Assembly (NCBI RefSeq): GCF_016858305.2
Contig: NZ_CP074436.1
Location: 1,384,001-1,448,000, forward strand
DNA: 64,000 bases
Direction of reading: 5' to 3'
Origin: Polaribacter sp. Q13
GTDB taxonomy: Bacteria > Bacteroidota > Bacteroidia > Flavobacteriales > Flavobacteriaceae
Part shown: positions 1-64,000 of the stretch, in pieces
Layout: each line of letters begins with the position of its first letter
Position numbering within the stretch: position 1 is the stretch's first letter
Program-made: the position numbers and the translations under genes
Notes under the pieces: generated by a model
What the model was told of the DNA's origin: nothing
The model's database searches: none
The model's input: only the letters and a program-made list of their open reading frames with translations

Positions 1-789
1 GAAAGTGAAGTTATTTTCTATAAAGGAAATGTAGACTTAGACCCAACATACACCAACTCTTTCGATTTAGGATATTTAAATACATGGGGCAAATTAACCT
101 TAAACTCCTCTATTTATTATCAACATTCAACAAATAACATAACTAGAGTTAACAGGCAGGATGTTAGAATTATAAACGGCAAAGAAACCAATATTTTGGT
201 AAGACAACCTATTAATTTAGCTTCAGAAGACAGATCTGGTTTTGAGTTTACAGCAAACTATAACGCTAGCAATAAAGTGCGTTTTTCGGGTAGTTTCAAC
301 TTTTATCAGTTTAAAACACTAGGAGAATATACGTATAATGTAACAGACCCTAGCACAAATGATATTACTCCAATTACTCAAAATTTTGATACAAAAAACA
401 AAGCCTGGTTTACACGTTTAGATGCAAAAATTACACTTCCTTGGGATATTCAATCCCAAACAAGAGTTTTTTATTATGGCCCAAAAACCGATGCTCAAAG
501 CAATATAGAAGGTATTTTATCTACAAGCCTAGCTTTTAGTAAAGATATTTTAAAAAATAAAGGAACTTTAGTACTTAATGTTAGCGACCTTTTTAACTCT
601 AGAAAATACCAAGTTTTGGGCTATGCACCAAGTAGAGAAAATCCTACAAATATTACAGACCAAACGTTTCAGAGAAGAATGCGTCAAGTTTCTTTAACAT
701 TTACGTATAGGTTTAACCAGAATAAAAATCAAAAAAATAGAAAATCTGGAGAAAATAGAGAAGATGATGGCGGAGGAGATGCTTTTTAA
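1..789 (+). CDS. TonB-dependent receptor-like outer-membrane beta-barrel protein, C-terminal part
   Basis: The frame is open from the first base of the window, so only about the last 262 residues are present and the true start lies to the left. The sequence alternates short amphipathic strands with polar loops and has the GNVDLDPTYTNSFDLGY pattern typical of the C-terminal barrel of the OMP_b-brl_3 family, which in Bacteroidota belongs to TonB-dependent receptor-like outer-membrane proteins. The final strand is followed by an unusual basic and acidic tail ending in DDGGGDAF. A TTG codon at 196 is not a real start, because homology-like barrel sequence continues upstream of it. The substrate cannot be told from this fragment. 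Confidence 0.8.
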   Translation, partial: ESEVIFYKGNVDLDPTYTNSFDLGYLNTWGKLTLNSSIYYQHSTNNITRVNRQDVRIINGKETNILVRQPINLASEDRSGFEFTANYNASNKVRFSGSFNFYQFKTLGEYTYNVTDPSTNDITPITQNFDTKNKAWFTRLDAKITLPWDIQSQTRVFYYGPKTDAQSNIEGILSTSLAFSKDILKNKGTLVLNVSDLFNSRKYQVLGYAPSRENPTNITDQTFQRRMRQVSLTFTYRFNQNKNQKNRKSGENREDDGGGDAF

Positions 790-803
790 AAGTTTCTAAA
801 TTT

Positions 804-890
804 GGGCGTTCGAGCGGGCTTTCCGTACTCGCTTTTTTTCTGAAAAAGAAAAAAGAGCTCAAACAATTACTTCAATCCCTAACGCGGGCA
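804..890 (+). repeat. Left copy of an inverted interspersed repeat (GGGCGTT...TAACGCGGGCA)
   Basis: The element begins GGGCGTT, contains CGGGCTTT, and ends CAATCCCTAACGCGGGCA. A hairpin-forming CTTTTTTTCT / AAGAAAAAAG stretch lies in its middle. The same ends occur in reverse orientation at 1534-1632, so the two copies bracket the orphan gene between them. The inner ACTCGCTTTTTT and AAAAAAGAGCTCA segments recur downstream of uvrA at about 16680-16725. It has no coding potential. Confidence 0.6.
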
Positions 891-943
891 TATTTGTAAA
901 TCCTTTGTTTATTATAACAAGTTGTGCCTAATTAAAAAAACGA

Positions 944-1399
944 ATGAAAAGAATATTTATACTGTTAATTTTAAGCCTATCAATTCAATATACTTCTGGA
1001 CAAGCTTGCGGAATATACAGAATTAAATATGTCGGAAATATAAAATCGGAATCACTAAAAATTGAAAAAATAAAACTTCCGACAATTGAATTTCTTCACG
1101 GATTAGAAAATGAAAGTTCTGAAAAAGGGTTTATCGAAATTGAACCAATCGCGAACGGAATTAATATTGAATTAGGTTCACCTCTGACTTCTCAACTTTT
1201 TGGGAAAACGGAAAATCTACTCAAATTCTATAAAACGAAAAGAGAAAATATTCCAATTTTCATTACAGTTATTGAGAACGGAAAAAACAAAGAAATACGA
1301 TTAGAATTAACTTGGAATAACATTCAAATTAAAAAAAACGAAGATGAAAAATTTGGAAATATATTTGAACTAAATCTGAACGAAATAAAAATAAAATAA
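944..1399 (+). CDS. Hypothetical secreted protein (orphan, cassette-like)
   Basis: A 151-residue protein with an N-terminal signal peptide (MKRIFILLILSLSIQYTSG, followed by QACG). I do not recognise the family. The mature part is rich in lysine, isoleucine and glutamate, has no transmembrane segment, and shows regular alternation suggesting beta strands. It stands alone. Upstream at about 923-932 is GTTGTGCCTA, and the complementary box TAGGCACAAC lies immediately after its stop codon, as the start of a palindromic element. The gene and that element lie between inverted copies of a different repeat. This context suggests a horizontally acquired single-gene module. Function unknown. Confidence 0.65.
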   Translation: MKRIFILLILSLSIQYTSGQACGIYRIKYVGNIKSESLKIEKIKLPTIEFLHGLENESSEKGFIEIEPIANGINIELGSPLTSQLFGKTENLLKFYKTKRENIPIFITVIENGKNKEIRLELTWNNIQIKKNEDEKFGNIFELNLNEIKIK

Positions 1400-1400
1400 C

Positions 1401-1530
1401 TAGGCACAACACCGTGTATAAAAAATTGCTTAATCAAAGTTAATTACTTTTTTGTAAACTTCTATTTTCCTTCGGAAAATAGCCGTTCACTTAAAACGCA
1501 ACTTTTCATAACACAACAACGTTCTTGCAA
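1401..1530 (+). repeat. attC-like palindromic element downstream of the orphan gene
   Basis: It starts two bases after the stop codon with TAGGCACAACACCGTGTATA, continues AAAAAATTGC, has a central perfect hairpin at 1462-1482 (CTATTTTCC, loop TTC, GGAAAATAG), and ends ACGCAACTTTTCATAACA then CAACAACGTT. The outer segments match, in the same order relative to the gene, the elements at 43195-46697 (ACACCGTATAAA...TTGC at one end, ACGCAAC...ACAACAACGTT at the other). It is the only member of this family on the plus strand. Confidence 0.6.
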
Positions 1531-1533
1531 GTT

Positions 1534-1632
1534 TGCCCGCGTTAGGGATTGTAGTGAAAAGCCCACAGGTTTTTACTTTTTTGTAAAAAACGAGGACTTG
1601 TAACAAAAAGCCCGACCCTTGTGGTAACGCCC
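1534..1632 (-). repeat. Right, inverted copy of the GGGCGTT repeat
   Basis: Read on the minus strand it starts GGGCGTTACCACAAGGGTCG, carries GGGCTTTT twice and ends CAATCCCTAACGCGGGCA, identical to the last 18 bases of the copy at 804-890. The middle is diverged and contains a TTTTTTACAAAAAA hairpin core. Together with the left copy it flanks about 640 bp holding one orphan gene. Confidence 0.6.
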
Positions 1633-1670
1633 AAAAAAAACTCGTTCAATTAAATGAACGAGTTTCTTTT
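1633..1670. terminator. Bidirectional hairpin terminator
   Basis: Perfect 11-bp stem AAACTCGTTCA / TGAACGAGTTT (1638-1648 and 1655-1665) with a six-base loop. An A run precedes it and CTTTTT follows, so it can serve the minus-strand gene at 1695-1868 and anything read from the left. Confidence 0.75.
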
Positions 1671-1694
1671 TATAAATTATATGTGTTTTAAAGA

Positions 1695-1868
1695 CTACTT
1701 ACCTTCTGCAGCTTTTCTTGCTTCTTTTTTTAATTTCATGTTTTCCCAAATAGTTCCGCCAATCCAATAAGGAACCACAAATGTTAATAAGAATATTAAC
1801 AACCAGAAACCAGCTGTAAAAATAAACATGAATAAAACCAATCCTGAAAATTCTGAAAAATCTAACAT
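1695..1868 (-). CDS. Small membrane protein
   Basis: About 57 residues if started at the internal ATG at 1868 (MLDFSEFSG). The longer open frame to 1931 adds a second hydrophobic stretch but sits in the AT-rich upstream region, so I prefer the shorter start. One long hydrophobic segment (about residues 8-38, including FLLTFVVPYWIGG) is followed by a charged tail KLKKEARKAAEG. It is probably an inner-membrane protein of unknown role. It is monocistronic, ends at a strong terminator, and is divergent from fumC. Confidence 0.6.
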   Translation of the reverse strand: MLDFSEFSGLVLFMFIFTAGFWLLIFLLTFVVPYWIGGTIWENMKLKKEARKAAEGK

Positions 1869-2029
1869 TTGTATATTTTGTAAAATTATTATTGCAAAAA
1901 TAATATTTATTTTTAAAAAAATAGGCATCAAAAAAATATTTTTTTTACTTATCTAAAAATGATAAATATCAACTTTCTGTAAACATAGTTTTTTGTAAAT
2001 TTGTTATATCTAAAATTTACATTATAATT

Positions 2030-3427
2030 ATGAAATATAGAATCGAAAAAGACACTATGGGACAAGTAAATGTTCCTGCAGACAAATATTGGGGTGCACA
2101 AACAGAACGCTCTAAAAACAACTTTAAAATTGGTGCTCCGGCTTCTATGCCCTTAGAAATTGTTTATGGTTTTGCTTATCTTAAAAAAGCAGCTGCATAT
2201 ACAAACGCAGAATTAGGTGTTTTAACAGAAGAAAAAAGAGATTTAATTGCACAGGTTTGTGATGAAATTTTAGAAGGAAAATTAGACGACCAATTTCCTT
2301 TAGTTATTTGGCAAACAGGTTCTGGTACACAATCTAACATGAATGTGAACGAAGTAATTGCTAATAGAGCGCAAGAAATTGCAGGAAAAGTAATTGGTGA
2401 AGGAGAAAAAGTGATTCAACCAAATGATGATGTAAACAAATCACAATCATCTAACGATACATTTCCTACAGGTATGCACATTGCTGCTTACAAGAAAATT
2501 GTAGAAACTACAATTCCAGGAATTACACAATTAAGAGATACTTTAAAAGCAAAATCTGAAGCATTTAAAGACGTGGTAAAAATTGGTAGAACGCATTTAA
2601 TGGATGCAACTCCACTTACTTTAGGTCAAGAATTTTCTGGTTATGTTGCACAATTAAACTTCGGTTTAAAAGCATTAAATAATACTTTAGAGCATTTATC
2701 TCAATTAGCATTAGGTGGTACAGCAGTAGGTACAGGAATGAATACTCCTGCAGGTTACGATGTATTGGTTGCTAAATATATTGCAGATTTTACAGAAATG
2801 CCTTTTATTACTGCAGAAAATAAATATGAAGCTTTAGCAGCTCACGATGCTTTAGTAGAAACACATGGAGCCTTAAAGCAAATTGCAGTTTCTTTAAATA
2901 AAATAGCAAACGATGTTAGAATGATGGCTTCTGGTCCAAGATCTGGAATTGGAGAAATTATTATTCCAGCAAACGAGCCAGGTTCTTCTATTATGCCAGG
3001 AAAAGTAAACCCTACACAATGTGAGGCAATGACTATGGTTGCTGCACAAGTTATGGGTAATGATGTTGCCGTAACAATTGGTGGTGCTCAAGGGCATTAT
3101 GAATTAAACGTTTTTAAACCAATAATGGCTGCAAACGTTTTACAATCTGCTCAATTAATTGGAGATGTTTGTAAATCTTTTGATATAAATTGTGCTGCTG
3201 GTATAGAACCAAATCATGCAAGAATTACAGAATTGGTAAATAATTCTTTAATGTTAGTTACTGCTTTAAATACTAAAATTGGGTATTATAAATCTGCAGA
3301 AATTGCAAATACTGCACATGCAAACGGAACCACTTTAAAAGAAGAAGCAGTACGTTTAGGTTATGTAACTCCAGAACAATATGACGAATGGGTAAAACCA
3401 GAAGAAATGACGGGTAGTTTAAAATAA
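2030..3427 (+). CDS. fumC: Class II fumarate hydratase (fumarase C)
   Basis: A 465-residue cytoplasmic TCA-cycle enzyme that interconverts fumarate and L-malate. Length and sequence match oxygen-stable class II fumarases: the substrate segment [14 protein letters not shown] near residue 96, [11 protein letters not shown] with H189, and the superfamily signature [11 protein letters not shown] at about 318-328 carrying the catalytic serine. Aspartase shares this fold, but the N-terminal [18 protein letters not shown] block is typical of fumarase. It is monocistronic with its own terminator at 3451. A TAAATTTG box at 1996-2003 fits the Bacteroidetes -7 element. Confidence 0.95.
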
Positions 3428-3450
3428 AAATATTAATTTTACATTATCTA

Positions 3451-3479
3451 AAAGCTGCATATCTAATGCAGCTTTTTTT
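3451..3479 (+). terminator. Rho-independent terminator of fumC
   Basis: Stem AAAGCTGCAT / ATGCAGCTTT with a five-base loop, followed by a T run. Confidence 0.85.
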
Positions 3480-3510
3480 GGCTAAAATAAATAAATCATA
3501 ATAACAGAAA

Positions 3511-3990
3511 ATGAAGATGAACAAACACGAAGAATTTATGAGCGAAGCTGTAAAAGCAGCTTTAAAAGGAATGAATAACAATGAAGGCGGTCCATTTGGT
3601 TGTATCGTTGTAAAAGATGGAAAAATAATTGGTCGTGGAAATAACAAAGTTACTTCTACCAACGACCCAACTGCACATGCAGAAGTTACAGCAATTAGAG
3701 ATGCTTGTAAAAATATTGGTTCTTTTCAGTTAGATGGTTGTATTGTGTATACTTCTTGCGAACCTTGCCCTATGTGTTTAGGTGCCATTTATTGGGCTAG
3801 ACCAGACAAAGTTTTTTACGGAAGTAATCAGCAAGATGCCGCAAAAATTGGTTTTGATGACGAGTTTATCTACAAAGAAATTCCTTTACCTTATGAAAAA
3901 AGAAGTATTCCCTTTGAACAAATAGGTAGAGAAATTGCACTAGAGCCTTTTAATAAATGGGCAGAGAAACAAGACAAAACTGAATATTAA
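3511..3990 (+). CDS. guaD: Guanine deaminase / cytidine-deaminase-fold nucleoside deaminase
   Basis: A 159-residue zinc deaminase. It carries the proton-shuttle motif HAEV (H56, E58) and zinc ligands C86 and C89 in CEPCPMCLGAIYWARP. The stretches GGPFGCIVVKDG, TSNDPTAHAEVTAIRDACK-like and FIYKEI, and the C-terminal EY, closely follow the Bacillus GuaD pattern, so guanine to xanthine deamination is the best call. A tRNA adenosine deaminase (TadA) is the main alternative but usually has a different C-terminus. The frame begins MKMNKHEEF, and the second methionine is also possible. Convergent with the polysaccharide export pair. Confidence 0.85.
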   Translation: MKMNKHEEFMSEAVKAALKGMNNNEGGPFGCIVVKDGKIIGRGNNKVTSTNDPTAHAEVTAIRDACKNIGSFQLDGCIVYTSCEPCPMCLGAIYWARPDKVFYGSNQQDAAKIGFDDEFIYKEIPLPYEKRSIPFEQIGREIALEPFNKWAEKQDKTEY

Positions 3991-4030
3991 GTTTTAAAAA
4001 ATATAATTAGTGTCAACCTAAATTATGAAC

Positions 4031-4066
4031 AAAAAAAAAGCATCGAATTAACGATGCTTTTTTTTT
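4031..4066. terminator. Bidirectional terminator between convergent genes
   Basis: AAAAAAGCATCG / CGATGCTTTTTT stem with a short AT loop, an A run on one side and a T run on the other. It sits between the deaminase gene (plus) and the Wzc-like gene (minus). Confidence 0.85.
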
Positions 4067-4069
4067 GTA

Positions 4070-6532
4070 TTATTTCTTTTTAAATAAACTAGATATTTTT
4101 GAAAAGAAACTTATATTTTCTTCATTTTCATGATAACCGTTACCATATTTCCCATAACCATAACCGTATCCATAGCCATAACCGTAACCATAACCGTACT
4201 TATTTTTAACAGTAAAGTCGTTTAAAACATAACTAATATTGGTTACTTCCTTGTTTTTATATTTATCATCTATCATTCTCATCATTCCTTTTTCTGAATA
4301 ATCCTGACGAATAACATAAATAATGGCATCACCATATTTAAACAGCTCTAATGCATCAGAAACTAAACCTACTGGAGGTGTATCAATAATCACATAATCA
4401 TATCTTTCTTGAAGACTTTTAATCATTTTATCTGCTGTTTCATTCAGCAACAACTCAGAAGGGTTTGGAGGTATTGGCCCTGATAAAATAAGATCTAAAT
4501 TTGGTATTTTAGTGTTAATTATAATTTCATCTAATGTCTTTTGGTTAATTAAGTGATTTACCACACCAACATCATTAGGCAAATCAAAATCATCATAAAT
4601 TTTAGGTTTTCTTAAATCTAAACCTATTAATACCGTTTTCTTTCCACTTAAAGCAAAAACGGTTGCCATATTAATAGAAATCATTGTTTTCCCTTCTCCA
4701 CTCACAGACGAGGTTAAAACTAATGTTTTAGATTCATCCTTTTGTGCATTCTTAAACAAAAATTGAATATTAGATCTTAACGCTCTAAAAGATTCCGATA
4801 CCGAAGATTTTGGTTTATCAAAAACAGCTAAATTATTATTTCCATGATTTTTACCCACAACTCCCAAAACTGGTATTGCATAATTATTTTGAATATCTTC
4901 TGCAGTATGAATTTTATTATCTAATACCTCTTTAGTTATGATGTAGAATAAAGGAAAAACAATTCCTAACATTAAACCTACTAAATAATTAAAACTTGGT
5001 ACAGGATAGACAGGTCCATTACCTAAATCTTTTGCGGTATCTATTATTTTAACATCAGACACATTTGCAGCGATTGCAGATCCAGCTTCGTAACTTTTTT
5101 GCTTTAAGTAATTATAATTTGCTTCAGAAATTTGATAGTTCTTTTCAAACTTTAATAAACCCTGTTCTGTTTTAGGTAATTTTTTAAGTTTACTTTTATA
5201 AGTAGATAATTCAGTACTTAATTTATTTATTTTATTTTGATTTACTAATTTTAACGTAGCTATATTTTCTAGTAAATTAGCTTTCGAAATATTAAGTTCA
5301 TTACTTAATTTTATAATCTGTGGATGGTTGTCTGTTACTGATCCCCTTAGCCTTTCTCTTAAACTAGATAATTGTATGAGAGTAGCTATTTCTCCAGAAA
5401 TTTTTCCATCCTGAACAGCTATTAAAGCAGGAACCGGTATGTTTTCTCCATAAGTATCATGAGAAAGGATATAACTTCTTAAATTATTTAAATAGTCATT
5501 AAACTCAAAAATATTTTTTTTCTCTTGCTCTATTTCTATAGTTTCATTAAAAACAACACTACCTTCTTCCGATAAATTATAAATATTATTTTTCTCCTTA
5601 AAAACACTTAATTCTTTTTCTATTCGCTGTAAACTATCTTCTAATTGCGTAAATAAAAGTTCGATATAATCTTTAGTTTTTTTAGCATAAAGAATTTTTT
5701 GTTCTTGTTTATCTTCATCAAGAATTACAACAGTTGCGTTTAGATAATCTACAATTCTATTTTTATTCGTCCCCCCTTTAGATAATCTAAGCATAGAAGC
5801 TCCATTTGCGATACCAGCAACAGAAATAGACCTATTGCTACCTACTGTACCATCAAAACTAGCAAATTGAATATAAAATTTTTCTCCAACAGTAAACTTT
5901 TTAGTCTTTTTTAATGAAAAATTAAAAAAATCTGTATTTACTTGTTCTCCTATTTTATACTCTTTCGAAAAAAGTGGAGTAGAAAAATGGTGAAGACTTG
6001 TTTTATTGGTATCATAGGTAATTAATTCACTAGAAGTTGCCTCTTTAAGATCAAATGATAAATTATAGGTATTCTCTCCGGTAATTTCTATCTGTATAAG
6101 TTTCCCAAACAGTTGAGGTTTACTTGTATCTAAATCCACAACAAACGGAGTGTAACCATAAACATCTTCTAATCTATATCTATCCTCTTTTAAATAATTT
6201 ATAAAAAAATTTAATTTTCTAACTACCTTTTCATTATGAGTTCTAGAAGTTAAAACTACTTTAATAGTTTCTACAGCATCACTTTCTCCTCCCCAATTAA
6301 AAGCAATGTTTGTACCCGTAGAAAACAATGGATTATTCTCTTCCTTTACAGAAATTACAGTATTTAGATTATAAACTTTAGGTTTATAGTCATTCATAAA
6401 TTTAGCAACAATCAATGCGATAACAATTGTTACAAAAAAAAGTTTCCAATAAGATAAAACCTTAAAAACATACCCTTTAACATCAATATTGGCCTGAATA
6501 GTACTGCTTTTCAATTTATTTAAATTATCCAT
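4070..6532 (-). CDS. Wzc-like polysaccharide co-polymerase and tyrosine autokinase
   Basis: An 820-residue inner-membrane protein. A first transmembrane segment lies at about residues 30-50 (YWKLFFVTIVIALIVAKF), followed by a long periplasmic Wzz/GNVR region with coiled coils. A second transmembrane segment (YLVGLMLGIVFPLFYII) lies near residue 535. The cytoplasmic BY-kinase domain has Walker A SSVSGEGKT near 607, Walker A' GLDLRKPKI and Walker B YVIIDTPPVG. The C-terminus has eight consecutive Tyr-Gly pairs and two more tyrosines, the usual autophosphorylated cluster. It works with the outer-membrane export lipoprotein encoded six bases upstream. No glycosyltransferases or polymerase genes are adjacent. 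Confidence 0.92.
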   Translation of the reverse strand: MDNLNKLKSSTIQANIDVKGYVFKVLSYWKLFFVTIVIALIVAKFMNDYKPKVYNLNTVISVKEENNPLFSTGTNIAFNWGGESDAVETIKVVLTSRTHNEKVVRKLNFFINYLKEDRYRLEDVYGYTPFVVDLDTSKPQLFGKLIQIEITGENTYNLSFDLKEATSSELITYDTNKTSLHHFSTPLFSKEYKIGEQVNTDFFNFSLKKTKKFTVGEKFYIQFASFDGTVGSNRSISVAGIANGASMLRLSKGGTNKNRIVDYLNATVVILDEDKQEQKILYAKKTKDYIELLFTQLEDSLQRIEKELSVFKEKNNIYNLSEEGSVVFNETIEIEQEKKNIFEFNDYLNNLRSYILSHDTYGENIPVPALIAVQDGKISGEIATLIQLSSLRERLRGSVTDNHPQIIKLSNELNISKANLLENIATLKLVNQNKINKLSTELSTYKSKLKKLPKTEQGLLKFEKNYQISEANYNYLKQKSYEAGSAIAANVSDVKIIDTAKDLGNGPVYPVPSFNYLVGLMLGIVFPLFYIITKEVLDNKIHTAEDIQNNYAIPVLGVVGKNHGNNNLAVFDKPKSSVSESFRALRSNIQFLFKNAQKDESKTLVLTSSVSGEGKTMISINMATVFALSGKKTVLIGLDLRKPKIYDDFDLPNDVGVVNHLINQKTLDEIIINTKIPNLDLILSGPIPPNPSELLLNETADKMIKSLQERYDYVIIDTPPVGLVSDALELFKYGDAIIYVIRQDYSEKGMMRMIDDKYKNKEVTNISYVLNDFTVKNKYGYGYGYGYGYGYGYGKYGNGYHENEENISFFSKISSLFKKK

Positions 6533-6538
6533 AAATCT

Positions 6539-7333
6539 CTATAGGTTTCTTGCTAATAAATAAGTAGTACTAACCAATGAAAGTATCGAAACTATAGTAG
6601 CTAGTGCTCCAAGACCAGTAGTACCTGTCCCCCATGTTTTCTGTTTCAATGGAATAACGTTTATAATATCATTTGGTTTAATATAAAAAACTTCAGAGTC
6701 AAAAGCATTTATTTGTGTTAAATCGATTGTGAATTTTTCAGTTCCAGTAATTGAATTTCTAATAATTTCAACTTTTCTTTTATTTCCTAATGTAGTAATA
6801 TCTCCAGAACTAGAGATTGCATCTATAATAGAAAGTTTGTTCTGAAAAATAACATTAGGCCCAGGACTTCCTATTTCTCCAATAGCAGTATATTTAATTC
6901 CTGCTAATTTTACAGAAACAAAAATTTCTTCTTCAGTCCTAATGAATTTTTTTAATTCATTTTCAAGTTTTTTCCTAACCTCCAGTTCGGTATAACCTAA
7001 AACATTTATTTCTCCTAAAGTAGGCATTCTTATATTTCCATAACTATCTATACTATATCCAGAAAAAAATGATGCTCCTGCACTTGCACTTGTATTAGCA
7101 CTTCCTCCTCCACTTCCAGTTGATTGTTTCTTAAAAACAGAAACTAACGACTCATCGTTAGATTTAATATCAATATTTAAGATATCATCAACCTGTAATT
7201 TATAGGGTATATTATTTATTCTTTTAATTTCTTTTCTAGCAACAGGTTCTCCTTGTAGGTAAATTATATCCTTAGCAGGTATACACGAAAAAAGAAAAGG
7301 GATGAATAATAGCAGTAAAAAATGTTTTCTCAT
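6539..7333 (-). CDS. Wza-like polysaccharide export lipoprotein (Poly_export/SLBB)
   Basis: About 264 residues from the ATG at 7333 (MRKHFLLLLFIPFLFSC). A nine-codon upstream extension is possible but would place charged residues before an otherwise good lipoprotein signal with Cys17. The Poly_export domain follows (YKLQVDDILNIDI, then MPTLGEINVLGYTELE), then an SLBB-type segment (IGEIGSPGPNVIFQNKLSI). A hydrophobic C-terminal stretch (ALATIVSILSLVSTTYLL) probably spans the outer membrane. It forms an operon with the downstream Wzc-like kinase, with a six-base gap. Confidence 0.9.
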   Translation of the reverse strand: MRKHFLLLLFIPFLFSCIPAKDIIYLQGEPVARKEIKRINNIPYKLQVDDILNIDIKSNDESLVSVFKKQSTGSGGGSANTSASAGASFFSGYSIDSYGNIRMPTLGEINVLGYTELEVRKKLENELKKFIRTEEEIFVSVKLAGIKYTAIGEIGSPGPNVIFQNKLSIIDAISSSGDITTLGNKRKVEIIRNSITGTEKFTIDLTQINAFDSEVFYIKPNDIINVIPLKQKTWGTGTTGLGALATIVSILSLVSTTYLLARNL

Positions 7334-7419
7334 TGTAATTTTAATCATGAATAGGTACAAATATACTTTTTAAAAGTGGTTTACTATAATTTTATTTTAC
7401 TTTCGTCTTTTATATAAAA

Positions 7420-8196
7420 ATGATTTATTTGATAACAGAATATTTAAAATTTCTCACAAAATCTTCCAATCAACACGGTGTTCACTCTCCTTTTGTGTAT
7501 GATTTAGTAACCAAATGTTTTTACAAAAAAACAGATGCTATTTTAGTTAAATTATTTTCTAAAAACAAGCAACAACTGTTAGACAACAAAACTTTTATAA
7601 AAGTCACAGATTTTGGTGCAGGATCTAAAATTTTTAAAAATAATAACCGTCAAGTTTCTAAAATTGCCAAAATTGCTGGCTTATCAAACAAAAAAGCAAA
7701 GTTACTAATTCGTATAATTCAATATTTTAAACCTAAAAATATTTTAGAAATTGGTACTTCGTTAGGGTTAGGTACTTCTGCTTTTAAAATAGGGAATATA
7801 AATTCAATTATTACTACGTTAGAAGGATGCCCAGAAACCAGTAAAGTTGCCGACAATTTATTTTCTAAAAATAATTATAATGATATTAAAATTATAACAG
7901 GCGACTTTAAAAAGACTTTGCCAATCGCTATCAAAAACCAACAATTCGATTGTATCTATTTTGATGGAAATCACACAAAAAAAGACACCTTACATTATTT
8001 TAATGCTTGTTTAGAGACCATTACTAATAATTCAGTTTGGATTTTTGACGATATTTATTGGAGTGATGAAATGAAAGAGGCTTGGATAGAAATTAAAAAT
8101 CACAAAAAAGTAACCGTTACGGTAGATGTTTTTTACTGGGGAATTGTTTTCTTCAGAAAAGAACAGAAAAAAGAACATTTTAAAATAAGAGTTTAA
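7420..8196 (+). CDS. Class I SAM-dependent methyltransferase
   Basis: A 258-residue protein with a Rossmann SAM-binding motif LEIGTSLGLGTSAF near residue 108, an acidic ribose-binding position in TTLEGCPE and a metal/SAM motif FDCIYFDGNHTKK followed by WIFDDIYWSDEM. This is the Methyltransf_24 O-methyltransferase pattern common in Flavobacteria. The natural substrate is unknown. It is divergent from the export pair and followed 59 bp later by the cobalamin adenosyltransferase; the two may be cotranscribed but have separate likely promoters. Confidence 0.85.
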   Translation: MIYLITEYLKFLTKSSNQHGVHSPFVYDLVTKCFYKKTDAILVKLFSKNKQQLLDNKTFIKVTDFGAGSKIFKNNNRQVSKIAKIAGLSNKKAKLLIRIIQYFKPKNILEIGTSLGLGTSAFKIGNINSIITTLEGCPETSKVADNLFSKNNYNDIKIITGDFKKTLPIAIKNQQFDCIYFDGNHTKKDTLHYFNACLETITNNSVWIFDDIYWSDEMKEAWIEIKNHKKVTVTVDVFYWGIVFFRKEQKKEHFKIRV

Positions 8197-8255
8197 CATT
8201 TTCTTAGAAAATAAACTTTGTAACTTTGGCTTTCTAAAATTTTGCAACTAATATT

Positions 8256-8828
8256 ATGAAAATATACACAAAAACTGGTGATACTGGTACAACTGCACTT
8301 TTTGGGGGAACAAGAGTTAAAAAATACAATTTACGTATAGATAGTTACGGAAATATAGATGAACTAAACTCTTATATTGGTTTAATCAAAGATCAAGAAA
8401 TCAGTACACCTATTAAAGAAGCTTTATTAATAATTCAAAATGAGTTATTTACTTTAGGAGCAATGTTAGCTACTCCACCGGAAAAAGAAACGCTAAAAAA
8501 CGGAAAAGAAAGACTCAATATTCCAAAAATTGATGAAACTTCTATTCTTTTTTTAGAGGAAGAAATAGATAAAATGGATTTAGAACTTTCTCAAATGACT
8601 CATTTTATTCTTCCCGGAGGTCATCAAACAGTGTCATTTTGTCACATTGCAAGATGCGTTTGCAGACGTGCAGAACGTTTAGTTGTAGAACTAAACGATC
8701 AAGAAAATATTAATAATGACATCATAAAATATTTAAACCGACTTTCTGACTACCTTTTTACGTTGGCACGAAAGTTGTCTAAAGACTTATCAGTAGCGGA
8801 AATCAAATGGATTCCCACAAAAAATTAA
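8256..8828 (+). CDS. Cob(I)alamin adenosyltransferase, PduO type
   Basis: A 190-residue trimeric cytoplasmic enzyme that transfers the adenosyl group of ATP to cob(I)alamin. The N-terminal ATP-binding motif KIYTKTGDTGTTALFGG is diagnostic, and YGNIDELNSYIGL, FILPGGHQTVSFCHIARCVCRRAER and YLNRLSDYLFTLAR are the remaining family signatures, with the conserved arginines present. The start is the ATG immediately before KIYTKTGD. There is no cobalamin biosynthesis cluster or visible cobalamin riboswitch nearby, so it probably serves salvaged B12. Confidence 0.95.
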   Translation: MKIYTKTGDTGTTALFGGTRVKKYNLRIDSYGNIDELNSYIGLIKDQEISTPIKEALLIIQNELFTLGAMLATPPEKETLKNGKERLNIPKIDETSILFLEEEIDKMDLELSQMTHFILPGGHQTVSFCHIARCVCRRAERLVVELNDQENINNDIIKYLNRLSDYLFTLARKLSKDLSVAEIKWIPTKN

Positions 8829-8946
8829 CACGTTCTTTTTTTATCGATTTGAAGTAGTTTTAAATTTTATTTCACACTTAAATCATTAATTTTAAGATAT
8901 TAACAAAATTATAAAATAACTTCTCCATATATTTCTTAAAAAAGAC

Positions 8947-8976
8947 TTGTATAATTCAGTAAAAAAATTATTTTTG
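8947..8976 (+). promoter_or_regulatory. Bacteroidetes-type promoter for the DUF2795 gene
   Basis: CTTG with TTG at 8947-8949, exactly 19 bases, then TATTTTTG at 8969-8976. This fits the Bacteroidetes primary sigma consensus (TTTG-N19-TAnnTTTG) except for the first base of the -33 box. The ATG is 22 bases downstream. Confidence 0.6.
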
Positions 8977-8997
8977 CACAAAATTAAACATTAAGAA

Positions 8998-9219
8998 ATG
9001 TATTGGACATTAGAATTAGCATCTTATTTAGCAGATGCACCTTGGCCAGCAACCAAAGACGAATTAATAGATTATGCTATTAGAACTGGATCTCCTTTAG
9101 AAGTAGTAGAAAACCTACAAGACATAGAAGATGAAGGTGACGCATATGATTCAATTGTTGAAATATGGCCAGATTATCCAACCGAAGATGATTATCTTTG
9201 GAATGAGGATGAATACTAA
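8998..9219 (+). CDS. DUF2795 domain protein
   Basis: A 73-residue acidic protein starting MYWTLELASYLADAPWPATK, followed by a KDELIDYAIR helix and an EVVENLQDIEDEGDAYDSI segment. This is the very conserved small DUF2795 family found throughout Flavobacteriia. The C-terminus is strongly acidic (EDDYLWNEDEY). Function unknown; no catalytic motif is visible. It is monocistronic with a well-formed promoter upstream and a hairpin terminator downstream, placed just before secA. Confidence 0.85.
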   Translation: MYWTLELASYLADAPWPATKDELIDYAIRTGSPLEVVENLQDIEDEGDAYDSIVEIWPDYPTEDDYLWNEDEY

Positions 9220-9235
9220 ACATAATAATTAAATT

Positions 9236-9264
9236 TAAAAAGTCTCTAAAGAGGCTTTTTTTTT
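9236..9264 (+). terminator. Terminator of the DUF2795 gene
   Basis: Stem AAAAAGTCTC / GAGGCTTTTT (one G-T pair) with loop TAAA, followed by a T run. Confidence 0.75.
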
Positions 9265-9361
9265 GTTTTCTCCTAACCTAGAAAGCTATTTTTCAGGCTT
9301 TTAAAAAACCTGATACGGAACTATAATGCAGTTATTAATTTAATTGAAAATAACATAATAA

Positions 9362-12300
9362 ATGAATATTTTAAATTCAGTAATCAAAATTTTTGTTGGT
9401 GATAAACAACAAAAAGATTTAAAAATTTTACAACCAGTTGTTGATGATGTAAAAAAATTCGAAATAGAATTTTCTAAACTTTCTAATGATGGTTTAAGAG
9501 ATAAAACCATAGAGTTTAAACAAAGAATAAAAACAGCTACAAAAGAATTTGATGATAAAATTACTGGATTAGAAGAAGAAGCTAAAACAGCAGACATCGA
9601 TCGTCAAGAAGACATTTATACAGAAATAGATTCGTTAAAAGATGAAGCATATAAAGTTTCTGAAGAAACTTTACTTAAAATTATGCCAGAAGCTTTTGCC
9701 GTAGTTAAAGAAACCGCAAAACGTTTTGTTGAAAATAAAGAAATAGAAGTTACAGCCTCTCCTTTTGACAGAGAATTATCTGCAGAAAGAGACAATGTTA
9801 CCTTAGAAGGTGATAAAGCTTTTTGGGCGAATTCTTGGGATGCATCTGGTAAACCCGTTACTTGGGACATGGTTCATTACGATGTTCAATTAATTGGTGG
9901 TTCTGTTTTACACCAAGGTAAAGTAGCCGAAATGATGACTGGAGAAGGTAAAACATTGGTTTCTACCCTACCCGTTTACTTAAATGCACTTACCGGAAAT
10001 GGAGTTCACTTAGTTACTGTTAATGATTATTTAGCAAAACGTGATAAAGCATGGATGGGACCTCTTTTTGAGTTTCATGGTTTTACAACAGATTGTATCG
10101 ATTATCATCAACCTAATTCTGACGCTCGTAGAAAAGCCTACAATGCAGATATTACCTATGGAACAAATAATGAATTTGGTTTCGATTATTTGCGTGATAA
10201 TATGGCTAGCTCTAAAGACGATTTAGTGCAAAGAGCTCCAAATTACGCTATTATTGATGAAGTAGATTCTGTTTTAATTGATGATGCTAGAACTCCATTA
10301 ATTATTTCTGGACCAGTACCACAAGGAGACAGACATGAGTTTACAGAATTAAAACCTTTAGTGTCTGATTTAGTTACGTTACAAAAACAACATTTAGTAA
10401 GTGTTTTTGCAGAAGCTAAAAAATTAATTGCAGAAGGTAATGATAAAGATGGTGGATTCTTATTATTAAGAGTTTACAGAGGTTTACCTAAAAATAAAGC
10501 ATTAATCAAGTTTTTATCTCAAGAAGGAAATAAACAAATCTTGCAGAAAACAGAAAACTATTACATGCAAGATAACAACAAATTAATGCCAGAAGTAGAT
10601 GAAGACTTATGGTTTGTTGTTGAAGAAAAAAATAATCAAATTGATTTAACGGATAAAGGGATTGCTCATTTATCAGAAAAAACAGCAAATGACAACTTTT
10701 TTGTATTGCCAGATATTGGAGTCAAAATTGGTGAAATAGACAATTCAGAAAGTAGTAAAGAAGAAAAAACGGCTCAAAAAGAAGAACTATACAAAGACTT
10801 TAGCATCAAAAGTGAGCGTATTCATACAATGAACCAGCTTTTAAAAGCTTACACAGTTTTTGAAAAAGATGTTGAGTATGTTGTTATGGATAACAAAGTA
10901 ATGATTGTTGATGAGCAGACAGGTCGTATAATGGACGGTCGTCGTTATTCAGATGGTTTACACCAAGCTATTGAAGCAAAGGAAAATGTAAAAATTGAAG
11001 ATGCTACACAAACTTTTGCTACTGTAACTTTACAGAATTACTTTAGAATGTACAGAAAACTGTCTGGTATGACAGGTACTGCTATTACAGAAGCTGGTGA
11101 ATTATGGGAAATCTACAAATTAGATGTTGTAGAAATTCCTACTAACAAACCAATTCAAAGAGATGACAAAGAAGATTTAATCTACAAAACTGCGCGTGAA
11201 AAATACAACGCAGTTATAGAAGACATCGTAAAACTAGTTCAAGAAAACAGACCTGTATTAGTAGGTACAACTTCTGTAGAAATATCAGAATTATTAGGTA
11301 GAATGTTACAAATGCGTAAAATTCCTCATAATATTTTAAATGCAAAATTACACAAAAGAGAAGCAGATGTAGTTGCAGAAGCTGGTAAACCAGGTGTAGT
11401 TACCATTGCAACAAACATGGCGGGTCGTGGTACAGATATTAAATTAACCAACGAAGTAAAAGACGCCGGTGGTTTAGCTATTATTGGTACAGAAAGACAC
11501 GATTCTAGACGTGTAGATAGACAGTTAAGAGGACGTGCAGGAAGACAAGGTGATGTTGGGTCAACTCAATTTTACGTAGCTTTAGATGACAATTTAATGC
11601 GTCTATTTGGTTCTGACAGAATTGCAAAAATGATGGATAGAATGGGCTTAAAAGAAGGTGAAGTAATTCAGCATTCTATGATTAGTAAGTCTATTGAAAG
11701 AGCACAAAAGAAAGTAGAAGAAAACAACTTTGGTATTCGTAAACGTTTGTTAGAATACGATGATATTATGAACGCTCAACGTGAGTTTGTTTATAAAAGA
11801 AGACGTCATGCCTTAGATGGTAAACGTTTACAGGTAGATATTGCAAATATGATTTATGATACCTGCGAATCTATAGTAAACGCCAACAAAGCAGCTAAAG
11901 ATTTTCATAATTTTGAATTCGAATTGATTAAATTTTCTTCAATGACTTCTCCTTTTTCTGAAGATGAATTTGAAAAACTTTCAGAAAAAGAAATTACAGA
12001 TAAATTATACGATATTGTTACTGAACATTATAAAAACAAAATTGAAAGAAATGCCGTTTTAGCATTTCCTGTAATTAAAGATGTGTTTGAAAATGAAGGT
12101 GATAAATACGAACGAATTGTTGTTCCTTTTACAGACGGAACCAAATCTTTACAAGTTGTTACTAACTTAAAAGAAGCTTATGAAAGTGAAGGAAAAAGTT
12201 TAATTACAGATTTTGAGAAAAACATCACTTTAGCAATTATTGATGAAAACTGGAAAGATCATTTACGTAAAATGGATGATTTAAAACAATCCGTTCAAAA

Positions 12301-12703
12301 TGCATCTTACGAGCAAAAAGACCCATTATTAATTTATAAGTTTGAAGCTTTTGAATTATTTAAAACTACGGTAGATGACATCAACAAAGAGGTATTGTCT
12401 TTCTTATTTAAAGGAGAATTACCAAACCAAGATGTAAATCAAATTTCTGAAGCACGTCAACAAAAAAGAGAAAGTTTAAATACCTCTAAAGCAGATGTTC
12501 AAAACTCTACAGAACAAGCCATCCAAAATTCTAAACCTCAACAATCAGAACCTATTGAAACCATTGTTAGAGACCAACCTAAAATTGGTAGAAATGAACA
12601 TGTAACCATTAAAAATGTAATGAGTGGTCAAGAAAAAGAGGTTAAATACAAACAAGCTATTCCTTTATTAGCAAAAGGAGAATGGGTTTTGGTGAATAAT
12701 TAA
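9362..12703 (+). CDS. secA: Preprotein translocase ATPase SecA
   Basis: A 1113-residue motor of the Sec pathway, acting on SecYEG at the inner membrane. Walker A is in [20 protein letters not shown], the Q-motif-like segment is [10 protein letters not shown], Walker B is [18 protein letters not shown], the NBD2 motif is [12 protein letters not shown] and the arginine-rich [12 protein letters not shown] follows. It is longer than the E. coli protein because of the insert typical of Bacteroidota near residues 330-480. The zinc-binding C-terminal tail of proteobacterial SecA is absent and replaced by a lineage-specific ending (KGEWVLVNN). It is single in its transcription unit with a strong terminator. 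Confidence 0.98.
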
Positions 12704-12732
12704 AATATTTGTTAATAAAAAAACAAACAATT

Positions 12733-12778
12733 AAAAGAAAGTCAATTGAAACTAGTTTCAATTGACTTTCTTTTTTTT
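12733..12778 (+). terminator. Terminator of secA: 42-bp perfect palindrome
   Basis: AAAAGAAAGTCAATTGAAAC and its exact complement meet at a central CTAG, giving a perfect palindrome from 12733 to 12774, followed by more T residues. It can act in both directions. Confidence 0.85.
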
Positions 12779-12824
12779 ATTAAAAAATCAAAAAATAGTA
12801 ATTAAACTTGTAATCAATTATTTG

Positions 12825-12857
12825 AAAAAAAAGCTCCAACGTTAGTTGAAGCTTTTT
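12825..12857 (-). terminator. Terminator for the sigma factor / small ORF unit
   Basis: Stem AAAAAGCTCCAAC / GTTGAAGCTTTTT with loop GTTA and one mismatch. On the minus strand it is followed by a T run and starts only a few bases after the stop codon of the small ORF at 12864. Confidence 0.75.
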
Positions 12858-12863
12858 CCTCTC

Positions 12864-13007
12864 TTAATTCAAATTCAATTCAATGAAGTCTTTTGATTTC
12901 GTTTTTACAAAAGTTAGCGATTTGGAAAAATTAATCAAAAATTGAACTGTTTCTTGTTTAGGTTGCATCCGAAAATCCGAAGGCTTTTTAGAGTAAATTT
13001 GCATCAT
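12864..13007 (-). CDS. Small conserved-looking protein downstream of the ECF sigma factor
   Basis: A 46- or 47-codon frame with two adjacent ATG codons at 13007 and 13004. It reads MMQIYSKKPSDFRMQPKQ, then ETVQFLINFSKSLTFVKTKS, then KDFIELNLN and a stop. It begins 57 bp after the sigma factor stop, ends just before a terminator, and uses sense codons typical of the genome. I recall comparable short proteins after this sigma factor in other Flavobacteria, but cannot verify this here. It could be a regulator of the sigma factor or an unrelated small protein; no motif identifies it. Confidence 0.6.
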   Translation of the reverse strand: MMQIYSKKPSDFRMQPKQETVQFLINFSKSLTFVKTKSKDFIELNLN

Positions 13008-13064
13008 ATAGTTAATTTAATAAACTGGTTATAAACAACTAACGACACCTTTTTTCTTTTATTG

Positions 13065-13652
13065 TTATTCTACCAAAATAATTTTATGCTTTTCTATTAA
13101 TTTACGCATATTTATAAGTGCATAACGCATTCTACCGAGCGCTGTATTAATACTAACTCCCGTATTTTCGCTAATTTCTTTAAAACTCATATCTTTATAC
13201 ATACGCATTACCAAAACTTCTTTTTGTTCCTCTGGTAACTCATTTACAAGCTCTCTTACATCATTATGTATCTGCTCTTGTATAATTTTTTTTTCTGCAT
13301 TTAAGTTACCATCACCCAACACAGAAAAAATATCAAATTCATCTGTATTTTTAAATGTTGGCATTCTATTCATTTTTCTAAAATGATCTATCACCAAATT
13401 ATGAGAAATTCTCATAACCCAAGGTAAGAATTTACCTTCCTCGTTATAATTTCCTTTTTTTAATGTTCTAATAACTTTTATAAATGTATCCTGAAAAATG
13501 TCTTCTGTAATATCTCTATCTTTAACTTTACTATAAATAAAGCTAAACAGTCTTTGATGATGTCTTTTAATTAAAACCTCTAAAGATGCTTCATTTCCTT
13601 GTATGTAATCACTTACTAAAGTACTGTCTGTAATTGAGTTTTTTTGCATCAT
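13065..13652 (-). CDS. RNA polymerase sigma factor, ECF subfamily
   Basis: About 195 residues from MMQKNSITDS (start at 13652; a GTG two codons upstream is also in frame). Sigma region 2 is clear (ALIKRHHQRLFSFIYSKV-like core, DITEDIFQDTFIKV, FLPWVMRISHNLVIDHFRK), and region 4 carries the helix-turn-helix MSFKEISENTGVSINTALGR. A charged linker lies between them. No anti-sigma gene is adjacent; instead a 47-codon ORF follows in the same unit. The family directs RNA polymerase to alternative promoters, and its regulon cannot be deduced here. Confidence 0.92.
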   Translation of the reverse strand: MMQKNSITDSTLVSDYIQGNEASLEVLIKRHHQRLFSFIYSKVKDRDITEDIFQDTFIKVIRTLKKGNYNEEGKFLPWVMRISHNLVIDHFRKMNRMPTFKNTDEFDIFSVLGDGNLNAEKKIIQEQIHNDVRELVNELPEEQKEVLVMRMYKDMSFKEISENTGVSINTALGRMRYALINMRKLIEKHKIILVE

Positions 13653-13867
13653 AACCACTTTTAAAGAACATGTTGTTCTTCTATTTTATTATTAAATTAA
13701 TAATTTAAAAGTAGTTTTTTATGTATATGATTCTAATTTAGTGATGCTTATGAAATGTAAATATCCTTATTATTTTTCAAATCAACAAATAAATTAACAA
13801 AATTCATTAACATTTCTTTTATATTGGCTTAAAAAAAAGGTATTTTTATAGCTTATATTTTTGATGA

Positions 13868-16660
13868 ATGAAGACTGACATTTCTAAAGTAAATCCTAAA
13901 GAAAACATTATAATTAAAGGAGCTAGACTCCACAATTTAAAGAACATAGACGTAGTTATACCAAGAAATAAATTGGTAGTTATTACAGGTCTTTCTGGTT
14001 CAGGAAAATCTTCTTTAGCTTTTGATACGTTGTATGCAGAAGGTCAAAGACGTTATGTAGAGAGTTTAAGTTCTTATGCGCGTCAGTTTTTAGGAAAATT
14101 ACACAAACCTAAGGTAGATTATATAAAAGGTATTGCCCCTGCAATTGCTATTGAGCAAAAAGTAAATTCTACAAACCCGCGTTCTACAGTAGGTACCTCA
14201 ACAGAAATTTACGATTATATAAAATTATTATATGCCAGAATTGGTAGAACCTTCTCTCCTATTTCTGGTAAAGAAGTAAAAAAAGATACGGTTTCGGATG
14301 TGGTAACTTTTGTGAAAGAGTTTAGCGAAAGAACAAAACTATTACTGTTAGCACCTATTTCTATTGATGAAAACCGCAACTTAAAAACAGTTTTACAAGT
14401 TTTAGAGCAACAAGGATATGCCCGTATAAAATGGAATGATAAGGTATATAGAATTTCAGATTTTCCACAAGGCGAATTTAAAAATGAACCTTTACATTTG
14501 GTTGTAGATAGAATTGTAACTAAAGACGATGAAGATTTCTACAATCGATTGGCTGATTCAATTCAAACTGCTTTTTTTGAAGGAAAAGGCATTTGTTTTA
14601 TAGAAAATTTAGCAGACAATAAAGTTACAGAATTTAGTAATAAGTTCGATTTAGATGGAATGTCATTTCTAGAACCCAATACACATTTATTCAGTTTTAA
14701 CAATCCGTATGGTGCTTGTCCTACTTGTGAAGGGTATGGAAATGTAATTGGTATTGATGAAGATTTGGTGATACCAAATACTGGTTTATCAATAATGGAA
14801 GATTGTATTTTTCCGTTTAAGACTCCTTCTTATATACATTATAAGGAAGACTTAATAGACGTTGCGTATCAATTTGATATTCCTATTCATAAACCTTGGT
14901 TTGAGTTAACCGAAGAACAAAAGGAATTAGTTTGGAACGGAAATAAATCCTTTAACGGAATACATCATTTCTTTACCGTTTTAGAAGAAAAGAGTTATAA
15001 AATACAGAATAGAGTGATGCTTTCTCGCTACCGCGGAAAAACAAAATGTACATCGTGTAACGGAAAACGTTTAAGACACGAAGCTAATTTTGTAAAAATA
15101 AATGAGAAAACAATTTCAGATTTAGTAACACTTCCTTTAGATGAATTGGCTCCTTTTTTTAAGAACATAAAACTAGATAAATACGAAGAAAAAATAGGAA
15201 AACGTTTGTTAACAGAAATCAACAATCGATTATTATTTTTAACCGATGTTGGCTTGTCTTATTTAACCATCAACAGAACTTCTAATACACTTTCTGGTGG
15301 TGAAAGTCAGCGTATCAATTTAGCAACTTCATTAGGTAGTTCTTTGGTTGGTTCTATGTATATTTTAGATGAACCTAGTATTGGTTTGCATCCAAAAGAC
15401 ACAGAAAGATTAATTGGTGTTTTAAAAGATTTACGAGATTTAGGAAACACCGTTGTTGTGGTAGAACACGACGAAGATATTATGCGAGAGGCCGATTATA
15501 TTATAGATATTGGTCCGGAAGCCGGAACTTTTGGAGGTCATGTAGTTGCAGAAGGAAACTTTAAAGAAATCTTAAAATCAGAATCTTTAACAGCAAAATA
15601 TCTAAACGAAGAATTAAAAATAGAAGTCCCTACAAAACGTAGAACTTATAGAAATAAAATACAAATTATTGGTGCCAGAGAAAACAATTTAAAAAATGTA
15701 GATGTTACATTTCCTTTAAATTGTTTGTCTGTAATTACCGGAGTTTCTGGCTCCGGAAAAAGTACGTTGGTTAAAAGTATTTTGTACCCAACAATGCAAA
15801 AAAAACTGATTGGTCACGGAGAAAAAGTCGGTCAACACACAGATGTTATTGGTGATTTTGATACTTTAAAACATGTAGAATTTATCGATCAAAATCCTAT
15901 TGGTCGTTCTTCTCGTTCCAATCCGGTAACGTATATTAAGGCTTATGATGATATTCGTTCATTGTTTGCAAATCAAAAATTATCAACCATCAGAAATTAC
16001 AAGCCCAAACACTTTTCTTTTAATGTAGAAGGCGGTCGTTGTGAAGTTTGTAAAGGTGAAGGAGAAGTTACTATTGAAATGCAATTTATGGCAGATGTGC
16101 ATTTAGAATGCGACGTTTGTAACGGAAAACGCTTTAAAAAAGAAGTCTTAGAAGTTAAGTTCGACGGAAAATCTATTGATGATATTCTAAACCTTACCAT
16201 CGATGATGCTGTTGCTTTTTTCTCGGAAAATTTAGTTCCTAAAATTGCCAGTAAATTAAAACCGTTGCAAGATGTTGGTTTGGGCTATGTAAAATTAGGC
16301 CAATCTTCTTCTACCCTTTCTGGTGGAGAAGCGCAGCGTATAAAATTGGCTTCCTTTCTAGTAAAAGGAAACACCAAAGACAAGGCATTATTTATTTTTG
16401 ATGAACCTACAACAGGTTTACATTTTCATGATATTAAAAAATTATTAGCGTCATTTAATGCTTTAATCGACAAAGGACATTCCATTATCGTCATAGAACA
16501 TAATATCGAGTTAATTAAATGTGCAGATTATATTATAGATTTAGGTTTAGAAGGTGGTAAAAATGGTGGAAACCTTATTTTTCAAGGAACTCCAGAAGAA
16601 TTAATTAAAAATAAGGAATCTTATACCGCTAAATATTTGGCAGAGAAACTGGTTTATTAG
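13868..16660 (+). CDS. uvrA: Excinuclease ABC subunit A
   Basis: A 930-residue damage-recognition ATPase of nucleotide excision repair, acting with UvrB and UvrC. It is a tandem ABC protein: Walker [20 protein letters not shown] near residue 43, signature [16 protein letters not shown], then a second Walker [12 protein letters not shown] near 635 and a second signature [15 protein letters not shown]. Zinc-binding cysteine pairs are visible as [25 protein letters not shown] and CDVCNGKR. Length and order match standard UvrA. It is divergent from the sigma factor gene and followed by an interspersed repeat. Confidence 0.98.
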
Positions 16661-16745
16661 AAGCTATTTCCTGCTATCACTACTCGCTTTTTTTATCCTT
16701 AAAAAAGGACTAAAAAAGAGCTCAGACAAACCGTTCTATCAGGGC
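16661..16745 (+). repeat. Interspersed repeat directly after uvrA
   Basis: The element begins at the uvrA stop codon with AAGCTATTTCCTGCTATCAC and ends CCGTTCTATCAGGGCTAG. An internal hairpin, CTTTTTTTATCCTT / AAGGACTAAAAAAG, forms its core. The ACTCGCTTTTTT and AAAAAAGAGCTCA-ACAA segments also occur in the repeat at 804-890, so the two are related variants with different ends. No reading frame of note. It may also act as the uvrA terminator. Confidence 0.5.
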
Positions 16746-16856
16746 TAGACTAGTTTGTTTACTAATTGAAAAACTAAGACTTTTTAGCTTATTTAATGGT
16801 GAAAAAAAAGCTTTTAATTAAACTATTTTTTAAGTTTACAAAAACAGAAAACTATT

Positions 16857-19715
16857 ATGTATAAAATTTTAAATTTAGTACTCTTAATATTTAGCTTCTC
16901 TACATTGCAATCTCAAAATTACAATAGTTATTCTAAGCAATTTAATTCACTTTATGGAGCTAAAAATGAAGTAGACATTACTCATTTAAAAAGGTTTGGT
17001 TTTCAAGATGTATTTAATTACAACGATAGAGATTTTATAGAGAATAAAGATTCTGTGCATGTAATTTCTAAAATAAAATATGTTTCTATAAAAATTTCAG
17101 AAAATTTAGATGTTAAAGCTATCATAGAAAACTTAGAAAGCTTACCAAATTTAGAATATATACGATTTAACACACCTGCTGCGTTATTTAGGGACGGAAA
17201 AGTAGAAAACATAGTTTTCCCTAACAATCTTTACAAACTAAAAAACGTAAAAACAGTTTCTCTAAAAGGAGACTTTTATTGGAATTATGATGTTTTTATT
17301 AATACAGTCTCAAAACTACCTAATTTAGAAAACCTATCTTTAATTTATGCTTCTTTTCCTAGTAAGGTTTTTCAAAATCCTAATTTTCATAAATTAAAAC
17401 ATTTACTTGGCTTATCTTATTCTGGTTCTAATAAAATTCAGTTTCCAGAAAGCATAAAAGAATTCACTAACCTAACATCTTTAAGTTTAAGTTTTGACTC
17501 AAATGAAAACTCGAAAAAAGAATTATCTAAACTCTACTATTTACCTAATTTAAAATTTTTAAATCTAAATTATATTACTATAAAGGATATAAGTTTATCT
17601 AAATTTAAATATTTGAAAGAACTTTCTCTTTCATCAGTAGAAATTAAAAATTCAGATAATTTCTTTTCAGATCTTTCTAAAATAAAGTCTTTAGAATCAT
17701 TAATATTATTAAACAATAAACTGTCATTTCCAAAAGAAATTCCACTTTTAAAATCGTTAAAAAACTTTTATAGTTCTAATAATTCTTTAGGAAAAACATT
17801 ACCAAATAATTTTTACAACCTTACTAATCTTAGACGTTTAGAAATTCAAGGAAGTAAAGTAGCTTCAATATCAAATGATTTAAATAATCTTAAAAAACTT
17901 AAAATTTTAAAGTTATATTTCAATGAAATAAAGACCTTACCTAATAATATTAATGGTTTATCTAACTTACAAAAACTATTTTTAAATAATAATTTAATTG
18001 AACAATTACCTGTTAATATTGAGCTTCCAAAGTTATCATATTTAAATTTAGATAATAATAACATTCAGTATTTACCAAATTCTATAACAAATTTAAAAAA
18101 TCTTGACACTTTAAATTTAGAAGAAAATTATATTAAAATACTTCCTAAAGATATAGGAAGCCTAAAGAGCCTTAAACAATTAAATTTAGAATTAAATGAT
18201 TTTACAGAACTACCTAAATCAATAAAAAAACTAGAAAATTTAGAAAACCTTAATATCTCTAGAAATAAAATAACAGAATTACCATCAAATTTCGGTAATC
18301 TTCATAAACTTAAAACATTAGATGCAGGCTTTTGTTTGTTAGAAAAATTGCCAACATCATTTGGTAAATTAAAGAGTTTAGAAAAATTAGTGTTGACAAA
18401 TAATAATTTACAATCACTCTCTAAAAATTTTGGAGAACTTGAGAATTTAAAAAAGCTATATCTTTACAATAGAGAATATTATAATTTTGTTTTTGACAGA
18501 AACTTTAAAAGAGATTCTACCATAACTTTAAAGGTTTTAACAAATAATATAACTGCATTACCATACTCTTTTTCCAATTTATCAAAATTAGATTTTATAG
18601 AACTTTCTTTAAATCAAAATATTGATGAAAATATTTTATTTGATATTCTTAAAAAATCAAAATTTAAAAATTATATAATTAATTTAGAAAAATGTAATAT
18701 TAAAAAGTTACCGGATAATCATTGGAATACAATAAAAGCAGCATCTATAGATATTAGAGATAATTTAATTACATCAATTCCAAAAGATATAGTAAATGCT
18801 GAATATCTAAATGAATTAAATTTAAATAGAAATAAAGGAATAAATACCTACAGAGCTAATAAAACACAACTCCAATTACTTTTTGTTGAAGAGGGTTTTA
18901 TAAAGGAGCAAGACTTAGAAAAAACAGATGAATTGGCAATTGCTTATGCAAAAACAGCAAATAGAAAGATTAGACATAAAGAATACAAAAAAGGAGTTGA
19001 ATATGCAGAAAAAGCATTTTCTATAAATAAAAAAATAACTAATAAATATTTATATAAAGATAGTTATATAGAAGCTTTATATTATTCAAAGAATTATCAT
19101 AAATCTATTTTGTTTGCTAATAATCAAATAAAAAAAGACACTTCTGAGCATGTACGCTTTTTAAACTCTATTATTCCTAATTTTAAATACAAAGCTAAAA
19201 GTGAGCTTGCAATAGGTGATACTATTCAAGCATTAAAAACGTTAGAAATAGTTAGTACAAAGTTTAATGGAAATAAATGGACTGAAGCAGGAATGTTATC
19301 AAAAAAAATAAATAAAGATTCTCTTTCTAAAAAATACTTTGAAGAATCTTATCAATTTTATAAAAAATACATTAATAATAATCCTAAAGCCTGGGGATAT
19401 CATTTAAGCTTAATTGAAGCCTATATAATTGGTGATAATATAGAATTAGCTAAAGAACACATAAAAAATATAAAATTTTTAAAAATTGATGATAAAAATT
19501 ACAGTTCTTTAGTATCATATTTTGAAATAATTATAAAAATAATTGAAAAAATTAACTATACTCCTAATTTTGCAGAATTTAAAAATTCTTTAGAAGAGAA
19601 TAATGTCAACTTAAAAAGTTGGAGTTTTCAATTAATTGAAGACTGGGTTCAGTTAGCTAGTTTAAATAAGACTCAGAAAATAAAAATAATTAGATTAAAT
19701 AATCTTTACAAATAG
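16857..19715 (+). CDS. Secreted leucine-rich-repeat protein with TPR-like C-terminus
   Basis: A 952-residue protein with a signal peptide (MYKILNLVLLIFSFSTLQSQ). Residues from about 75 to 690 are leucine-rich repeats with the pattern LxxLxxLxLxxNxIxxLPxxI, clearest between 330 and 540. The remaining 250 residues are helical and TPR-like (KEYKKGVEYAEKAFSINKKI, then YIEALYYSKNYHKSILFAN). LRR and TPR segments both mediate protein binding; no enzymatic motif is seen. The stop codon is one base from the ATG of the next gene, so the two are probably coupled. The gene is notably AT-rich. Function unknown. Confidence 0.85.
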   Translation: MYKILNLVLLIFSFSTLQSQNYNSYSKQFNSLYGAKNEVDITHLKRFGFQDVFNYNDRDFIENKDSVHVISKIKYVSIKISENLDVKAIIENLESLPNLEYIRFNTPAALFRDGKVENIVFPNNLYKLKNVKTVSLKGDFYWNYDVFINTVSKLPNLENLSLIYASFPSKVFQNPNFHKLKHLLGLSYSGSNKIQFPESIKEFTNLTSLSLSFDSNENSKKELSKLYYLPNLKFLNLNYITIKDISLSKFKYLKELSLSSVEIKNSDNFFSDLSKIKSLESLILLNNKLSFPKEIPLLKSLKNFYSSNNSLGKTLPNNFYNLTNLRRLEIQGSKVASISNDLNNLKKLKILKLYFNEIKTLPNNINGLSNLQKLFLNNNLIEQLPVNIELPKLSYLNLDNNNIQYLPNSITNLKNLDTLNLEENYIKILPKDIGSLKSLKQLNLELNDFTELPKSIKKLENLENLNISRNKITELPSNFGNLHKLKTLDAGFCLLEKLPTSFGKLKSLEKLVLTNNNLQSLSKNFGELENLKKLYLYNREYYNFVFDRNFKRDSTITLKVLTNNITALPYSFSNLSKLDFIELSLNQNIDENILFDILKKSKFKNYIINLEKCNIKKLPDNHWNTIKAASIDIRDNLITSIPKDIVNAEYLNELNLNRNKGINTYRANKTQLQLLFVEEGFIKEQDLEKTDELAIAYAKTANRKIRHKEYKKGVEYAEKAFSINKKITNKYLYKDSYIEALYYSKNYHKSILFANNQIKKDTSEHVRFLNSIIPNFKYKAKSELAIGDTIQALKTLEIVSTKFNGNKWTEAGMLSKKINKDSLSKKYFEESYQFYKKYINNNPKAWGYHLSLIEAYIIGDNIELAKEHIKNIKFLKIDDKNYSSLVSYFEIIIKIIEKINYTPNFAEFKNSLEENNVNLKSWSFQLIEDWVQLASLNKTQKIKIIRLNNLYK

Positions 19716-19716
19716 A

Positions 19717-20829
19717 ATGATTACAAACCTAACAGACAAACAGAAAATAAACTGGGTAAGAATCCTTTCTATTCTTGCGGTTTTAGTGATTATGGTGTAC
19801 GCTCCAAAATTATGGGTCACCACAAAAGTGTTTCCTTTAATTCCGTTGTTCGATTGGCTACCAACATTTATTTATCCGTTCGATTATATTTTAGCCGGAT
19901 TCTTTTTCTTAATTCAGGTTGTCTACATTTTTCAGAATAAAAGATGGCAAGGTTTTACTGTTCTTGCACTCTATCTCTTTTTAGCTCTCGCAGATCAAAA
20001 TAGACTACAGCCTTACTTCTATCAAAGTTTCTTAACCATTTTTGCGATTGAAATTTTCAATAGAAAAGAAAATCCAAGAAAAATATTATATGCTATAATC
20101 CTTATCTTTTTTGCTACTTATTTTTGGAGCGGAATTCAGAAACTAAACGAAGCTTTTTATATACAATGGTTAAGCGCCATTAACAAACACTTTAGTTTTT
20201 TACCACAATGGTTTTTAGTTGCTTTTACATATATAGTACCTTGGTTAGAAGCTTTAATGGGTATTTTATTGTTGTTTAATAAGACAAGAAAATTTGGAGT
20301 CGTTTTTATTCTATGCATGCACGGAACAATTACTTTTCTATTATTCTATTTAGGATATGGTTATAATGTTGTCCCTTGGAATATTCAGAACATGTTAAGT
20401 GTTATTATCATTTTTTGGACTTTAAAAACAACAAATGCTTTAGAATTTTTCTTACAGTTTTTTAACAAACAAAAAATAGCTGTATTGGTTTTTACTATAA
20501 TTTTACCATTGGCGAATAATCTAACTGGTTTTTATGACAACCTGTTATCCTTCCATTTTTTTACAGCAGATTTAAAATATTACATTATCTATATTGATGA
20601 AGAGCTGCAAGAAAAACTACCGGAAAATGCTCAAAATTTTTATAGAACTTTTGAAGGAAAAACCTATATAAACGTCATAGAATGGTCTACAGACCAAAAC
20701 AAAGTTTTGTTTTATCCAGAAGATAGAGCCATAAAGTATTTAGATAATTATTTACGTTCCTTTGCGGAAGATCCAAATAAAGAAGGCTTAACGCAATTGG
20801 TAAACTATAACAATGTTATTAAGAAATAA
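19717..20829 (+). CDS. Polytopic membrane protein, HTTM/DoxX-like
   Basis: A 370-residue protein with about seven to eight hydrophobic segments (for example ILSILAVLVIMVYAPKLW, YILAGFFFLIQVVYIF and MLSVIIIFWTL) and a soluble C-terminal region of about 90 residues. The pattern SGIQKLNEAFY followed by YIVPWLEALMGILLLF and a histidine-containing helix (ILCMHGTITFLLFYL) resembles the HTTM domain of vitamin-K-dependent carboxylase-like proteins and DoxX-type proteins. I am unsure which. It follows the LRR gene by one base and ends at a convergent hairpin. Confidence 0.7.
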   Translation: MITNLTDKQKINWVRILSILAVLVIMVYAPKLWVTTKVFPLIPLFDWLPTFIYPFDYILAGFFFLIQVVYIFQNKRWQGFTVLALYLFLALADQNRLQPYFYQSFLTIFAIEIFNRKENPRKILYAIILIFFATYFWSGIQKLNEAFYIQWLSAINKHFSFLPQWFLVAFTYIVPWLEALMGILLLFNKTRKFGVVFILCMHGTITFLLFYLGYGYNVVPWNIQNMLSVIIIFWTLKTTNALEFFLQFFNKQKIAVLVFTIILPLANNLTGFYDNLLSFHFFTADLKYYIIYIDEELQEKLPENAQNFYRTFEGKTYINVIEWSTDQNKVLFYPEDRAIKYLDNYLRSFAEDPNKEGLTQLVNYNNVIKK

Positions 20830-20830
20830 A

Positions 20831-20862
20831 AAAGCCGTTTAAACTTTCATCTAAACGGCCTT
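20831..20862. terminator. Hairpin between convergent genes
   Basis: Stem GCCGTTTA / TAAACGGC with a ten-base loop, between the membrane-protein gene (plus) and the HmuY gene (minus). The A run on its left suits termination of the minus-strand gene; the T run on the right is weak. Confidence 0.5.
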
Positions 20863-20903
20863 TCCAACTAAAACTACAATCTAAAGATTGCTGAGGAACT
20901 ATA

Positions 20904-21986
20904 CTATTGCAATAAACTATATACAAATTCAGGATGCCCACGTTCTCTTGCTTCGTTTGTTAATGCTATAAATTTAAGTTTATACAAATTACCATCGATG
21001 TCATTTACAACATAAAATACATTGTCTTTTAAAGACGGTAAACTACCTGGTCCACCACCATTTCTCCAACTACTTCCAATACTTCGTTGGTCTGTTGTAA
21101 ATTTTGTTGCATCAACATCTGTTAAAGAAAAAGCATCATAAGTATATGCATCTACTTCTGTATCTATCATATAAACTTTAGCATCTGATTTTGTATTATT
21201 TGTTACATAATCTGGATAGACATAAGGCCCTGCATTAGGAATTAAGTTAGTGAAAATTGTAAAATTTAAATCCCATTCGTTTTTTAAAGGTTCTACACTA
21301 ACTTCATTTTCAGTATTAAAACTAAAAAAAGTAAAATGATATGCTTCATTTTTAGAAATAGAAATTTCTTTGTGTGTATTAGCATCTAAATCTGCATATT
21401 GTAAAAGATAATTGTCACCATCTTTTAAAATTCTAATTTTTTTCCAACCTCTAGCTTCTCCATTTGCAGAATAACTACCTATTGCAGGTGCAGTAGTATC
21501 TACTTCGTAACCAAGATTTATTAAATATACTTTGTTTTCAGAATCTATATCAGAAATTTCAGAAATCGCCGTTTCAAGAATATCTCCATTTGGAGCATCA
21601 ACAAAAGGAGCACTTTCATCTGTATACGTATTTGTTCTTACCAATGGTTGTAAATCGATTACTTCTTGATCGGAAGATTTAACTTCATCAATATTAGTAG
21701 TAGAAAGTGCTGCAGTTGCCATAGAAATTGATCCATTTAAGCTAACTCTAAATTCAGATCCCGAATAGAAACCTAAATCCCAAGAGCCTCTTTTTACAAC
21801 AGTAGTTGTATTTGTACTTAAATCTACATATACTTGATTTGGTTCATTGGGTCCACCAACTTCTGGTGAAACTGCTGCGCCATCTATTAATACAACTATT
21901 GGAGCTTGAGGTGTGTCTTCTGAACTACAACTTGTAAAAGAAAATACAACTGCACATAAAATAAAAGTTAAAAATTTATTAGTCAT
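20904..21986 (-). CDS. HmuY family haem-binding lipoprotein
   Basis: A 360-residue protein with a lipoprotein signal (LCAVVFSFTSC). The mature part has the HmuY fold signatures: a WDLGFYSGSEFRVSLNGS segment, a later YADLDANTHKEISISKNEAYHFTFFSF beta block of which only the pattern is telling, and WDLNFTIFTNLIP. HmuY proteins are surface haemophores that hand haem to the HmuR receptor, and the receptor gene lies 25 bp upstream in the same direction. Metal-binding histidines cannot be assigned confidently by eye. It is the last gene of a two-gene minus-strand unit. Confidence 0.88.
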   Translation of the reverse strand: MTNKFLTFILCAVVFSFTSCSSEDTPQAPIVVLIDGAAVSPEVGGPNEPNQVYVDLSTNTTTVVKRGSWDLGFYSGSEFRVSLNGSISMATAALSTTNIDEVKSSDQEVIDLQPLVRTNTYTDESAPFVDAPNGDILETAISEISDIDSENKVYLINLGYEVDTTAPAIGSYSANGEARGWKKIRILKDGDNYLLQYADLDANTHKEISISKNEAYHFTFFSFNTENEVSVEPLKNEWDLNFTIFTNLIPNAGPYVYPDYVTNNTKSDAKVYMIDTEVDAYTYDAFSLTDVDATKFTTDQRSIGSSWRNGGGPGSLPSLKDNVFYVVNDIDGNLYKLKFIALTNEARERGHPEFVYSLLQ

Positions 21987-22011
21987 GATTTTAATATTTG
22001 GTTATTAGTGT

Positions 22012-24141
22012 TTAAAAATTAAGATTATATAATAGTTTTAGGTAATAAGAGCGTCCGTAGCCTAATAACAAAGAATTGTTATTAGAAGCGTGTGCTACTC
22101 CGTTTGTACTTGCGTTACTCACATTTACATTGGTAACATCAAATAAGTTTCTTCCGCCTAAAGTGGCTTGAATTTTATTTTTAAGGAATGATTTTTTTAT
22201 AGAAGCATCTACCCAATTATAGGCACTTGTAGTCGATTTAGAAAAAATAGCATTCCCATTTTCATCTACTCCAGATGAAATATAGTTTTGCTGATTACCG
22301 TTGTGTTTAAACAACACTGTAAACGCCGTATTCCATTTTTTGATGTTATAATTGGCACTCGTATTTAATTGAAAAGAATATAAAAAATCGTTTTCTGCAT
22401 TTACTTCATTTGTTGCTATTCTAGAAGTTCCTTGTAAACTAGCACCTAAATTAAAAGTCCAATTGTCTTTTTTGATACTATTTTCAGAAGAAATTCCCCA
22501 TAATTTGTATGCATCAATATTAATGTACTGATATTGTAAAGGCGTCGGATTTACAATTGCCAAATCTATTTTATCAGCAACATCTAAATAGCTTAATTTT
22601 AATGTATTTAACAGAGAAAACTCATTTATATAACTGTATTTTTTTAGGTTGATAAACGCAGTAAATCCGTTTTCTGGATTCAGGTTTTCATTCCCTCTTA
22701 CATCGTGGTTAGAATTAACAAAATAATAATACAATTCCTCGAAATTTGGAGTTCTATATGAAGTTCCAATATTACCACGTAATTCAAATCCATTATTCAT
22801 TAAATAACGTGCACTTAGAGAAGCCAATAATTTAGATTTGAATAAGGAATTATACTCGTACCGTACACCAGGTCTTAACGTAAAAGCATCAGAAAATTTT
22901 AGTTCAGACGAGGTATAAAAAGCATAATTGTTCTGAGATTGAGTTTTATCTAGCTGTGTAACATCACCAGAAGCTTGTGTATCAAAACCATTTATAAACC
23001 TTGTTTCATATCCTAACTGAAAGTTTAAAAAATCACTTTTAACCAAATTATTGATGCTTCCTTTAGAAAAGAAAACTTTACTAGATTGATAAACTTCATC
23101 AGTTTCATCACTTATTTCTGTACTTAAAATGTAATAGTTAAACTCGTTTAAATAACGCTTTTGTTGCTGATAAGAAACTGAAGCACTGTAATTAGCTCCA
23201 GAATTTAAACTTCCTATAAGGTTTACATTATTTACATATCTATGTGTTCTAAAAATTTTATCCGTTGCAGACGGATTACTCGTTTGTGCTTGTGTATCTA
23301 TATTGGCTCTCACAGCAGCATCGTAATAATTTATAGTTTCATTAAAGTATTCGAACTTATAAAATAGTTGAAAATTTTGTTTCTTATATTGTACAAAAGC
23401 AGTGGAATTAAATTGCTCTTTTGGCAACCAATCGTACCCTCTGAAACCATCGTTTTGATAATAACTTTTTCCTTGCCTTTCATTGTAAAAACCTGCAAAC
23501 TGATTGCGATTTACACCAATTCTAGCAAACCAATTTTCATTAATATTATGTCCAATATTTAATGCCTGTATATGCCTACCTTCATCAAACCAAGCATACT
23601 CATCACTCACGGTTTCTTCTTGTAAAGAAGCTTTAATATTCCACTTATTTTTAATGGATTTCTTGGTAATAATATTTATAACTCCAGATACAGCATTTGC
23701 TCCGTACTCTACGCCCATCGCACCTTCTACAATTTCAATTTGCTCAACATCGTCTAAATTAATTTGTGTTAAATCAATATTATTACCTAAACCGTTATCA
23801 CTTACTAACGGAATATTATCAACCAAAATATTAAAATACTGGGCATCTAATCCGAAGAAAGAAATGGTAGATTTTCCTGTTTGAGAACTAGGTGTAATCG
23901 TTAAGTTTAAATTAAAATTTAATAAATCTGCTAAATTATTTGCTGCCTGATTTTCTATTTGCGCTCTTTTAATAATAGTTACGTTATGTACCGATTTTTT
24001 AACAGATTGAGCATTGTACTGCCCCGTAACCACAACTTCATCTAAAACAGTAATTCTTGTAGCATCTTTTTTTATATTCTGACTAAAAGTAGCCATTGAA
24101 AATATTAGTAATACAATTGCGATTTCTTTATTTAGAAACAT
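22012..24141 (-). CDS. TonB-dependent receptor, haem/iron type (HmuR-like)
   Basis: A 709-residue outer-membrane receptor. The signal peptide is followed by a short extension, a TonB-box-like DEVVVTGQYNAQ and the plug domain (NLADLLNFNLNLTITPSS, QIEIVEGAMGVEYGANAVSG, VINIITKK). The rest is a 22-strand-type barrel, with RTPNFEELYYYF and NENLNPENGF in the region where haem receptors carry FRAP/NPNL motifs; the match is partial. It ends in aromatic YYLKLLYNLNF for BAM recognition. It is expressed with the HmuY gene and is divergent from the DUF6607 operon, so haem is the likely ligand. Confidence 0.9.
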   Translation of the reverse strand: MFLNKEIAIVLLIFSMATFSQNIKKDATRITVLDEVVVTGQYNAQSVKKSVHNVTIIKRAQIENQAANNLADLLNFNLNLTITPSSQTGKSTISFFGLDAQYFNILVDNIPLVSDNGLGNNIDLTQINLDDVEQIEIVEGAMGVEYGANAVSGVINIITKKSIKNKWNIKASLQEETVSDEYAWFDEGRHIQALNIGHNINENWFARIGVNRNQFAGFYNERQGKSYYQNDGFRGYDWLPKEQFNSTAFVQYKKQNFQLFYKFEYFNETINYYDAAVRANIDTQAQTSNPSATDKIFRTHRYVNNVNLIGSLNSGANYSASVSYQQQKRYLNEFNYYILSTEISDETDEVYQSSKVFFSKGSINNLVKSDFLNFQLGYETRFINGFDTQASGDVTQLDKTQSQNNYAFYTSSELKFSDAFTLRPGVRYEYNSLFKSKLLASLSARYLMNNGFELRGNIGTSYRTPNFEELYYYFVNSNHDVRGNENLNPENGFTAFINLKKYSYINEFSLLNTLKLSYLDVADKIDLAIVNPTPLQYQYINIDAYKLWGISSENSIKKDNWTFNLGASLQGTSRIATNEVNAENDFLYSFQLNTSANYNIKKWNTAFTVLFKHNGNQQNYISSGVDENGNAIFSKSTTSAYNWVDASIKKSFLKNKIQATLGGRNLFDVTNVNVSNASTNGVAHASNNNSLLLGYGRSYYLKLLYNLNF

Positions 24142-24239
24142 TCTTAATAATTTTCTGCAAATATATGTTCTTATTTTAATTCAATCTAAATAAATTTTAT
24201 ATTTTTGTCGAAATTAAAAACCAAACAAAAAGAATAAAA

Positions 24240-25139
24240 ATGAATAAATTACTATTAAGCACACTACTACTTCTTTTGTCAATTTCGATGAATGCACAAA
24301 GCAAAAAAACAAAAGATAAAAACGCCATAAGAAAAATGTGTGGTTGTTATGAGGTTACTTTTAACTTTACAGAAACTTTTAATTATAGTAAAGATGAAAA
24401 CTACAAACCTTCTAAAACTAAAGTTGATAAAGGTTTAGAGTGGGCAACATTGGTTGAAGATGGAAACAATAAAATATCAATTCAGCATTTACTACAAGTT
24501 GGTAATCCTGCAGAACCGATGATTATAAAACATTGGCGACAAGATTGGGAATATCAAAACAAAGATTTTTACACGTACAACGGTGATAATAACTGGACTT
24601 TTGAGCAGAAAAGCAAAAAAGATGTAAAAGGTCAGTGGACACAAAAAGTATATCAAGTAGATGATAGTCCGCGTTACGAAGGATCCGGAACTTGGGTTCA
24701 TGTAGACGGAAAAAGCTACTGGGAAAACGAAACAACAGCTCCTTTACCAAGAAGAGAATACACTAAAAGAAGCGATTACAACATTACTTTAAGAGGGAAT
24801 AGACATGAAATTACAAGCTATGGTTGGGTTCATGACCAAAACAATAGTAAAATAATTCGCGAAGCCGGAAAAGAAGACTTTGTTTTAGCTAAAGAAAAAG
24901 GATATAACACTTACGTAAAAGTAGCTGATAACAGATGTAAAGCAGCAGCAGATTGGTGGACAACAAACACTAATAAATGGCAATTGGTAAGAAATAAATG
25001 GAATGAAGTTTATGGTAGAAATAAAGATTTATCCTTAGAAACTAAAGTAGATAATAAACCATTGTACAAGTTTTTATTTTCTGATAAAATAACAGAAGAG
25101 AAAGAAATGAATGCAATAATTGAATCATTTGTAAAATAA
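24240..25139 (+). CDS. DUF6607 family secreted protein
   Basis: A 299-residue protein with a signal peptide (LLSTLLLLLSISMNAQ). The family pattern is clear: KNAIRKMCGCYEVTFNFTETF near the N-terminus, IKHWRQDWEYQ, and SPRYEGSGTWVHVDGKSYWE. The two cysteines of MCGCYEV are a noticeable conserved pair. Its function is not established; in Flavobacteria it is found next to HmuY/receptor genes, so a role in haem uptake or processing in the periplasm is inferred. It is first gene of a five-gene operon. A TATTTTTG -7 box lies about 35 bp upstream, but its -33 partner is weak. Confidence 0.85.
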   Translation: MNKLLLSTLLLLLSISMNAQSKKTKDKNAIRKMCGCYEVTFNFTETFNYSKDENYKPSKTKVDKGLEWATLVEDGNNKISIQHLLQVGNPAEPMIIKHWRQDWEYQNKDFYTYNGDNNWTFEQKSKKDVKGQWTQKVYQVDDSPRYEGSGTWVHVDGKSYWENETTAPLPRREYTKRSDYNITLRGNRHEITSYGWVHDQNNSKIIREAGKEDFVLAKEKGYNTYVKVADNRCKAAADWWTTNTNKWQLVRNKWNEVYGRNKDLSLETKVDNKPLYKFLFSDKITEEKEMNAIIESFVK

Positions 25140-25144
25140 TAAGA

Positions 25145-26617
25145 ATGAAAAAAATACATAGAATATCAATACTATTTTTACTAATAAGTATTACATTATC
25201 AGCACAAAAATCAAATATTTTTCATGAGAGAAGCTTTTGGGAAACAAACCCTAATATTGCTATTATAGACCAAAAAATTGCTGATGGAAATGACGTTTCT
25301 GCATCCAATAAAAATGCATTTGATGCTGTTGTATATGCTATTTTAAGCAAAACAAATAATAAAACAATTGAATACCTTTTAACTAAAAAAGGAAACGATG
25401 TCAATAAAAAAACACACGATGGACGAACTTATATTTTTTGGGCTGCTTATACGAACAACTTAAAAATTATGAAACATGTTATTGCTAAAGGAGCAAAAAC
25501 TGATATTGTTGATACCCATGGTAACACTTTTTTAAATTTTGCCGCTTCCGCTGGTCAGTTAGATATAGCATTGTATAAATACAGTTTTAGTGTTGGTGCA
25601 GACATTACTAAAGAGAAAAACCATGACGGCGCAAATGCTTTATTATTAGTAGCTCCTCATTTAAAAGATTTTAACTTGGTTGCATACCTTACCACAAAAG
25701 GAGCTACTTTAAACGATAAAGATGCCAACGGAAACGGGTTGTTTGAATATGCTGCCAAAGGAGGAAATACACAGTTCTTCAAAATCCTTTTAGATAAAGG
25801 AATTAACACCGGAAAGAATGCGATGTTATTTGCTGCACAAGGCTCTAGAAGAAGTCAAAATAAATTAGAAACGTATCAATTTTTAGAAAAAAATGGTATA
25901 AAACCAAATGTTGTTGATGACAATAATAGAAATCCGCTTCATTTTATTGCTAGAAATAATAAGGATCTTGCCGTTTTTAATTACTTTATAAATAAAGGGG
26001 TTTCTACTAATTTACAAGATAAAGAAGGCAATTCTCCTTTTATGAATGCTGCCAATAGCAACACTTTAAAAGTTGTAAAATTATTAGCTAAGGATGTAAA
26101 AAACATCAACCTAAAAAATAACGATGGGCGTTCTGCATTAACAAACGCAGTGAACAGAAATTCTGCAGACGTTATTACCTATTTATTAGAAAAAGGTGCA
26201 GATATTAACACAACGGATAAAGATGGTAATACATTATCGTACTATTTGTTGAATAATTTTAAAGTGAATAAGCCAGAAATTTTTGACGCTAAATTAAACC
26301 TATTAGAGAAAAATGGATTGGTTCTAAATCAACTTCAAAATTCTGGAAATACTTTATTACATATTGCTGCTCAAGAAAATAATTTGCCTTTATTAAAAAA
26401 ACTAGCGCCTTTCAATATTGATGTAAATACACTAAATAAAGAAAACTTATCTGCGCTACAAATTGCAATTATGAAAGCAAAAAATACCGAAACCATTAAA
26501 TATTTACTAAGTATTGGTGCTAACAAAAATGTAAAAACAGATTTTGATGAATCTATTTTTGATTTAGCTTCAGAAAACGAATTATTAAATACACAAAACA
26601 TCAACTTTTTAAAATAA
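25145..26617 (+). CDS. Secreted ankyrin-repeat protein
   Basis: A 490-residue protein with a signal peptide (ISILFLLISITLSAQ) and about ten to twelve ankyrin repeats from residue 50 to the end, recognisable by DGRTYIFWAAYTNNLKIMKH, GNTLLHIAAQENNLPLLKKL and GRSALTNAVNRNSADVITYL. Ankyrin repeats bind proteins; an exported one in this locus probably acts in the periplasm or at the cell surface as a partner of the haem system. The gene starts five bases after the DUF6607 gene and precedes the DUF2271 gene by 12 bp. Confidence 0.9.
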   Translation: MKKIHRISILFLLISITLSAQKSNIFHERSFWETNPNIAIIDQKIADGNDVSASNKNAFDAVVYAILSKTNNKTIEYLLTKKGNDVNKKTHDGRTYIFWAAYTNNLKIMKHVIAKGAKTDIVDTHGNTFLNFAASAGQLDIALYKYSFSVGADITKEKNHDGANALLLVAPHLKDFNLVAYLTTKGATLNDKDANGNGLFEYAAKGGNTQFFKILLDKGINTGKNAMLFAAQGSRRSQNKLETYQFLEKNGIKPNVVDDNNRNPLHFIARNNKDLAVFNYFINKGVSTNLQDKEGNSPFMNAANSNTLKVVKLLAKDVKNINLKNNDGRSALTNAVNRNSADVITYLLEKGADINTTDKDGNTLSYYLLNNFKVNKPEIFDAKLNLLEKNGLVLNQLQNSGNTLLHIAAQENNLPLLKKLAPFNIDVNTLNKENLSALQIAIMKAKNTETIKYLLSIGANKNVKTDFDESIFDLASENELLNTQNINFLK

Positions 26618-26629
26618 GACCCTAGAACA

Positions 26630-27121
26630 ATGATTAAAAAAATCTTACTTATTATTCCAATATTTTTATTGGCAGTAACAGCTTTATTCAGCTTTAAGAA
26701 AGCAAGTGAAAGTACTCCATACAAATGTATGATTCAGATGAAAAATTACACTGGCGAAGGTGCTTATGTTGTGGTTTCATTATTAAACCCAAAAGGCGAA
26801 TATGAAGAAACTTTGTACGTGCAAGGTGATGATGATGAATGGTATTTTGACATTACAGAATGGTGGAATTTTCAAGGTAAAAAAAGAGCCGAAATTGATG
26901 CAATTACAGGAGCTACCATTAGCGGCGGTCAGCGTACAATTAGCGTAATTAGAATTGATAAAGATAAAATAGACAAAGGCTATAAAATTCGTTTTGAAAC
27001 GGCCGTGGAAGATCAAAAATATCATAAAGATGATGTAGAATTTGAACTTACAACAGACAACTTAAAATCTAAAATTGAAGGTAAAGGATTTATCCGTTAC
27101 GTAAGAATGTTAGCACAATAA
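26630..27121 (+). CDS. DUF2271 domain secreted or membrane-anchored protein with flavinylation-like motif
   Basis: A 163-residue protein with one N-terminal hydrophobic segment (ILLIIPIFLLAVTALF) that may be a signal peptide or anchor. The rest is a compact beta domain with aspartate and tryptophan-rich DDDEWYFDITEWWN, then DAITGATISGGQRTI at residues 90-104. DUF2271 proteins accompany PepSY-domain membrane reductases, as here. The DxxTGAT sequence resembles the DxxSGAT sites where ApbE attaches FMN; whether this protein is flavinylated is inference. Spacing of 10-12 bp to both neighbours supports one operon. Confidence 0.8.
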   Translation: MIKKILLIIPIFLLAVTALFSFKKASESTPYKCMIQMKNYTGEGAYVVVSLLNPKGEYEETLYVQGDDDEWYFDITEWWNFQGKKRAEIDAITGATISGGQRTISVIRIDKDKIDKGYKIRFETAVEDQKYHKDDVEFELTTDNLKSKIEGKGFIRYVRMLAQ

Positions 27122-27131
27122 AATAAACTGA

Positions 27132-29321
27132 ATGACAATTTCTATTTGGAGATATAGCCACTTAACCCTGGCTATATCTACTGCTTTATTTATTATAATT
27201 GCTTCTGTAACCGGAATTATATTAGCTTTTGAACCAATATCCGACAAATTAAATTCGTTTGATGTTGTTGCTACAAGTGACGTTTCTGTTGCAGAAACAA
27301 TTAACATATTACAACAAAAATACAATGAAGTAATCACCATAGAAGTAGATGAGAATGATTTTGTATCTGCTAATGTTATTTTAGAAAACGGTAAAAGTGC
27401 TACCTTTTACATCAACCCAAAAACAGGTGAAAAAATTGGCGAAATCATAAAGAAAAAACCAATTTATGAGTTTGCAACAAACTTACATCGTTCGCTTTTC
27501 TTAAAATCCACGGGGAGAATTATTATCGGTATTGTCTCTTTTTTACTGTTCTTAATTTCCGTAACCGGCATTATATTAATCACAAAAAGACAAGGTGGTG
27601 TTTCTAAGTTTTTCTCTAAAATTATTAAAGAAGATTTTAATCAATATTATCATATAATTATTGGTAGATATACTTTAATTCCTATTATCATTATTACCAT
27701 AACCGGAGTTTATTTATCGTTAGAAAAGTTTTCTTTATTACCTAAAGACAAAAGTAAACATGTAGCAATTTCATCAACAAAAAAGATAGAAAACAATGCT
27801 GATTCTAAATTCTTTACATCCACCAAATTAGACCAAGTTAAAAAAATAGAGTTCCCTTTTTCTTCAGATAAAGAAGATTATTTCTATATAAAACTTACAA
27901 ATAAAGAAGCTGCTGTAAATCAAATTACCGGGCAAATAATCAGTTTAAAAAAACAACCTCTAGTTACTTTTGGTTCTTATTATAGTTTATTACTTCATAC
28001 AGGTAAAGGATCTATTTTATGGTCTACTGTCTTGTTATTATCTTGCTTTGCTATTTTATTCTTTATTTTTTCGGGGTTTTCTATGACCCTCAAAAGAAGA
28101 AAGAAAACCACGTTGATAAAAAACAAATACAATAAAGATAATGCTGAATTTATTATTCTTGTGGGTTCCGAAACCGGAAGTACATTTAACTTTGCTTCTG
28201 CTTTCTACAAAGCATTAATAGCAAATGGTAAAACCGTTTTTTTATCAGAATTAAACGCATATACAACGTATAAAAATGCAAAAAACATTATTGTATTTGC
28301 CGCTACTTATGGTGAAGGAGAGGCTCCTATAAATGCCAATAAATTCGTTAAAAAGATTGAAAAAACACCTCAAAAAAATAGTTTAAATTTTTCTGTAGTT
28401 GGTTTTGGCTCTAAAGAATATACACAGTACTGTAAGTTTGCAATTTTAGTGCAAGCTAGCCTACAATTAAAAGATAAATTTATCCCGGTTTTACCACTTT
28501 TTAAAGTGAATAATCAGTCTTTTTCTGATTTTAATCAATGGTTAAAAGAATGGAATACTTTTTATAATACGGAACTCACTATTTCTAAAGAAAGTCTTTT
28601 AAGTACAAATAAAGAGCAAGAATTTACAGTGATAACCAAAACAGACATTAATGTTGATGACACTTTTTTAATTGCATTAAAACCGAATAAAAAATCGAAA
28701 TTCCAATCTGGAGACTTACTTGCTATCACTCCAAAAGATGAAACAAGAAGCCGCTTATACTCTATTGCTAAAATTGACGATACAATTCTGCTAAGTATTA
28801 AAAAACATGAATTCGGACTTTGTTCTACCTATTTTAATAGTTTACAAAAAGGTAATAAAATGGTTGCTAACATTCAAAAGAATGCGGCATTTCATCTTCC
28901 TAAGAAAACAAAAGAAGTTGTTTTAATTGCCAACGGAACCGGAATTGCTCCCTTTTTAGGAATGATTCATCAAAAGAAATCTAAAACAAAAGTTCATTTA
29001 TTTTGGGGAGGAAGAACAAAAGAATCTTTTGAAATCTATAAAAAAAATATAAATACTGCTTTAAACAATAATACACTTCATTCCTTTTATGCTGCCTATT
29101 CTCAAGAAGGAAAAGAGAAAAAATACGTTCAAGATGTATTAATTAATCACTCAAAATTAATTGCAGATACTTTAAATAATGGAAATATAATTATGCTTTG
29201 CGGATCTATTTCCATGCAAAAAGGTGTAACTAAAGTATTAGAAGAAATATCTAAAACACACTTGCAATCTTCATTACATAAATTTGAAGAAAACAATCAA
29301 ATAAAAACTGACTGTTACTAA
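27132..29321 (+). CDS. PepSY-TM / flavodoxin / FNR fusion membrane reductase
   Basis: A 729-residue inner-membrane flavoprotein. Transmembrane segments lie near residues 12-34, 125-150, 180-203 and 295-320, with a PepSY domain after the first. Histidines in NLHRSLFLKSTGR, QYYHIIIGRY and LLHTGKGS are placed to ligate haem. A cytoplasmic flavodoxin domain (ILVGSETGSTFNFASAF, FAATYGEGEAPIN) is followed by an FNR-type reductase (RSRLYSIAKI for FAD, ANGTGIAPFLGM and IMLCGSISMQKGV for NADPH). The order matches sulfite-reductase flavoprotein-like PepSY proteins. It probably passes NADPH electrons across the membrane for iron or haem reduction. Confidence 0.92.
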   Translation: MTISIWRYSHLTLAISTALFIIIASVTGIILAFEPISDKLNSFDVVATSDVSVAETINILQQKYNEVITIEVDENDFVSANVILENGKSATFYINPKTGEKIGEIIKKKPIYEFATNLHRSLFLKSTGRIIIGIVSFLLFLISVTGIILITKRQGGVSKFFSKIIKEDFNQYYHIIIGRYTLIPIIIITITGVYLSLEKFSLLPKDKSKHVAISSTKKIENNADSKFFTSTKLDQVKKIEFPFSSDKEDYFYIKLTNKEAAVNQITGQIISLKKQPLVTFGSYYSLLLHTGKGSILWSTVLLLSCFAILFFIFSGFSMTLKRRKKTTLIKNKYNKDNAEFIILVGSETGSTFNFASAFYKALIANGKTVFLSELNAYTTYKNAKNIIVFAATYGEGEAPINANKFVKKIEKTPQKNSLNFSVVGFGSKEYTQYCKFAILVQASLQLKDKFIPVLPLFKVNNQSFSDFNQWLKEWNTFYNTELTISKESLLSTNKEQEFTVITKTDINVDDTFLIALKPNKKSKFQSGDLLAITPKDETRSRLYSIAKIDDTILLSIKKHEFGLCSTYFNSLQKGNKMVANIQKNAAFHLPKKTKEVVLIANGTGIAPFLGMIHQKKSKTKVHLFWGGRTKESFEIYKKNINTALNNNTLHSFYAAYSQEGKEKKYVQDVLINHSKLIADTLNNGNIIMLCGSISMQKGVTKVLEEISKTHLQSSLHKFEENNQIKTDCY

Positions 29322-29332
29322 AAATTAAAACA

Positions 29333-29686
29333 ATGTGCCAAAAATCTAAAATAATATCCAGCGTTAAAAACGGAGAAATATCTGTTTGTAAAGATTGCAA
29401 AAATTATAACCTTGTTTTCAATAATATCTTTTTTCAGTTTAATGAAGAACAACTGAATAAATTTAAAGAATATGTTGCAGAAATAGATATTAATTATTGG
29501 TTAGAGTATAGCGCAAGTACAACGCAAAGAAGAAAAATACCTGTACCCACTTTTCATCAGAATTTAGTATTGGTTTTTGATTCTTATGAAATTGAAGAAT
29601 TAAAAATACTTTTAGGTATTAGCACAGGCAATAAAAGTGAAATGATAACTACTGCAGACATTGATTATACTTTAATCTTAAATTAA
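29333..29686 (+). CDS. DUF6686 family protein
   Basis: A 117-residue cytoplasmic protein starting MCQKSKIISSVKNGEISVC, followed by KDCKNYNLVFNNIFFQF and YSASTTQRRKIPVPTFHQNL. Three cysteines near the N-terminus (C2, C19, C22) look like a possible metal site. The family is a small Bacteroidota group often at the end of PepSY or haem operons. Function unknown. It is last in the operon, 11 bp after the reductase; no strong terminator follows. Confidence 0.75.
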   Translation: MCQKSKIISSVKNGEISVCKDCKNYNLVFNNIFFQFNEEQLNKFKEYVAEIDINYWLEYSASTTQRRKIPVPTFHQNLVLVFDSYEIEELKILLGISTGNKSEMITTADIDYTLILN

Positions 29687-29790
29687 ATTACGAATTCTAA
29701 TTCATTATCAACGGATTCTAAAACCGGTAAAATTTAAGTCAACTTCCCTTCTACTTTTACAGTGTATTAACACTTAAAAAAGCAGAAATT

Positions 29791-30885
29791 ATGAAAACGC
29801 TCTTAAAAAAATCAGTATTTGTAGCAGGTTTAATCCTATTAAGCAGTCCTTTTATCAGTTGTGATAACAACGAAATAAAAAAGGAAAATAAAATTATTAA
29901 TATTGCAGACAATAACATTCCTATTGAAAAGGAAACAACAACAGAGTTTCAATATAGAAAACCAATTGTTTTTATAGCTGGTTTCGATAAAGGAAATGAA
30001 ACTTATTATTCCAACGCAAGAAATTATTTTCAAGAAAAAGGCATCAAAATAATTGACGGACAATATTCTCTAGAAGAAATTATTGTATGGTTAAATAAAA
30101 ATGCGAACGCAAATCCTTATGGTGATGTTCATATTGTAAATAAAAGCAATCCTTATAAAGGTATGAATTTAGAAACCATTGTAAAGGGAGATAAAATTAC
30201 AACAGAAACCTTAAGAAGAAGTATTACGCAAGGTACTCTACCAACCCTTAAAAATGTAGTAAATAAAGAGACTAAAATAGTGTTTCATGCGTCTGGTTTA
30301 GTAGAAAATACAGAATTATTAAAAACTTTAAAAGATGCTTTTTCCGCACCAACTTTACCAAAAGTTATTGCATCTCCTTATTACACTGTTTTTAGTGGTA
30401 AGTTTTCTAACTACTATTTAGCACAACCTTATTATGTATTTTATCCTACAGCTCATTCGCCAGGAAAAATTGATTTATCTAAAGAAATTGCAAGAAAATA
30501 CCCTGAAGAAAAAGAAATCATTTGGTATGATGCACTTAATAATGAAGAAGAAAGATATGTAGGTGAAGCATATACAACTCAATTTTCTATACCAATTAAG
30601 TGGGAATTTGGTTTTCATAACACCGATGATGAAATGCCAATATTCACTTCTCAAGAAGAAGTAATGGATTGGATTGAGTTACATGAAGAGCTAATGGTAG
30701 AAATTAACAAACATAACATTCCGTTAGAAAAATACAGATGGAATTGGAGCACAAAAAATAGCACCCTAATTATTAGAGGTAGAACAACTGGTTTGGTAGT
30801 CTTAAAACCCTTAATTAAACCTTATGGAGATTTAAAACATATAGAACCAGACACGAATAATAAACGCTTATACGCAATGAAATAG
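29791..30885 (+). CDS. Hypothetical lipoprotein
   Basis: A 364-residue protein with a lipoprotein signal (VAGLILLSSPFISC), then a low-complexity linker. The mature part begins KPIVFIAGFDKGNETYYSNA and includes HIVNKSNPYKGMNLETIV and TKIVFHASGLVENTELL, giving an alternating beta-alpha pattern that recalls a flavodoxin- or CHAT-like fold, but no catalytic motif is convincing. The phrase YYVFYPTAHSPGKIDLS is distinctive. I do not recognise the family. It has its own intergenic region upstream and a terminator downstream, so it is probably monocistronic. Confidence 0.7.
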   Translation: MKTLLKKSVFVAGLILLSSPFISCDNNEIKKENKIINIADNNIPIEKETTTEFQYRKPIVFIAGFDKGNETYYSNARNYFQEKGIKIIDGQYSLEEIIVWLNKNANANPYGDVHIVNKSNPYKGMNLETIVKGDKITTETLRRSITQGTLPTLKNVVNKETKIVFHASGLVENTELLKTLKDAFSAPTLPKVIASPYYTVFSGKFSNYYLAQPYYVFYPTAHSPGKIDLSKEIARKYPEEKEIIWYDALNNEEERYVGEAYTTQFSIPIKWEFGFHNTDDEMPIFTSQEEVMDWIELHEELMVEINKHNIPLEKYRWNWSTKNSTLIIRGRTTGLVVLKPLIKPYGDLKHIEPDTNNKRLYAMK

Positions 30886-30913
30886 TAAACTGAAAAAGAA
30901 ATTGTATAGTAAT

Positions 30914-30957
30914 AAACGTCATTACCCATAATTAAAAAAGGTGTAATGACGTTTTAA
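30914..30957 (+). terminator. Hairpin terminator after the lipoprotein gene
   Basis: Stem AAACGTCATTAC / GTAATGACGTTT with a 17-base loop, followed by TTTTAATTA. Confidence 0.7.
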
Positions 30958-31025
30958 TTAGTAAATTTGTTATCATGAAAATATTTTTTAAAATTTTGTT
31001 TTTACCCTATTTTTCTAAACGTAGC

Positions 31026-32990
31026 ATGAAAAGGAATCTCATCTTTTTAATATTTTTTCTTATTTTTTTCCTGATAAAACCGATACATTCTCAAGAGAAT
31101 CAACTTCAAAATTTTTCAATTTCAGACGGATTACCATCAACCGTAATAAATAATATTGTTCAAGATGAGATAGGTTATTTATGGATTGCAACCGATAATG
31201 GTTACTCAAAATTTGATGGTGTAAATTTCACGAACTACAAACAAGAAAAAGCAACTTGTATTTTTATTGAAAAAGGCAAAATTTATATCGGTTTAAAAAC
31301 CGGACTTTTACTACTACAAAATAACAAATCTACATTTTATGAGAGTAAAGAAATTCTTAAAATAAAATCAATTCGTAATAAAATAGTTTTAGCAACCGTG
31401 CAAGGAGTTTGCGAATTGAAAAAAGATTATATACAGCCTTTAAAGATAAATACTCAAATAGATTTTTCTATTATTAATGACATTATTTCTTTTAAAAACA
31501 GCATTTATATAGCTTCTATAAAAGGTTTATGGAGTATAGACAAGCTTTACAAACCATTAAAAGTTGATAGAATTTTAGAAGAAAACAGCACCTCTCTTTT
31601 AATAAGTAAGAATCAGTTAATTGCGTCAACGTATAATAAAGGGTTAAAAATTATTGGTGATAATAGTCTTTTAAAAAGTATCTCTACGTTAGAAAACATT
31701 TCATCTATCAAAAAAATAAATGATGAAATTTGGGTTACTTCCCAAAAAAAGGGAATTGACATTTTAGATGCAAATACGTATCTATTTAATAGAAAAATAA
31801 ACAAATACAATGCTGCTATTTCTGATAAAATAATTACTGTTTTTAAAGACAACCAGAATTCTGTTTGGATTGCAAGCTTAAACAAAGGATTGTACAAATA
31901 TAGTACTGCTATAGCCATAGTTAAACCTACAATTTTTATTGAAAGTATTGCTGTAAATTATAAATTAATCGATTCTTTAAACATTGCCAAACTAGCCTTA
32001 AAACCAAATGAGAATAACATTTCGTTTTCTTTTAAAACGATCAATTTAAAGAGTCCGAAGAACATAGAATATCGTTATCAACTAAACAATGAGTTTACGC
32101 CTTGGAGTCATCAAAATAAAGTTGATTTTGCAAATTTAAAAGCAGGAGATTATACGTTTACAATTCAATCTAAAGAAGGAAGCCTACTTAGTCAAAAAGT
32201 GTCTTTTTCATTTTTTATAGAAACCCCAATCTACCAAAAAGCCTGGTTTTTAATTTTATGTGGCGTTCTTTTATGCCTACTTTTAGCGGCAATTATTGAA
32301 ATCTATATTAGAAAAACGAATAAAAAAAATCAACAAAAAATTACTGCTTTAGAAACAGAAAATCATGTATTAACTTTAGAACAGAAAGCCTTACAGCTAC
32401 AAATGAATCCGCATTTTATTTTTAATGTTTTAAATGGGATAAAAGCACTAGGTAATTCTGGAAATTCGAAGGAATTAAACAAGACCATTTCTCAGTTTTC
32501 AATACTTCTAAGAAGTATCTTAAATAATTCTCGATTAGAAGAAATAAGCTTACAAGATGAAATTGATACTTTAAAGAATTATTTAGATTTAGAACAAAAA
32601 ATGAATTCCAAATCTTTTAACTATAGCATTGAAACTGCTTTAAATAATATAGACTCCGAAGAAATTTTAATTCCGCCAATGTTATTGCAGCCTTTTGTAG
32701 AAAACTGTATTAAACACGCTTTTCTTCCTAATAAAACAGACGCTACAATTAAACTTTTATTTGAAATCAAAAATAAATTCTTATATTTTACCATAGAAGA
32801 TAACGGCATTGGCTTTCATCAATCTAAAAAAGTAAAATCAAATCATCAATCTGTGGCGCTAGAAGTTACTAAAGAACGGATTCTGCATTTAACCAAATAT
32901 AATTCATTTTCTATGGAAGAAATAAAAGAGAAAAATGAAATAAAAGGTACCAAAGTTATGTTTAAAATTCCCCTAAAAACAGATTATTAA
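31026..32990 (+). CDS. LytS/YehU-type sensor histidine kinase with periplasmic propeller
   Basis: About 654 residues from the ATG at 31026, which gives a clean signal peptide (MKRNLIFLIFFLIFFLIKP). An ATG at 30975 is in frame but lies only six bases after a TAAATTTG -7-like box. Periplasmic two-component-regulator propeller repeats (DEIGYLWIATDNGYSKFDGV, QNSVWIASLNKGLYKY) and a Y_Y_Y domain (YRYQLNNEFTPWSHQNK) precede one transmembrane segment. The His_kinase domain has LQMNPHFIFNVLNGIKAL with the phospho-accepting histidine, and the ATPase part has N and G boxes (VENCIKHAF, DNGIGF). Its partner is the LytTR regulator two genes downstream. Confidence 0.93.
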   Translation: MKRNLIFLIFFLIFFLIKPIHSQENQLQNFSISDGLPSTVINNIVQDEIGYLWIATDNGYSKFDGVNFTNYKQEKATCIFIEKGKIYIGLKTGLLLLQNNKSTFYESKEILKIKSIRNKIVLATVQGVCELKKDYIQPLKINTQIDFSIINDIISFKNSIYIASIKGLWSIDKLYKPLKVDRILEENSTSLLISKNQLIASTYNKGLKIIGDNSLLKSISTLENISSIKKINDEIWVTSQKKGIDILDANTYLFNRKINKYNAAISDKIITVFKDNQNSVWIASLNKGLYKYSTAIAIVKPTIFIESIAVNYKLIDSLNIAKLALKPNENNISFSFKTINLKSPKNIEYRYQLNNEFTPWSHQNKVDFANLKAGDYTFTIQSKEGSLLSQKVSFSFFIETPIYQKAWFLILCGVLLCLLLAAIIEIYIRKTNKKNQQKITALETENHVLTLEQKALQLQMNPHFIFNVLNGIKALGNSGNSKELNKTISQFSILLRSILNNSRLEEISLQDEIDTLKNYLDLEQKMNSKSFNYSIETALNNIDSEEILIPPMLLQPFVENCIKHAFLPNKTDATIKLLFEIKNKFLYFTIEDNGIGFHQSKKVKSNHQSVALEVTKERILHLTKYNSFSMEEIKEKNEIKGTKVMFKIPLKTDY

Positions 32991-32994
32991 AAAT

Positions 32995-33840
32995 ATGGAA
33001 AGAAGAAAATTTATAAAAAACACATTATTAACAGGTGTTGGAGCGAGCCTTATTGGCGGACTTTACTCTTGGCAAGTAGAACCTTTTTGGTTGGAATTTG
33101 TAAAAGTAAAAATGCCGATAAAAAATTTACCAAAAAACTTAATAGGAAAAACGCTTATGCAAATTAGCGATATACATGTTGGTAATAGATTTAACTATGA
33201 ATATATTATAGATTCTTTTAAAAAAGCAAAACTTTATAATCCTGAATTTGTAGTCTATACAGGAGATTTTGTTTCTTATGAAACACCTGAACAGTTTGAT
33301 CAATTAGAAAAAGTTTTTAAACATGCCGTAAACGGAACGTTAGGAACTGCAGGTGTTTTAGGAAATCATGATTATGGCATTAATTGGTTAGAACCCAAGG
33401 TTGCCGATAGAATTTCTACCATTTTAGATAAAAAGAATATTACCATTTTAAGAAATGAAGAAGTAAATTTTAGTGGTTTAAATATACTAGGTATTGATGA
33501 TTATTGGAGTTCTAATTTTAACCCAGTAAAAATAATGAATAAGTATGATTCTAAAAAAGCTAACGTAGTATTATGCCACAACCCAGATGTTTGCGATCTA
33601 AATGTTTGGAATAATTATAAAGGATGGATATTGTCTGGACACACGCATGGTGGACAAGTAAAACCCCCATTTTTAAATCCGCCAATTCTTCCTGTAAAAA
33701 ATAAAAGATACTCTTCTGGTGAATTTGATTTATATGATGGTAGAACCTTATATATAAATAGAGCTCTCGGAAATTTATATCAAGTAAGACTAAATGTACG
33801 ACCAGAAATTACACTATTTGAACTAACTGAAGAAGTTTAA
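32995..33840 (+). CDS. Metallophosphoesterase, YkuE-like
   Basis: A 281-residue protein with an N-terminal ERRKFIKNTLLTGVGASLIGG segment resembling a twin-arginine or membrane-anchor signal. The calcineurin-like dinuclear metal motifs are complete: SDIHVGN, YTGDFVSY, GNHDYG, LCHNPD and SGHTHGGQ. YkuE-type enzymes hydrolyse phosphoesters such as lipid headgroups; the substrate here is unknown. It sits four bases after the kinase and one base before the response regulator, so it is cotranscribed with the two-component pair and may act in the same envelope response. Confidence 0.9.
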   Translation: MERRKFIKNTLLTGVGASLIGGLYSWQVEPFWLEFVKVKMPIKNLPKNLIGKTLMQISDIHVGNRFNYEYIIDSFKKAKLYNPEFVVYTGDFVSYETPEQFDQLEKVFKHAVNGTLGTAGVLGNHDYGINWLEPKVADRISTILDKKNITILRNEEVNFSGLNILGIDDYWSSNFNPVKIMNKYDSKKANVVLCHNPDVCDLNVWNNYKGWILSGHTHGGQVKPPFLNPPILPVKNKRYSSGEFDLYDGRTLYINRALGNLYQVRLNVRPEITLFELTEEV

Positions 33841-33841
33841 T

Positions 33842-34591
33842 ATGAAAGAATTAACTGCAATTATTGTAGATGACATGCCTGTAGCATTAGAAATGTTAGA
33901 AAATGATATTTCTAACAATCACCCTGAAATATCAATTATAGGAAAAGCTAAATCAGTTGTAGAAGCATCCAAATTATTACGCAAACAACAACCAGATATT
34001 TTATTTTTAGATATTATGTTAGGCGATGGAACAGGCTTTGATATCCTAGAAATTTTTCCTGATTTAAAATCGAAAATTATCTTTGTAACCGCAAGTGATG
34101 CTTTTGCTATAAAAGCTTTTAAGTTTGCGGCAATAGACTATATTTTAAAACCATATTCTGATGAAGATTTAGCAATTTCAATAGAAAAAGCCCAAAGTCA
34201 AATTCAACCAGATAAAGAACAACTGCATGTTTTACAAGAAGCGGTAACGGCTCCCAACAATAAGCCTAGTAAAATATCTCTACATACTTCAGAAAAAATA
34301 ATTGTGGTAAATATTGAAGATATTATCCGCTGTAAATCGGATAATAACTACACTACATTTTACTTTAAAGACAACTATAAAATACTCGTTTCTAAAACAT
34401 TAAAGTATTACGCAGACATGTTAAAGGAAGTCGGTTTTTTAAGAGTACACCAAAGTCATTTAATAAATACAACTTATATAAAAGAGTTTATAAAATCTGA
34501 TGGCGGCTATCTTATGCTTACCGATAACTCTAGCATTCCGGTTTCTGTACGAAAACGAAATGAAGTGCTAGAAGTATTAAATTCTTACTAA
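33842..34591 (+). CDS. LytTR family response regulator
   Basis: A 249-residue transcription factor. The receiver domain occupies residues 1-120, with the acidic pocket in IVDDM, the phospho-acceptor aspartate in ILFLDIMLGDGTG, the conserved threonine in FVTASD and lysine in DYILKPYSD. A LytTR DNA-binding domain follows (LHTSEKIIVVNIEDIIRCKS, RVHQSHLINTTYIKEF, ISVRKR-like ending). It is the cognate partner of the LytS-type kinase encoded in the same operon. Confidence 0.95.
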   Translation: MKELTAIIVDDMPVALEMLENDISNNHPEISIIGKAKSVVEASKLLRKQQPDILFLDIMLGDGTGFDILEIFPDLKSKIIFVTASDAFAIKAFKFAAIDYILKPYSDEDLAISIEKAQSQIQPDKEQLHVLQEAVTAPNNKPSKISLHTSEKIIVVNIEDIIRCKSDNNYTTFYFKDNYKILVSKTLKYYADMLKEVGFLRVHQSHLINTTYIKEFIKSDGGYLMLTDNSSIPVSVRKRNEVLEVLNSY

Positions 34592-34894
34592 TATCAAAAT
34601 TCATTTGGTATAACACAGAAAGAAGAAAAAGCATACTATTATACTTAAAGTCCTTTTTAATCCATTCAACTTCCATAACCATCAAGTTATCGAAAACTAA
34701 AAATTCAAAGTCATAAAAGCTATAATTTTGTACCGCAATATAAAGACATATATATTTAAAAGTTGGGGGACTTTTATAATGTATTAAGACCATCTAAAAT
34801 TAATTTTTTAGATGGTATTGTACTTACTAGTAATTATTTATCTTTTTATAAATTAATAAATTACTTCTTTTAGCTAGCCTCATTTTTAAATTAA
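34592..34894. other. Intergenic region without a gene
   Basis: Very AT-rich; no supported frame. It contains one hairpin at 34789-34816 (ACCATCTAAAA / TTTTTAGATGGT) without a good T run. It marks the switch from the plus-strand operon to the minus-strand accessory region. Confidence 0.5.
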
Positions 34895-34899
34895 AATTC

Positions 34900-34923
34900 T
34901 AAGTAAGCTAAAACCAACCAATA
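34900..34923 (-). repeat. Partial element related to the attC-like family
   Basis: TAAGTAAGCTAAAACCAACC-AATA lies within 12 bp of the stop codon of the broken YARHG gene. It matches the right arm of the elements at 43282-43305 (GTAGGCTAAAACCAAGCAAT) and 44445-44463 (GTGAGCTAAAAACAGCAATA). The other half is not recognisable. Confidence 0.35.
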
Positions 34924-34928
34924 GTTTT

Positions 34929-35732
34929 TTATCCTACTACTTGATGTTGGATTAGCACTAATTTATTATTTTTTATTTCAAATGTATACCAAGAAGCATA
35001 TTCGTTAGTTGAATCATAACTACTTCCAAAGTCAAATGATGTTTCATCTAATAATAATTCTGAATGTTCTATATCATTATAGCTTAAGGTGATTTCTTTA
35101 CCTTTTATTTTAATTGATGTTTCGTTTATAAAATAGCCATCATCAGTTGTTATTTTGTACAATCCATTTTCGTTATACCAATGGATTCCTTTGATATTTA
35201 TTTTAGTGAGAATATCTTTTAATTCAGTTATAACAGCATTTTTATGCTCAATATTAAAATCTATAGTAGCATTACTTATTACTCTGTTTATTTTTAAAGT
35301 ATCATTTTCGTTCAAAGAAGTTAATAATACTTCCAATTCTTTAATTATTGTCTTTTTAAAATTAATTTTCTCGTTTTCTTTTTTTTAAAAAAGACTAATA
35401 TTTTCTTTTTTAAAACGGTTTAACTCAATATTGTTTCCTAGTTTATTATTAGGTTTGTACCAATCATATTTGCTTAAGAAATAATCACTCAACCCATCAT
35501 CTGAAAAAACATACTGATGCCTTGCAAAAATCTCGTTACGTAAGATTTTAAGTTCCAAGAATGTTAAATGACGGATGTCCTTTTCGGAATATTTCCTTGA
35601 ATTACATTCTAAACAATTTTCAATTTGAGAGAATACACTTTGTGTTACTGTGAAAATTAAGATTAATTCAAGAATTTTTTTATAATTATTGGTAACTATT
35701 TTTTTATGAGTAACAAGGGGGCGATTATACAA
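34929..35732 (-). pseudogene. Broken gene for a secreted YARHG-domain protein
   Basis: Two consecutive open segments lie in the same reading frame, separated by an in-frame TAA at 35385-35387 in a T/A homopolymer. The first (35385-35732) holds a signal-like ILELILIFTVTQSVFSQ and a YARHG motif (LRNEIFARHQYVF, then YFLSKYDWYKP). The second (34929-35336) continues as a beta-rich domain (YDSTNEYASWYTFEIKNN). Neither segment contains an ATG; the longest frames begin with TTG. The natural start was perhaps the codon before KKILELI at about 35684, now TAT. YARHG proteins are extracellular and of unknown function. A sequencing error in the homopolymer would not explain the missing start. Confidence 0.6.
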
Positions 35733-35754
35733 TGATTTTCGAGTTTAACAATCA

Positions 35755-35813
35755 GCCAAATTTACAATTTTACTCTTTATTTTTTCATCTAACCGTCAAA
35801 TTGTAAATTTGGC
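35755..35813. repeat. Long perfect inverted repeat (16-bp stem)
   Basis: GCCAAATTTACAATTT at 35755-35770 is exactly complementary to AAATTGTAAATTTGGC at 35798-35813, with a 27-base loop. There is no T run, so a terminator is unlikely. It lies between the broken YARHG gene and the SDR gene. Confidence 0.55.
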
Positions 35814-35898
35814 AAACTTTGTTAATAAGCATCAACTTTGGGTTTGGTACTTAACCCTTATTATTTTTATACCTTGTAAGCAAAAGCATTGTGTTTAG

Positions 35899-36624
35899 TT
35901 AGTTATCTTGCATTGTGTCTGTAATTATAACTTCTCTTAACGAGACACTTTGAGGTAATTCATACATAAACTTAACTGTTTTAGCTACATCATTGGCTGT
36001 AATATTAACTGCTCCAACACTTTCTTTCCATTGATTATATCCTTTTTTTATTTCATCACTTGTTGTATGACTTAATAACTCTGTGTTTACAGCTCCAGGC
36101 AGAATAGATAATACTCGAACGTTATGTGCAGACATTTCTGCCCTTGCAACACGTGTTAGACCAGTAACTCCAAATTTACTTGCACAATACGCTCCATGAT
36201 CTCCGAAGGCTTGAATCCCTGCAATAGATGAAAGGTTGATAATAGTTCCTGATTTTTGTTCCTTCATTTTATTCATGACAATTTGCATACCATTCATAAC
36301 TCCCATTACATTTACATCTAACATTGCCTTCCACTCTTTAGCATCTTGAGAGGCAATATCTCCTAAAAGCATTATTCCTGCATTATTAATTAATAAATCA
36401 GTTTCTCCGTAAATGCTTTCGGCTTTTCTAACTGCTTTTTCAAAAGAATCTTTATCAGTAACATCTACTTTTTCACACATTGTGTTTGGAAGGTTTAAAG
36501 CTTCCATTTTTTCAATTCTTCTTGCTAATAGAAGTAATGGGTAATTTTCTTTTGCGAATTCCTTAGCCATTTCCATTCCAAATCCAGAACTTGCTCCTGT
36601 GATGACAATTAATTTTTTGTTCAT
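35899..36624 (-). CDS. Short-chain dehydrogenase/reductase
   Basis: A 241-residue classical SDR. The cofactor motif is ITGASSGFG near residue 8, and DVTD marks the adenine site. NNAGIM and the catalytic set IINLSSIAG...YCASK (Ser, Tyr, Lys) are intact. The arginine after the second strand (LLARR) favours NADP(H). It resembles YdfG-like serine/3-hydroxy acid dehydrogenases, but the substrate is open. It lies downstream of the DUF417 and AraC genes on the same strand, 340 bp from the former. Confidence 0.9.
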   Translation of the reverse strand: MNKKLIVITGASSGFGMEMAKEFAKENYPLLLLARRIEKMEALNLPNTMCEKVDVTDKDSFEKAVRKAESIYGETDLLINNAGIMLLGDIASQDAKEWKAMLDVNVMGVMNGMQIVMNKMKEQKSGTIINLSSIAGIQAFGDHGAYCASKFGVTGLTRVARAEMSAHNVRVLSILPGAVNTELLSHTTSDEIKKGYNQWKESVGAVNITANDVAKTVKFMYELPQSVSLREVIITDTMQDN

Positions 36625-36963
36625 ATGGTTTACTTATTTTGTTTTTAATTTTTGATATCATCCGAATATAGTTCACTCTTTTTTTAGTCTATTTCGGCTT
36701 TGTTTTTTTATTCAATCTAAATTATGAAATTATAAAAATTTATGCAACAACAAATTTCAATAAATGGTGTTTTTTTTTGAAAAATGTATGATGCGATTAA
36801 CATGAAAAGAGGGTTTTTCTACTTCTGGTTTTAATTATTGGTTGTTATGCCTGTTAATAGTAAAGGGTTAAAATATTCTTACTTTTCGGTTTAGCGGAAC
36901 TTTGTAAATAAGCATAGATAGAAAGTTCGTGAGTACTTCTCTAAGTAGATGAAAATTAATCAG
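36625..36963. other. Intergenic region without a gene
   Basis: About 340 bp, AT-rich, no supported frame. AACTTTGTAAATAAGCAT at 36899-36916 matches AACTTTGTTAATAAGCAT at 35815-35832 with one difference, so it may hold a degenerate interspersed repeat. The segment upstream of the SDR start presumably carries its promoter, but no convincing -33/-7 pair is visible. Confidence 0.4.
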
Positions 36964-37584
36964 TTAATTTCGCCTAGTGTTGTCAGTAATTTTTATCTTC
37001 TTTGCACAGTCAGATGCAATTATTAACCCAGCTGCCATCATAATAATGTCTTTTAAAACCAATCTTCCAGCTCCAGATAGAAAAGGAAATCCAAATTGTG
37101 GTGTTGGCATATCGCCTCCTAAGTTTGGAACATATACTTCTGGAGTACTTATAAGGAAAGTTAAGGTAACAATAGACATTCCAAACGTCAACAATCCACC
37201 CCAAAGACCGATTTTTGGAAACCAAATTCCCAAAAGTGTCAGAAGTCCTATAATAACTATTACACTTCCTAACCCATAAGAGAAGGCATATGTATTATTT
37301 GATTTATGCCATTCTATATTTTTTTCTACCATTTTACCTTCTGGGTTTTTGTGTAACATGTATTCTTTAACAGTTTTTCCTTCTTCATTGATGCCTGTTT
37401 TGTTACTGTTTTCATAAAAGAAGCTCATTAAAGGGCTATTTGTTACAAAAGGAACTATTCCATCTGCTTCGTATTGATAAGCTTTTAGACCACCAATCCA
37501 AACCATCACTATAAAAATGGCAAAACGAATAAAATTGATAAAGTTAGTTTGACTATTTATTAGTAAATTAAGTAAGTTATTCAT
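36964..37584 (-). CDS. DUF417 (YkgB/RclC-like) membrane protein
   Basis: A 206-residue inner-membrane protein with four hydrophobic segments (FIRFAIFIVMVWIGGLKAYQ, YGLGSVIVIIGLLTLLGIW, LLTFGMSIVTLTFLIS and LKDIIMMAAGLIIAS). The motifs YEADGIVPFVTNSPLMSFFY, STPEVYVPNLGGD and LSGAGRLVLKD are typical of the DUF417 family, which includes E. coli RclC of the reactive-chlorine resistance operon. Its biochemical role is unknown. An AraC-family regulator is encoded immediately upstream on the same strand, mirroring RclR and RclC. Confidence 0.9.
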   Translation of the reverse strand: MNNLLNLLINSQTNFINFIRFAIFIVMVWIGGLKAYQYEADGIVPFVTNSPLMSFFYENSNKTGINEEGKTVKEYMLHKNPEGKMVEKNIEWHKSNNTYAFSYGLGSVIVIIGLLTLLGIWFPKIGLWGGLLTFGMSIVTLTFLISTPEVYVPNLGGDMPTPQFGFPFLSGAGRLVLKDIIMMAAGLIIASDCAKKIKITDNTRRN

Positions 37585-37659
37585 AATTATATTTGTTTGA
37601 GAGCAAAACTAAATATTAAGAATGAGCTAAAGAATGGATAAAAGCGGATGAACAATGGA

Positions 37660-38475
37660 CTATTTTGCCACTATAGAAATCCCAACTTTCTCGCGAAAAT
37701 GAGTGGGTGATAATCCAACTTCTTTTTTAAAATATCTGCTAAAATAAAATTCGTCATCAAAATTTAACTCAATTGAAACTTCTTTTACAGTTTTAAAAGT
37801 TAGGTGCAATAATTTCTTAGCTTCTAAAATAACACGCTCCTGAATGAGTTGCGTTGGTGTTTTTCCTACTTGAGATTTTATTTTTTTACTAAATGAAGAA
37901 AGGGACATATTTAACTTATTGGCATAGAATGAAGAATTACGTTCTTTATGAAAATGCAATTCTAACAAACCTTGAAATATGAGCAGCTCATTTTCATTAG
38001 TTTGTTGTGTGAATCTATTGCCAAGTTGTTCATCTTTTTCACTACTACAAATAGCTAATATGAGCTGTAGATAAGATTTTATAACAGATTCTGAAAACCT
38101 TTTATTGGCTCCAACTTCTTTTTCCATTTTATCGACTAGTTGCGATATTTCTTGAAATTTAATTTTATTGAGTGAAATGTATGGTTGCAAATAGATATTA
38201 TTAAATAACAATCCATTACAAGCAACTTCTTTTTTATGATACTCAATACAATAAAAATCTCCGTGAAATTGTAGTAATTTCACTTTTGAAGAAGTAGAAC
38301 CTAACCATTTTAAATTTTGATAAGGAGAAAGGAATAAAATAGACTTTCGTTTCGTTTTATATTTTACAAAATTCACAGAAAAATCTGACTCGTCATCCAA
38401 TAAAATAATGGAATACAAGGGAACATTATAATTTTTAATAAAATATTTTGCTTCTATAGATTGTATTGAAAACAA
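37660..38475 (-). CDS. AraC family transcriptional regulator
   Basis: A 271-residue protein. The N-terminal 165 residues form a sensor domain without a clear family. The C-terminal AraC domain has two helix-turn-helix units: SFYANKLNMSLSSFSKKIKS with GKTPTQLIQERVILEAKKLL, and TVKEVSIELNFDDEFYFSRY with FKKEVGLSPTHFRE. It lies 75 bp upstream of the DUF417 gene and probably controls it. A short palindromic element of the attC-like family lies just upstream of its start. Confidence 0.92.
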   Translation of the reverse strand: MFSIQSIEAKYFIKNYNVPLYSIILLDDESDFSVNFVKYKTKRKSILFLSPYQNLKWLGSTSSKVKLLQFHGDFYCIEYHKKEVACNGLLFNNIYLQPYISLNKIKFQEISQLVDKMEKEVGANKRFSESVIKSYLQLILAICSSEKDEQLGNRFTQQTNENELLIFQGLLELHFHKERNSSFYANKLNMSLSSFSKKIKSQVGKTPTQLIQERVILEAKKLLHLTFKTVKEVSIELNFDDEFYFSRYFKKEVGLSPTHFREKVGISIVAK

Positions 38476-38510
38476 CTTGAGATTTTTTTAATTACTGGCA
38501 GCGGTTTTTG

Positions 38511-38546
38511 GTATACTTTGTTGCTTGTTTTAGCAATAAAATATAC
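38511..38546 (-). repeat. Short-form attC-like palindrome after the SGNH gene
   Basis: GTATACTTTGTTGCT (38511-38525), six bases, then AGCAATAAAATATAC (38532-38546). The arms are complementary except at two G/T-type positions. They equal the outer arms of the 126-bp elements (GTATAAGCTTTGTTGC and GCAATAAAGTTTATAC), but the roughly 90-bp centre is missing. GCACACAAC lies between the SGNH stop and the left arm on the minus strand. Confidence 0.5.
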
Positions 38547-38568
38547 TAAGATGTTGTGTGCTTTGCTT

Positions 38569-39480
38569 TTATTTAGTTAATTCAAGTAAAATATTTCGAA
38601 TTATTGGATTCCAAATTTCATAACCTAATTTGTTTAAATGCATTCCATCATTAATAAAAATCTCCGTTTTTAGTTTTCCATCTATATGTAACATTGGAGA
38701 AGCAAGATCAACAAATTGAATATTATTTTCTTTTTCACTAAATTCTAAAAGTAGTTCATTTGTAATCATCTTATTTTTACGGATATTTCTACCTATGAAA
38801 TCATCTATCATTACAGGTTTCATAGAAAGTAATAATATAGATGTTTTAGGTAAGTCTTCTTTAATTTTACGTGTAAGTTCTTTGAATGCATTAACAGCAA
38901 TTTCAGGAGATTTTCCTTGCTCAATGTCAATATCACAATAAATTACAATTACTGAAGGAGCATGTTTTTTTATTAAAATTTCATAGTGTTGTATTATTTC
39001 TGTCATATTCATCCCTCCAATTCCTCTGTTAATAATATAGAATTCAGGAAATGAAATTGAAGTTTTCCAACCAGCAATACTTGAACTTCCTACAAATAAA
39101 ATTGAATTTTTTGAAAATGTATTTCTATCATCAAGATTTTGAAAATTCTTAACAGCATTTTCAATCCTGTTATTGCTCTTATTATTTGCGGCTCTTTCTA
39201 TTCCTTTAAATTTTTCTTGATTCTCGTGAAATAAAGATATTGCTTTTTCATAATTTTCTGGATGTAAGTTATAATCTAATTTTCTATCGTTCCAGTAATT
39301 TCTAGATGCTTTTAAAAAGGCATTTTTATTTTCAATATTTACGTCATTATTTTTTAATGAACTCGTAAGATATTCAACAAAATGTTTATCATCAAACGTG
39401 CTTGATTCTTGAGCGTAGGAAGAAATATTAGCACATAAAAATAGTATCAATAGTAGTCTCGTTATTTTTAGTTTATTCAT
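38569..39480 (-). CDS. Secreted SGNH/GDSL-family hydrolase
   Basis: A 303-residue protein with a signal peptide (RLLLILFLCANISSYAQ). The SGNH blocks are recognisable: block I ILFVGSSSIAGW with the serine nucleophile, block II RGIGGMN, block III as VIVIYCDIDIEQG (the usual asparagine in GEND appears as YCDID, an unusual form) and block V DGMHLNKLGYEIW with Asp and His. This family deacylates or de-esterifies carbohydrates and lipids; no substrate can be assigned. It is 50 bp downstream of the MRJP-like gene and followed by a short palindromic element. Confidence 0.82.
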   Translation of the reverse strand: MNKLKITRLLLILFLCANISSYAQESSTFDDKHFVEYLTSSLKNNDVNIENKNAFLKASRNYWNDRKLDYNLHPENYEKAISLFHENQEKFKGIERAANNKSNNRIENAVKNFQNLDDRNTFSKNSILFVGSSSIAGWKTSISFPEFYIINRGIGGMNMTEIIQHYEILIKKHAPSVIVIYCDIDIEQGKSPEIAVNAFKELTRKIKEDLPKTSILLLSMKPVMIDDFIGRNIRKNKMITNELLLEFSEKENNIQFVDLASPMLHIDGKLKTEIFINDGMHLNKLGYEIWNPIIRNILLELTK

Positions 39481-39496
39481 TTTAGTTTTTGTTATA

Positions 39497-39534
39497 TATT
39501 GTGGCTAACGGTAAATTGTATGAGTTGTGCTTAG
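39497..39534 (-). repeat. Short attC-like boundary between MRJP-like and SGNH genes
   Basis: Read on the minus strand, CTAAGCACAAC overlaps the stop codon of the upstream gene and is followed by TCATACAATTTACCGTTAGC and CACAATATATAAC. CTAAGCACAAC also opens the element at 46697, and CGTTAGC-ACAA closes the element at 44356. The piece is only about 40 bp, with no internal arms, so membership is tentative. Confidence 0.35.
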
Positions 39535-40562
39535 TTTATTTTTATTTTATTAATACTAAACTCCATTTCGCTAATATCTCCTTTAGCTTCATTAATTCTT
39601 GAGTTTGTAAAATATAGCTCGTCTTTATAGATACTAAATGTGTCAGCCCATTTAATTTTTTCACCTTCCACTACAACACTAATTTTTCCACTTGAAATAT
39701 CTAGTTTCATAATTTTTTTATTTTCTAAATCGGCAAAAAATAGATTCCCTGAGGAATCAATAATCATTCCATCTGGAGCAGATGTTTTTGCGATAAGTTT
39801 TACACTTTCCTCTATTTCTTTATTATTTTCTGTTATTAATTTTTTTGTAGAAAGGGCATATAAATTATAGCCTGTAAGTGCGTGAAAGTATAACATATCA
39901 TTTTGGGTATCGAGTGCTATTCCATCTGAATGAACCGTATTTTTCCATACTCCATTGTTAAAAGTTAAGTGATCTGTATCTGCAAGTGTTGAAGGGTGAT
40001 TATCTAGTACTCTAAAGCTTTTGCCAGACTTTATGTCCACCACAACAATTCCAGCATGTCCTGAATCTGTAAAATAGATTTTGCCATTTTTTTTATCCAC
40101 ACGTAAATCATTGATGTACGAATCTTTATGAAAACTTTCTTTGCTTAGCATATAGGTTTTTATTAATTGACCCGATGAAAGGTCAAAGGCAAAAACTCTA
40201 GGTGAATCTATTACGCCTTTAAATAATGGATTACGTGTATCTAAAACATAAAGAATATTTTCGAAGGCTACTACCGACTGAATAGCTACAAATACACTAT
40301 CAGAAACTGTTTTACCCATTTTCCAATTATTCCATTCTTGATCAGGATAGGCTGTTGACGTTCCTTTTTCAGATACCTCAATAACGGAGTGTTTCACACC
40401 TTCTCTCCATCTTGGGAAATTAGCAAAAACTCTACCTTTATCACTGACAGTTACACCTGTTACCTGTTGACTTGTAAATGTTGCAAAGTTTTGAACTTGT
40501 ATTTTTTCAGGTTTACAACTCCATATTCCTGAAATCAAAATTAGTATTAATATATTCCTCAT
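39531..40562 (-). CDS. MRJP/yellow-like (SMP-30 superfamily) lipoprotein
   Basis: A 343-residue protein with a lipoprotein signal (LILILISGIWSC). The beta-propeller sequence matches the major-royal-jelly-protein group of bacteria: GRVFANFPRWREGVKHSV, FENILYVLDTRNP, YINDLRVDKKNGKIYFTDSG and the DGIALD metal-site region. Bacterial members are usually annotated as L-dopachrome tautomerase-related or SMP-30-like proteins, with unproven substrates. It probably faces the periplasm or cell surface. The stop codon overlaps a short boundary repeat. Confidence 0.82.
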   Translation of the reverse strand: MRNILILILISGIWSCKPEKIQVQNFATFTSQQVTGVTVSDKGRVFANFPRWREGVKHSVIEVSEKGTSTAYPDQEWNNWKMGKTVSDSVFVAIQSVVAFENILYVLDTRNPLFKGVIDSPRVFAFDLSSGQLIKTYMLSKESFHKDSYINDLRVDKKNGKIYFTDSGHAGIVVVDIKSGKSFRVLDNHPSTLADTDHLTFNNGVWKNTVHSDGIALDTQNDMLYFHALTGYNLYALSTKKLITENNKEIEESVKLIAKTSAPDGMIIDSSGNLFFADLENKKIMKLDISSGKISVVVEGEKIKWADTFSIYKDELYFTNSRINEAKGDISEMEFSINKIKIN

Positions 40563-40698
40563 TTCTTTTTTGTTTTAAACTTATAAAAGTTGACTTCTTT
40601 TAGGTTAATTTATATCGTTCAAACTATTTTTTTAACCGTTTAGAAGGTAAAAAATATTTTGAACTGGATTTGTTTTTAAATTGTTAGTTAAGGTAAAA

Positions 40699-41607
40699 TT
40701 ACATTATTTTTTCGATACGATTGGTACTTGATTTAAATGTACTTCTGCAATTTTTTACCGAGATTAGATGTTTATCTATTGTTTCAAAAGTGACGCTTTC
40801 TCCTTCCTGATGAAACGGAATATTATTCATTATTAATTTTTCTTTTAATAGTTTTGAATCTCCTGAAAAATTAATACTCTTTAATCCATTGTTTGGGGTT
40901 GCCTTTAAAGAGAAATTAGTATCATACTCACTGTTCCAATAATGTTGGATTTCAATAAACAAGTGGCTTTGTTGATACATCCATTCTCTATTTTCTATAG
41001 CATCAATATCTAGATTAGGAAAGTTTAAGTTTTTGTCTCCTAAAAAATATAATGTAAATCCATTTCCTCTAGTGACATACATTCTAACAAATAATTTTAA
41101 ATCTAATATCTCTTCAAAAAAATTGATACTCTTGATTGGGTCTTTTGTTCTAATTGTGATTAATCCTAGTTCCGGATTTTCCAATAGCGGGTAGTTACTG
41201 TTAGGTAACGTTTTTACCGTGTTTTGTTTAAATGTTTTTTGGATAAATTCTATTTGATGATTTTCTGGGTCAGTGGTGTGAGCTAGATAACCAATATCGC
41301 CAAATTGGGAAGGTTCACTTATAACAATGTTTTGTTTTTGCAACTCTTTATAAACGCTTTGAATGTCATTAACAAATATGCTATACTTCCAATAATTGTC
41401 TAGCGATTCTTGTTTATAAACCGTTTTTTTAAGTGATGGCGTGTGTTTTAATTGAAGGTAAAAACGAGTGCTTTCAAAACATAAGTTATAATACGTAGAA
41501 TCATTTTCTGATAATTCATTTAATAGTTTAAATCCTAATACATCTATATAAAAGGATACCGTCTTTTCTGGCTCGAATATTTGTAATGTAAAACTTTGTA
41601 ATTTCAT
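40699..41607 (-). CDS. VOC family protein with two glyoxalase-fold domains
   Basis: A 302-residue cytoplasmic protein. The first VOC module is at residues 1-125 (FEPEKTVSFYIDVLGFKLL, then DIGYLAHTTDPENHQIEFIQ) and the second at about 145-290 (TKDPIKSINFFEEILDLKLF, GNGFTLYFLGD). Metal-ligand positions (a glutamate in HQIEF, a histidine in SHLFIEIQ) are present in part. Members include glyoxalases, dioxygenases and resistance proteins; this one is not assignable. It lies in a line of minus-strand genes with the SnoaL-like protein and the Crp/Fnr regulator. Confidence 0.8.
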   Translation of the reverse strand: MKLQSFTLQIFEPEKTVSFYIDVLGFKLLNELSENDSTYYNLCFESTRFYLQLKHTPSLKKTVYKQESLDNYWKYSIFVNDIQSVYKELQKQNIVISEPSQFGDIGYLAHTTDPENHQIEFIQKTFKQNTVKTLPNSNYPLLENPELGLITIRTKDPIKSINFFEEILDLKLFVRMYVTRGNGFTLYFLGDKNLNFPNLDIDAIENREWMYQQSHLFIEIQHYWNSEYDTNFSLKATPNNGLKSINFSGDSKLLKEKLIMNNIPFHQEGESVTFETIDKHLISVKNCRSTFKSSTNRIEKIM

Positions 41608-41658
41608 ATAAAAAAGATTTAACGCCTTCCTTTTAATACAAAGCGCTTATTAAAATAA

Positions 41659-42474
41659 TTAATATTGTTTTAATACTTTAAACTCATCATAAGTTAATAA
41701 CCAGTCGTTATTAATTCTCTCCCATTTTTCTTGGTATATTTTACCTTCACCAATATTCATGCTCCATTGTGATGATATAAAAGCATTATTACCTGTTGTT
41801 ACTTTAAATGTAGGATTGTGGTATGTAAGGTTTGTAGCACCATCTTTAATCAGTTTCTCCCAAAAAACCTGAATTTCATTCTTTCCATTTATAGATGCAA
41901 ATGGTATTGCGTTTAGTGTCGCTTTTTCTGAGTATCCATTTCCGCACACTATTCCATTTCCAGCGTTAAAACCTTTAGTAAATTTAATAGAAGCTTTAAT
42001 TACACCTTCTAAGATTATATGACATGCTATAGGGTTAGTCGTGTTTTCTTTAGGAGATTGAAACTGTTCTAATATTTCAAATTCATCATATGTTAATAAC
42101 CACTCATCATTTATTTTCTCCCATTTTTCTTGATAAATAATTCCTTTTCCAACATTCATGCTCCAATTTGCTGATAAAAATGCGGTAGATTCATCTGCTA
42201 CTTCTATACTTACATTTGTGTAAATTAAGTTGGTCGCACCCGATTTAATAAAAGGTGTCCAGAAACCTGAAATTTCTGTAGTCCCTTTTTTTATTCCAAT
42301 TGGCGTAACCTTCATTGTTGCATTTTCATCATATCCTTTTACGCAAGCTTCAGCATTTCCATTATTAAAATTGTTTAACCAAGCTTTACTGGCATTCAAT
42401 ACCTCTAATGCTATTTGGTGGTGTGCTGTTGGAGTATGTTCTGTAAATGACTGTTTAGTTTTAACACTTTTCAT
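41659..42474 (-). CDS. Duplicated SnoaL/NTF2-like protein
   Basis: A 271-residue protein made of two tandem NTF2-fold domains of about 125 residues. Each contains a YDENATM- or YSEKATL-like segment, a WxMNxGxGxIYQEKWE strand pair and a WLLTYDEFEIL- or WLLTYDEFKVL-like ending. The duplication is still visible at the DNA level between about 41690-41790 and 42075-42180. SnoaL-like proteins act as polyketide cyclases, isomerases or stress proteins; a single-domain DUF4440-type ancestor is likely. Function unknown. Confidence 0.8.
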   Translation of the reverse strand: MKSVKTKQSFTEHTPTAHHQIALEVLNASKAWLNNFNNGNAEACVKGYDENATMKVTPIGIKKGTTEISGFWTPFIKSGATNLIYTNVSIEVADESTAFLSANWSMNVGKGIIYQEKWEKINDEWLLTYDEFEILEQFQSPKENTTNPIACHIILEGVIKASIKFTKGFNAGNGIVCGNGYSEKATLNAIPFASINGKNEIQVFWEKLIKDGATNLTYHNPTFKVTTGNNAFISSQWSMNIGEGKIYQEKWERINNDWLLTYDEFKVLKQY

Positions 42475-42547
42475 TTTATTGTAGTTTTAAGTTGGTACAA
42501 AGAAAAAGTAATGAAAGGATAATTACCTGTGACTTTTAGCACACAAC

Positions 42548-43168
42548 TTAAATAGAGTTTAAAATGAGTATTTCTTTTTGGCCTAGAAGAAGTTTTTTGT
42601 TTTTTTCGAGTGTTTTTAATAGTCTAGAAATAACCTCTCTAGTTGTGCCCAATTCTCTTGCTAATTCTTGATGAGATTTCTTTACTATCGAATTATCTGC
42701 TTTTGAAATCAGGTAATCAAATAATCTATCTTTAAGTGGTTGAAAGGCTAAATTAGAATATTGATTAATCAGATAATTATAACTCTCTCGAAAGGTATTT
42801 GTTGTAAAAGTGTTCCAAGATTTATATTTATAATTCCAATCTTTAACAAACCTCACAGGTATATTTAAAATGGTGCATTCTTCTTCAGCGATAGCATTTA
42901 CAGTACTTTTACAATCTTCAAAACAAGCAGATAGAGACAAAGTACAGGTCTCCATATCGTTTAAATAATAAATAAGAATTTCACGTTCTTCATTTTCTTG
43001 ATAGACTCTTACTTTTCCACGTAAAACAATTTTTAATACTTTAATATATTGATTGTTTTTAATAATTAATTCACCCTTTTTATGTGTTGTTATATTTGAG
43101 TTTTTGCGAAGTTCATCTTGAAGTTCTTCTTCGGTTATTTGAAGGTGATTAATAAAATTATCTAACAT
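42548..43168 (-). CDS. Crp/Fnr family transcriptional regulator
   Basis: A 206-residue regulator with a cyclic-nucleotide-binding-fold domain (KKGELIIKNNQYIKVLKIVL, GKVRVYQENEEREIL) and a C-terminal winged helix (KKSHQELARELGTTREVISR, LLKTLEKN). The segment METCTLSLSACFEDCKSTV has three cysteines where related Bacteroidota regulators also have them, which could sense redox state or bind a metal. It precedes the SnoaL-like and VOC genes on the same strand and may control them. A palindromic element separates it from the gene upstream. Confidence 0.9.
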   Translation of the reverse strand: MLDNFINHLQITEEELQDELRKNSNITTHKKGELIIKNNQYIKVLKIVLRGKVRVYQENEEREILIYYLNDMETCTLSLSACFEDCKSTVNAIAEEECTILNIPVRFVKDWNYKYKSWNTFTTNTFRESYNYLINQYSNLAFQPLKDRLFDYLISKADNSIVKKSHQELARELGTTREVISRLLKTLEKNKKLLLGQKEILILNSI

Positions 43169-43194
43169 TTATTCTTACTGTTTAAATTGCATAC

Positions 43195-43328
43195 AAAACG
43201 GTTTGTATAAGGATAGTTGCGTAATCCAGTAACTAAATTACTAAAAAGCATGAACCTTTGGGAGATCCATAAGGATTTTTGTAAGTAGGCTAAAACCAAG
43301 CAATAAAACATACACGGCGTAGCTACTG
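43195..43328 (-). repeat. attC-like palindromic element after the metalloprotease-like gene
   Basis: On the minus strand it starts at the stop codon with GTAGCTACGCCGTGTATG, then TTTTATTGCTTGGTTTTAGC, and ends ACGCAACTATCCTTATACAA. The arms TGTATAAGGATAGTTGC and GCAATAAAACATACA pair imperfectly. The centre differs from the neighbouring elements and has only a weak hairpin. Confidence 0.55.
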
Positions 43329-44345
43329 GTATTTTTTCTTTAATTGTTCTATAATCTCCTTATATATTTGTTCAAATTCCATTTTATTATTATTTACATA
43401 TTTATCCAAATGTTCATATACGATTCTTGAGTTTTTTGGCTGATGATTAATTTCATCTTCTCCAACTTTTTGTCCATAATTCAGTTCCAATATTTTCGCG
43501 GTTATTCCGCCAACTATAATTTCGTCAATATCCTTGTATTTTTCTTTGAATTTATCTTGTTTTACTAAAGAATCTAATTCTTTGTCATAGTATTTACTGA
43601 ATAATTTGTCAGTATAAATATGACTGTTTTCGTGAATTACAATCCTTCTATAATCATCATTCCATTTTAGTTTTAATACTTTGATAGAATCATTTGGTTC
43701 ATCACACAGATATGTTATAAGAAATAACCTTTCATTTTCTGGGTTGTTTGTAAAGGTTATAGCCTTATTAGTAATTCTATTTAGTGGATCGAATAATATT
43801 TTAAGACTTGTTTTCTTTTTCGTTCTGTAAAATTTATTTAGTTTTTCTGTTATTCGATTAGATTTTATGGAATCCGTAAAAGGTTTAAAATTTACATTGT
43901 AGTCATTTTTGAAAGCAATTGTTTTTTTGAAATCAATCAATAGTTTTGATAGCGAATCAATGTTTTTACCATACCAACCAAATTGTTCAGAAAGTTCTTT
44001 TGTATTAAGATTGTCATTTGGTTTTAAATTTTCATCAAGGCAAAGCGCAATACTTGGTAAATCAGCATTCCATTCATCTCCATTTCCTATTTTTTGAACT
44101 AAAGGATGGCTGGTGTATTTTTTATAAGGCTCGAAATTTGTTTTATAAAATCCCGTTTTACAAGGTCTTAAATTGACATCAATACTATCTTCAAGTGATA
44201 AGAAGTAAGCAACCCTCAACAATTCTACTCTATCATCTATTAATATTGAAATAGAATTTTCAGTTATGTCCGTTTTAGGCTTTTCTTGATTGCAACTTAT
44301 AATCAAAAGGCTTAAAATTATTAATATGTACTGAATGTTTTTCAT
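43323..44345 (-). CDS. Lipoprotein with HExxH motif (putative metallopeptidase, DUF4932-like)
   Basis: About 340 residues from the ATG at 44345 (MKNIQYILIILSLLIISC), which gives a perfect lipoprotein signal. The open frame extends 39 codons further upstream, but that part reads through the repeat element and is not real. A zinc-binding HENSH motif lies near residue 248 (YRRIVIHENSHIYTDKLF), and a glutamate-rich segment follows. The layout recalls DUF4932-type predicted metallopeptidases, though I am not certain of the family. The protein would be anchored in the periplasm or on the surface. It lies between two palindromic elements. Confidence 0.65.
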   Translation of the reverse strand: MKNIQYILIILSLLIISCNQEKPKTDITENSISILIDDRVELLRVAYFLSLEDSIDVNLRPCKTGFYKTNFEPYKKYTSHPLVQKIGNGDEWNADLPSIALCLDENLKPNDNLNTKELSEQFGWYGKNIDSLSKLLIDFKKTIAFKNDYNVNFKPFTDSIKSNRITEKLNKFYRTKKKTSLKILFDPLNRITNKAITFTNNPENERLFLITYLCDEPNDSIKVLKLKWNDDYRRIVIHENSHIYTDKLFSKYYDKELDSLVKQDKFKEKYKDIDEIIVGGITAKILELNYGQKVGEDEINHQPKNSRIVYEHLDKYVNNNKMEFEQIYKEIIEQLKKKYQ

Positions 44346-44355
44346 ACTTGTAGCT

Positions 44356-44481
44356 AACGTTGTTGTATAAGCTTTGTTGCGTTGTTTAAGCAGTGAATTT
44401 AGTAAATAAAACACGAACGGCGAAATTCCGCAGGAATTCCCCAAGTGAGCTAAAAACAGCAATAAAGTTTATACGGCGTTG
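44356..44481 (-). repeat. 126-bp attC-like palindromic element, copy 1
   Basis: Identical to the copy at 46041-46166 except for one base (C instead of T in the last TATACGGCGTTG). The arms GTATAAGCTTTGTTGC and GCAATAAAGTTTATAC pair with two wobble positions, and the centre has AAATTCC-GCA-GGAATT. It begins 11 bp after the stop codon of the gene at 44492-45325 (minus strand). Confidence 0.7.
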
Positions 44482-44491
44482 TAAACAGGCA

Positions 44492-45325
44492 TTATTCATT
44501 TAATAATTCCTCAACTATTTTAATATCTTCTAAGTTCATTTCTTTAACACCTTTTTCGCTTAGAGTTTTAAATTCAGCAAACTCCTCCTCTATTTTCTTT
44601 ATTTTTTTTACATCTTTTTCGGATAAAATCTTTTCAAGATAGTAATCTGAGAAGTAAATATTTAGTCGTTCTGTAAGGCTTGGTACATTTTTCACTAAAT
44701 CGAAGTATTTTTTTAATTCGTTAGATGGATTAAAATAAACCGTTGATTTCGGGTTAATGAATCTATCTTTTTCCTGACTCCTTATTTTATAAACTACATT
44801 TGTTGAGTTAGTATATTTTAGAACTGAATAGCATTTTTCAGGTTTAGAAGAGGAAAATATACTAACTTTATATAATGTGTCATTTATTTTAAATCCACTT
44901 CTTAGGTAAGCTCCAGTTAAGAACGAGTGGGCTTTCTTCTTATCTAATTTCAACTTTTCTTTGTATAAAGATTTTTCATCAAAATTTTCCTTGAGTCCAT
45001 TTTCTATTAATTCAGAAAACATGTAATATTGACTTAAATTATCATCTCTGTCATTCGTGAAATTGGGACCTTTATCAATTCTTTTTATTATTATATAATC
45101 AATGCTGTCTTTTTCAATTTTTTTGTTCAAAAACTCAGCGATAATATCCTCTTTAAATAAATCTTCAAAAAAAACATCCACTTGATTGCCCTTGAATTCT
45201 CTATTTCCATATTCAAAGTAGCAATGATTTATTCCGTAAAGAAAGTATTCAAAATCTAACTCTTTATTTTGTGAGTGAATTATTATAGGAGTTATAAATA
45301 AAGAAAAGTAAAGAAGTATTTTCAT
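44492..45325 (-). CDS. Hypothetical secreted protein (cassette-like)
   Basis: About 277 residues from the ATG giving MKILLYFSLFITPIIIHSQ, a good signal peptide; a TTG five codons upstream is also in frame. The mature protein is charged and rich in lysine, aspartate and glutamate, with YLYGINHCYFEYGNREF-like aromatic content early on and a coiled-coil-like C-terminus (DVKKIKKIEEEFAEFK). No family recognised. Palindromic elements lie on both sides. The small size of the unit and absence of partners suggest a mobile single-gene module. Confidence 0.6.
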   Translation of the reverse strand: MKILLYFSLFITPIIIHSQNKELDFEYFLYGINHCYFEYGNREFKGNQVDVFFEDLFKEDIIAEFLNKKIEKDSIDYIIIKRIDKGPNFTNDRDDNLSQYYMFSELIENGLKENFDEKSLYKEKLKLDKKKAHSFLTGAYLRSGFKINDTLYKVSIFSSSKPEKCYSVLKYTNSTNVVYKIRSQEKDRFINPKSTVYFNPSNELKKYFDLVKNVPSLTERLNIYFSDYYLEKILSEKDVKKIKKIEEEFAEFKTLSEKGVKEMNLEDIKIVEELLNE

Positions 45326-45423
45326 TTTGTTTTTATTCAAAAGTACATTTAAGTTGAAATTATTAAAAGACTAAATGAGTAAACTGCCTTTTTGATTGAG
45401 TGAATTATTTTTTTGCTTGTGTA

Positions 45424-45552
45424 CAACGCTGTTGTATAAGCTTTGTTGCGGGTTTGTATGCGAGGATTTTCCGAAGGAAAATCAGACATTACAAACACGT
45501 AACGACCTTATATTAAGCACTAAATCGCAATTATTTTTAAACGGTCTTGTAA
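45424..45552 (-). repeat. attC-like palindromic element with diverged centre
   Basis: The plus-strand left arm ACAACGCTGTTGTATAAGC then TTTGTTGCGG matches the 126-bp copies. The right arm is diverged (CGCAATTATTTTTAAACGGT). The centre has a perfect hairpin at 45465-45483 (GATTTTCC, GAA, GGAAAATC), different in sequence from the other copies. It starts about 11 bp after the stop codon of the lipocalin-like gene. Confidence 0.6.
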
Positions 45553-45562
45553 AACTTTTTTT

Positions 45563-46018
45563 TTATTCAATTTTTCTAAATGTTCTTGAATCTGTTTGTG
45601 TGGCACCATTATATATTTCTTCAAAAGTTATTTTCAGATCTCCGTTTTCGAAAGTTATTATTGGTTCCGCAGTTTCTCCATCTAAACTAAATTGATATAC
45701 ATTTTCGTTTTTTGTCCACGTATATTCTATAGTTTTACTCAATTTACATCCATCATATTCAGAGGAACTAGTGTCATCAGGAAATAAGAAATCAGGATCG
45801 TAATCTTCTTCTAATACAATATTATTAGATTTAAATTCTATAGTTTCCATAAGTTCACATTCATCGAGATTTTCATCATTTACACCATCAAATGCTCTTG
45901 CAATCTGTACCCATTTACCAATAACGGCATCATTAGACATTTCATCACTTGGGCTGTCATCATTATCACATGAAATTAGAAGAAAAGAAGTTAGAATTAA
46001 TAAAATTAGATTTTTCAT
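45563..46018 (-). CDS. Lipocalin-like lipoprotein
   Basis: A 151-residue protein with a lipoprotein signal (LILLILTSFLLISC) followed by an acidic linker DNDDSPSDE. The rest is a small beta barrel of the Bacteroidota lipocalin-like type: IGKWVQIARAFDG at the start, a strand CELMETIEFKSNNIVL, and YTWTKNENVYQFSLDG near the end. Two cysteines (in DECEL and DGCKL) may form a disulfide. It probably binds small hydrophobic ligands in the periplasm or on the surface; this is inference. Flanked on both sides by palindromic elements. Confidence 0.7.
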   Translation of the reverse strand: MKNLILLILTSFLLISCDNDDSPSDEMSNDAVIGKWVQIARAFDGVNDENLDECELMETIEFKSNNIVLEEDYDPDFLFPDDTSSSEYDGCKLSKTIEYTWTKNENVYQFSLDGETAEPIITFENGDLKITFEEIYNGATQTDSRTFRKIE

Positions 46019-46040
46019 AGTTTTTTTGTTAATGTTTTAC

Positions 46041-46166
46041 AACGTTGTTGTATAAGCTTTGTTGCGTTGTTTAAGCAGTGAATTTAGTAAATAAAACACG
46101 AACGGCGAAATTCCGCAGGAATTCCCCAAGTGAGCTAAAAACAGCAATAAAGTTTATACGGTGTTG
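46041..46166 (-). repeat. 126-bp attC-like palindromic element, copy 2
   Basis: 125 of 126 bases equal the copy at 44356-44481. It begins 11 bp after the stop codon of the membrane-protein gene at 46177-46608, the same distance as for copy 1. The genes upstream of the two copies are unrelated, so the element is not simply part of a duplicated gene. Confidence 0.7.
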
Positions 46167-46176
46167 GCAGTAGTTT

Positions 46177-46608
46177 TTATTTATCTGTTTTGTTTTTTCC
46201 ATTCTTTATATGATTTTCAAGAATTTCCATTCCAGTTTTTAGCATTCCAATCAATCCAACTCCAAAAATTATGATTCCAAATGATACTTCTTTTATGTTT
46301 TTATTATCTGAAATAAAATATCCAAAAATTCCAAACACAAAAATTAAAAGAGTTATTATAATAAGGTAACGAATGAATATTTTTCCAAGTTTAGGGTTTT
46401 CCCAAATCTTTTTATCAAATTTTAGAGAAACCTTTTTTGTGTCTTGAAGAGAGGCAAAACTAATTGCAAGCCCCATAAAAATCAGCATATTATTAAGGGC
46501 TTGAAGATTAAATCCATTAGAGTTTGACTTAAATGTAAAATATAAACCACCAACTAAAAATGGGTATTGTAAATAACTTAAATAATGAAAGAAAAGTTTA
46601 TTGTTCAT
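46177..46608 (-). CDS. Hypothetical four-helix membrane protein (cassette-like)
   Basis: A 143-residue protein with four predicted transmembrane segments (YPFLVGGLYFTF, LIFMGLAISFASL, YLIIITLLIFVFGIFGYFI and FGIIIFGVGLIGMLKTGMEI) and a basic C-terminal tail. No recognised family or catalytic motif. It lies between the outermost palindromic element at 46629-46697 and the 126-bp copy 2, so it is the first gene of the array as read on the minus strand. Confidence 0.6.
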   Translation of the reverse strand: MNNKLFFHYLSYLQYPFLVGGLYFTFKSNSNGFNLQALNNMLIFMGLAISFASLQDTKKVSLKFDKKIWENPKLGKIFIRYLIIITLLIFVFGIFGYFISDNKNIKEVSFGIIIFGVGLIGMLKTGMEILENHIKNGKNKTDK

Positions 46609-46628
46609 TTATTAATTTCTCATTTAGA

Positions 46629-46697
46629 TTTGTTGCGTTAAGTTATTGAATGGAGGACTAATATAGCATTTTTTAATACACGGTGTTGTGCTTAGTT
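46629..46697 (-). repeat. Outermost attC-like element of the array
   Basis: On the minus strand it starts CTAAGCACAACACCGTGTAT, continues TAAAAAATGC and ends TTAACGCAACAAATC about 20 bp before the start codon of the membrane-protein gene. The first 20 bases are nearly the same as in the isolated element at 1401 (TAGGCACAACACCGTGTATA). It is shorter than the 126-bp copies and has no good central hairpin. No gene precedes it before the tRNA. Confidence 0.5.
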
Positions 46698-46902
46698 TTT
46701 TTTTAACATCCATGACAACTCACCATTGGCATAAATAATATATCAATACCAAAAGTTGTGGATTATAATAAAAAAGTATTTTATAGAAACTTAATTAAAA
46801 GGAAATAAAAAGATTAAGGATCTAAAAGTAGAGTAGAATTCGTAAAAAAATAGGCAAAGAAACTTAATTCTTTGAATTTAAATACATTGTTAAATTAAAT
46901 TG

Positions 46903-46986
46903 TGCGCACGAGAAGATTCGAACTTCCACGTTCTTGCGAACACAGCCCCCTCAAGGCTGCGCGTCTACCAATTTCGCCACGTGCGC
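46903..46986 (-). tRNA. tRNA-Leu (anticodon GAG)
   Basis: The minus strand folds as a class II tRNA of 84 bases: acceptor GCGCACG pairing with CGTGCGC, D-arm GGCGAAATTGGTAGACGC, anticodon stem CAGCC / GGCTG with loop TTGAGGG (anticodon GAG), a variable arm GTTCGCAAGAAC and T-arm GGAAGTTCGAATCTTC. Discriminator A; CCA is not encoded. Its 3' end faces the accessory region at 34.9-46.7 kb. Confidence 0.95.
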
Positions 46987-47000
46987 ATTTGTATAAAGCA

Positions 47001-47029
47001 AAAATGTTAAGCATATTGCTTAACATTTT
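47001..47029. terminator. Hairpin between the two tRNA genes
   Basis: AAAATGTTAAGCA / TGCTTAACATTTT, a 13-bp stem with a three-base loop. It lies after tRNA-Lys and before tRNA-Leu in the direction of transcription, so it may terminate the first or act as a processing site. Confidence 0.5.
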
Positions 47030-47035
47030 TATTTG

Positions 47036-47108
47036 TGACCGGGCTGGGGCTCGAACCCAGGACCCTCTCCTTAAAAGGGAGATGCTCTACCAACTGAGCT
47101 ACCAGGTC
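47036..47108 (-). tRNA. tRNA-Lys (anticodon UUU)
   Basis: A 73-base tRNA on the minus strand: acceptor GACCTGG with CCCGGTC, D-arm AGCTCAGTTGGTAGAGC, anticodon stem TCTCC / GGAGA with loop CTTTTAA (anticodon TTT), T-arm CTGGGTTCGAGCCCCAG, discriminator A. CCA is not encoded. Confidence 0.95.
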
Positions 47109-47205
47109 TATTTTGTAAACCGGTTGCAAATATACAATCAAACATTGGAATTATAACCATTAAAATGAAAAAAAATTATAGATATTTGCATAAAAATAAA
47201 AATCA

Positions 47206-47721
47206 ATGAAAATAGTATTATTAGGGTATATGGCTTCGGGAAAATCTAGCATAGGTAAAAGACTTTCTAAAAAACTGTCTATGAAGTTCTTAGACTTAGA
47301 TGACTATATTATTGAAAAAGAAAAAATGTCTGTTTCTGAAATATTTAAAACCAAAGGTGAAGTATATTTTAGGTTGATAGAAAACAAATATTTAAAAGAA
47401 ATTCTAGATAAAGACGAAAAATATATCCTCGCTTTAGGAGGCGGAACACCTTGTTATGCAAATAATATGGAAGAAATTAATAATTCTGATGCAAATTCTA
47501 TTTATTTACAAGGTAGCACTGCAACGATGATAGAGCGCTTAATTAGAAAAAAGGCTAAAAGACCCTTAATAGCGTCTTTAGGTGATGATAAAATTCCTGA
47601 ATTTGTTGCAAAACATCTTTTTGAAAGACGCCCTTTTTACGAACAAGCAAAAACGATTGTAAAAATAGACAATAAAACTAAAACAGAAGTTGCAGAAGAA
47701 TTAGAAAAAATATTAAGCTAA
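47206..47721 (+). CDS. aroK: Shikimate kinase
   Basis: A 171-residue cytoplasmic kinase of the aromatic amino acid pathway that phosphorylates shikimate at the 3-hydroxyl. The Walker A is LGYMASGKSSIGKRL at residues 5-19, the shikimate-binding aspartate is in FLDLDDYI, the substrate loop is FRLIENKYLKE, and the glycine-rich GGGTPCY and the LID region RKKAKRPLI are present. Length is normal. The last nine bases overlap the convergent phosphoribosyltransferase gene. Confidence 0.95.
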   Translation: MKIVLLGYMASGKSSIGKRLSKKLSMKFLDLDDYIIEKEKMSVSEIFKTKGEVYFRLIENKYLKEILDKDEKYILALGGGTPCYANNMEEINNSDANSIYLQGSTATMIERLIRKKAKRPLIASLGDDKIPEFVAKHLFERRPFYEQAKTIVKIDNKTKTEVAEELEKILS

Positions 47722-48216
47722 ATAAGCTACAGCTTCTTTTCCAGAAAATTCAACTTGTATATGTTCCTTTATAGAGGTAGATAAAGAAATTCCTTTAAAA
47801 TCTGCCTTTACAGGATATTTTTTGTGGTTTCTATTCACTAATACAGCTGTTTTAAACCTTTTTAAAGGGACGTCTAAAAAATGCTTAATTCCATAAATTA
47901 GGGTAGTTCCAGAACTTAAAACATCATCCACTAAAATTAAAGGTTTATTTTTATAATCCTCAACATTTAAAGAAGTGGTAATTGGTTTTAAAGGATGTTT
48001 TTTATCAATATTAACTTTACAAATAGTTACTTTTATAGGAGATATTTCTTGTAAAACTTCCATCAATTTTTCAGCAAACAGATAACCATTCCCCACAATA
48101 CCGGCCAATATAACTTCTTTTTCAGAACTATTAGTTTCGTAAATTTGATACGCAATCCTTCTTATTTTTTGAGAAATTTGCAATTCATTTAATATAATGC
48201 TACCTGGTGTTGTCAT
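47713..48216 (-). CDS. PyrR-like phosphoribosyltransferase
   Basis: A 167-residue type I phosphoribosyltransferase. The PRPP-binding motif is LILVDDVLSSGTTLIYGI near residue 93, preceded by IVGNGYLFAEKL as the pyrophosphate loop. The pattern resembles PyrR, which in other bacteria is a pyr-operon attenuator with uracil phosphoribosyltransferase activity; the regulatory role is unproven here. Its start overlaps the end of the S4-domain gene by four bases, so the two are cotranscribed. Confidence 0.85.
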   Translation of the reverse strand: MTTPGSIILNELQISQKIRRIAYQIYETNSSEKEVILAGIVGNGYLFAEKLMEVLQEISPIKVTICKVNIDKKHPLKPITTSLNVEDYKNKPLILVDDVLSSGTTLIYGIKHFLDVPLKRFKTAVLVNRNHKKYPVKADFKGISLSTSIKEHIQVEFSGKEAVAYLA

Positions 48217-48593
48217 ACTTCTTCTGTTGTATCGTCTTGATAATTATCTATATCTCTTCTATCTTTTTTTGTAGGTCTACCTGCTCCTTTTTTTCGATAG
48301 TAATCTTTGGCATATTTTAAAAGATCTGTTTTCTCAAACTCTTCTTTAGGCGTAACATCCTTTCTATAAAGATCTACTATTTTTGCTCCAACCCTACTTT
48401 TTGGTAAATCTAAAACTTTTATTTGATAATTGATTTGGTTTTTTCTAACGAATATCAATTCATCTCCAAAAATTTCTTTAGAAGGTTTTAGGCTTTTATT
48501 ATCTATCTTAACTTGGCCTTTTTTGCACGCTGTTGTTGCAATACTTCTTGTTTTATAAACTCGAATACACCACAAATATTTATCAATTCTCAT
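48213..48593 (-). CDS. Hsp15-like S4-domain RNA-binding protein
   Basis: A 126-residue protein starting MRIDKYLWCIRVYKTRSIAT, an S4 RNA-binding domain, followed by ACKKGQVKIDNKSLKPSKEI and a basic C-terminal tail (YYRKKGAGRPTKKDRRDID). This is the RNA-binding S4/Hsp15 pattern: in E. coli Hsp15 binds 50S subunits carrying nascent chains and helps rescue stalled ribosomes. The C-terminus is more acidic at the very end (YQDDTTEEV). It is first gene of a two-gene unit. Confidence 0.88.
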   Translation of the reverse strand: MRIDKYLWCIRVYKTRSIATTACKKGQVKIDNKSLKPSKEIFGDELIFVRKNQINYQIKVLDLPKSRVGAKIVDLYRKDVTPKEEFEKTDLLKYAKDYYRKKGAGRPTKKDRRDIDNYQDDTTEEV

Positions 48594-48673
48594 AAAAATA
48601 GTTAAAATAGTTCGTTTGTCTTTTTACAAAGGTATAAAATTGGTAAATTGCACGCTCAAATTATTAAGAATAA

Positions 48674-49579
48674 ATGAATAAAATAAAACATATTTTTGCT
48701 TTTGCAATTATTTCGATACTACTTTACTCTTGTGGTAGTAGCTCTTCTTCTGAGGTAGATGATTTTGATTATGAAGCACAAGCTTTAATAGATAATGACA
48801 CGTTAGTTCAATTTTTAAAAAATCATTATTTTGATACTGATATAGATTCTATTAAAGCCTTAGTTCCTGGAAAAACGGCTTTATACGATGATAAAGAGAA
48901 TCTAAAAACGATGAAGGTTAAAGAAAATGATATAGATTACAATCTATATTATTACGTAAATAGTGTAGGTACTCCAACAATAGACAAAGGAAACCCAACA
49001 GTTATGGATTCTGTATTTGTTAAATATTATGGACAAAGAATTGTAGATACCGAAACTATTAGTAACGTTTTTGATTATAATGATTATGTTTGGCTAAATT
49101 TAGTTCCTTATTATAGCAATGGAGTTTTAAAAAATGGAGTTATTCGTGGATGGGTTCATGGTTTCACTAATTTTAAAGGAGGTGATAATATTACAGATAA
49201 TGGCCCAATTACTTATAAAAACGGAGGTAAAGGAATTTTATTTATCCCCTCTGGTTTAGGTTATGGTAGATTTGGAGCAAGTAGTATTTTAGCAAATGAA
49301 TGTATTCTTTTTTATATTGATTTATATGACTTTGTAAAAGATACAGATCATGATAATGATGGGGTGCCTTCTATAATGGAAGATCCTGATGGAGATTTAA
49401 ATCCGTTAAATGATGATACCGATTTAGATGGTAGAGCTAATTACTTAGATACGGATGATGATGGTGATGGTGTTCTAACGATAAATGAAGATGCTAATGA
49501 TGATGAAAATCCTGCTAACGATCGTAGCGATCCTAACAATCCTGACTTACCAGATTACTTGAATCCGGATATTAATTAA
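48674..49579 (+). CDS. FKBP-type peptidyl-prolyl isomerase lipoprotein with Ca-binding repeats
   Basis: A 301-residue protein with a lipoprotein signal (FAIISILLYSC) followed by a serine-rich linker. Residues about 70-215 form an FKBP domain (VKYYGQRIVD, VIRGWVHGFTNFKGGD, IPSGLGYGRFGASSILANECILFYI-like core). The last 80 residues are aspartate-rich thrombospondin type 3-like repeats (DTDHDNDGVPSIMEDPDGDL, DTDDDGDGVLTINEDANDDE), which bind calcium. It resembles gliding-associated FKBP lipoproteins of Flavobacteria. It probably folds proteins at the outer membrane. It is monocistronic. Confidence 0.88.
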   Translation: MNKIKHIFAFAIISILLYSCGSSSSSEVDDFDYEAQALIDNDTLVQFLKNHYFDTDIDSIKALVPGKTALYDDKENLKTMKVKENDIDYNLYYYVNSVGTPTIDKGNPTVMDSVFVKYYGQRIVDTETISNVFDYNDYVWLNLVPYYSNGVLKNGVIRGWVHGFTNFKGGDNITDNGPITYKNGGKGILFIPSGLGYGRFGASSILANECILFYIDLYDFVKDTDHDNDGVPSIMEDPDGDLNPLNDDTDLDGRANYLDTDDDGDGVLTINEDANDDENPANDRSDPNNPDLPDYLNPDIN

Positions 49580-49597
49580 AATTATAAAAAACTACAT

Positions 49598-49631
49598 AAG
49601 ACTCTTAAGAAATTAAGAGTCTTTTTTTTTG
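49598..49631 (+). terminator. Terminator of the FKBP lipoprotein gene
   Basis: Stem AAGACTCTTAA / TTAAGAGTCTT with loop GAAA and a run of T residues. Confidence 0.85.
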
Positions 49632-49920
49632 TTGAATGTTTTGTTTTTTACTATAAATTGGATGCTTAGAAAGAATGTAAATAAAATCTGTTAGAAAAAG
49701 GATTGAATAAGCGTATCTAAAAAAAAGTACTCCAACTATTCAGTCTGCTTTAAAAATAGAATAAAGACTTCTTATATCGCTTTAGAGAAAATTCTAAATT
49801 ACTTTTTAAAATGAAAATTGAGTAACTAGTACATGATAAAAAATAATTGTAATATAAAGAAGGAATACTCAATTTTTTATACAACAGTAAACGAAGCTTT
49901 TACTATTAAATGATAGAAAT
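49632..49920. other. Intergenic region without a gene
   Basis: About 290 bp of AT-rich sequence between two terminators. I see no supported frame, RNA or repeat in it. Confidence 0.5.
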
Positions 49921-49952
49921 AAAAAAAGCTCTTGAAAATTTCAAGAGCTTTA
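49921..49952 (-). terminator. Terminator of the OmpA/PorT-like barrel gene
   Basis: AAAGCTCTTGA / TCAAGAGCTTT hairpin with an A run on the left, which becomes the T run on the minus strand. Confidence 0.75.
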
Positions 49953-49974
49953 TGGTGTTTAATAATCTATGTAT

Positions 49975-50568
49975 TTATAACTTTAAAGAAAGTCCAAATA
50001 TTATTTGATTTGTTCTGTTATCTACGGTAAACTTATCAGCAAATTTAGCTTCAGAGTTAGATAAACCTCTTTCCCAACGAACATCAACTCCTAAGTTTCC
50101 AAATTCTAAACCAAGTCCCATTTGAGCGCCTACAGAAAATTTATCAAAATCATCTGTAGTTAAGTTATTAAACTTAAAATCATCTTCTATTACATACTGT
50201 AAAGACGGACCAATAAAAGCGTTTACAAATCCAAAAAACTTTTTCCCGATTAAAACAGGAACATCTAGTTTCTTAAAATCGTAATCAGATTTTATAGTAT
50301 TTAAAGCATATTCACTTTTTACTTCTGTATACACTATTTCTGGTCTTAAATATAAACCAAGAACAGGCAAATCTCCACGAAACCAAATACCTGCATGGTA
50401 ACCAGATTTAGCTTTCGCTCCGTTTATAACATCACTTCCAGTAGTTTTAAAAGAATCGTTACCTGTATTATTATAATTAACCCCTGCTTTAATACCAAAA
50501 TCTATTTGAGCATTAGACATTTGGATAGATCCAAAAGCCAAACACATCATTAAAATTACTTTTTTCAT
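49975..50568 (-). CDS. Outer-membrane beta-barrel protein (PorT/OMP_b-brl_2 type)
   Basis: A 197-residue protein with a signal peptide (MKKVILMMCLAFGSIQMSNA) and an eight-strand-type barrel: IDFGIKAGVNYNNTGNDS, SGYHAGIWFRGDLPVLGLYL, RPEIVYTEVKSEY and a C-terminal strand NQIIFGLSLKL. This is the common small porin-family barrel of Bacteroidota. Role is structural or unknown. It lies 45 bp downstream of the transketolase gene but has its own terminator. Confidence 0.9.
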   Translation of the reverse strand: MKKVILMMCLAFGSIQMSNAQIDFGIKAGVNYNNTGNDSFKTTGSDVINGAKAKSGYHAGIWFRGDLPVLGLYLRPEIVYTEVKSEYALNTIKSDYDFKKLDVPVLIGKKFFGFVNAFIGPSLQYVIEDDFKFNNLTTDDFDKFSVGAQMGLGLEFGNLGVDVRWERGLSNSEAKFADKFTVDNRTNQIIFGLSLKL

Positions 50569-50613
50569 TATTTTTAATTTAAAGATTAAACTACTTTAAA
50601 ACTTAAAACGTAA

Positions 50614-51567
50614 TTATTTTCTAGAAATTACTTTTTTAACAGCTTTTACAACTGCAGCAGCATCTAAACCATATTTAGCCATTAATTGTTCTGGTGTTCC
50701 AGATTCTCCAAAAGTATCATTTGTTGCAACAAATTCTTGTGGAGTTGGTGTATTTAAAGCTAACGTTCTAGCAACACTTTCACCTAAACCACCTAATTTA
50801 TTATGCTCTTCTGCAGTAACAATACAACCGGTTTTAGCTACAGACTTTAAAATAATTTCTTCGTCTAAAGGTTTAATTGTGTGTATGTTTATTACTTCTA
50901 CAGAGATTCCTTCTGCTTCTAATTGTTCTGCTGCTTGTAAAGATTCCCAAACTAAATGACCTGTTGCAACAATAGTTACATCAGTTCCTTCTGTTAATTG
51001 AATTCCTTTACCAATTTCAAATTTTTCATCAGCTGGCATAAATACAGGTACTTTTGGACGACCAAAACGTAAATATACGGGTCCATCAAAATCTGCAATT
51101 GCAATCGTTGCTGCTTTTGTTTGGTTATAATCACACGTATTAATTACGGTCATTCCTGGCAACATTTTCATTAAACCAATATCTTCTAATATTTGATGTG
51201 TTGCTCCATCTTCTCCTAAAGTAACTCCAGCATGCGATGCACAAATTTTTACATTTTTACCAGAATACGCCACAGATTGACGAATTTGGTCATACACTCT
51301 ACCGGTAGAAAAGTTAGCAAATGTACCTGTAAACGGAATTTTACCTCCAATTGTTAATCCTGCTGCAATACTAATCATATTAGCTTCTGCAATACCTATT
51401 TGGAAAAATCTTTCAGGATTTTCTTCAATAAATTGATCCATTTTTAAAGAACCAATTAAATCTGCACATAAGGCAACTACGTTTGGGTTTGTTCTACCTA
51501 ATTCTGTTAAACCATCTCCAAAACCTGAACGCGTGTCTTTTTTCTCTGTGTACGTGTATTTCTTCAT
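50614..51567 (-). CDS. Transketolase, C-terminal subunit
   Basis: A 317-residue protein equal to the second half of transketolase. The pyrimidine domain (TRSGFGDGLTELGRTNPNVV, AEANMISIAAGLTIGG, THQILEDIGLMKMLPGM with its histidine) is followed by the transketolase C domain (VTIVATGHLVWESLQA, EEHNKLGGLGESVA). Bacteroidota often split the enzyme into an N-terminal TPP-binding subunit of about 280 residues and this subunit, usually adjacent. Here the neighbour upstream is a PPK2 gene, so the other subunit must be elsewhere. Acts in the non-oxidative pentose phosphate pathway. Confidence 0.93.
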   Translation of the reverse strand: MKKYTYTEKKDTRSGFGDGLTELGRTNPNVVALCADLIGSLKMDQFIEENPERFFQIGIAEANMISIAAGLTIGGKIPFTGTFANFSTGRVYDQIRQSVAYSGKNVKICASHAGVTLGEDGATHQILEDIGLMKMLPGMTVINTCDYNQTKAATIAIADFDGPVYLRFGRPKVPVFMPADEKFEIGKGIQLTEGTDVTIVATGHLVWESLQAAEQLEAEGISVEVINIHTIKPLDEEIILKSVAKTGCIVTAEEHNKLGGLGESVARTLALNTPTPQEFVATNDTFGESGTPEQLMAKYGLDAAAVVKAVKKVISRK

Positions 51568-51743
51568 TATAAATTTGTTGTGTTGTAAAATTTGCGTAAA
51601 AATAAACTTTTATTTTACTTTAGAGAAGATAAAAGAGATAATAGCGAAAGACTTTTTAACATATTGTAAGGAAGTTTGATTAAATAGATAAAAATGCACA
51701 ATTCCAAAAAATATAGATGTCTCTTTTTTCTGTTAAAAAATAT

Positions 51744-52523
51744 TTAAACTTCTAAATCTTTATCATAAGGAATGCTATTTAAAATGTGGTTAATAACATT
51801 TACTCTAGCTTCTGTTTTTCTATTTGCTCTAATTATTTTCCAAGGAGAAATATCTGTATTTGTTTTTTCAAACATCGCATTTTTATACTCTGTATATTCA
51901 TCCCAAAAATCTTGAGCTTTCTCATCTAGTTTAGTCATTTTCCATTGCTTTAATGGATTATTTTTTATATCCTCAAAACGTTTAGACTGCTCTTTTTTAG
52001 AAATAGACATATAAATTTTAACAACATGAATTCCAGACTCTAAAATCATTCTTTCGAAATCATTTACCTGATTCATAAAAATTTTATAATCTTCCGGAGT
52101 ACAAAACCCATTTACGGGTTCTATTACCGCTCTATTATACCAACTTCTATCAAAAAAAACAATTTCGCCTGCTTTAGGTAGTTGCTCTATATATCTTTGA
52201 AAGTACCATTGTGTTTCCTCATCTTCTGTGGGTTTTGATAATGCAACAATACGCATATGACGTGGATTAATACGTTCTGTTAACCTTCTTATAGCGCCTC
52301 CTTTTCCGGCAGCATCTCTTCCTTCAAAAACAACAATTATTCTTTCTTCTTTATTAATTGCCCACTTTTGTAAACGTATCAATTCTACCTGTAACTTTTC
52401 CAGTTTTCTTTGATAATCTACATATCTAATGGCTCTATCTATATTTAAAGGTTCTTTAGATAAAAGTGCTAAAAGGCCTTTTTTAGAGTTTAATTTTTTT
52501 AAATTTTTAGACGATATTTCCAT
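51744..52523 (-). CDS. Polyphosphate kinase 2 family protein (copy A)
   Basis: A 259-residue PPK2 enzyme using polyphosphate to phosphorylate nucleotides, or the reverse. Walker A is FEGRDAAGKGGAIRRL near residue 68, Walker B is IVFFDRSWYNRAVIEPV, and the lid arginines lie in ERINPRHMRIVALSKPT. The WYFQRYIEQLPKAGE block is typical. It follows copy B by seven bases and shares its domain order. Class assignment (nucleoside diphosphate or monophosphate) is not possible by eye. Confidence 0.92.
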   Translation of the reverse strand: MEISSKNLKKLNSKKGLLALLSKEPLNIDRAIRYVDYQRKLEKLQVELIRLQKWAINKEERIIVVFEGRDAAGKGGAIRRLTERINPRHMRIVALSKPTEDEETQWYFQRYIEQLPKAGEIVFFDRSWYNRAVIEPVNGFCTPEDYKIFMNQVNDFERMILESGIHVVKIYMSISKKEQSKRFEDIKNNPLKQWKMTKLDEKAQDFWDEYTEYKNAMFEKTNTDISPWKIIRANRKTEARVNVINHILNSIPYDKDLEV

Positions 52524-52530
52524 AGTAAAT

Positions 52531-53388
52531 TTAATCTATATTTGTGTTAGATCTATAATAACGCATTACTACATTAGGATCTGGATTTAAAACTGTTTTT
52601 GCTTCTTTTTTCCCTTCATAATCAAACTGAGATAAAACATGTCTAATAGCTTCTAGTCTTGCTACTTTTTTATCATTTGTCTTTATCATCATCCAAGGGC
52701 TGTATGAAGTATGCGTTTTAGAGAACATTTCTTCTTTATAATCAGTATATTTATCCCAAAGAATTTGTCCTTGTTTATCTACAGGACTAAATTTCCATCT
52801 TTTTAATGGGTTTTCTTTTCTACCTTCAAAACGAGTTAATTGTTCTCCTTTAGAAATTGACAACCAAAATTTAATAATCACAACACCATCTTCGTACATC
52901 ATGTGCTCAAATTCTGGTACTTGCACTAAAAATTCTTTATATTGTAAGTCTGAACAAAAACCCATAACAGGTTCTACAACCGCTCTATTGTACCAACTTC
53001 TATCAAAGAAAACAATTTCTCCAGGATTTGGCAATTCTTTTATATATCGTTGAAAATACCATTGCCCTTTTTCTATTTCTGTAGGTTTGTTTAAAGCCAC
53101 CAATCTACTAGACCGCGGATTTAAATGTTCCATAAACCTACGAATATTACCTCCTTTACCAGCTGCATCTCGTCCTTCAAAAATAATAGCAACACGCTTG
53201 TTGTTATTAGATATCCATCTTTGTAATTTAACAAGTTCTATTTGAAGCAACCTTAGTTCTTCATTATATATCATTGTTTTTTTTACTTTCTTACTAGCAG
53301 CATTCTTCTCCTCTATTAGCGCTAATAATTCTTGACTATTTTTAACGCTTTGAAAGTCCTCTGAACTTAATCCCTTTTTAATTTCCAT
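52531..53388 (-). CDS. Polyphosphate kinase 2 family protein (copy B)
   Basis: A 285-residue PPK2 with Walker A FEGRDAAGKGGNIRRFMEHL, WYFQRYIKELPNPGE and Walker B IVFFDRSWYNRAVVEPVMGF. It is a paralogue of the downstream gene, with an extra C-terminal segment (NPDPNVVMRYYRSNTN) seen in the typical Bacteroidota PPK2. It is the first gene of a two-gene operon. The two paralogues probably differ in nucleotide preference; this is inference. Confidence 0.93.
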   Translation of the reverse strand: MEIKKGLSSEDFQSVKNSQELLALIEEKNAASKKVKKTMIYNEELRLLQIELVKLQRWISNNNKRVAIIFEGRDAAGKGGNIRRFMEHLNPRSSRLVALNKPTEIEKGQWYFQRYIKELPNPGEIVFFDRSWYNRAVVEPVMGFCSDLQYKEFLVQVPEFEHMMYEDGVVIIKFWLSISKGEQLTRFEGRKENPLKRWKFSPVDKQGQILWDKYTDYKEEMFSKTHTSYSPWMMIKTNDKKVARLEAIRHVLSQFDYEGKKEAKTVLNPDPNVVMRYYRSNTNID

Positions 53389-53481
53389 AAATTCTATTTA
53401 CTCGGACTAAAATAACTACTTTTTTTTAGAATTACATAAAAAAATCATCATTTTAAATAAGTTCTTTTATATTTGTCTTTT

Positions 53482-54432
53482 ATGAAATATTTTATACTTA
53501 CTATTATTGTGTTTGTTTCTTCTTATACAATTGCACAAGAAAAATTTACTAAAGAAATTAGCCTAGTAACAGATAACGATCTTTATGTTTCTGCCCATAG
53601 AGATAGGTATTATACAAGTGGCATTTTTTTAACGTATAGATATCTTTCTAAAAATAAAAAACCCTCTTTAGAAAAACGCATTTTAGAATGGCAAATAGGG
53701 CAAGAAATGTATACGCCTTACAAAACTACAGTAGAAGATGTAAATGACCAAGATAGACCTTTTGCAGGATATTTATATGGAAGTTTCGGTATAAAAAGGA
53801 TTTATAAAAATAATCAAATTTTTAAGACATCTGCTCAAATTGGGGTAATTGGTACTAATTCTTATGCAGAAGAATTACAAGAATTTATACATGATATATA
53901 TGGTTTTAAAAAAGCAGTAGGATGGAAATATCAAATAAAAAATGCTTTTGCACTAAATTTTAATGCAGAATATTTAAAAACCATCTTAGAAACTACTGAT
54001 AATAACTTTGATATCACTTGGGTTAACAATTTAAATCTTGGTACTGTTTACACAAATATTTCTACAGGTTTTTATAGTAGAATTGGGCTAAAACCACTTC
54101 AGAAATTAGCAAATTCAATTGCATTTAATACTAATTTAAATAATAACCAAACAGATTATTATAGAGAAGTAGAATCCTTTTTTTTTATAAAACCAATGTT
54201 GCGATATGCTACTTATGACGCCACGCTACAAGGTAGTTTTTTAAACAAAACAAGTCCAATTACGAATGCATTAAAACCAATTGTTTTTGATATTGAGTTA
54301 GGTTTAAAATTTACAGTTAATCGTTTAAACTTTGGGTATTCTTTTAATTACAATACTAGTAAATCTAAAGATTTAAGATATACCTACGGGCATAAATATG
54401 GTAGTATAGCAATTAACTACCTGCTGCGTTAA
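53482..54432 (+). CDS. LpxR-like lipid A deacylase family outer-membrane protein (DUF2219)
   Basis: About 316 residues from the ATG at 53482, giving the signal peptide MKYFILTIIVFVSSYTIAQ; a TTG three codons upstream is unlikely. The DUF2219/LpxR pattern is present: TDNDLYVSAHRDRYYTSGIF near the N-terminus, with the Asn-Asp pair of the active site, then RPFAGYLYGSFG and a later HDIYGFKKAVGW. LpxR removes the 3'-acyloxyacyl chain of lipid A in Salmonella. In Bacteroidota the activity is not proven. A TATATTTG -7-like box lies only seven bases before the ATG. It is divergent from the PPK2 operon. Confidence 0.85.
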   Translation: MKYFILTIIVFVSSYTIAQEKFTKEISLVTDNDLYVSAHRDRYYTSGIFLTYRYLSKNKKPSLEKRILEWQIGQEMYTPYKTTVEDVNDQDRPFAGYLYGSFGIKRIYKNNQIFKTSAQIGVIGTNSYAEELQEFIHDIYGFKKAVGWKYQIKNAFALNFNAEYLKTILETTDNNFDITWVNNLNLGTVYTNISTGFYSRIGLKPLQKLANSIAFNTNLNNNQTDYYREVESFFFIKPMLRYATYDATLQGSFLNKTSPITNALKPIVFDIELGLKFTVNRLNFGYSFNYNTSKSKDLRYTYGHKYGSIAINYLLR

Positions 54433-54480
54433 CATCGTTTTCAATTACTTCTAGCGCTTTCTTTAAATCCTATTTTATTG

Positions 54481-55905
54481 CTATTCTTCAAAAAATTCAT
54501 CTTTAAAACCAATTAAATACAATTTTTCTTGCGCTCTAGTTAAAGCGGTATATAGCCATCTGTAGTATTCTTTAGATACACCTTCTGGCAAATAAGGCTG
54601 CTCTATAAACACCGTTTTCCATTGTCCTCCTTGAGATTTATGACAGGTCATGGCATATGAGAATTTTACTTGTAATGCATTAAAAAACACATTCTTTTTA
54701 ATTTCCATAAACTGTTTTGACTTCGATTTTATATGTGCATAATCTTCCTTTACTGCTTGATACAATTTGTTAGATTCTTCATACGTTAAAGAAGGCGTTT
54801 CACTAGTTAGTGTATCTAACAATAAAACCGTTTCAAAAGGTTGCATGTCTGGGTAATCAATCATACGAACTTCTACTTCTGCAAATTTAAAACCGTACAA
54901 TTCTTTAATAGAAAATATTTTTAAAATTTCACAAATATCTCCATTAGCTATAAAACCTGCGGTTGAATTTTCTTTTAACCAATAATAATTATTTTTTACC
55001 ACCATAATATAATCTCCAGCAGAAATTTCATTTTCTTGCCCTCGAATTTTCATTCTAATTTGTTGGTTATATTCATTTGCTCTTTTGTTAGAACGTACAA
55101 TAAATGCCGTATCCTCCACTCCATCACTATCATAAGCGGTAACCAATGCATCTTCAATATCATAACCATCATCTAATCTAATTATATCAGGAAAATTAAT
55201 ATCAAACTTAAAATTAGTGGTATCATTTTGAATCATCAACCTTAATAACGTTGCATTTGCAAGAATACCAGAATCTTCATGCTGACGCATAACTTCATCT
55301 AACTCTATTGATGTAACATTTTTATGATAATCATACACCAAGGTGTCTTCTTCTAAAGCAGGACTAATTTTTAATTTAACAGGAGGTAATTGAGCTGTGT
55401 CTCCAATAAAAATTAATTTACATTGATGACCAGAGTATACATAACGAATTAAATCATCTAATAAGGAGCCGGTTTCAAATAATTTCTGATTTTGTCTACT
55501 ATCCGGAATCATAGAAGATTCATCTACAATAAAAACCGTATTTCTATGCTTATTTGGTTGTAAAACAAAACCTACAGAACCATTTGATTGCTTTTTAGGA
55601 AAATATATTTTTTTATGAATTGTAAATGCAGGTCTTTTAGAATACACAGAAATTACTTTAGCAGCTCTACCAGTTGGCGCTAATAAAACTGCTTTTTTAC
55701 CGATGCTTACTAAACTATTTACATAAGCACTTATACTGGTTGTTTTACCTGTACCTGCGTACCCTTTTAACAAAAACAAGGCATCTGTGTCCTCTGTAAA
55801 ACTAAAATCGCTTAAAAGCCGTAATAATTTGCTTTGTTTAGTGGTTGGAAAATGTTGAAATTTTTTCAGTAATTCTGCGTAAAAATTGGATGTTTTATTT
55901 ATCAT
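54481..55905 (-). CDS. RecD-like ATP-dependent DNA helicase
   Basis: About 474 residues from the ATG at 55905 (MINKTSNFYAELLKKF); the frame is open further but the extra N-terminus is unlikely. Superfamily 1B motifs: Walker A LKGYAGTGKTTSIS, motif Ib region LLAPTGRAAKVIS, Walker B VFIVDESSMI, motif III FIGDTAQLPPV, and the C-terminal UvrD_C_2 motifs (ATPTGRA-like above, then AMTCHKSQGGQW and YTALTRAQEKLYLIG). It resembles stand-alone RecD/Dda helicases. It is monocistronic and convergent with the LpxR-like gene. Confidence 0.92.
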   Translation of the reverse strand: MINKTSNFYAELLKKFQHFPTTKQSKLLRLLSDFSFTEDTDALFLLKGYAGTGKTTSISAYVNSLVSIGKKAVLLAPTGRAAKVISVYSKRPAFTIHKKIYFPKKQSNGSVGFVLQPNKHRNTVFIVDESSMIPDSRQNQKLFETGSLLDDLIRYVYSGHQCKLIFIGDTAQLPPVKLKISPALEEDTLVYDYHKNVTSIELDEVMRQHEDSGILANATLLRLMIQNDTTNFKFDINFPDIIRLDDGYDIEDALVTAYDSDGVEDTAFIVRSNKRANEYNQQIRMKIRGQENEISAGDYIMVVKNNYYWLKENSTAGFIANGDICEILKIFSIKELYGFKFAEVEVRMIDYPDMQPFETVLLLDTLTSETPSLTYEESNKLYQAVKEDYAHIKSKSKQFMEIKKNVFFNALQVKFSYAMTCHKSQGGQWKTVFIEQPYLPEGVSKEYYRWLYTALTRAQEKLYLIGFKDEFFEE

Positions 55906-56010
55906 ATAAAAATTAATACAACAAAGATACATTGAATTGTAAATAAAAGTTTTTATCATAAAAAAAAAATTGTAGATTTGCCTTAAGACTATTAAAAAAA
56001 AATACTTACA

Positions 56011-56745
56011 ATGGGATTACTTGGAATGATTTTGGCGGCTCTTATAGCTGCAGTATTACTAGCTATTATTATAGTTAAATTTTTACCATTAAAATTAAGA
56101 TGGATTGCCTCTATATCTCTTTTGGCATTAACCGCTTTTTTAGTTTATAAAATATACTATGGTATAATGGAACCGATTATTTTTAATAAAAATAAAGTTG
56201 CAAAATACTCTAAAGTTATTCAAAACTTAAAAATAATTAGAGATGCAGAAGTTAAGCATTTTGAAGTAACAGGTACATACACTAAAGACAAGGCTGGTTT
56301 AATAAAGTTTATTGATAGCGCTAAATTAGCTTTAACAGAAACTAAAACTATTGTAGAAAAAGAACACAGAGGTGGTGGTATTATCATTGATGTAGAAAAA
56401 AGACAAACAGATACTATTGGTTACGAACCTGTTTCTAAATACTTTAAAGGAAAAAACTATAAAGAAATGTTTAAAGTACCTGGCGTTGCAGGTAAAGAGT
56501 TTGAAATAGAAGTAGGAACTGTAGAAAAAGTACCAGGAATGGTAGTACCAACGTTTTATGTTAAAACAGCAAAACAAGATATTTTAAAAGGAATGGATGA
56601 ATCTCTTCTTAAACAAGAATTAGAGCAAATTGCTACAGATCAAATTAAAGGAGAATATGTTTCTGTTGGTTCTTTAGATGAAGTTACAACTGGTGGTAAT
56701 TGGCCTCCTTCTTATGACAAAAAAGACGGTGATAAAGAAGAATAG
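56011..56745 (+). CDS. Hypothetical membrane-anchored protein
   Basis: A 244-residue protein with two N-terminal transmembrane segments (LIAAVLLAIIIVKFLPL and IASISLLALTAFLVYKI) followed by a soluble domain containing DAEVKHFEVTGTYTKDKAGL, a region that looks like a type-IV-pilin-type alignment segment, and GNWPPSYDKKDGDKEE at the end. I know similar proteins in Bacteroidota only as conserved hypotheticals. It is first gene of an operon with the DUF3822 gene and rsmD. A TAGATTTG -7-like box lies at 55973-55980 with a T-rich -33 region 19 bases upstream. Confidence 0.75.
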   Translation: MGLLGMILAALIAAVLLAIIIVKFLPLKLRWIASISLLALTAFLVYKIYYGIMEPIIFNKNKVAKYSKVIQNLKIIRDAEVKHFEVTGTYTKDKAGLIKFIDSAKLALTETKTIVEKEHRGGGIIIDVEKRQTDTIGYEPVSKYFKGKNYKEMFKVPGVAGKEFEIEVGTVEKVPGMVVPTFYVKTAKQDILKGMDESLLKQELEQIATDQIKGEYVSVGSLDEVTTGGNWPPSYDKKDGDKEE

Positions 56746-57550
56746 TATACATACTTTAACACACGTAAAAGATACTAAGTTATCCATCCAATTTAATTTG
56801 GATGGATTTTCTTTTTGTATAACAAATAATGCATCAAAAGAAACCTTTTACTTTTCTGAATACATCTTTAAAGAAAAACAATTAACGCCAGAAAATCTAT
56901 TAAAAAAAATAGAAGAAATATTTAAAACAGATATACACCTGCAAAAAGACTTTTCATCTGTATTAGTTATACATCAAAATAATTTATTTTCTTTGGTACC
57001 TAATCAATATTTTAATGAAGAAATACTTTCTGAATATCTTAATTTTAATATAAAAACATTAGCTACAGATTTTATTGCTTATGATGATATAGAAAGCATC
57101 AACGCAAAAAACGTATATGTACCTTATGTAAATATTAATAATTACTTATTTCAAAACTTTGGTGAGTTTGAATACAAACATCATTTAACCATTTTAATTG
57201 AAAAATTAATTACTTTCAATAATTCTGATCAAAAGAAGGTATTTGTAAATGTATCAAAAGAAGCTTTTGACATTGTTGTACTTCAAAATAAACAGCTCCT
57301 ATTTACAAATTCATTTAATTTTGAAACAAAAGAAGATTTTATTTATTATATCTTATTTACTTTTGAACAATTAAAATTAAATGTAGAAGAAACTCAACTA
57401 TCTTTTATTGGAGATATTGAAATGGCTTCTGAAATTTATAAAATCACGTATCAATATATTAGAAATGTTTCCTTTTTAGAAAGTGATAACAAAATTTTTA
57501 ATCAATTAGATGCTTCTAAACATTCAAATTATATCCTTTTAAATTCATGA
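56714..57550 (+). CDS. DUF3822 family protein
   Basis: About 278 residues from the ATG at 56714 (MTKKTVIKKNSIHTLTHV), overlapping the preceding gene by 32 bases; an upstream in-frame start at 56678 would add 12 residues. The pattern TKLSIQFNLDGFSFCI at the N-terminus, a central LVPNQYFNEEILSEYL and the ending SNYILLNS identify the DUF3822 family, which has an ASKHA/actin-like fold in models. Function unknown. Its stop overlaps the rsmD start by four bases, and this gene pair is common in Flavobacteria. Confidence 0.82.
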   Translation: MTKKTVIKKNSIHTLTHVKDTKLSIQFNLDGFSFCITNNASKETFYFSEYIFKEKQLTPENLLKKIEEIFKTDIHLQKDFSSVLVIHQNNLFSLVPNQYFNEEILSEYLNFNIKTLATDFIAYDDIESINAKNVYVPYVNINNYLFQNFGEFEYKHHLTILIEKLITFNNSDQKKVFVNVSKEAFDIVVLQNKQLLFTNSFNFETKEDFIYYILFTFEQLKLNVEETQLSFIGDIEMASEIYKITYQYIRNVSFLESDNKIFNQLDASKHSNYILLNS

Positions 57551-58086
57551 GAATAATATCTGGAAAACACAAAAGCAGACGTTTATCCGCGCCTAAAAAC
57601 TTACCTGTTCGTCCTACAACAGATATGGCTAAAGAATCGCTCTTTAACATCTTAAACAACACTTATTATTTTGATAGTATTGCTGTTATAGATCTTTTTT
57701 CTGGTACAGGAAACATTAGTTATGAATTTGGCTCTAGAGGAACCAAAGAAATTTATGCCATAGACGCACACTTTGGTTGCATAAAATACATTAACGAAAC
57801 TGCCAAAACCTTAGATTTACCTATAAACACTTTTAAAAGTGATGTTTATAAATTTCTAGAAAAGACTTCTTTACAAGCAGATGTTATTTTTGCAGACCCA
57901 CCTTATGATTTTGAAGAAGAACAATTCTTAAAAATAGTGGATTTGGTTTTTACCAAAAATTTACTAAAAGAAGATGGTATTTTAATTGTTGAACACTCTA
58001 AACACACAGATTTAACTAAAAATGAAAAGCATAGTTATGATAAACGTTATGGAGGAAATGTGTTTAGCTTTTTTGAAAACGAATAA
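57547..58086 (+). CDS. rsmD: 16S rRNA (guanine(966)-N(2))-methyltransferase RsmD
   Basis: A 179-residue methyltransferase. The N-terminus MRIISGKHKSRRLSAPK then VRPTTDMAKESLFNIL is diagnostic. The SAM motif is AVIDLFSGTGNISYEFGSRG, and the catalytic NPPY-type motif is VIFADPPYDF. It methylates G966 of 16S rRNA in the 30S subunit. It ends the operon; a large hairpin follows. Confidence 0.95.
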   Translation: MRIISGKHKSRRLSAPKNLPVRPTTDMAKESLFNILNNTYYFDSIAVIDLFSGTGNISYEFGSRGTKEIYAIDAHFGCIKYINETAKTLDLPINTFKSDVYKFLEKTSLQADVIFADPPYDFEEEQFLKIVDLVFTKNLLKEDGILIVEHSKHTDLTKNEKHSYDKRYGGNVFSFFENE

Positions 58087-58102
58087 ATTCTTGTAAAAAA
58101 AT

Positions 58103-58160
58103 AAACGCAAAGTTTGCAAAGTTTTAACACCTAATTCTTTGCGAACTTTGCGTTTTTCTT
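58103..58160. terminator. Large hairpin between rsmD and the MoxR gene
   Basis: AAACGCAAAGTTTGCAAAG (58103-58121) pairs with CTTTGCGAACTTTGCGTTT (58137-58155) with one mismatch; loop 15 bases, then TTTTC. The phrase CTTTGCG recurs again at 58166. It lies between convergent genes and can serve both. The sequence looks like a repeated genomic element rather than a simple terminator. Confidence 0.65.
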
Positions 58161-58198
58161 TACCTCTTTGCGACTTCTCTATACCTCTAGAGTTCGTT

Positions 58199-59152
58199 TT
58201 ACAACAAAGAATTAATAATATCTGCAACAGAAACACCTTCAGCTTCTGCTTTATAATTTTTTACAATTCTGTGCGATAAAATAGGGATAGCTACTGCTTT
58301 TACATTTTCTATATCCGGAGAAAACTTTCCGTTTATGGCCGCATGAGCTTTAGCCGCTAAGATTAAGTTTTGAGATGCTCTAGGACCTGCTCCCCAATCT
58401 AAGTACGATTTTACTAAATCTGTAGCTTCTTTAGATTTCGGCCTTGTTTTACCTACTAAACGAACTGCATATTCAATAACATTATCGGCAACAGGAATTT
58501 TACGTATTAGTTTTTGAATTTCCACAATTTCTTCCGCAGAAAATAATGACTTTATAATTTCTTTTTTATTACCCGTTGTACTTTTTACAACAGCTACCTC
58601 TTCTTCAAACGAAGGATATTCTAAATAAATAGAAAACATAAACCTGTCTAATTGCGCTTCTGGCAACGGATATGTTCCTTCTTGCTCAATTGGGTTTTGT
58701 GTTGCTAACACAAAAAAGGGTAAATCTAATTTATAATGATTTCCAGAAACGGTTACAGAACGCTCTTGCATCGCTTCTAACAAAGCTGCTTGTGTTTTAG
58801 GAGGAGTTCTATTTATTTCATCTGCAAGTATAATATTAGAGAAAATAGGCCCTTTTATAAATTTAAAATGTCTGTTTTCATCTAAAATTTCACTTCCTAA
58901 AATATCTGAAGGCATTAAATCGGGCGTAAATTGTATTCTTTTAAAATGCAATCCTAAAGCATCGGAAACAGTATTTACCAACAACGTTTTTGCTAAACCC
59001 GGCACTCCAACTAATAAGGAGTGACCACCACAGAAGACAGACAACAAAGTAAAACTAACAGCTTCATGCTGCCCAATTATAACTTTACCAATCTCTGTTT
59101 TTAACTTGTTGTATTTATCTACTAAATCTTTTACTGCTTTTACGTCAGACAT
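58199..59152 (-). CDS. MoxR family AAA+ ATPase
   Basis: A 317-residue chaperone-like ATPase. Walker A is LLVGVPGLAKTLLVNTV near residue 45, Walker B is NIILADEINRTPPKTQAALL, sensor 1 is FVLATQNPIEQEGTYPLPEA with the following RFMF arginine region, and the C-terminal lid has RPKSKEATDL and GAGPRASQNL. MoxR proteins assemble metalloenzymes or membrane complexes, often with VWA proteins; none is adjacent, though genes further downstream are convergent. Its start overlaps the stop of the upstream PPIase by one base. Confidence 0.93.
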   Translation of the reverse strand: MSDVKAVKDLVDKYNKLKTEIGKVIIGQHEAVSFTLLSVFCGGHSLLVGVPGLAKTLLVNTVSDALGLHFKRIQFTPDLMPSDILGSEILDENRHFKFIKGPIFSNIILADEINRTPPKTQAALLEAMQERSVTVSGNHYKLDLPFFVLATQNPIEQEGTYPLPEAQLDRFMFSIYLEYPSFEEEVAVVKSTTGNKKEIIKSLFSAEEIVEIQKLIRKIPVADNVIEYAVRLVGKTRPKSKEATDLVKSYLDWGAGPRASQNLILAAKAHAAINGKFSPDIENVKAVAIPILSHRIVKNYKAEAEGVSVADIINSLL

Positions 59153-60534
59153 TATTTATTTACTTCTTTTTTCCAGTTCTTCTCAAACGTACATTTACTA
59201 TACGCAGGTCCAATATTAATGTAGGTATCTTTTATTTTTTCTTTAGACCATTTTGTAATGGTTTCTTCTTTCTTTTTTTGAAGTGCTAATTGTTGTACTT
59301 TCACATAATCTTCAACAATATCTGCAACATGCGTATCTGTTCTATCTTTCATTAAAATGAACTTGTACATTTTATCACCAGATCTCTCCTCATCATAAAA
59401 AGGGTCTGTCATTTCTCCTTTTTTAAGATCACTTACTCTTGCATAAAAAGTAGGATCCATTCTGGTTAAATCAAACTTAGATTCTCCTGTAGACGGATTA
59501 ACAATAAGTCCACCATTATTCTTCGTGTCATCATCATTAGAATATTTTTTAACAGCTTCCTCAAAAGTTAATTCTCCTCCTTTAATTTCTAAAATAATAT
59601 GTTCTGCTTTATCTTTAAGTTCCTTCATTTTTTCTTCAGGAATTTCTGGTTGCATTAATATATGAGAAGCAACTCTTGTATTCCCTTTAATTGCATGTAA
59701 TTGCATAATATGATAACCAAATTGCGATTTAAATGGTTTAGAAACTTGACCAACGTCTAAAGTAAATGCCATTTCTTTAAATTCCTTAATAAAAGCAGAC
59801 TCTTTTGTTACCGTATATTCACCTCCATTACTTGTTACTCCAGGATCATCAGAATTAATAATAGCTTTCATTCTAAAACTAGATCCCTCTTCTATTTCTT
59901 TTTTTAGTTCATTTAATTTATTAATAATTCTGTCTGTTTCTTCTTTTGTAGGTATTGCTTTTAAAACTACTTGAGCAAGTTCTATTTCTGCCGGAAACTG
60001 AGGTAATTCTCCTTTTTCTTTTAATCCATTATAATACAAACGCACCTCTTCTGGAGTAACATCTATCTTTTCTGTAATTTTTTGTTGCTCTTTTTCTATT
60101 AAAAGATTTTCTGTTTGAACCGTAGACAATTCCTTTTTTAAATCATCTAAATCATTAAAACCATATGCTTTAATTACTTTTTCTTCACTCCCGTATTGCT
60201 GTGTAAAATATTTGATACTTCTATCTACTCTACCCATAACTTCTGAGTCGGAAACAGTAACACTATCTACAATGGCATGATGCGCCAATAATTTCTGTTG
60301 CATCAGTTCTTCTAGCATTTCACAATCTGTAATTTTTACTTTTCCTTCACTTCTTAATTCTACTTCTTGTTTAAATTTAGCAATATCAGAATCTAAAACA
60401 ATGTTTTTACCAATAACCACTGCTACACCATCTATTTTTACTTTTTGTGCTGATGTTTGCAATCCTAAAAACCCTAGAAAAAGGGTAAAAATTGAAATTT
60501 TAATATATTTTGAAATTGTTGTTCTGTGTTGCAT
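59152..60534 (-). CDS. SurA-like periplasmic peptidyl-prolyl isomerase
   Basis: A 460-residue protein with a signal peptide (IKISIFTLFLGFLGLQTSAQ), a SurA N-like chaperone segment (VDGVAVVIGKNIVLDSDI-type, then EEQLLIEKEQQKI-like helices) and two parvulin rotamase domains, at about 175-280 (ELAQVVLKAIP ... GQVSKPFKSQFGYHIMQLHA) and 285-390 (ASHILMQPEIPEE ... ). SurA escorts outer-membrane proteins. It is third of three PPIase-type genes in the unit, overlapping its neighbour by 35 bases. Confidence 0.9.
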   Translation of the reverse strand: MQHRTTISKYIKISIFTLFLGFLGLQTSAQKVKIDGVAVVIGKNIVLDSDIAKFKQEVELRSEGKVKITDCEMLEELMQQKLLAHHAIVDSVTVSDSEVMGRVDRSIKYFTQQYGSEEKVIKAYGFNDLDDLKKELSTVQTENLLIEKEQQKITEKIDVTPEEVRLYYNGLKEKGELPQFPAEIELAQVVLKAIPTKEETDRIINKLNELKKEIEEGSSFRMKAIINSDDPGVTSNGGEYTVTKESAFIKEFKEMAFTLDVGQVSKPFKSQFGYHIMQLHAIKGNTRVASHILMQPEIPEEKMKELKDKAEHIILEIKGGELTFEEAVKKYSNDDDTKNNGGLIVNPSTGESKFDLTRMDPTFYARVSDLKKGEMTDPFYDEERSGDKMYKFILMKDRTDTHVADIVEDYVKVQQLALQKKKEETITKWSKEKIKDTYINIGPAYSKCTFEKNWKKEVNK

Positions 60535-61345
60535 CTTTTACTATTATTTTTTCTATCTCTCTTAATAATTCAATTTTACGTTTATGTAAAATCATTTGTT
60601 TTATTGTAGGTGTAATATAACTTAAAGGCGCTATAGAATTTCGTTCTAACACGTCATTTATAGCCACCAAATATAAACCTATTGAATCTTGTTTTTCGAT
60701 GAATTTTGTTTTTTTTAACAGTTTTTCCTTTGAAAAAGGAAGTTTTAACAAAATGTTATCTAATTGCGTCCAAACAGAGTCGTTAAACTGATAAGATTTA
60801 AAACTTAGTTCTTGTTTTTCTAATATTTCTAGGTCGCTAATACTATCGGATTTAAAAAGCTTTAAAATATTTTTTTTGTCTTTTATATTCTTATCTACAT
60901 GAAGGAATTTTATTTTAACAAGTTCTTCATTTAATTTAAAATTCTCTTTATTCAACATATAATATGCCGCTAGTTCTTCATCAGAAATAACAGTATCTAA
61001 TTGTTGTTTTATTAATTGTTCTTTAAAGTTATTAATTAGCAAACTTTCTTTATAATCTTTAACCAAATCATCTATTTGATTCATCGTTTCTAAAGAACTA
61101 TTATTCTTAGCTTTTTCTAGTAAAAGTCTTTTTATTGCCCAATTCTGAATATAGCTTTTCACTAAAACTAGGCTATCACTTTTACTTATATTTTTAGGTA
61201 AAATATTTACCAAATCTTCTCTAAAAAGCTTTTCTGTATTAACAATAGCTACAATTTCTGAAGTATTGGTTTCTTTCTCTTTCATTGTAAAAAAATCACA
61301 AGAAGAAAAAAGAACAAGACAAAATAAGATAGCTAAATATTTCAT
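60500..61345 (-). CDS. PPIase-like lipoprotein without a clear rotamase domain
   Basis: A 281-residue protein with a lipoprotein signal (MKYLAILFCLVLFSSC). The order VNTEKLFREDLVNILPKN, followed by a helical SurA-N-like region and LAAYYMLNKENFKLNEELVK, matches the N-terminal half of the SurA/PrsA family. The rotamase part is strongly degenerate: no conserved FGYH or HIL motif is visible. It probably acts as a chaperone rather than an isomerase. It overlaps both neighbours (1 base and 35 bases), so it is translated with them. Confidence 0.8.
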   Translation of the reverse strand: MKYLAILFCLVLFSSCDFFTMKEKETNTSEIVAIVNTEKLFREDLVNILPKNISKSDSLVLVKSYIQNWAIKRLLLEKAKNNSSLETMNQIDDLVKDYKESLLINNFKEQLIKQQLDTVISDEELAAYYMLNKENFKLNEELVKIKFLHVDKNIKDKKNILKLFKSDSISDLEILEKQELSFKSYQFNDSVWTQLDNILLKLPFSKEKLLKKTKFIEKQDSIGLYLVAINDVLERNSIAPLSYITPTIKQMILHKRKIELLREIEKIIVKDATQNNNFKIY

Positions 61346-62979
61346 TATTTATTTTTGTAAAAATTTATTAATTTTTTCAATTCTTTTTTACTTACTTTAA
61401 TTTTGCTCTTTTTTCTTAAATCTGCAATCCAATTTTCTTCTAAAAAGTTTTGATAATCATTTATTACCTGACCTTTTATACTTTTTAAATCAGTTGTTTT
61501 ATAATTAGTAGTGTGTGTATCAAAAAACTTTTGCAAACCAATGGTATCACTAGAAGATTTTGTCCATATTTTTTCTTGCATTAATTCAAAAAGCAACAAA
61601 CCATCTTCATACTCTTTTAAAGTATATGCATATTCTGGTTCTGTATAAATTAAGTTTTCTTTGTAATACGTTAATATTTCTTCCTCTTCAAACATTTCAA
61701 AAAGTTTAAAAACGGCTAAATGTCTTCTATTTCTAATATATTTAATAAAAGCTTCTTGTGTAATATTTTTATCATTTATCCTTAAAATTGTGCTCTGTAA
61801 TGAATCTATAGGAAGTGCTGTTAGATTTTTTTTATTTAAAATCTTTTTAGCTTCTTCAAATTCTGTAATAGTATATTCTTTTTTCAATTTATTTACAACT
61901 GCTTTTTCAGACAACTGCATTCTAGAACTTTTTTTCACCTTTTCTTTTAACTCTTTTTTCATTTCATCAAAAGATTGAATAGGATGTTTCTTTAATAGCT
62001 TAGCAATATGCCAACCAAAACGAGTTTTAAATGGTTTAGAAAAATCATTTATATTTTCTAAAGCAAATACGGCATCATCAAATGGTTTTACCATTCTACC
62101 TGTACCAAATTTACCTAACTTACCTCCATTCTTTTTAGAACCCGGATCTTCTGAGTACTGCATTGCTAGATCTTCAAATTTCTCTTTATTTTTTAATTTG
62201 GTATAAATACTATCTATCTTCAATTTACCTACAGCCGTTGTATCTCTAATTAAAATGTGTGCCGCTTCTATTTCACCCTTAGACTCTTTTAAATCATCTA
62301 CTTGCATAATATGATATCCAAATTGTGTTCTAAAAGGCATAGAAATTTCACCTACTTTAGTATTATAAGCGGCTACCTCAAAGGGGTACACCATATTAAA
62401 AGCAGCGAAATAACCTAAATTACCTCCATTCCCTTTTCTTCCTGTTTTAGGATCATCTTGGGCAGATTTATCTTCGGAATACTGTGCTGCAATAGCTTCA
62501 AATTTTTCACCTTTTAGAATTCTTTCTCTCAATTCTAAGATTTTATTATAAAGCATTAAAGTGTCTTTTGGAGATGCTTCTCGTGGTAATCTTAATAAGA
62601 TATGTTTTGCCTTAACTTGGTTTTTTGTTCTAAAATAAGCATCTTTTACCAACTGATCTATAAACGTAGTATCTTGTAAATAGGGCGCAGAAAGTTGGTT
62701 TTTATACGTTTCCATTTCTCTCTTATAAGAAGGCAGTGTATCTAAATGAATACTATAAGCTTCTTTTACTTTTAACTTGTAATTAATATACAAGTCTAAA
62801 TTTTTAGAAACACTTTTAGCTTCTTTATTATCTATAGCATCTAAATTTTTTTCGTAGACTCTTTTAAATTCTGAAACAGTTGTTTTCTCTCCGTCTATAG
62901 TAACTAATGTTTTATCTTTCTTCTGTGAGAAGGCAGATATTGATACACCTAAAACTAATAATAAAACTATTTTCTTCAT
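61345..62979 (-). CDS. Periplasmic PpiC/parvulin peptidyl-prolyl isomerase
   Basis: A 544-residue protein with a signal peptide (MKKIVLLLVLGVSISAFSQ). Two parvulin domains are clear: KAKHILLRLPREASPKD with FRTQFGYHIMQVDDLKE (about residues 120-230) and AAHILIRDTTAVGK with FKTRFGWHIAKLLKKHP (about 230-330). The C-terminal 200 residues are helical and without a known domain. It folds exported proteins, probably outer-membrane ones. It is first of the three PPIase-type genes and follows the DUF493 gene by 11 bp. Confidence 0.92.
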   Translation of the reverse strand: MKKIVLLLVLGVSISAFSQKKDKTLVTIDGEKTTVSEFKRVYEKNLDAIDNKEAKSVSKNLDLYINYKLKVKEAYSIHLDTLPSYKREMETYKNQLSAPYLQDTTFIDQLVKDAYFRTKNQVKAKHILLRLPREASPKDTLMLYNKILELRERILKGEKFEAIAAQYSEDKSAQDDPKTGRKGNGGNLGYFAAFNMVYPFEVAAYNTKVGEISMPFRTQFGYHIMQVDDLKESKGEIEAAHILIRDTTAVGKLKIDSIYTKLKNKEKFEDLAMQYSEDPGSKKNGGKLGKFGTGRMVKPFDDAVFALENINDFSKPFKTRFGWHIAKLLKKHPIQSFDEMKKELKEKVKKSSRMQLSEKAVVNKLKKEYTITEFEEAKKILNKKNLTALPIDSLQSTILRINDKNITQEAFIKYIRNRRHLAVFKLFEMFEEEEILTYYKENLIYTEPEYAYTLKEYEDGLLLFELMQEKIWTKSSSDTIGLQKFFDTHTTNYKTTDLKSIKGQVINDYQNFLEENWIADLRKKSKIKVSKKELKKLINFYKNK

Positions 62980-62990
62980 AAAATACGTAA

Positions 62991-63272
62991 CTATAATGAT
63001 ATAATTCCTTTAATGTTTTCAGCTTTTAAATAATACGAAATCACTTTATCGGCACTTTCTATATTTAATACGATAGAAACGCTCACATATTTTCCGGTCT
63101 TAGACTTTTTTGTATTTATTACGGCTCCAGAATCGTTAAATAAATCTTCTACTTCTTGCACCTGATTGGCATCTGTAGGCACAATAAATTTATACAAATA
63201 ATCTGCAGGAAATTTAGTAGTACCATTTAGTTGCTCTTTTAACTTTGCATAAAACTCTTTTTTATCACTCAT
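62991..63272 (-). CDS. DUF493 family protein (YbeD-like)
   Basis: A 93-residue ferredoxin-fold ACT-like protein: FPADYLYKFIVPTDANQVQE near residue 20, GKYVSVSIVLNIESADKVIS and a YLKAENIKGII ending. YbeD-type proteins are thought to sense metabolites; in E. coli the gene is near lipoate synthesis, here it precedes the PPIase genes. Function unknown. It is first gene of the minus-strand operon that runs to moxR. Confidence 0.88.
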   Translation of the reverse strand: MSDKKEFYAKLKEQLNGTTKFPADYLYKFIVPTDANQVQEVEDLFNDSGAVINTKKSKTGKYVSVSIVLNIESADKVISYYLKAENIKGIISL

Positions 63273-63368
63273 AAAAACATGTTCTTAAATCTAAATTAAT
63301 TATAAATAACAAGAAACAAAATTACATTAAAAATTAGTTTTATAAAGAGATTCATTTATTTTTGTGAA

Positions 63369-63911
63369 ATGCAGCAAAAAATAGTCTTAATAGGTGGACC
63401 AGGAACGGGAAAAACTTCGGTTATAAATGAATTAACAAATAGAGGGTGTTTTTGTATGCCCGAAATTTCTAGAGAAGTAACTTTAGAGGCTCAAAAAAAA
63501 GGAATTGACCAACTGTTCTTAACAGAACCTTTATTATTTAGCAAAATGCTTTTAGAAGGTAGAGAAAAACAATTTTTAGAAGCGAGTAAAAGCAAGGAAA
63601 AAATTGTTTTTTTTGATAGAGGAATTCCAGATGTTCACGCATACATGGATTATTTTAAAACAGAATACCCGATAACATTTTTCGAAAAAAGCAACCACTA
63701 TAAATACACCAAAATTTTTCATTTTTCTCCTTGGGAAGACATTCATACTACAGATAATGAACGTTATGAATCTTTTGAAGAAACTTTAGAGATTGACAAA
63801 TTTTTAATGAACTCTTATACAGATTTAGGATACACCATCATTAATATTCCTTTTGGATCTTTAAAAGAAAGAGCCGATTTTGTTGTTAATTCGCTTGCTT
63901 GCGATTTATGA
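63369..63911 (+). CDS. AAA_28 family ATP-binding protein
   Basis: A 180-residue P-loop protein: Walker A IGGPGTGKTSVINEL at residues 7-21, a Walker B-like IVFFDRGIPDVHAYMDYF and a conserved HFSPWEDIHTTDNERYESFE segment. This is the AAA_28 family of small kinase-like ATPases, with unknown substrate. The stop codon overlaps the recQ start (ATGA), so the two are translationally coupled. A TATTTTTG box lies just before the start codon at 63357-63364. Confidence 0.88.
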   Translation: MQQKIVLIGGPGTGKTSVINELTNRGCFCMPEISREVTLEAQKKGIDQLFLTEPLLFSKMLLEGREKQFLEASKSKEKIVFFDRGIPDVHAYMDYFKTEYPITFFEKSNHYKYTKIFHFSPWEDIHTTDNERYESFEETLEIDKFLMNSYTDLGYTIINIPFGSLKERADFVVNSLACDL

Positions 63912-64000
63912 TTGCTACAAAAGAAATATTAAAAAAATATTGGGGATTTTCTGAATTTAGGCCCCAACAAGAAGAAATAATTTCTGCTACATTGGCTCAA
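63908..64000 (+). CDS. recQ: RecQ family ATP-dependent DNA helicase, N-terminus
   Basis: Only the first 31 codons lie in the window: MIATKEILKKYWGFSEF, then RPQQEEIISATLAQ. The YWGFxxFRxxQxEII pattern is the conserved RecQ motif 0 region just before Walker A. The start overlaps the stop of the preceding gene by four bases. The rest of the protein is beyond the right edge. Confidence 0.85.
   Translation, partial: MIATKEILKKYWGFSEFRPQQEEIISATLAQ

Follow-up and report, generated by a model that had tools for sequence, protein, structure and literature searches.

An integron-like cassette system of Bacteroidota, probably run by XerA-like recombinases, read from a tRNA-Leu locus of Polaribacter sp. 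Q13

The window analyzed here, a stretch of 64,000 nucleotides from Polaribacter sp. Q13, contains a group of unrelated genes on one strand, each followed by a foldable element. The locus raises the question of what these elements are and which enzyme could move the genes between them. An earlier note had read it as an integron-like array without an integrase. The present analysis points to a cassette system in Bacteroidota that resembles integrons and depends on XerA-like recombinases outside the IntI family, the elements serving as its attC-like recombination sites (probability roughly 0.85). Cassette boundaries, complementarity, predicted folding, orientation, the positions of recombinase and attI-like site, duplication and the lack of elements at the matching places of congeners could be read directly from the sequence.

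Cassette genes and elements in the window

The following features were located (genome positions are those of covariance model matches).

921–1520, plus: lone complete cassette; head GTTGTGCCTA at 921, gene at 944–1399, tail complementary to the head
1408–1523, plus: attC-like element of the lone cassette (genome 1385408)
43197–43321, minus: attC-like element, decayed-looking, following the HExxH lipoprotein gene; AAC box altered to TAC (genome 1427197)
43323–44345, minus: cassette gene for a lipoprotein-like product of 340 aa with an HExxH motif (HENSH); Pfam gave no match
44356–44480, minus: attC-like element, AAC box unaltered (genome 1428356)
44492–45325, minus: cassette gene, secreted hypothetical protein; no Pfam match
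45425–45548, minus: attC-like element, AAC box changed to AAG (genome 1429425)
45563–46018, minus: cassette gene, 151-aa lipoprotein with a Lipocalin_4 domain (PF13648)
46041–46165, minus: attC-like element, nearly the same as that at 44356 (genome 1430041)
46177–46608, minus: gene of the group's first cassette, 143 aa; no Pfam match, no GTT head seen ahead of it
about 46629–46687, minus: truncated attC-like element, tRNA-proximal end of the group
46903–47108, minus: tRNA-Leu(GAG) and tRNA-Lys(TTT), conserved flank

The elements named earlier were recovered as covariance model matches, four on the minus strand and one on the plus strand. The one at about 46629 is present as a truncated copy, which gave no covariance model report at E ≤ 0.01. 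Genes directly preceded elements as had been described, the ends of four genes lying 1–14 bases from their elements. The 379-aa reading of the HExxH gene had to be shortened, as the start is more likely the ATG at 44345, giving 340 aa.

Comparison of the tRNA-Leu locus with 14 congener regions, two of them (L145 and L153) shortened by contig ends, revealed that homology ends at the 3' end of tRNA-Leu. No element occurred at corresponding places in the congeners, save for one weak match on the opposite strand near the tRNA-Leu of G150 (sequence profile, 36.9 bits), where the element model R2 gave no match. Fixation of the elements at orthologous places, which the earlier note had named as evidence against its reading, was thus not seen. 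Rfam yielded no match over any element in the window region 42800–47200, and two sub-threshold chance matches elsewhere. The group in the window is best read as a partly decayed satellite adjoining tRNA-Leu.

Abundance and anatomy of the elements

A covariance model revealed 71 matches in the own genome at E ≤ 0.01. Elements were found in 129 of 149 family genomes (128 of 148 genera), per-genome counts in this survey being lower bounds once at least 23 had been reached. The exact 13-mer ACACCGTATAAAC occurred 16 times in the genome, compared with 0 for its reversed control; the abundance of the elements is far above chance. Within the 204 kb examined, 58 copies were found at E ≤ 1e-3, and 49 elements lay on one strand in two blocks, the first beginning 11 kb beyond the window. 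Further elements were scattered outside arrays in the same genome.

The first ~10 bases of a cassette were the reverse complement of the bases preceding its own hairpin. Head and tail shared complementary runs of at least 9 bases in 42 of 53 cassettes of the own genome, compared with 2.2% of 2756 mismatched pairs, and 430 matches were counted, whereas none of 2000 permutations exceeded 257. The same was evident at other recombinase loci, the best 80 of at least 551 relatives (59/69 vs 0.8% of 4518, one cassette without GTT/AAC being left out), and at second-branch loci (19/25 vs 4/546). These tests covered element pairs separated by no more than 4 kb, and cassette ends were located by GTT and AAC. 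In the hairpin stem, both partners had changed at 9 of 13 pairs, and pairing held in 95.6% of cells; 0 of 500 shuffles reached this level, and 5 of 500 did so for pair types. The hairpin carries an asymmetric unpaired spacer, and the bottom strand was predicted to be more stable than the top in 52 of 52 sites.

An AAC...GTT core, complementary R boxes, an unpaired spacer and a foldable single strand, the anatomy of attC, were thus all found. Passages of the integron literature give an AAC/GTT conserved core with 9–11 complementary bases as usual (PMC2727003), and the elements here share this, together with the asymmetric spacer, the variable terminal hairpin and the more stable bottom strand. 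They differ from integron sites in their cassette heads, which seldom match the R' box GTTRRRY (3 of 57; GTTR in 54 of 57), and in a conserved mismatch 11 bases from the core, mostly A opposite C. As in integrons, the cassettes carry single genes in a common orientation: the longest ORFs of at least 100 aa lay on the element's strand in 42 of 42 cases in the own genome, while 10 of 52 cassettes had no such ORF. Duplicated cassettes had matching limits, at GTT. The integron-like layout proposed earlier is therefore strongly supported by cassette-specific complementary ends, a covarying hairpin, one-strand genes, matching duplicates and the attI-like site described below.

Recombinase genes at the array head

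A recombinase was sought in element-carrying relatives and could be found at the array head. Using R2, which was built partly from the same loci, 114 of 114 elements at the best 80 of at least 551 relatives lay downstream on the recombinase strand and 0 in 445 kb upstream; this count excludes 10 of 124 matches with E 0.01–0.1, all likewise downstream on the same strand. A model made from elements of the own genome alone placed 81 of 81 downstream on that strand. Among these best 80 loci, an element was present at 34 of the 37 with at least 2 kb downstream and at 44 overall; most of the 36 without one had short downstream sequence, and 4 recombinase frames were interrupted. The claim that the array has no integrase holds for the own genome, because its recombinase copy has decayed to a C-terminal fragment adjoining an attI-like site, and fails for the relatives, in which the gene is kept at the array head.

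The protein has a XerA-like catalytic part, and most members carry ~100 additional N-terminal residues. Since this N-terminal part gave only weak Pfam matches, to HARP and DUF5710 (2 and 4 of 46 members, E ≤ 0.1), no function is claimed for it. Scored by hand from the match list (query start ≤ 31), a match including the N-terminal part was present in 78 of 149 family genomes and absent from 53 of the 129 element-bearing genomes, 15 of which have at least 15 elements. Eight of these 15 had a late-start recombinase match, adjoining elements in 7 of 8, and seven, including the own genome, had no recombinase match at E ≤ 1e-60.

The attI-like site and the second recombinase branch

Between the recombinase gene and the first cassette, an attI-like site could be recognized by its position and partial sequence. 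In 46 of 55 loci, no more than 170 bp separated the recombinase stop codon from the first cassette head, and ATATAAC stood immediately 5' of GTT in only ~21 of 55 such sites. The site adjoins the recombinase gene as in integrons. The integrase gene of an integron is usually divergent from the cassette array; in contrast, the main-branch gene reads toward the array, and the attI-like site lies at the 3' end of this gene.

The late-start matches represent a second branch of short recombinases, in which the match begins only at about residue 88. Of 21 such loci (those of G089 and G125 not among them, nor the fragments in G086, G043, G018 and G080), 14 were at arrays, 11 of these 14 with a cassette head. 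All 41 elements at second-branch loci were oriented away from the recombinase, and at nine loci the gene was divergent from the array, as in integrons. Because these short members exist, the N-terminal part is not essential. Late-start recombinases might have been companions of IS91 transposases, like a pair on a Chryseobacterium plasmid. This reading was rejected, as 14 of 21 lie at arrays and as they did not group with the plasmid companion in a recombinase tree, which covered members of 330–420 aa free of internal stops and had no resolution in its deep branches. No R2 element was found near the plasmid recombinase.

Relationship to known recombinases and alternative explanations

The recombinases share the catalytic core of Xer/XerA proteins: the best match among solved structures was XerA (5hxy) for one member and a XerC-like protein (4a8e) for the profile. 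They differ from Xer/XerA in their linkage to cassette arrays and, mostly, in the ~100 additional residues. An ordinary IntI integron, or a CALIN left behind by one, would account for the attC-like anatomy (PMC2727003) and for the nine divergent genes. NF040815, titled 'site-specific tyrosine recombinase/integron integrase', scored 201–235 bits, with six of nine recombinases above its 220-bit cut-off, and one classification describes the IntI insertion as 'not fully conserved' in an integron-like subgroup (PMC8138268). However, IntI1 residues 222–253 and parts of 201–217 had no counterpart in more than 90% of 72 recombinases, residues 208–250 had none in more than 90% of the 21 second-branch proteins, and the match to the solved IntI4 was broken where the insertion lies; an IntI integrase with its specific insertion was not found. 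TIGR02249 gave 183–213 bits in the nine recombinases scanned, 9 of 9 below the cut-off of 265, and exceeded it in 0 of 149 genomes, a search in which the control was also silent. Together with the scarcity of GTTRRRY, this makes an ordinary integron very improbable. The alternative posed earlier, a divergent integron lineage or a different system, was answered in between: the working is probably integron-like, yet the IntI insertion is missing from the recombinases, and the nine scanned fall below the IntI cut-off.

Host XerC/XerD might move the cassettes, as the Xer-like catalytic domain would allow, and as would the persistence in the own genome of a large array whose dedicated enzyme is no longer intact; the linkage of the recombinase to the attI-like site and the array, and the altered ends of the window cassettes, which fit enzyme loss, leave this very unlikely. 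Similarly little credence is given to a family of transposons or MITE-like elements that a different enzyme moves, the tyrosine recombinase being a passenger. The scattered elements and the seven element-rich genomes without a recombinase match would suit such a family, but its copies would have end repeats in common, whereas those here are cassette-specific; the recombinase also stands at the array head in 34 of the 37 loci that allow the test (of the best 80 of at least 551), and the second-branch elements uniformly point away from it. Fixed, non-mobile terminators or structured RNAs would explain foldable elements close behind stop codons. A terminator gives no account of complementarity joining cassette ends hundreds of bp apart, elements were missing from the corresponding places of congeners (one weak opposite-strand match apart), and Rfam gave no match over an element in the window region 42800–47200, rendering this reading extremely improbable.

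Proposed mechanism and significance

In the preferred integron-like system, the tyrosine recombinase would be encoded at the array head, with the attI-like site between its gene and the first cassette. Once circular, a cassette may expose one of its strands, probably the bottom one, in folded form; the stem would comprise AAC/GTT, ~7 paired bases specific to the cassette, and conserved inner boxes. At G/TT, the recombinase would then link this folded site either to the attI-like site or to a second attC-like site. We infer that the dedicated recombinase performs the reaction, that its substrate is single-stranded and that cleavage falls exactly at G/TT.

It appears somewhat more probable than otherwise that Bacteroidota possess their own widespread integron class, anciently separate from or convergent with IntI, whose XerA-like recombinases lack the IntI insertion and read folded single-stranded sites, one branch probably aided by a private N-terminal domain, and by which single genes are moved between genera. 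Surveys requiring IntI would miss such a class. If confirmed, it would be a large unrecognized route for single-gene exchange, with sites in 129 of 149 family genomes, and a reservoir of genes mostly of no known function; how a tyrosine recombinase without the IntI insertion uses folded single strands would become testable.

No description of such a cassette system was found in the literature searched. Integron prevalence in Bacteroidota varies among published surveys. In the available text of IntegronFinder 2.0, Salinibacter ruber M1 is the only complete integron named in Bacteroidetes proper, and 'flavobact' does not occur (PMC9024848); that integron has the phylum in common with the present system but was identified with profiles of IntI and attC. 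Sites described as attC in Polaribacter phage P12002L share the host group, and IntI1 is reported to have recombined one of two tested (PMC9892861); they were rejected as the same type, R2 giving no significant match (best E 0.87). A phage-type tyrosine recombinase upstream of the own array (459–462 aa) was likewise rejected as its integrase, as it scored 42 bits to PF00589 and shares its block with genes for an AAA ATPase and a DUF6371 protein.

Distribution of the elements

The attC-like elements that the earlier note had reported do exist, and both a sequence profile and a covariance model built from 30 element copies of the source genome alone (R1) placed them in a large family. The source genome is a single contig of 4.42 Mb, in which the window spans 1384001–1448000. 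R1 found 71 places at E <= 0.01 across the whole genome, and the sequence profile revealed 58 copies in the 204 kb examined, distributed as follows.

Window: a lone copy, plus four on the minus strand
Near 1.10 Mb: four copies
1459146 to 1537797, plus strand: 49 copies in blocks of 20 and 29, with about 35 kb between

Elements were present in 129 of 149 family genomes. Phylum-wide, 88 of 247 genomes had elements by a broader covariance model (R2, E <= 1e-5), a count whose single weak matches may include chance.

Structure of the elements and cassettes

The inner boxes were predicted to pair as a stem of 13 pairs, nine of which varied on both sides; 95.6% of stem cells were paired, compared to 78.6% in shuffles and 29–42% with slid partners. 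An unpaired spacer of three by six bases separated this stem from the AAC/GTT stem. With DNA parameters, the bottom strand of the circular-form site was predicted to fold better in 52/52 cassettes, and on this strand the circular form was predicted to be more stable than the in-array form in 50 of the 52.

Along the array, element ends were typically ...AACAAC|GTT. The cassette head (the bases after GTT) was the reverse complement of the tail (the bases right before the AAC opening the next element), and head and tail are therefore the two ends of one cassette. An unbroken complementary run of at least 9 bases was observed in 42 of 53 own cassettes compared to 2.2% of 2756 mismatched pairs, and the summed head/tail matches reached 430, whereas the highest sum among 2000 permutations was 257. 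Position 11 matched in none of the 53, while positions 12–14 exceeded the cross-pair level. At other loci, such runs occurred in 59/69 cassettes versus 0.8% of 4518 cross pairs; at position 11, A stood opposite C in 54 of the 69, and the bases were equal in three.

The longest ORF was at least 100 aa in 42 of 52 own cassettes, always on the strand of the element. Near-identical cassettes occupied different array positions with differing upstream neighbours: the pair 1459771/1518977 had 95% identity across the whole cassette, and the pair 1530478/1532320 had 99.8% across 465 of 469 bases. The cassette at 1107025 had 79% identity to a cassette of another genome (G014) from the first base through the tail. 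In cassettes 1468344, 1530478, and 1532320, which shared the head GTTGCAAGTAATAGCGG, the longest ORF was below 50 aa; these may carry promoters or RNAs.

An insertion-like unit of 1.3 kb, starting about 20 bases past GTT and 75–80% identical between genera, was also observed at the following places; attC-like sites may be its preferred targets.

Genome 1104799 cassette
Extracted region L029: 636–1947 and 5657–6969
Extracted region L034: 1–739

Recombinases associated with the arrays

A distinct tyrosine recombinase (open frames of 376–450 aa) was located upstream of the elements and co-directional with them in 8/9 single-contig element-bearing genomes; in one genome (G087) the closest strong element was several kb away. 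This main-branch recombinase was not found in genome G071 or in the Q13 genome. An alignment of nine recombinases (A2) yielded 80 named loci, the best 80 of 551 relatives, which were mostly from Flavobacteriaceae, with recombinases mostly 344–404 aa long. At these loci, all 81 R1 matches were downstream and on the recombinase strand. With R2, which was partly built from the recombinase loci on which it was run, 114/114 matches at E <= 0.01 were downstream, and none was found in the 445 kb upstream of the recombinases. R2 detected an element in 34/37 loci with at least 2 kb of downstream sequence, 6/12 with 1–2 kb, 4/11 with 0.5–1 kb, and 0/20 with less.

SAM-like and catalytic domains were present in 46/46 main-branch members, and the N-terminal part had no firm match to Pfam or solved structures. 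Main-branch matches occurred in 76/129 element-bearing versus 2/20 element-free genomes (p = 4.8e-5, species not being independent). Among the genomes that carried 15 or more elements, 15 had no main-branch match; eight of these 15 had a late-start match, which adjoined elements in seven.

A second branch was represented by 21 examined matches starting at about residue 88 of the query or later. Some frames were about 280 aa without the N-terminal part, and others had one unlike the profile. R2 elements were found at 14 of the 21 loci, and all 41 pointed away from the recombinase, which was divergent from the array in nine and co-directional in five. Head-tail runs of at least 9 occurred in 19/25 cassettes versus 4/546 cross pairs.

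A Chryseobacterium oryzae plasmid (extracted region L131, 5986–7659) encodes a related recombinase with 38% identity and, behind it, a VOC-family gene; R2 detected no element in that region.

The attI-like site and the array start in Q13

The attI-like site was located by seeking a head complementary to the tail of the first cassette. This head was at most 170 bp from the recombinase stop codon in 46/55 loci. ATATAAC, which played no part in the choice of position, directly preceded GTT in about 21 of the 55. The motif TAnnTTTG, the Bacteroidota -7 promoter box, occurred in 13/46 loci compared to a shuffle mean of 1.6, nine being at -21/-22.

In Q13, the first array element is preceded by a recombinase remnant, a C-terminal fragment that is split over two frames and matches a Polaribacter member at E 3.8e-11.

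1458429–1458571: recombinase fragment
1458694: attI-like site, before the first array element

A mobile-element-like block with a phage-type tyrosine recombinase, an AAA ATPase, and a DUF6371 gene (extracted region L010, 5450–10386; genome 1453450–1458386) stands right before the decayed recombinase and array start.

Relation to IntI integrons

According to excerpts of PMC2727003, the conserved sequence of integron attC is AAC and GTT, with pairing extending to 9–11 bases; the present elements have AAC/GTT and complementary ends in common with such sites. Six of the nine recombinases also passed the NCBI model named 'site-specific tyrosine recombinase/integron integrase', and a quick tree placed IntI1, at low support, with some members of the second branch. 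However, the recombinases are not IntI: the nine scanned scored 183–213 bits in two stretches against the IntI model cut-off of 265, and IntI1 residues 201–204, 210–217, and 222–253 had no counterpart in more than 90% of 72 members, nor residues 208–250 in more than 90% of the 21 second-branch members. The match to solved IntI4 split at the same place. The classification in PMC8138268, as excerpted, terms the insertion 'not fully conserved' within its integron-like subgroup. Excerpts of an archaeal integron paper describe the IntI additional domain as required and mention integrons in Bacteroidota. IntI exceeded the cut-off in 0/149 family genomes, though the control was silent too.

For Bacteroidetes proper, parts of the IntegronFinder 2.0 paper (PMC9024848) name one complete integron, that of Salinibacter ruber M1; those of a 2008 survey list intI for the Bacteroidetes/Chlorobi group. 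The corresponding parts of a 2012 recombinase survey show nothing of this recombinase/cassette system, and no description of it was recognised in searches of published open-access papers.

Window loci in other Polaribacter

In the four-cassette group beside tRNA-Leu(GAG), the AAC box was altered in 2/4 elements (AAG, TAC) and the tRNA-proximal element was truncated; because of these changes, the group is read as a decaying satellite. Homology with 14/14 congeners ended at the tRNA 3' end (window 46890–46915), which suggests a general insertion hot spot. R2 found no element in this region of the 14; in one (G150), the sequence profile gave one weak opposite-strand copy. On the other flank, homology was lost just upstream of a Crp-like gene in 3/3 congeners, and no elements were found there.

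At the lone-cassette site (921–1520), upstream of a fumarase-like gene, no element was found in 10/10 congeners. Both flanks aligned in seven of them, and in two of these seven a gap of only about 11 bases separated the flanks. The insert exceeds the cassette in length, since flanking repeat sequence is also missing. Inverted copies of this intergenic repeat (CAATCCCTAACGCGGGC) bracket the cassette at window 871–920 and 1524–1560, and in one congener (extracted region L161) sequence related to the repeat remains at the site.
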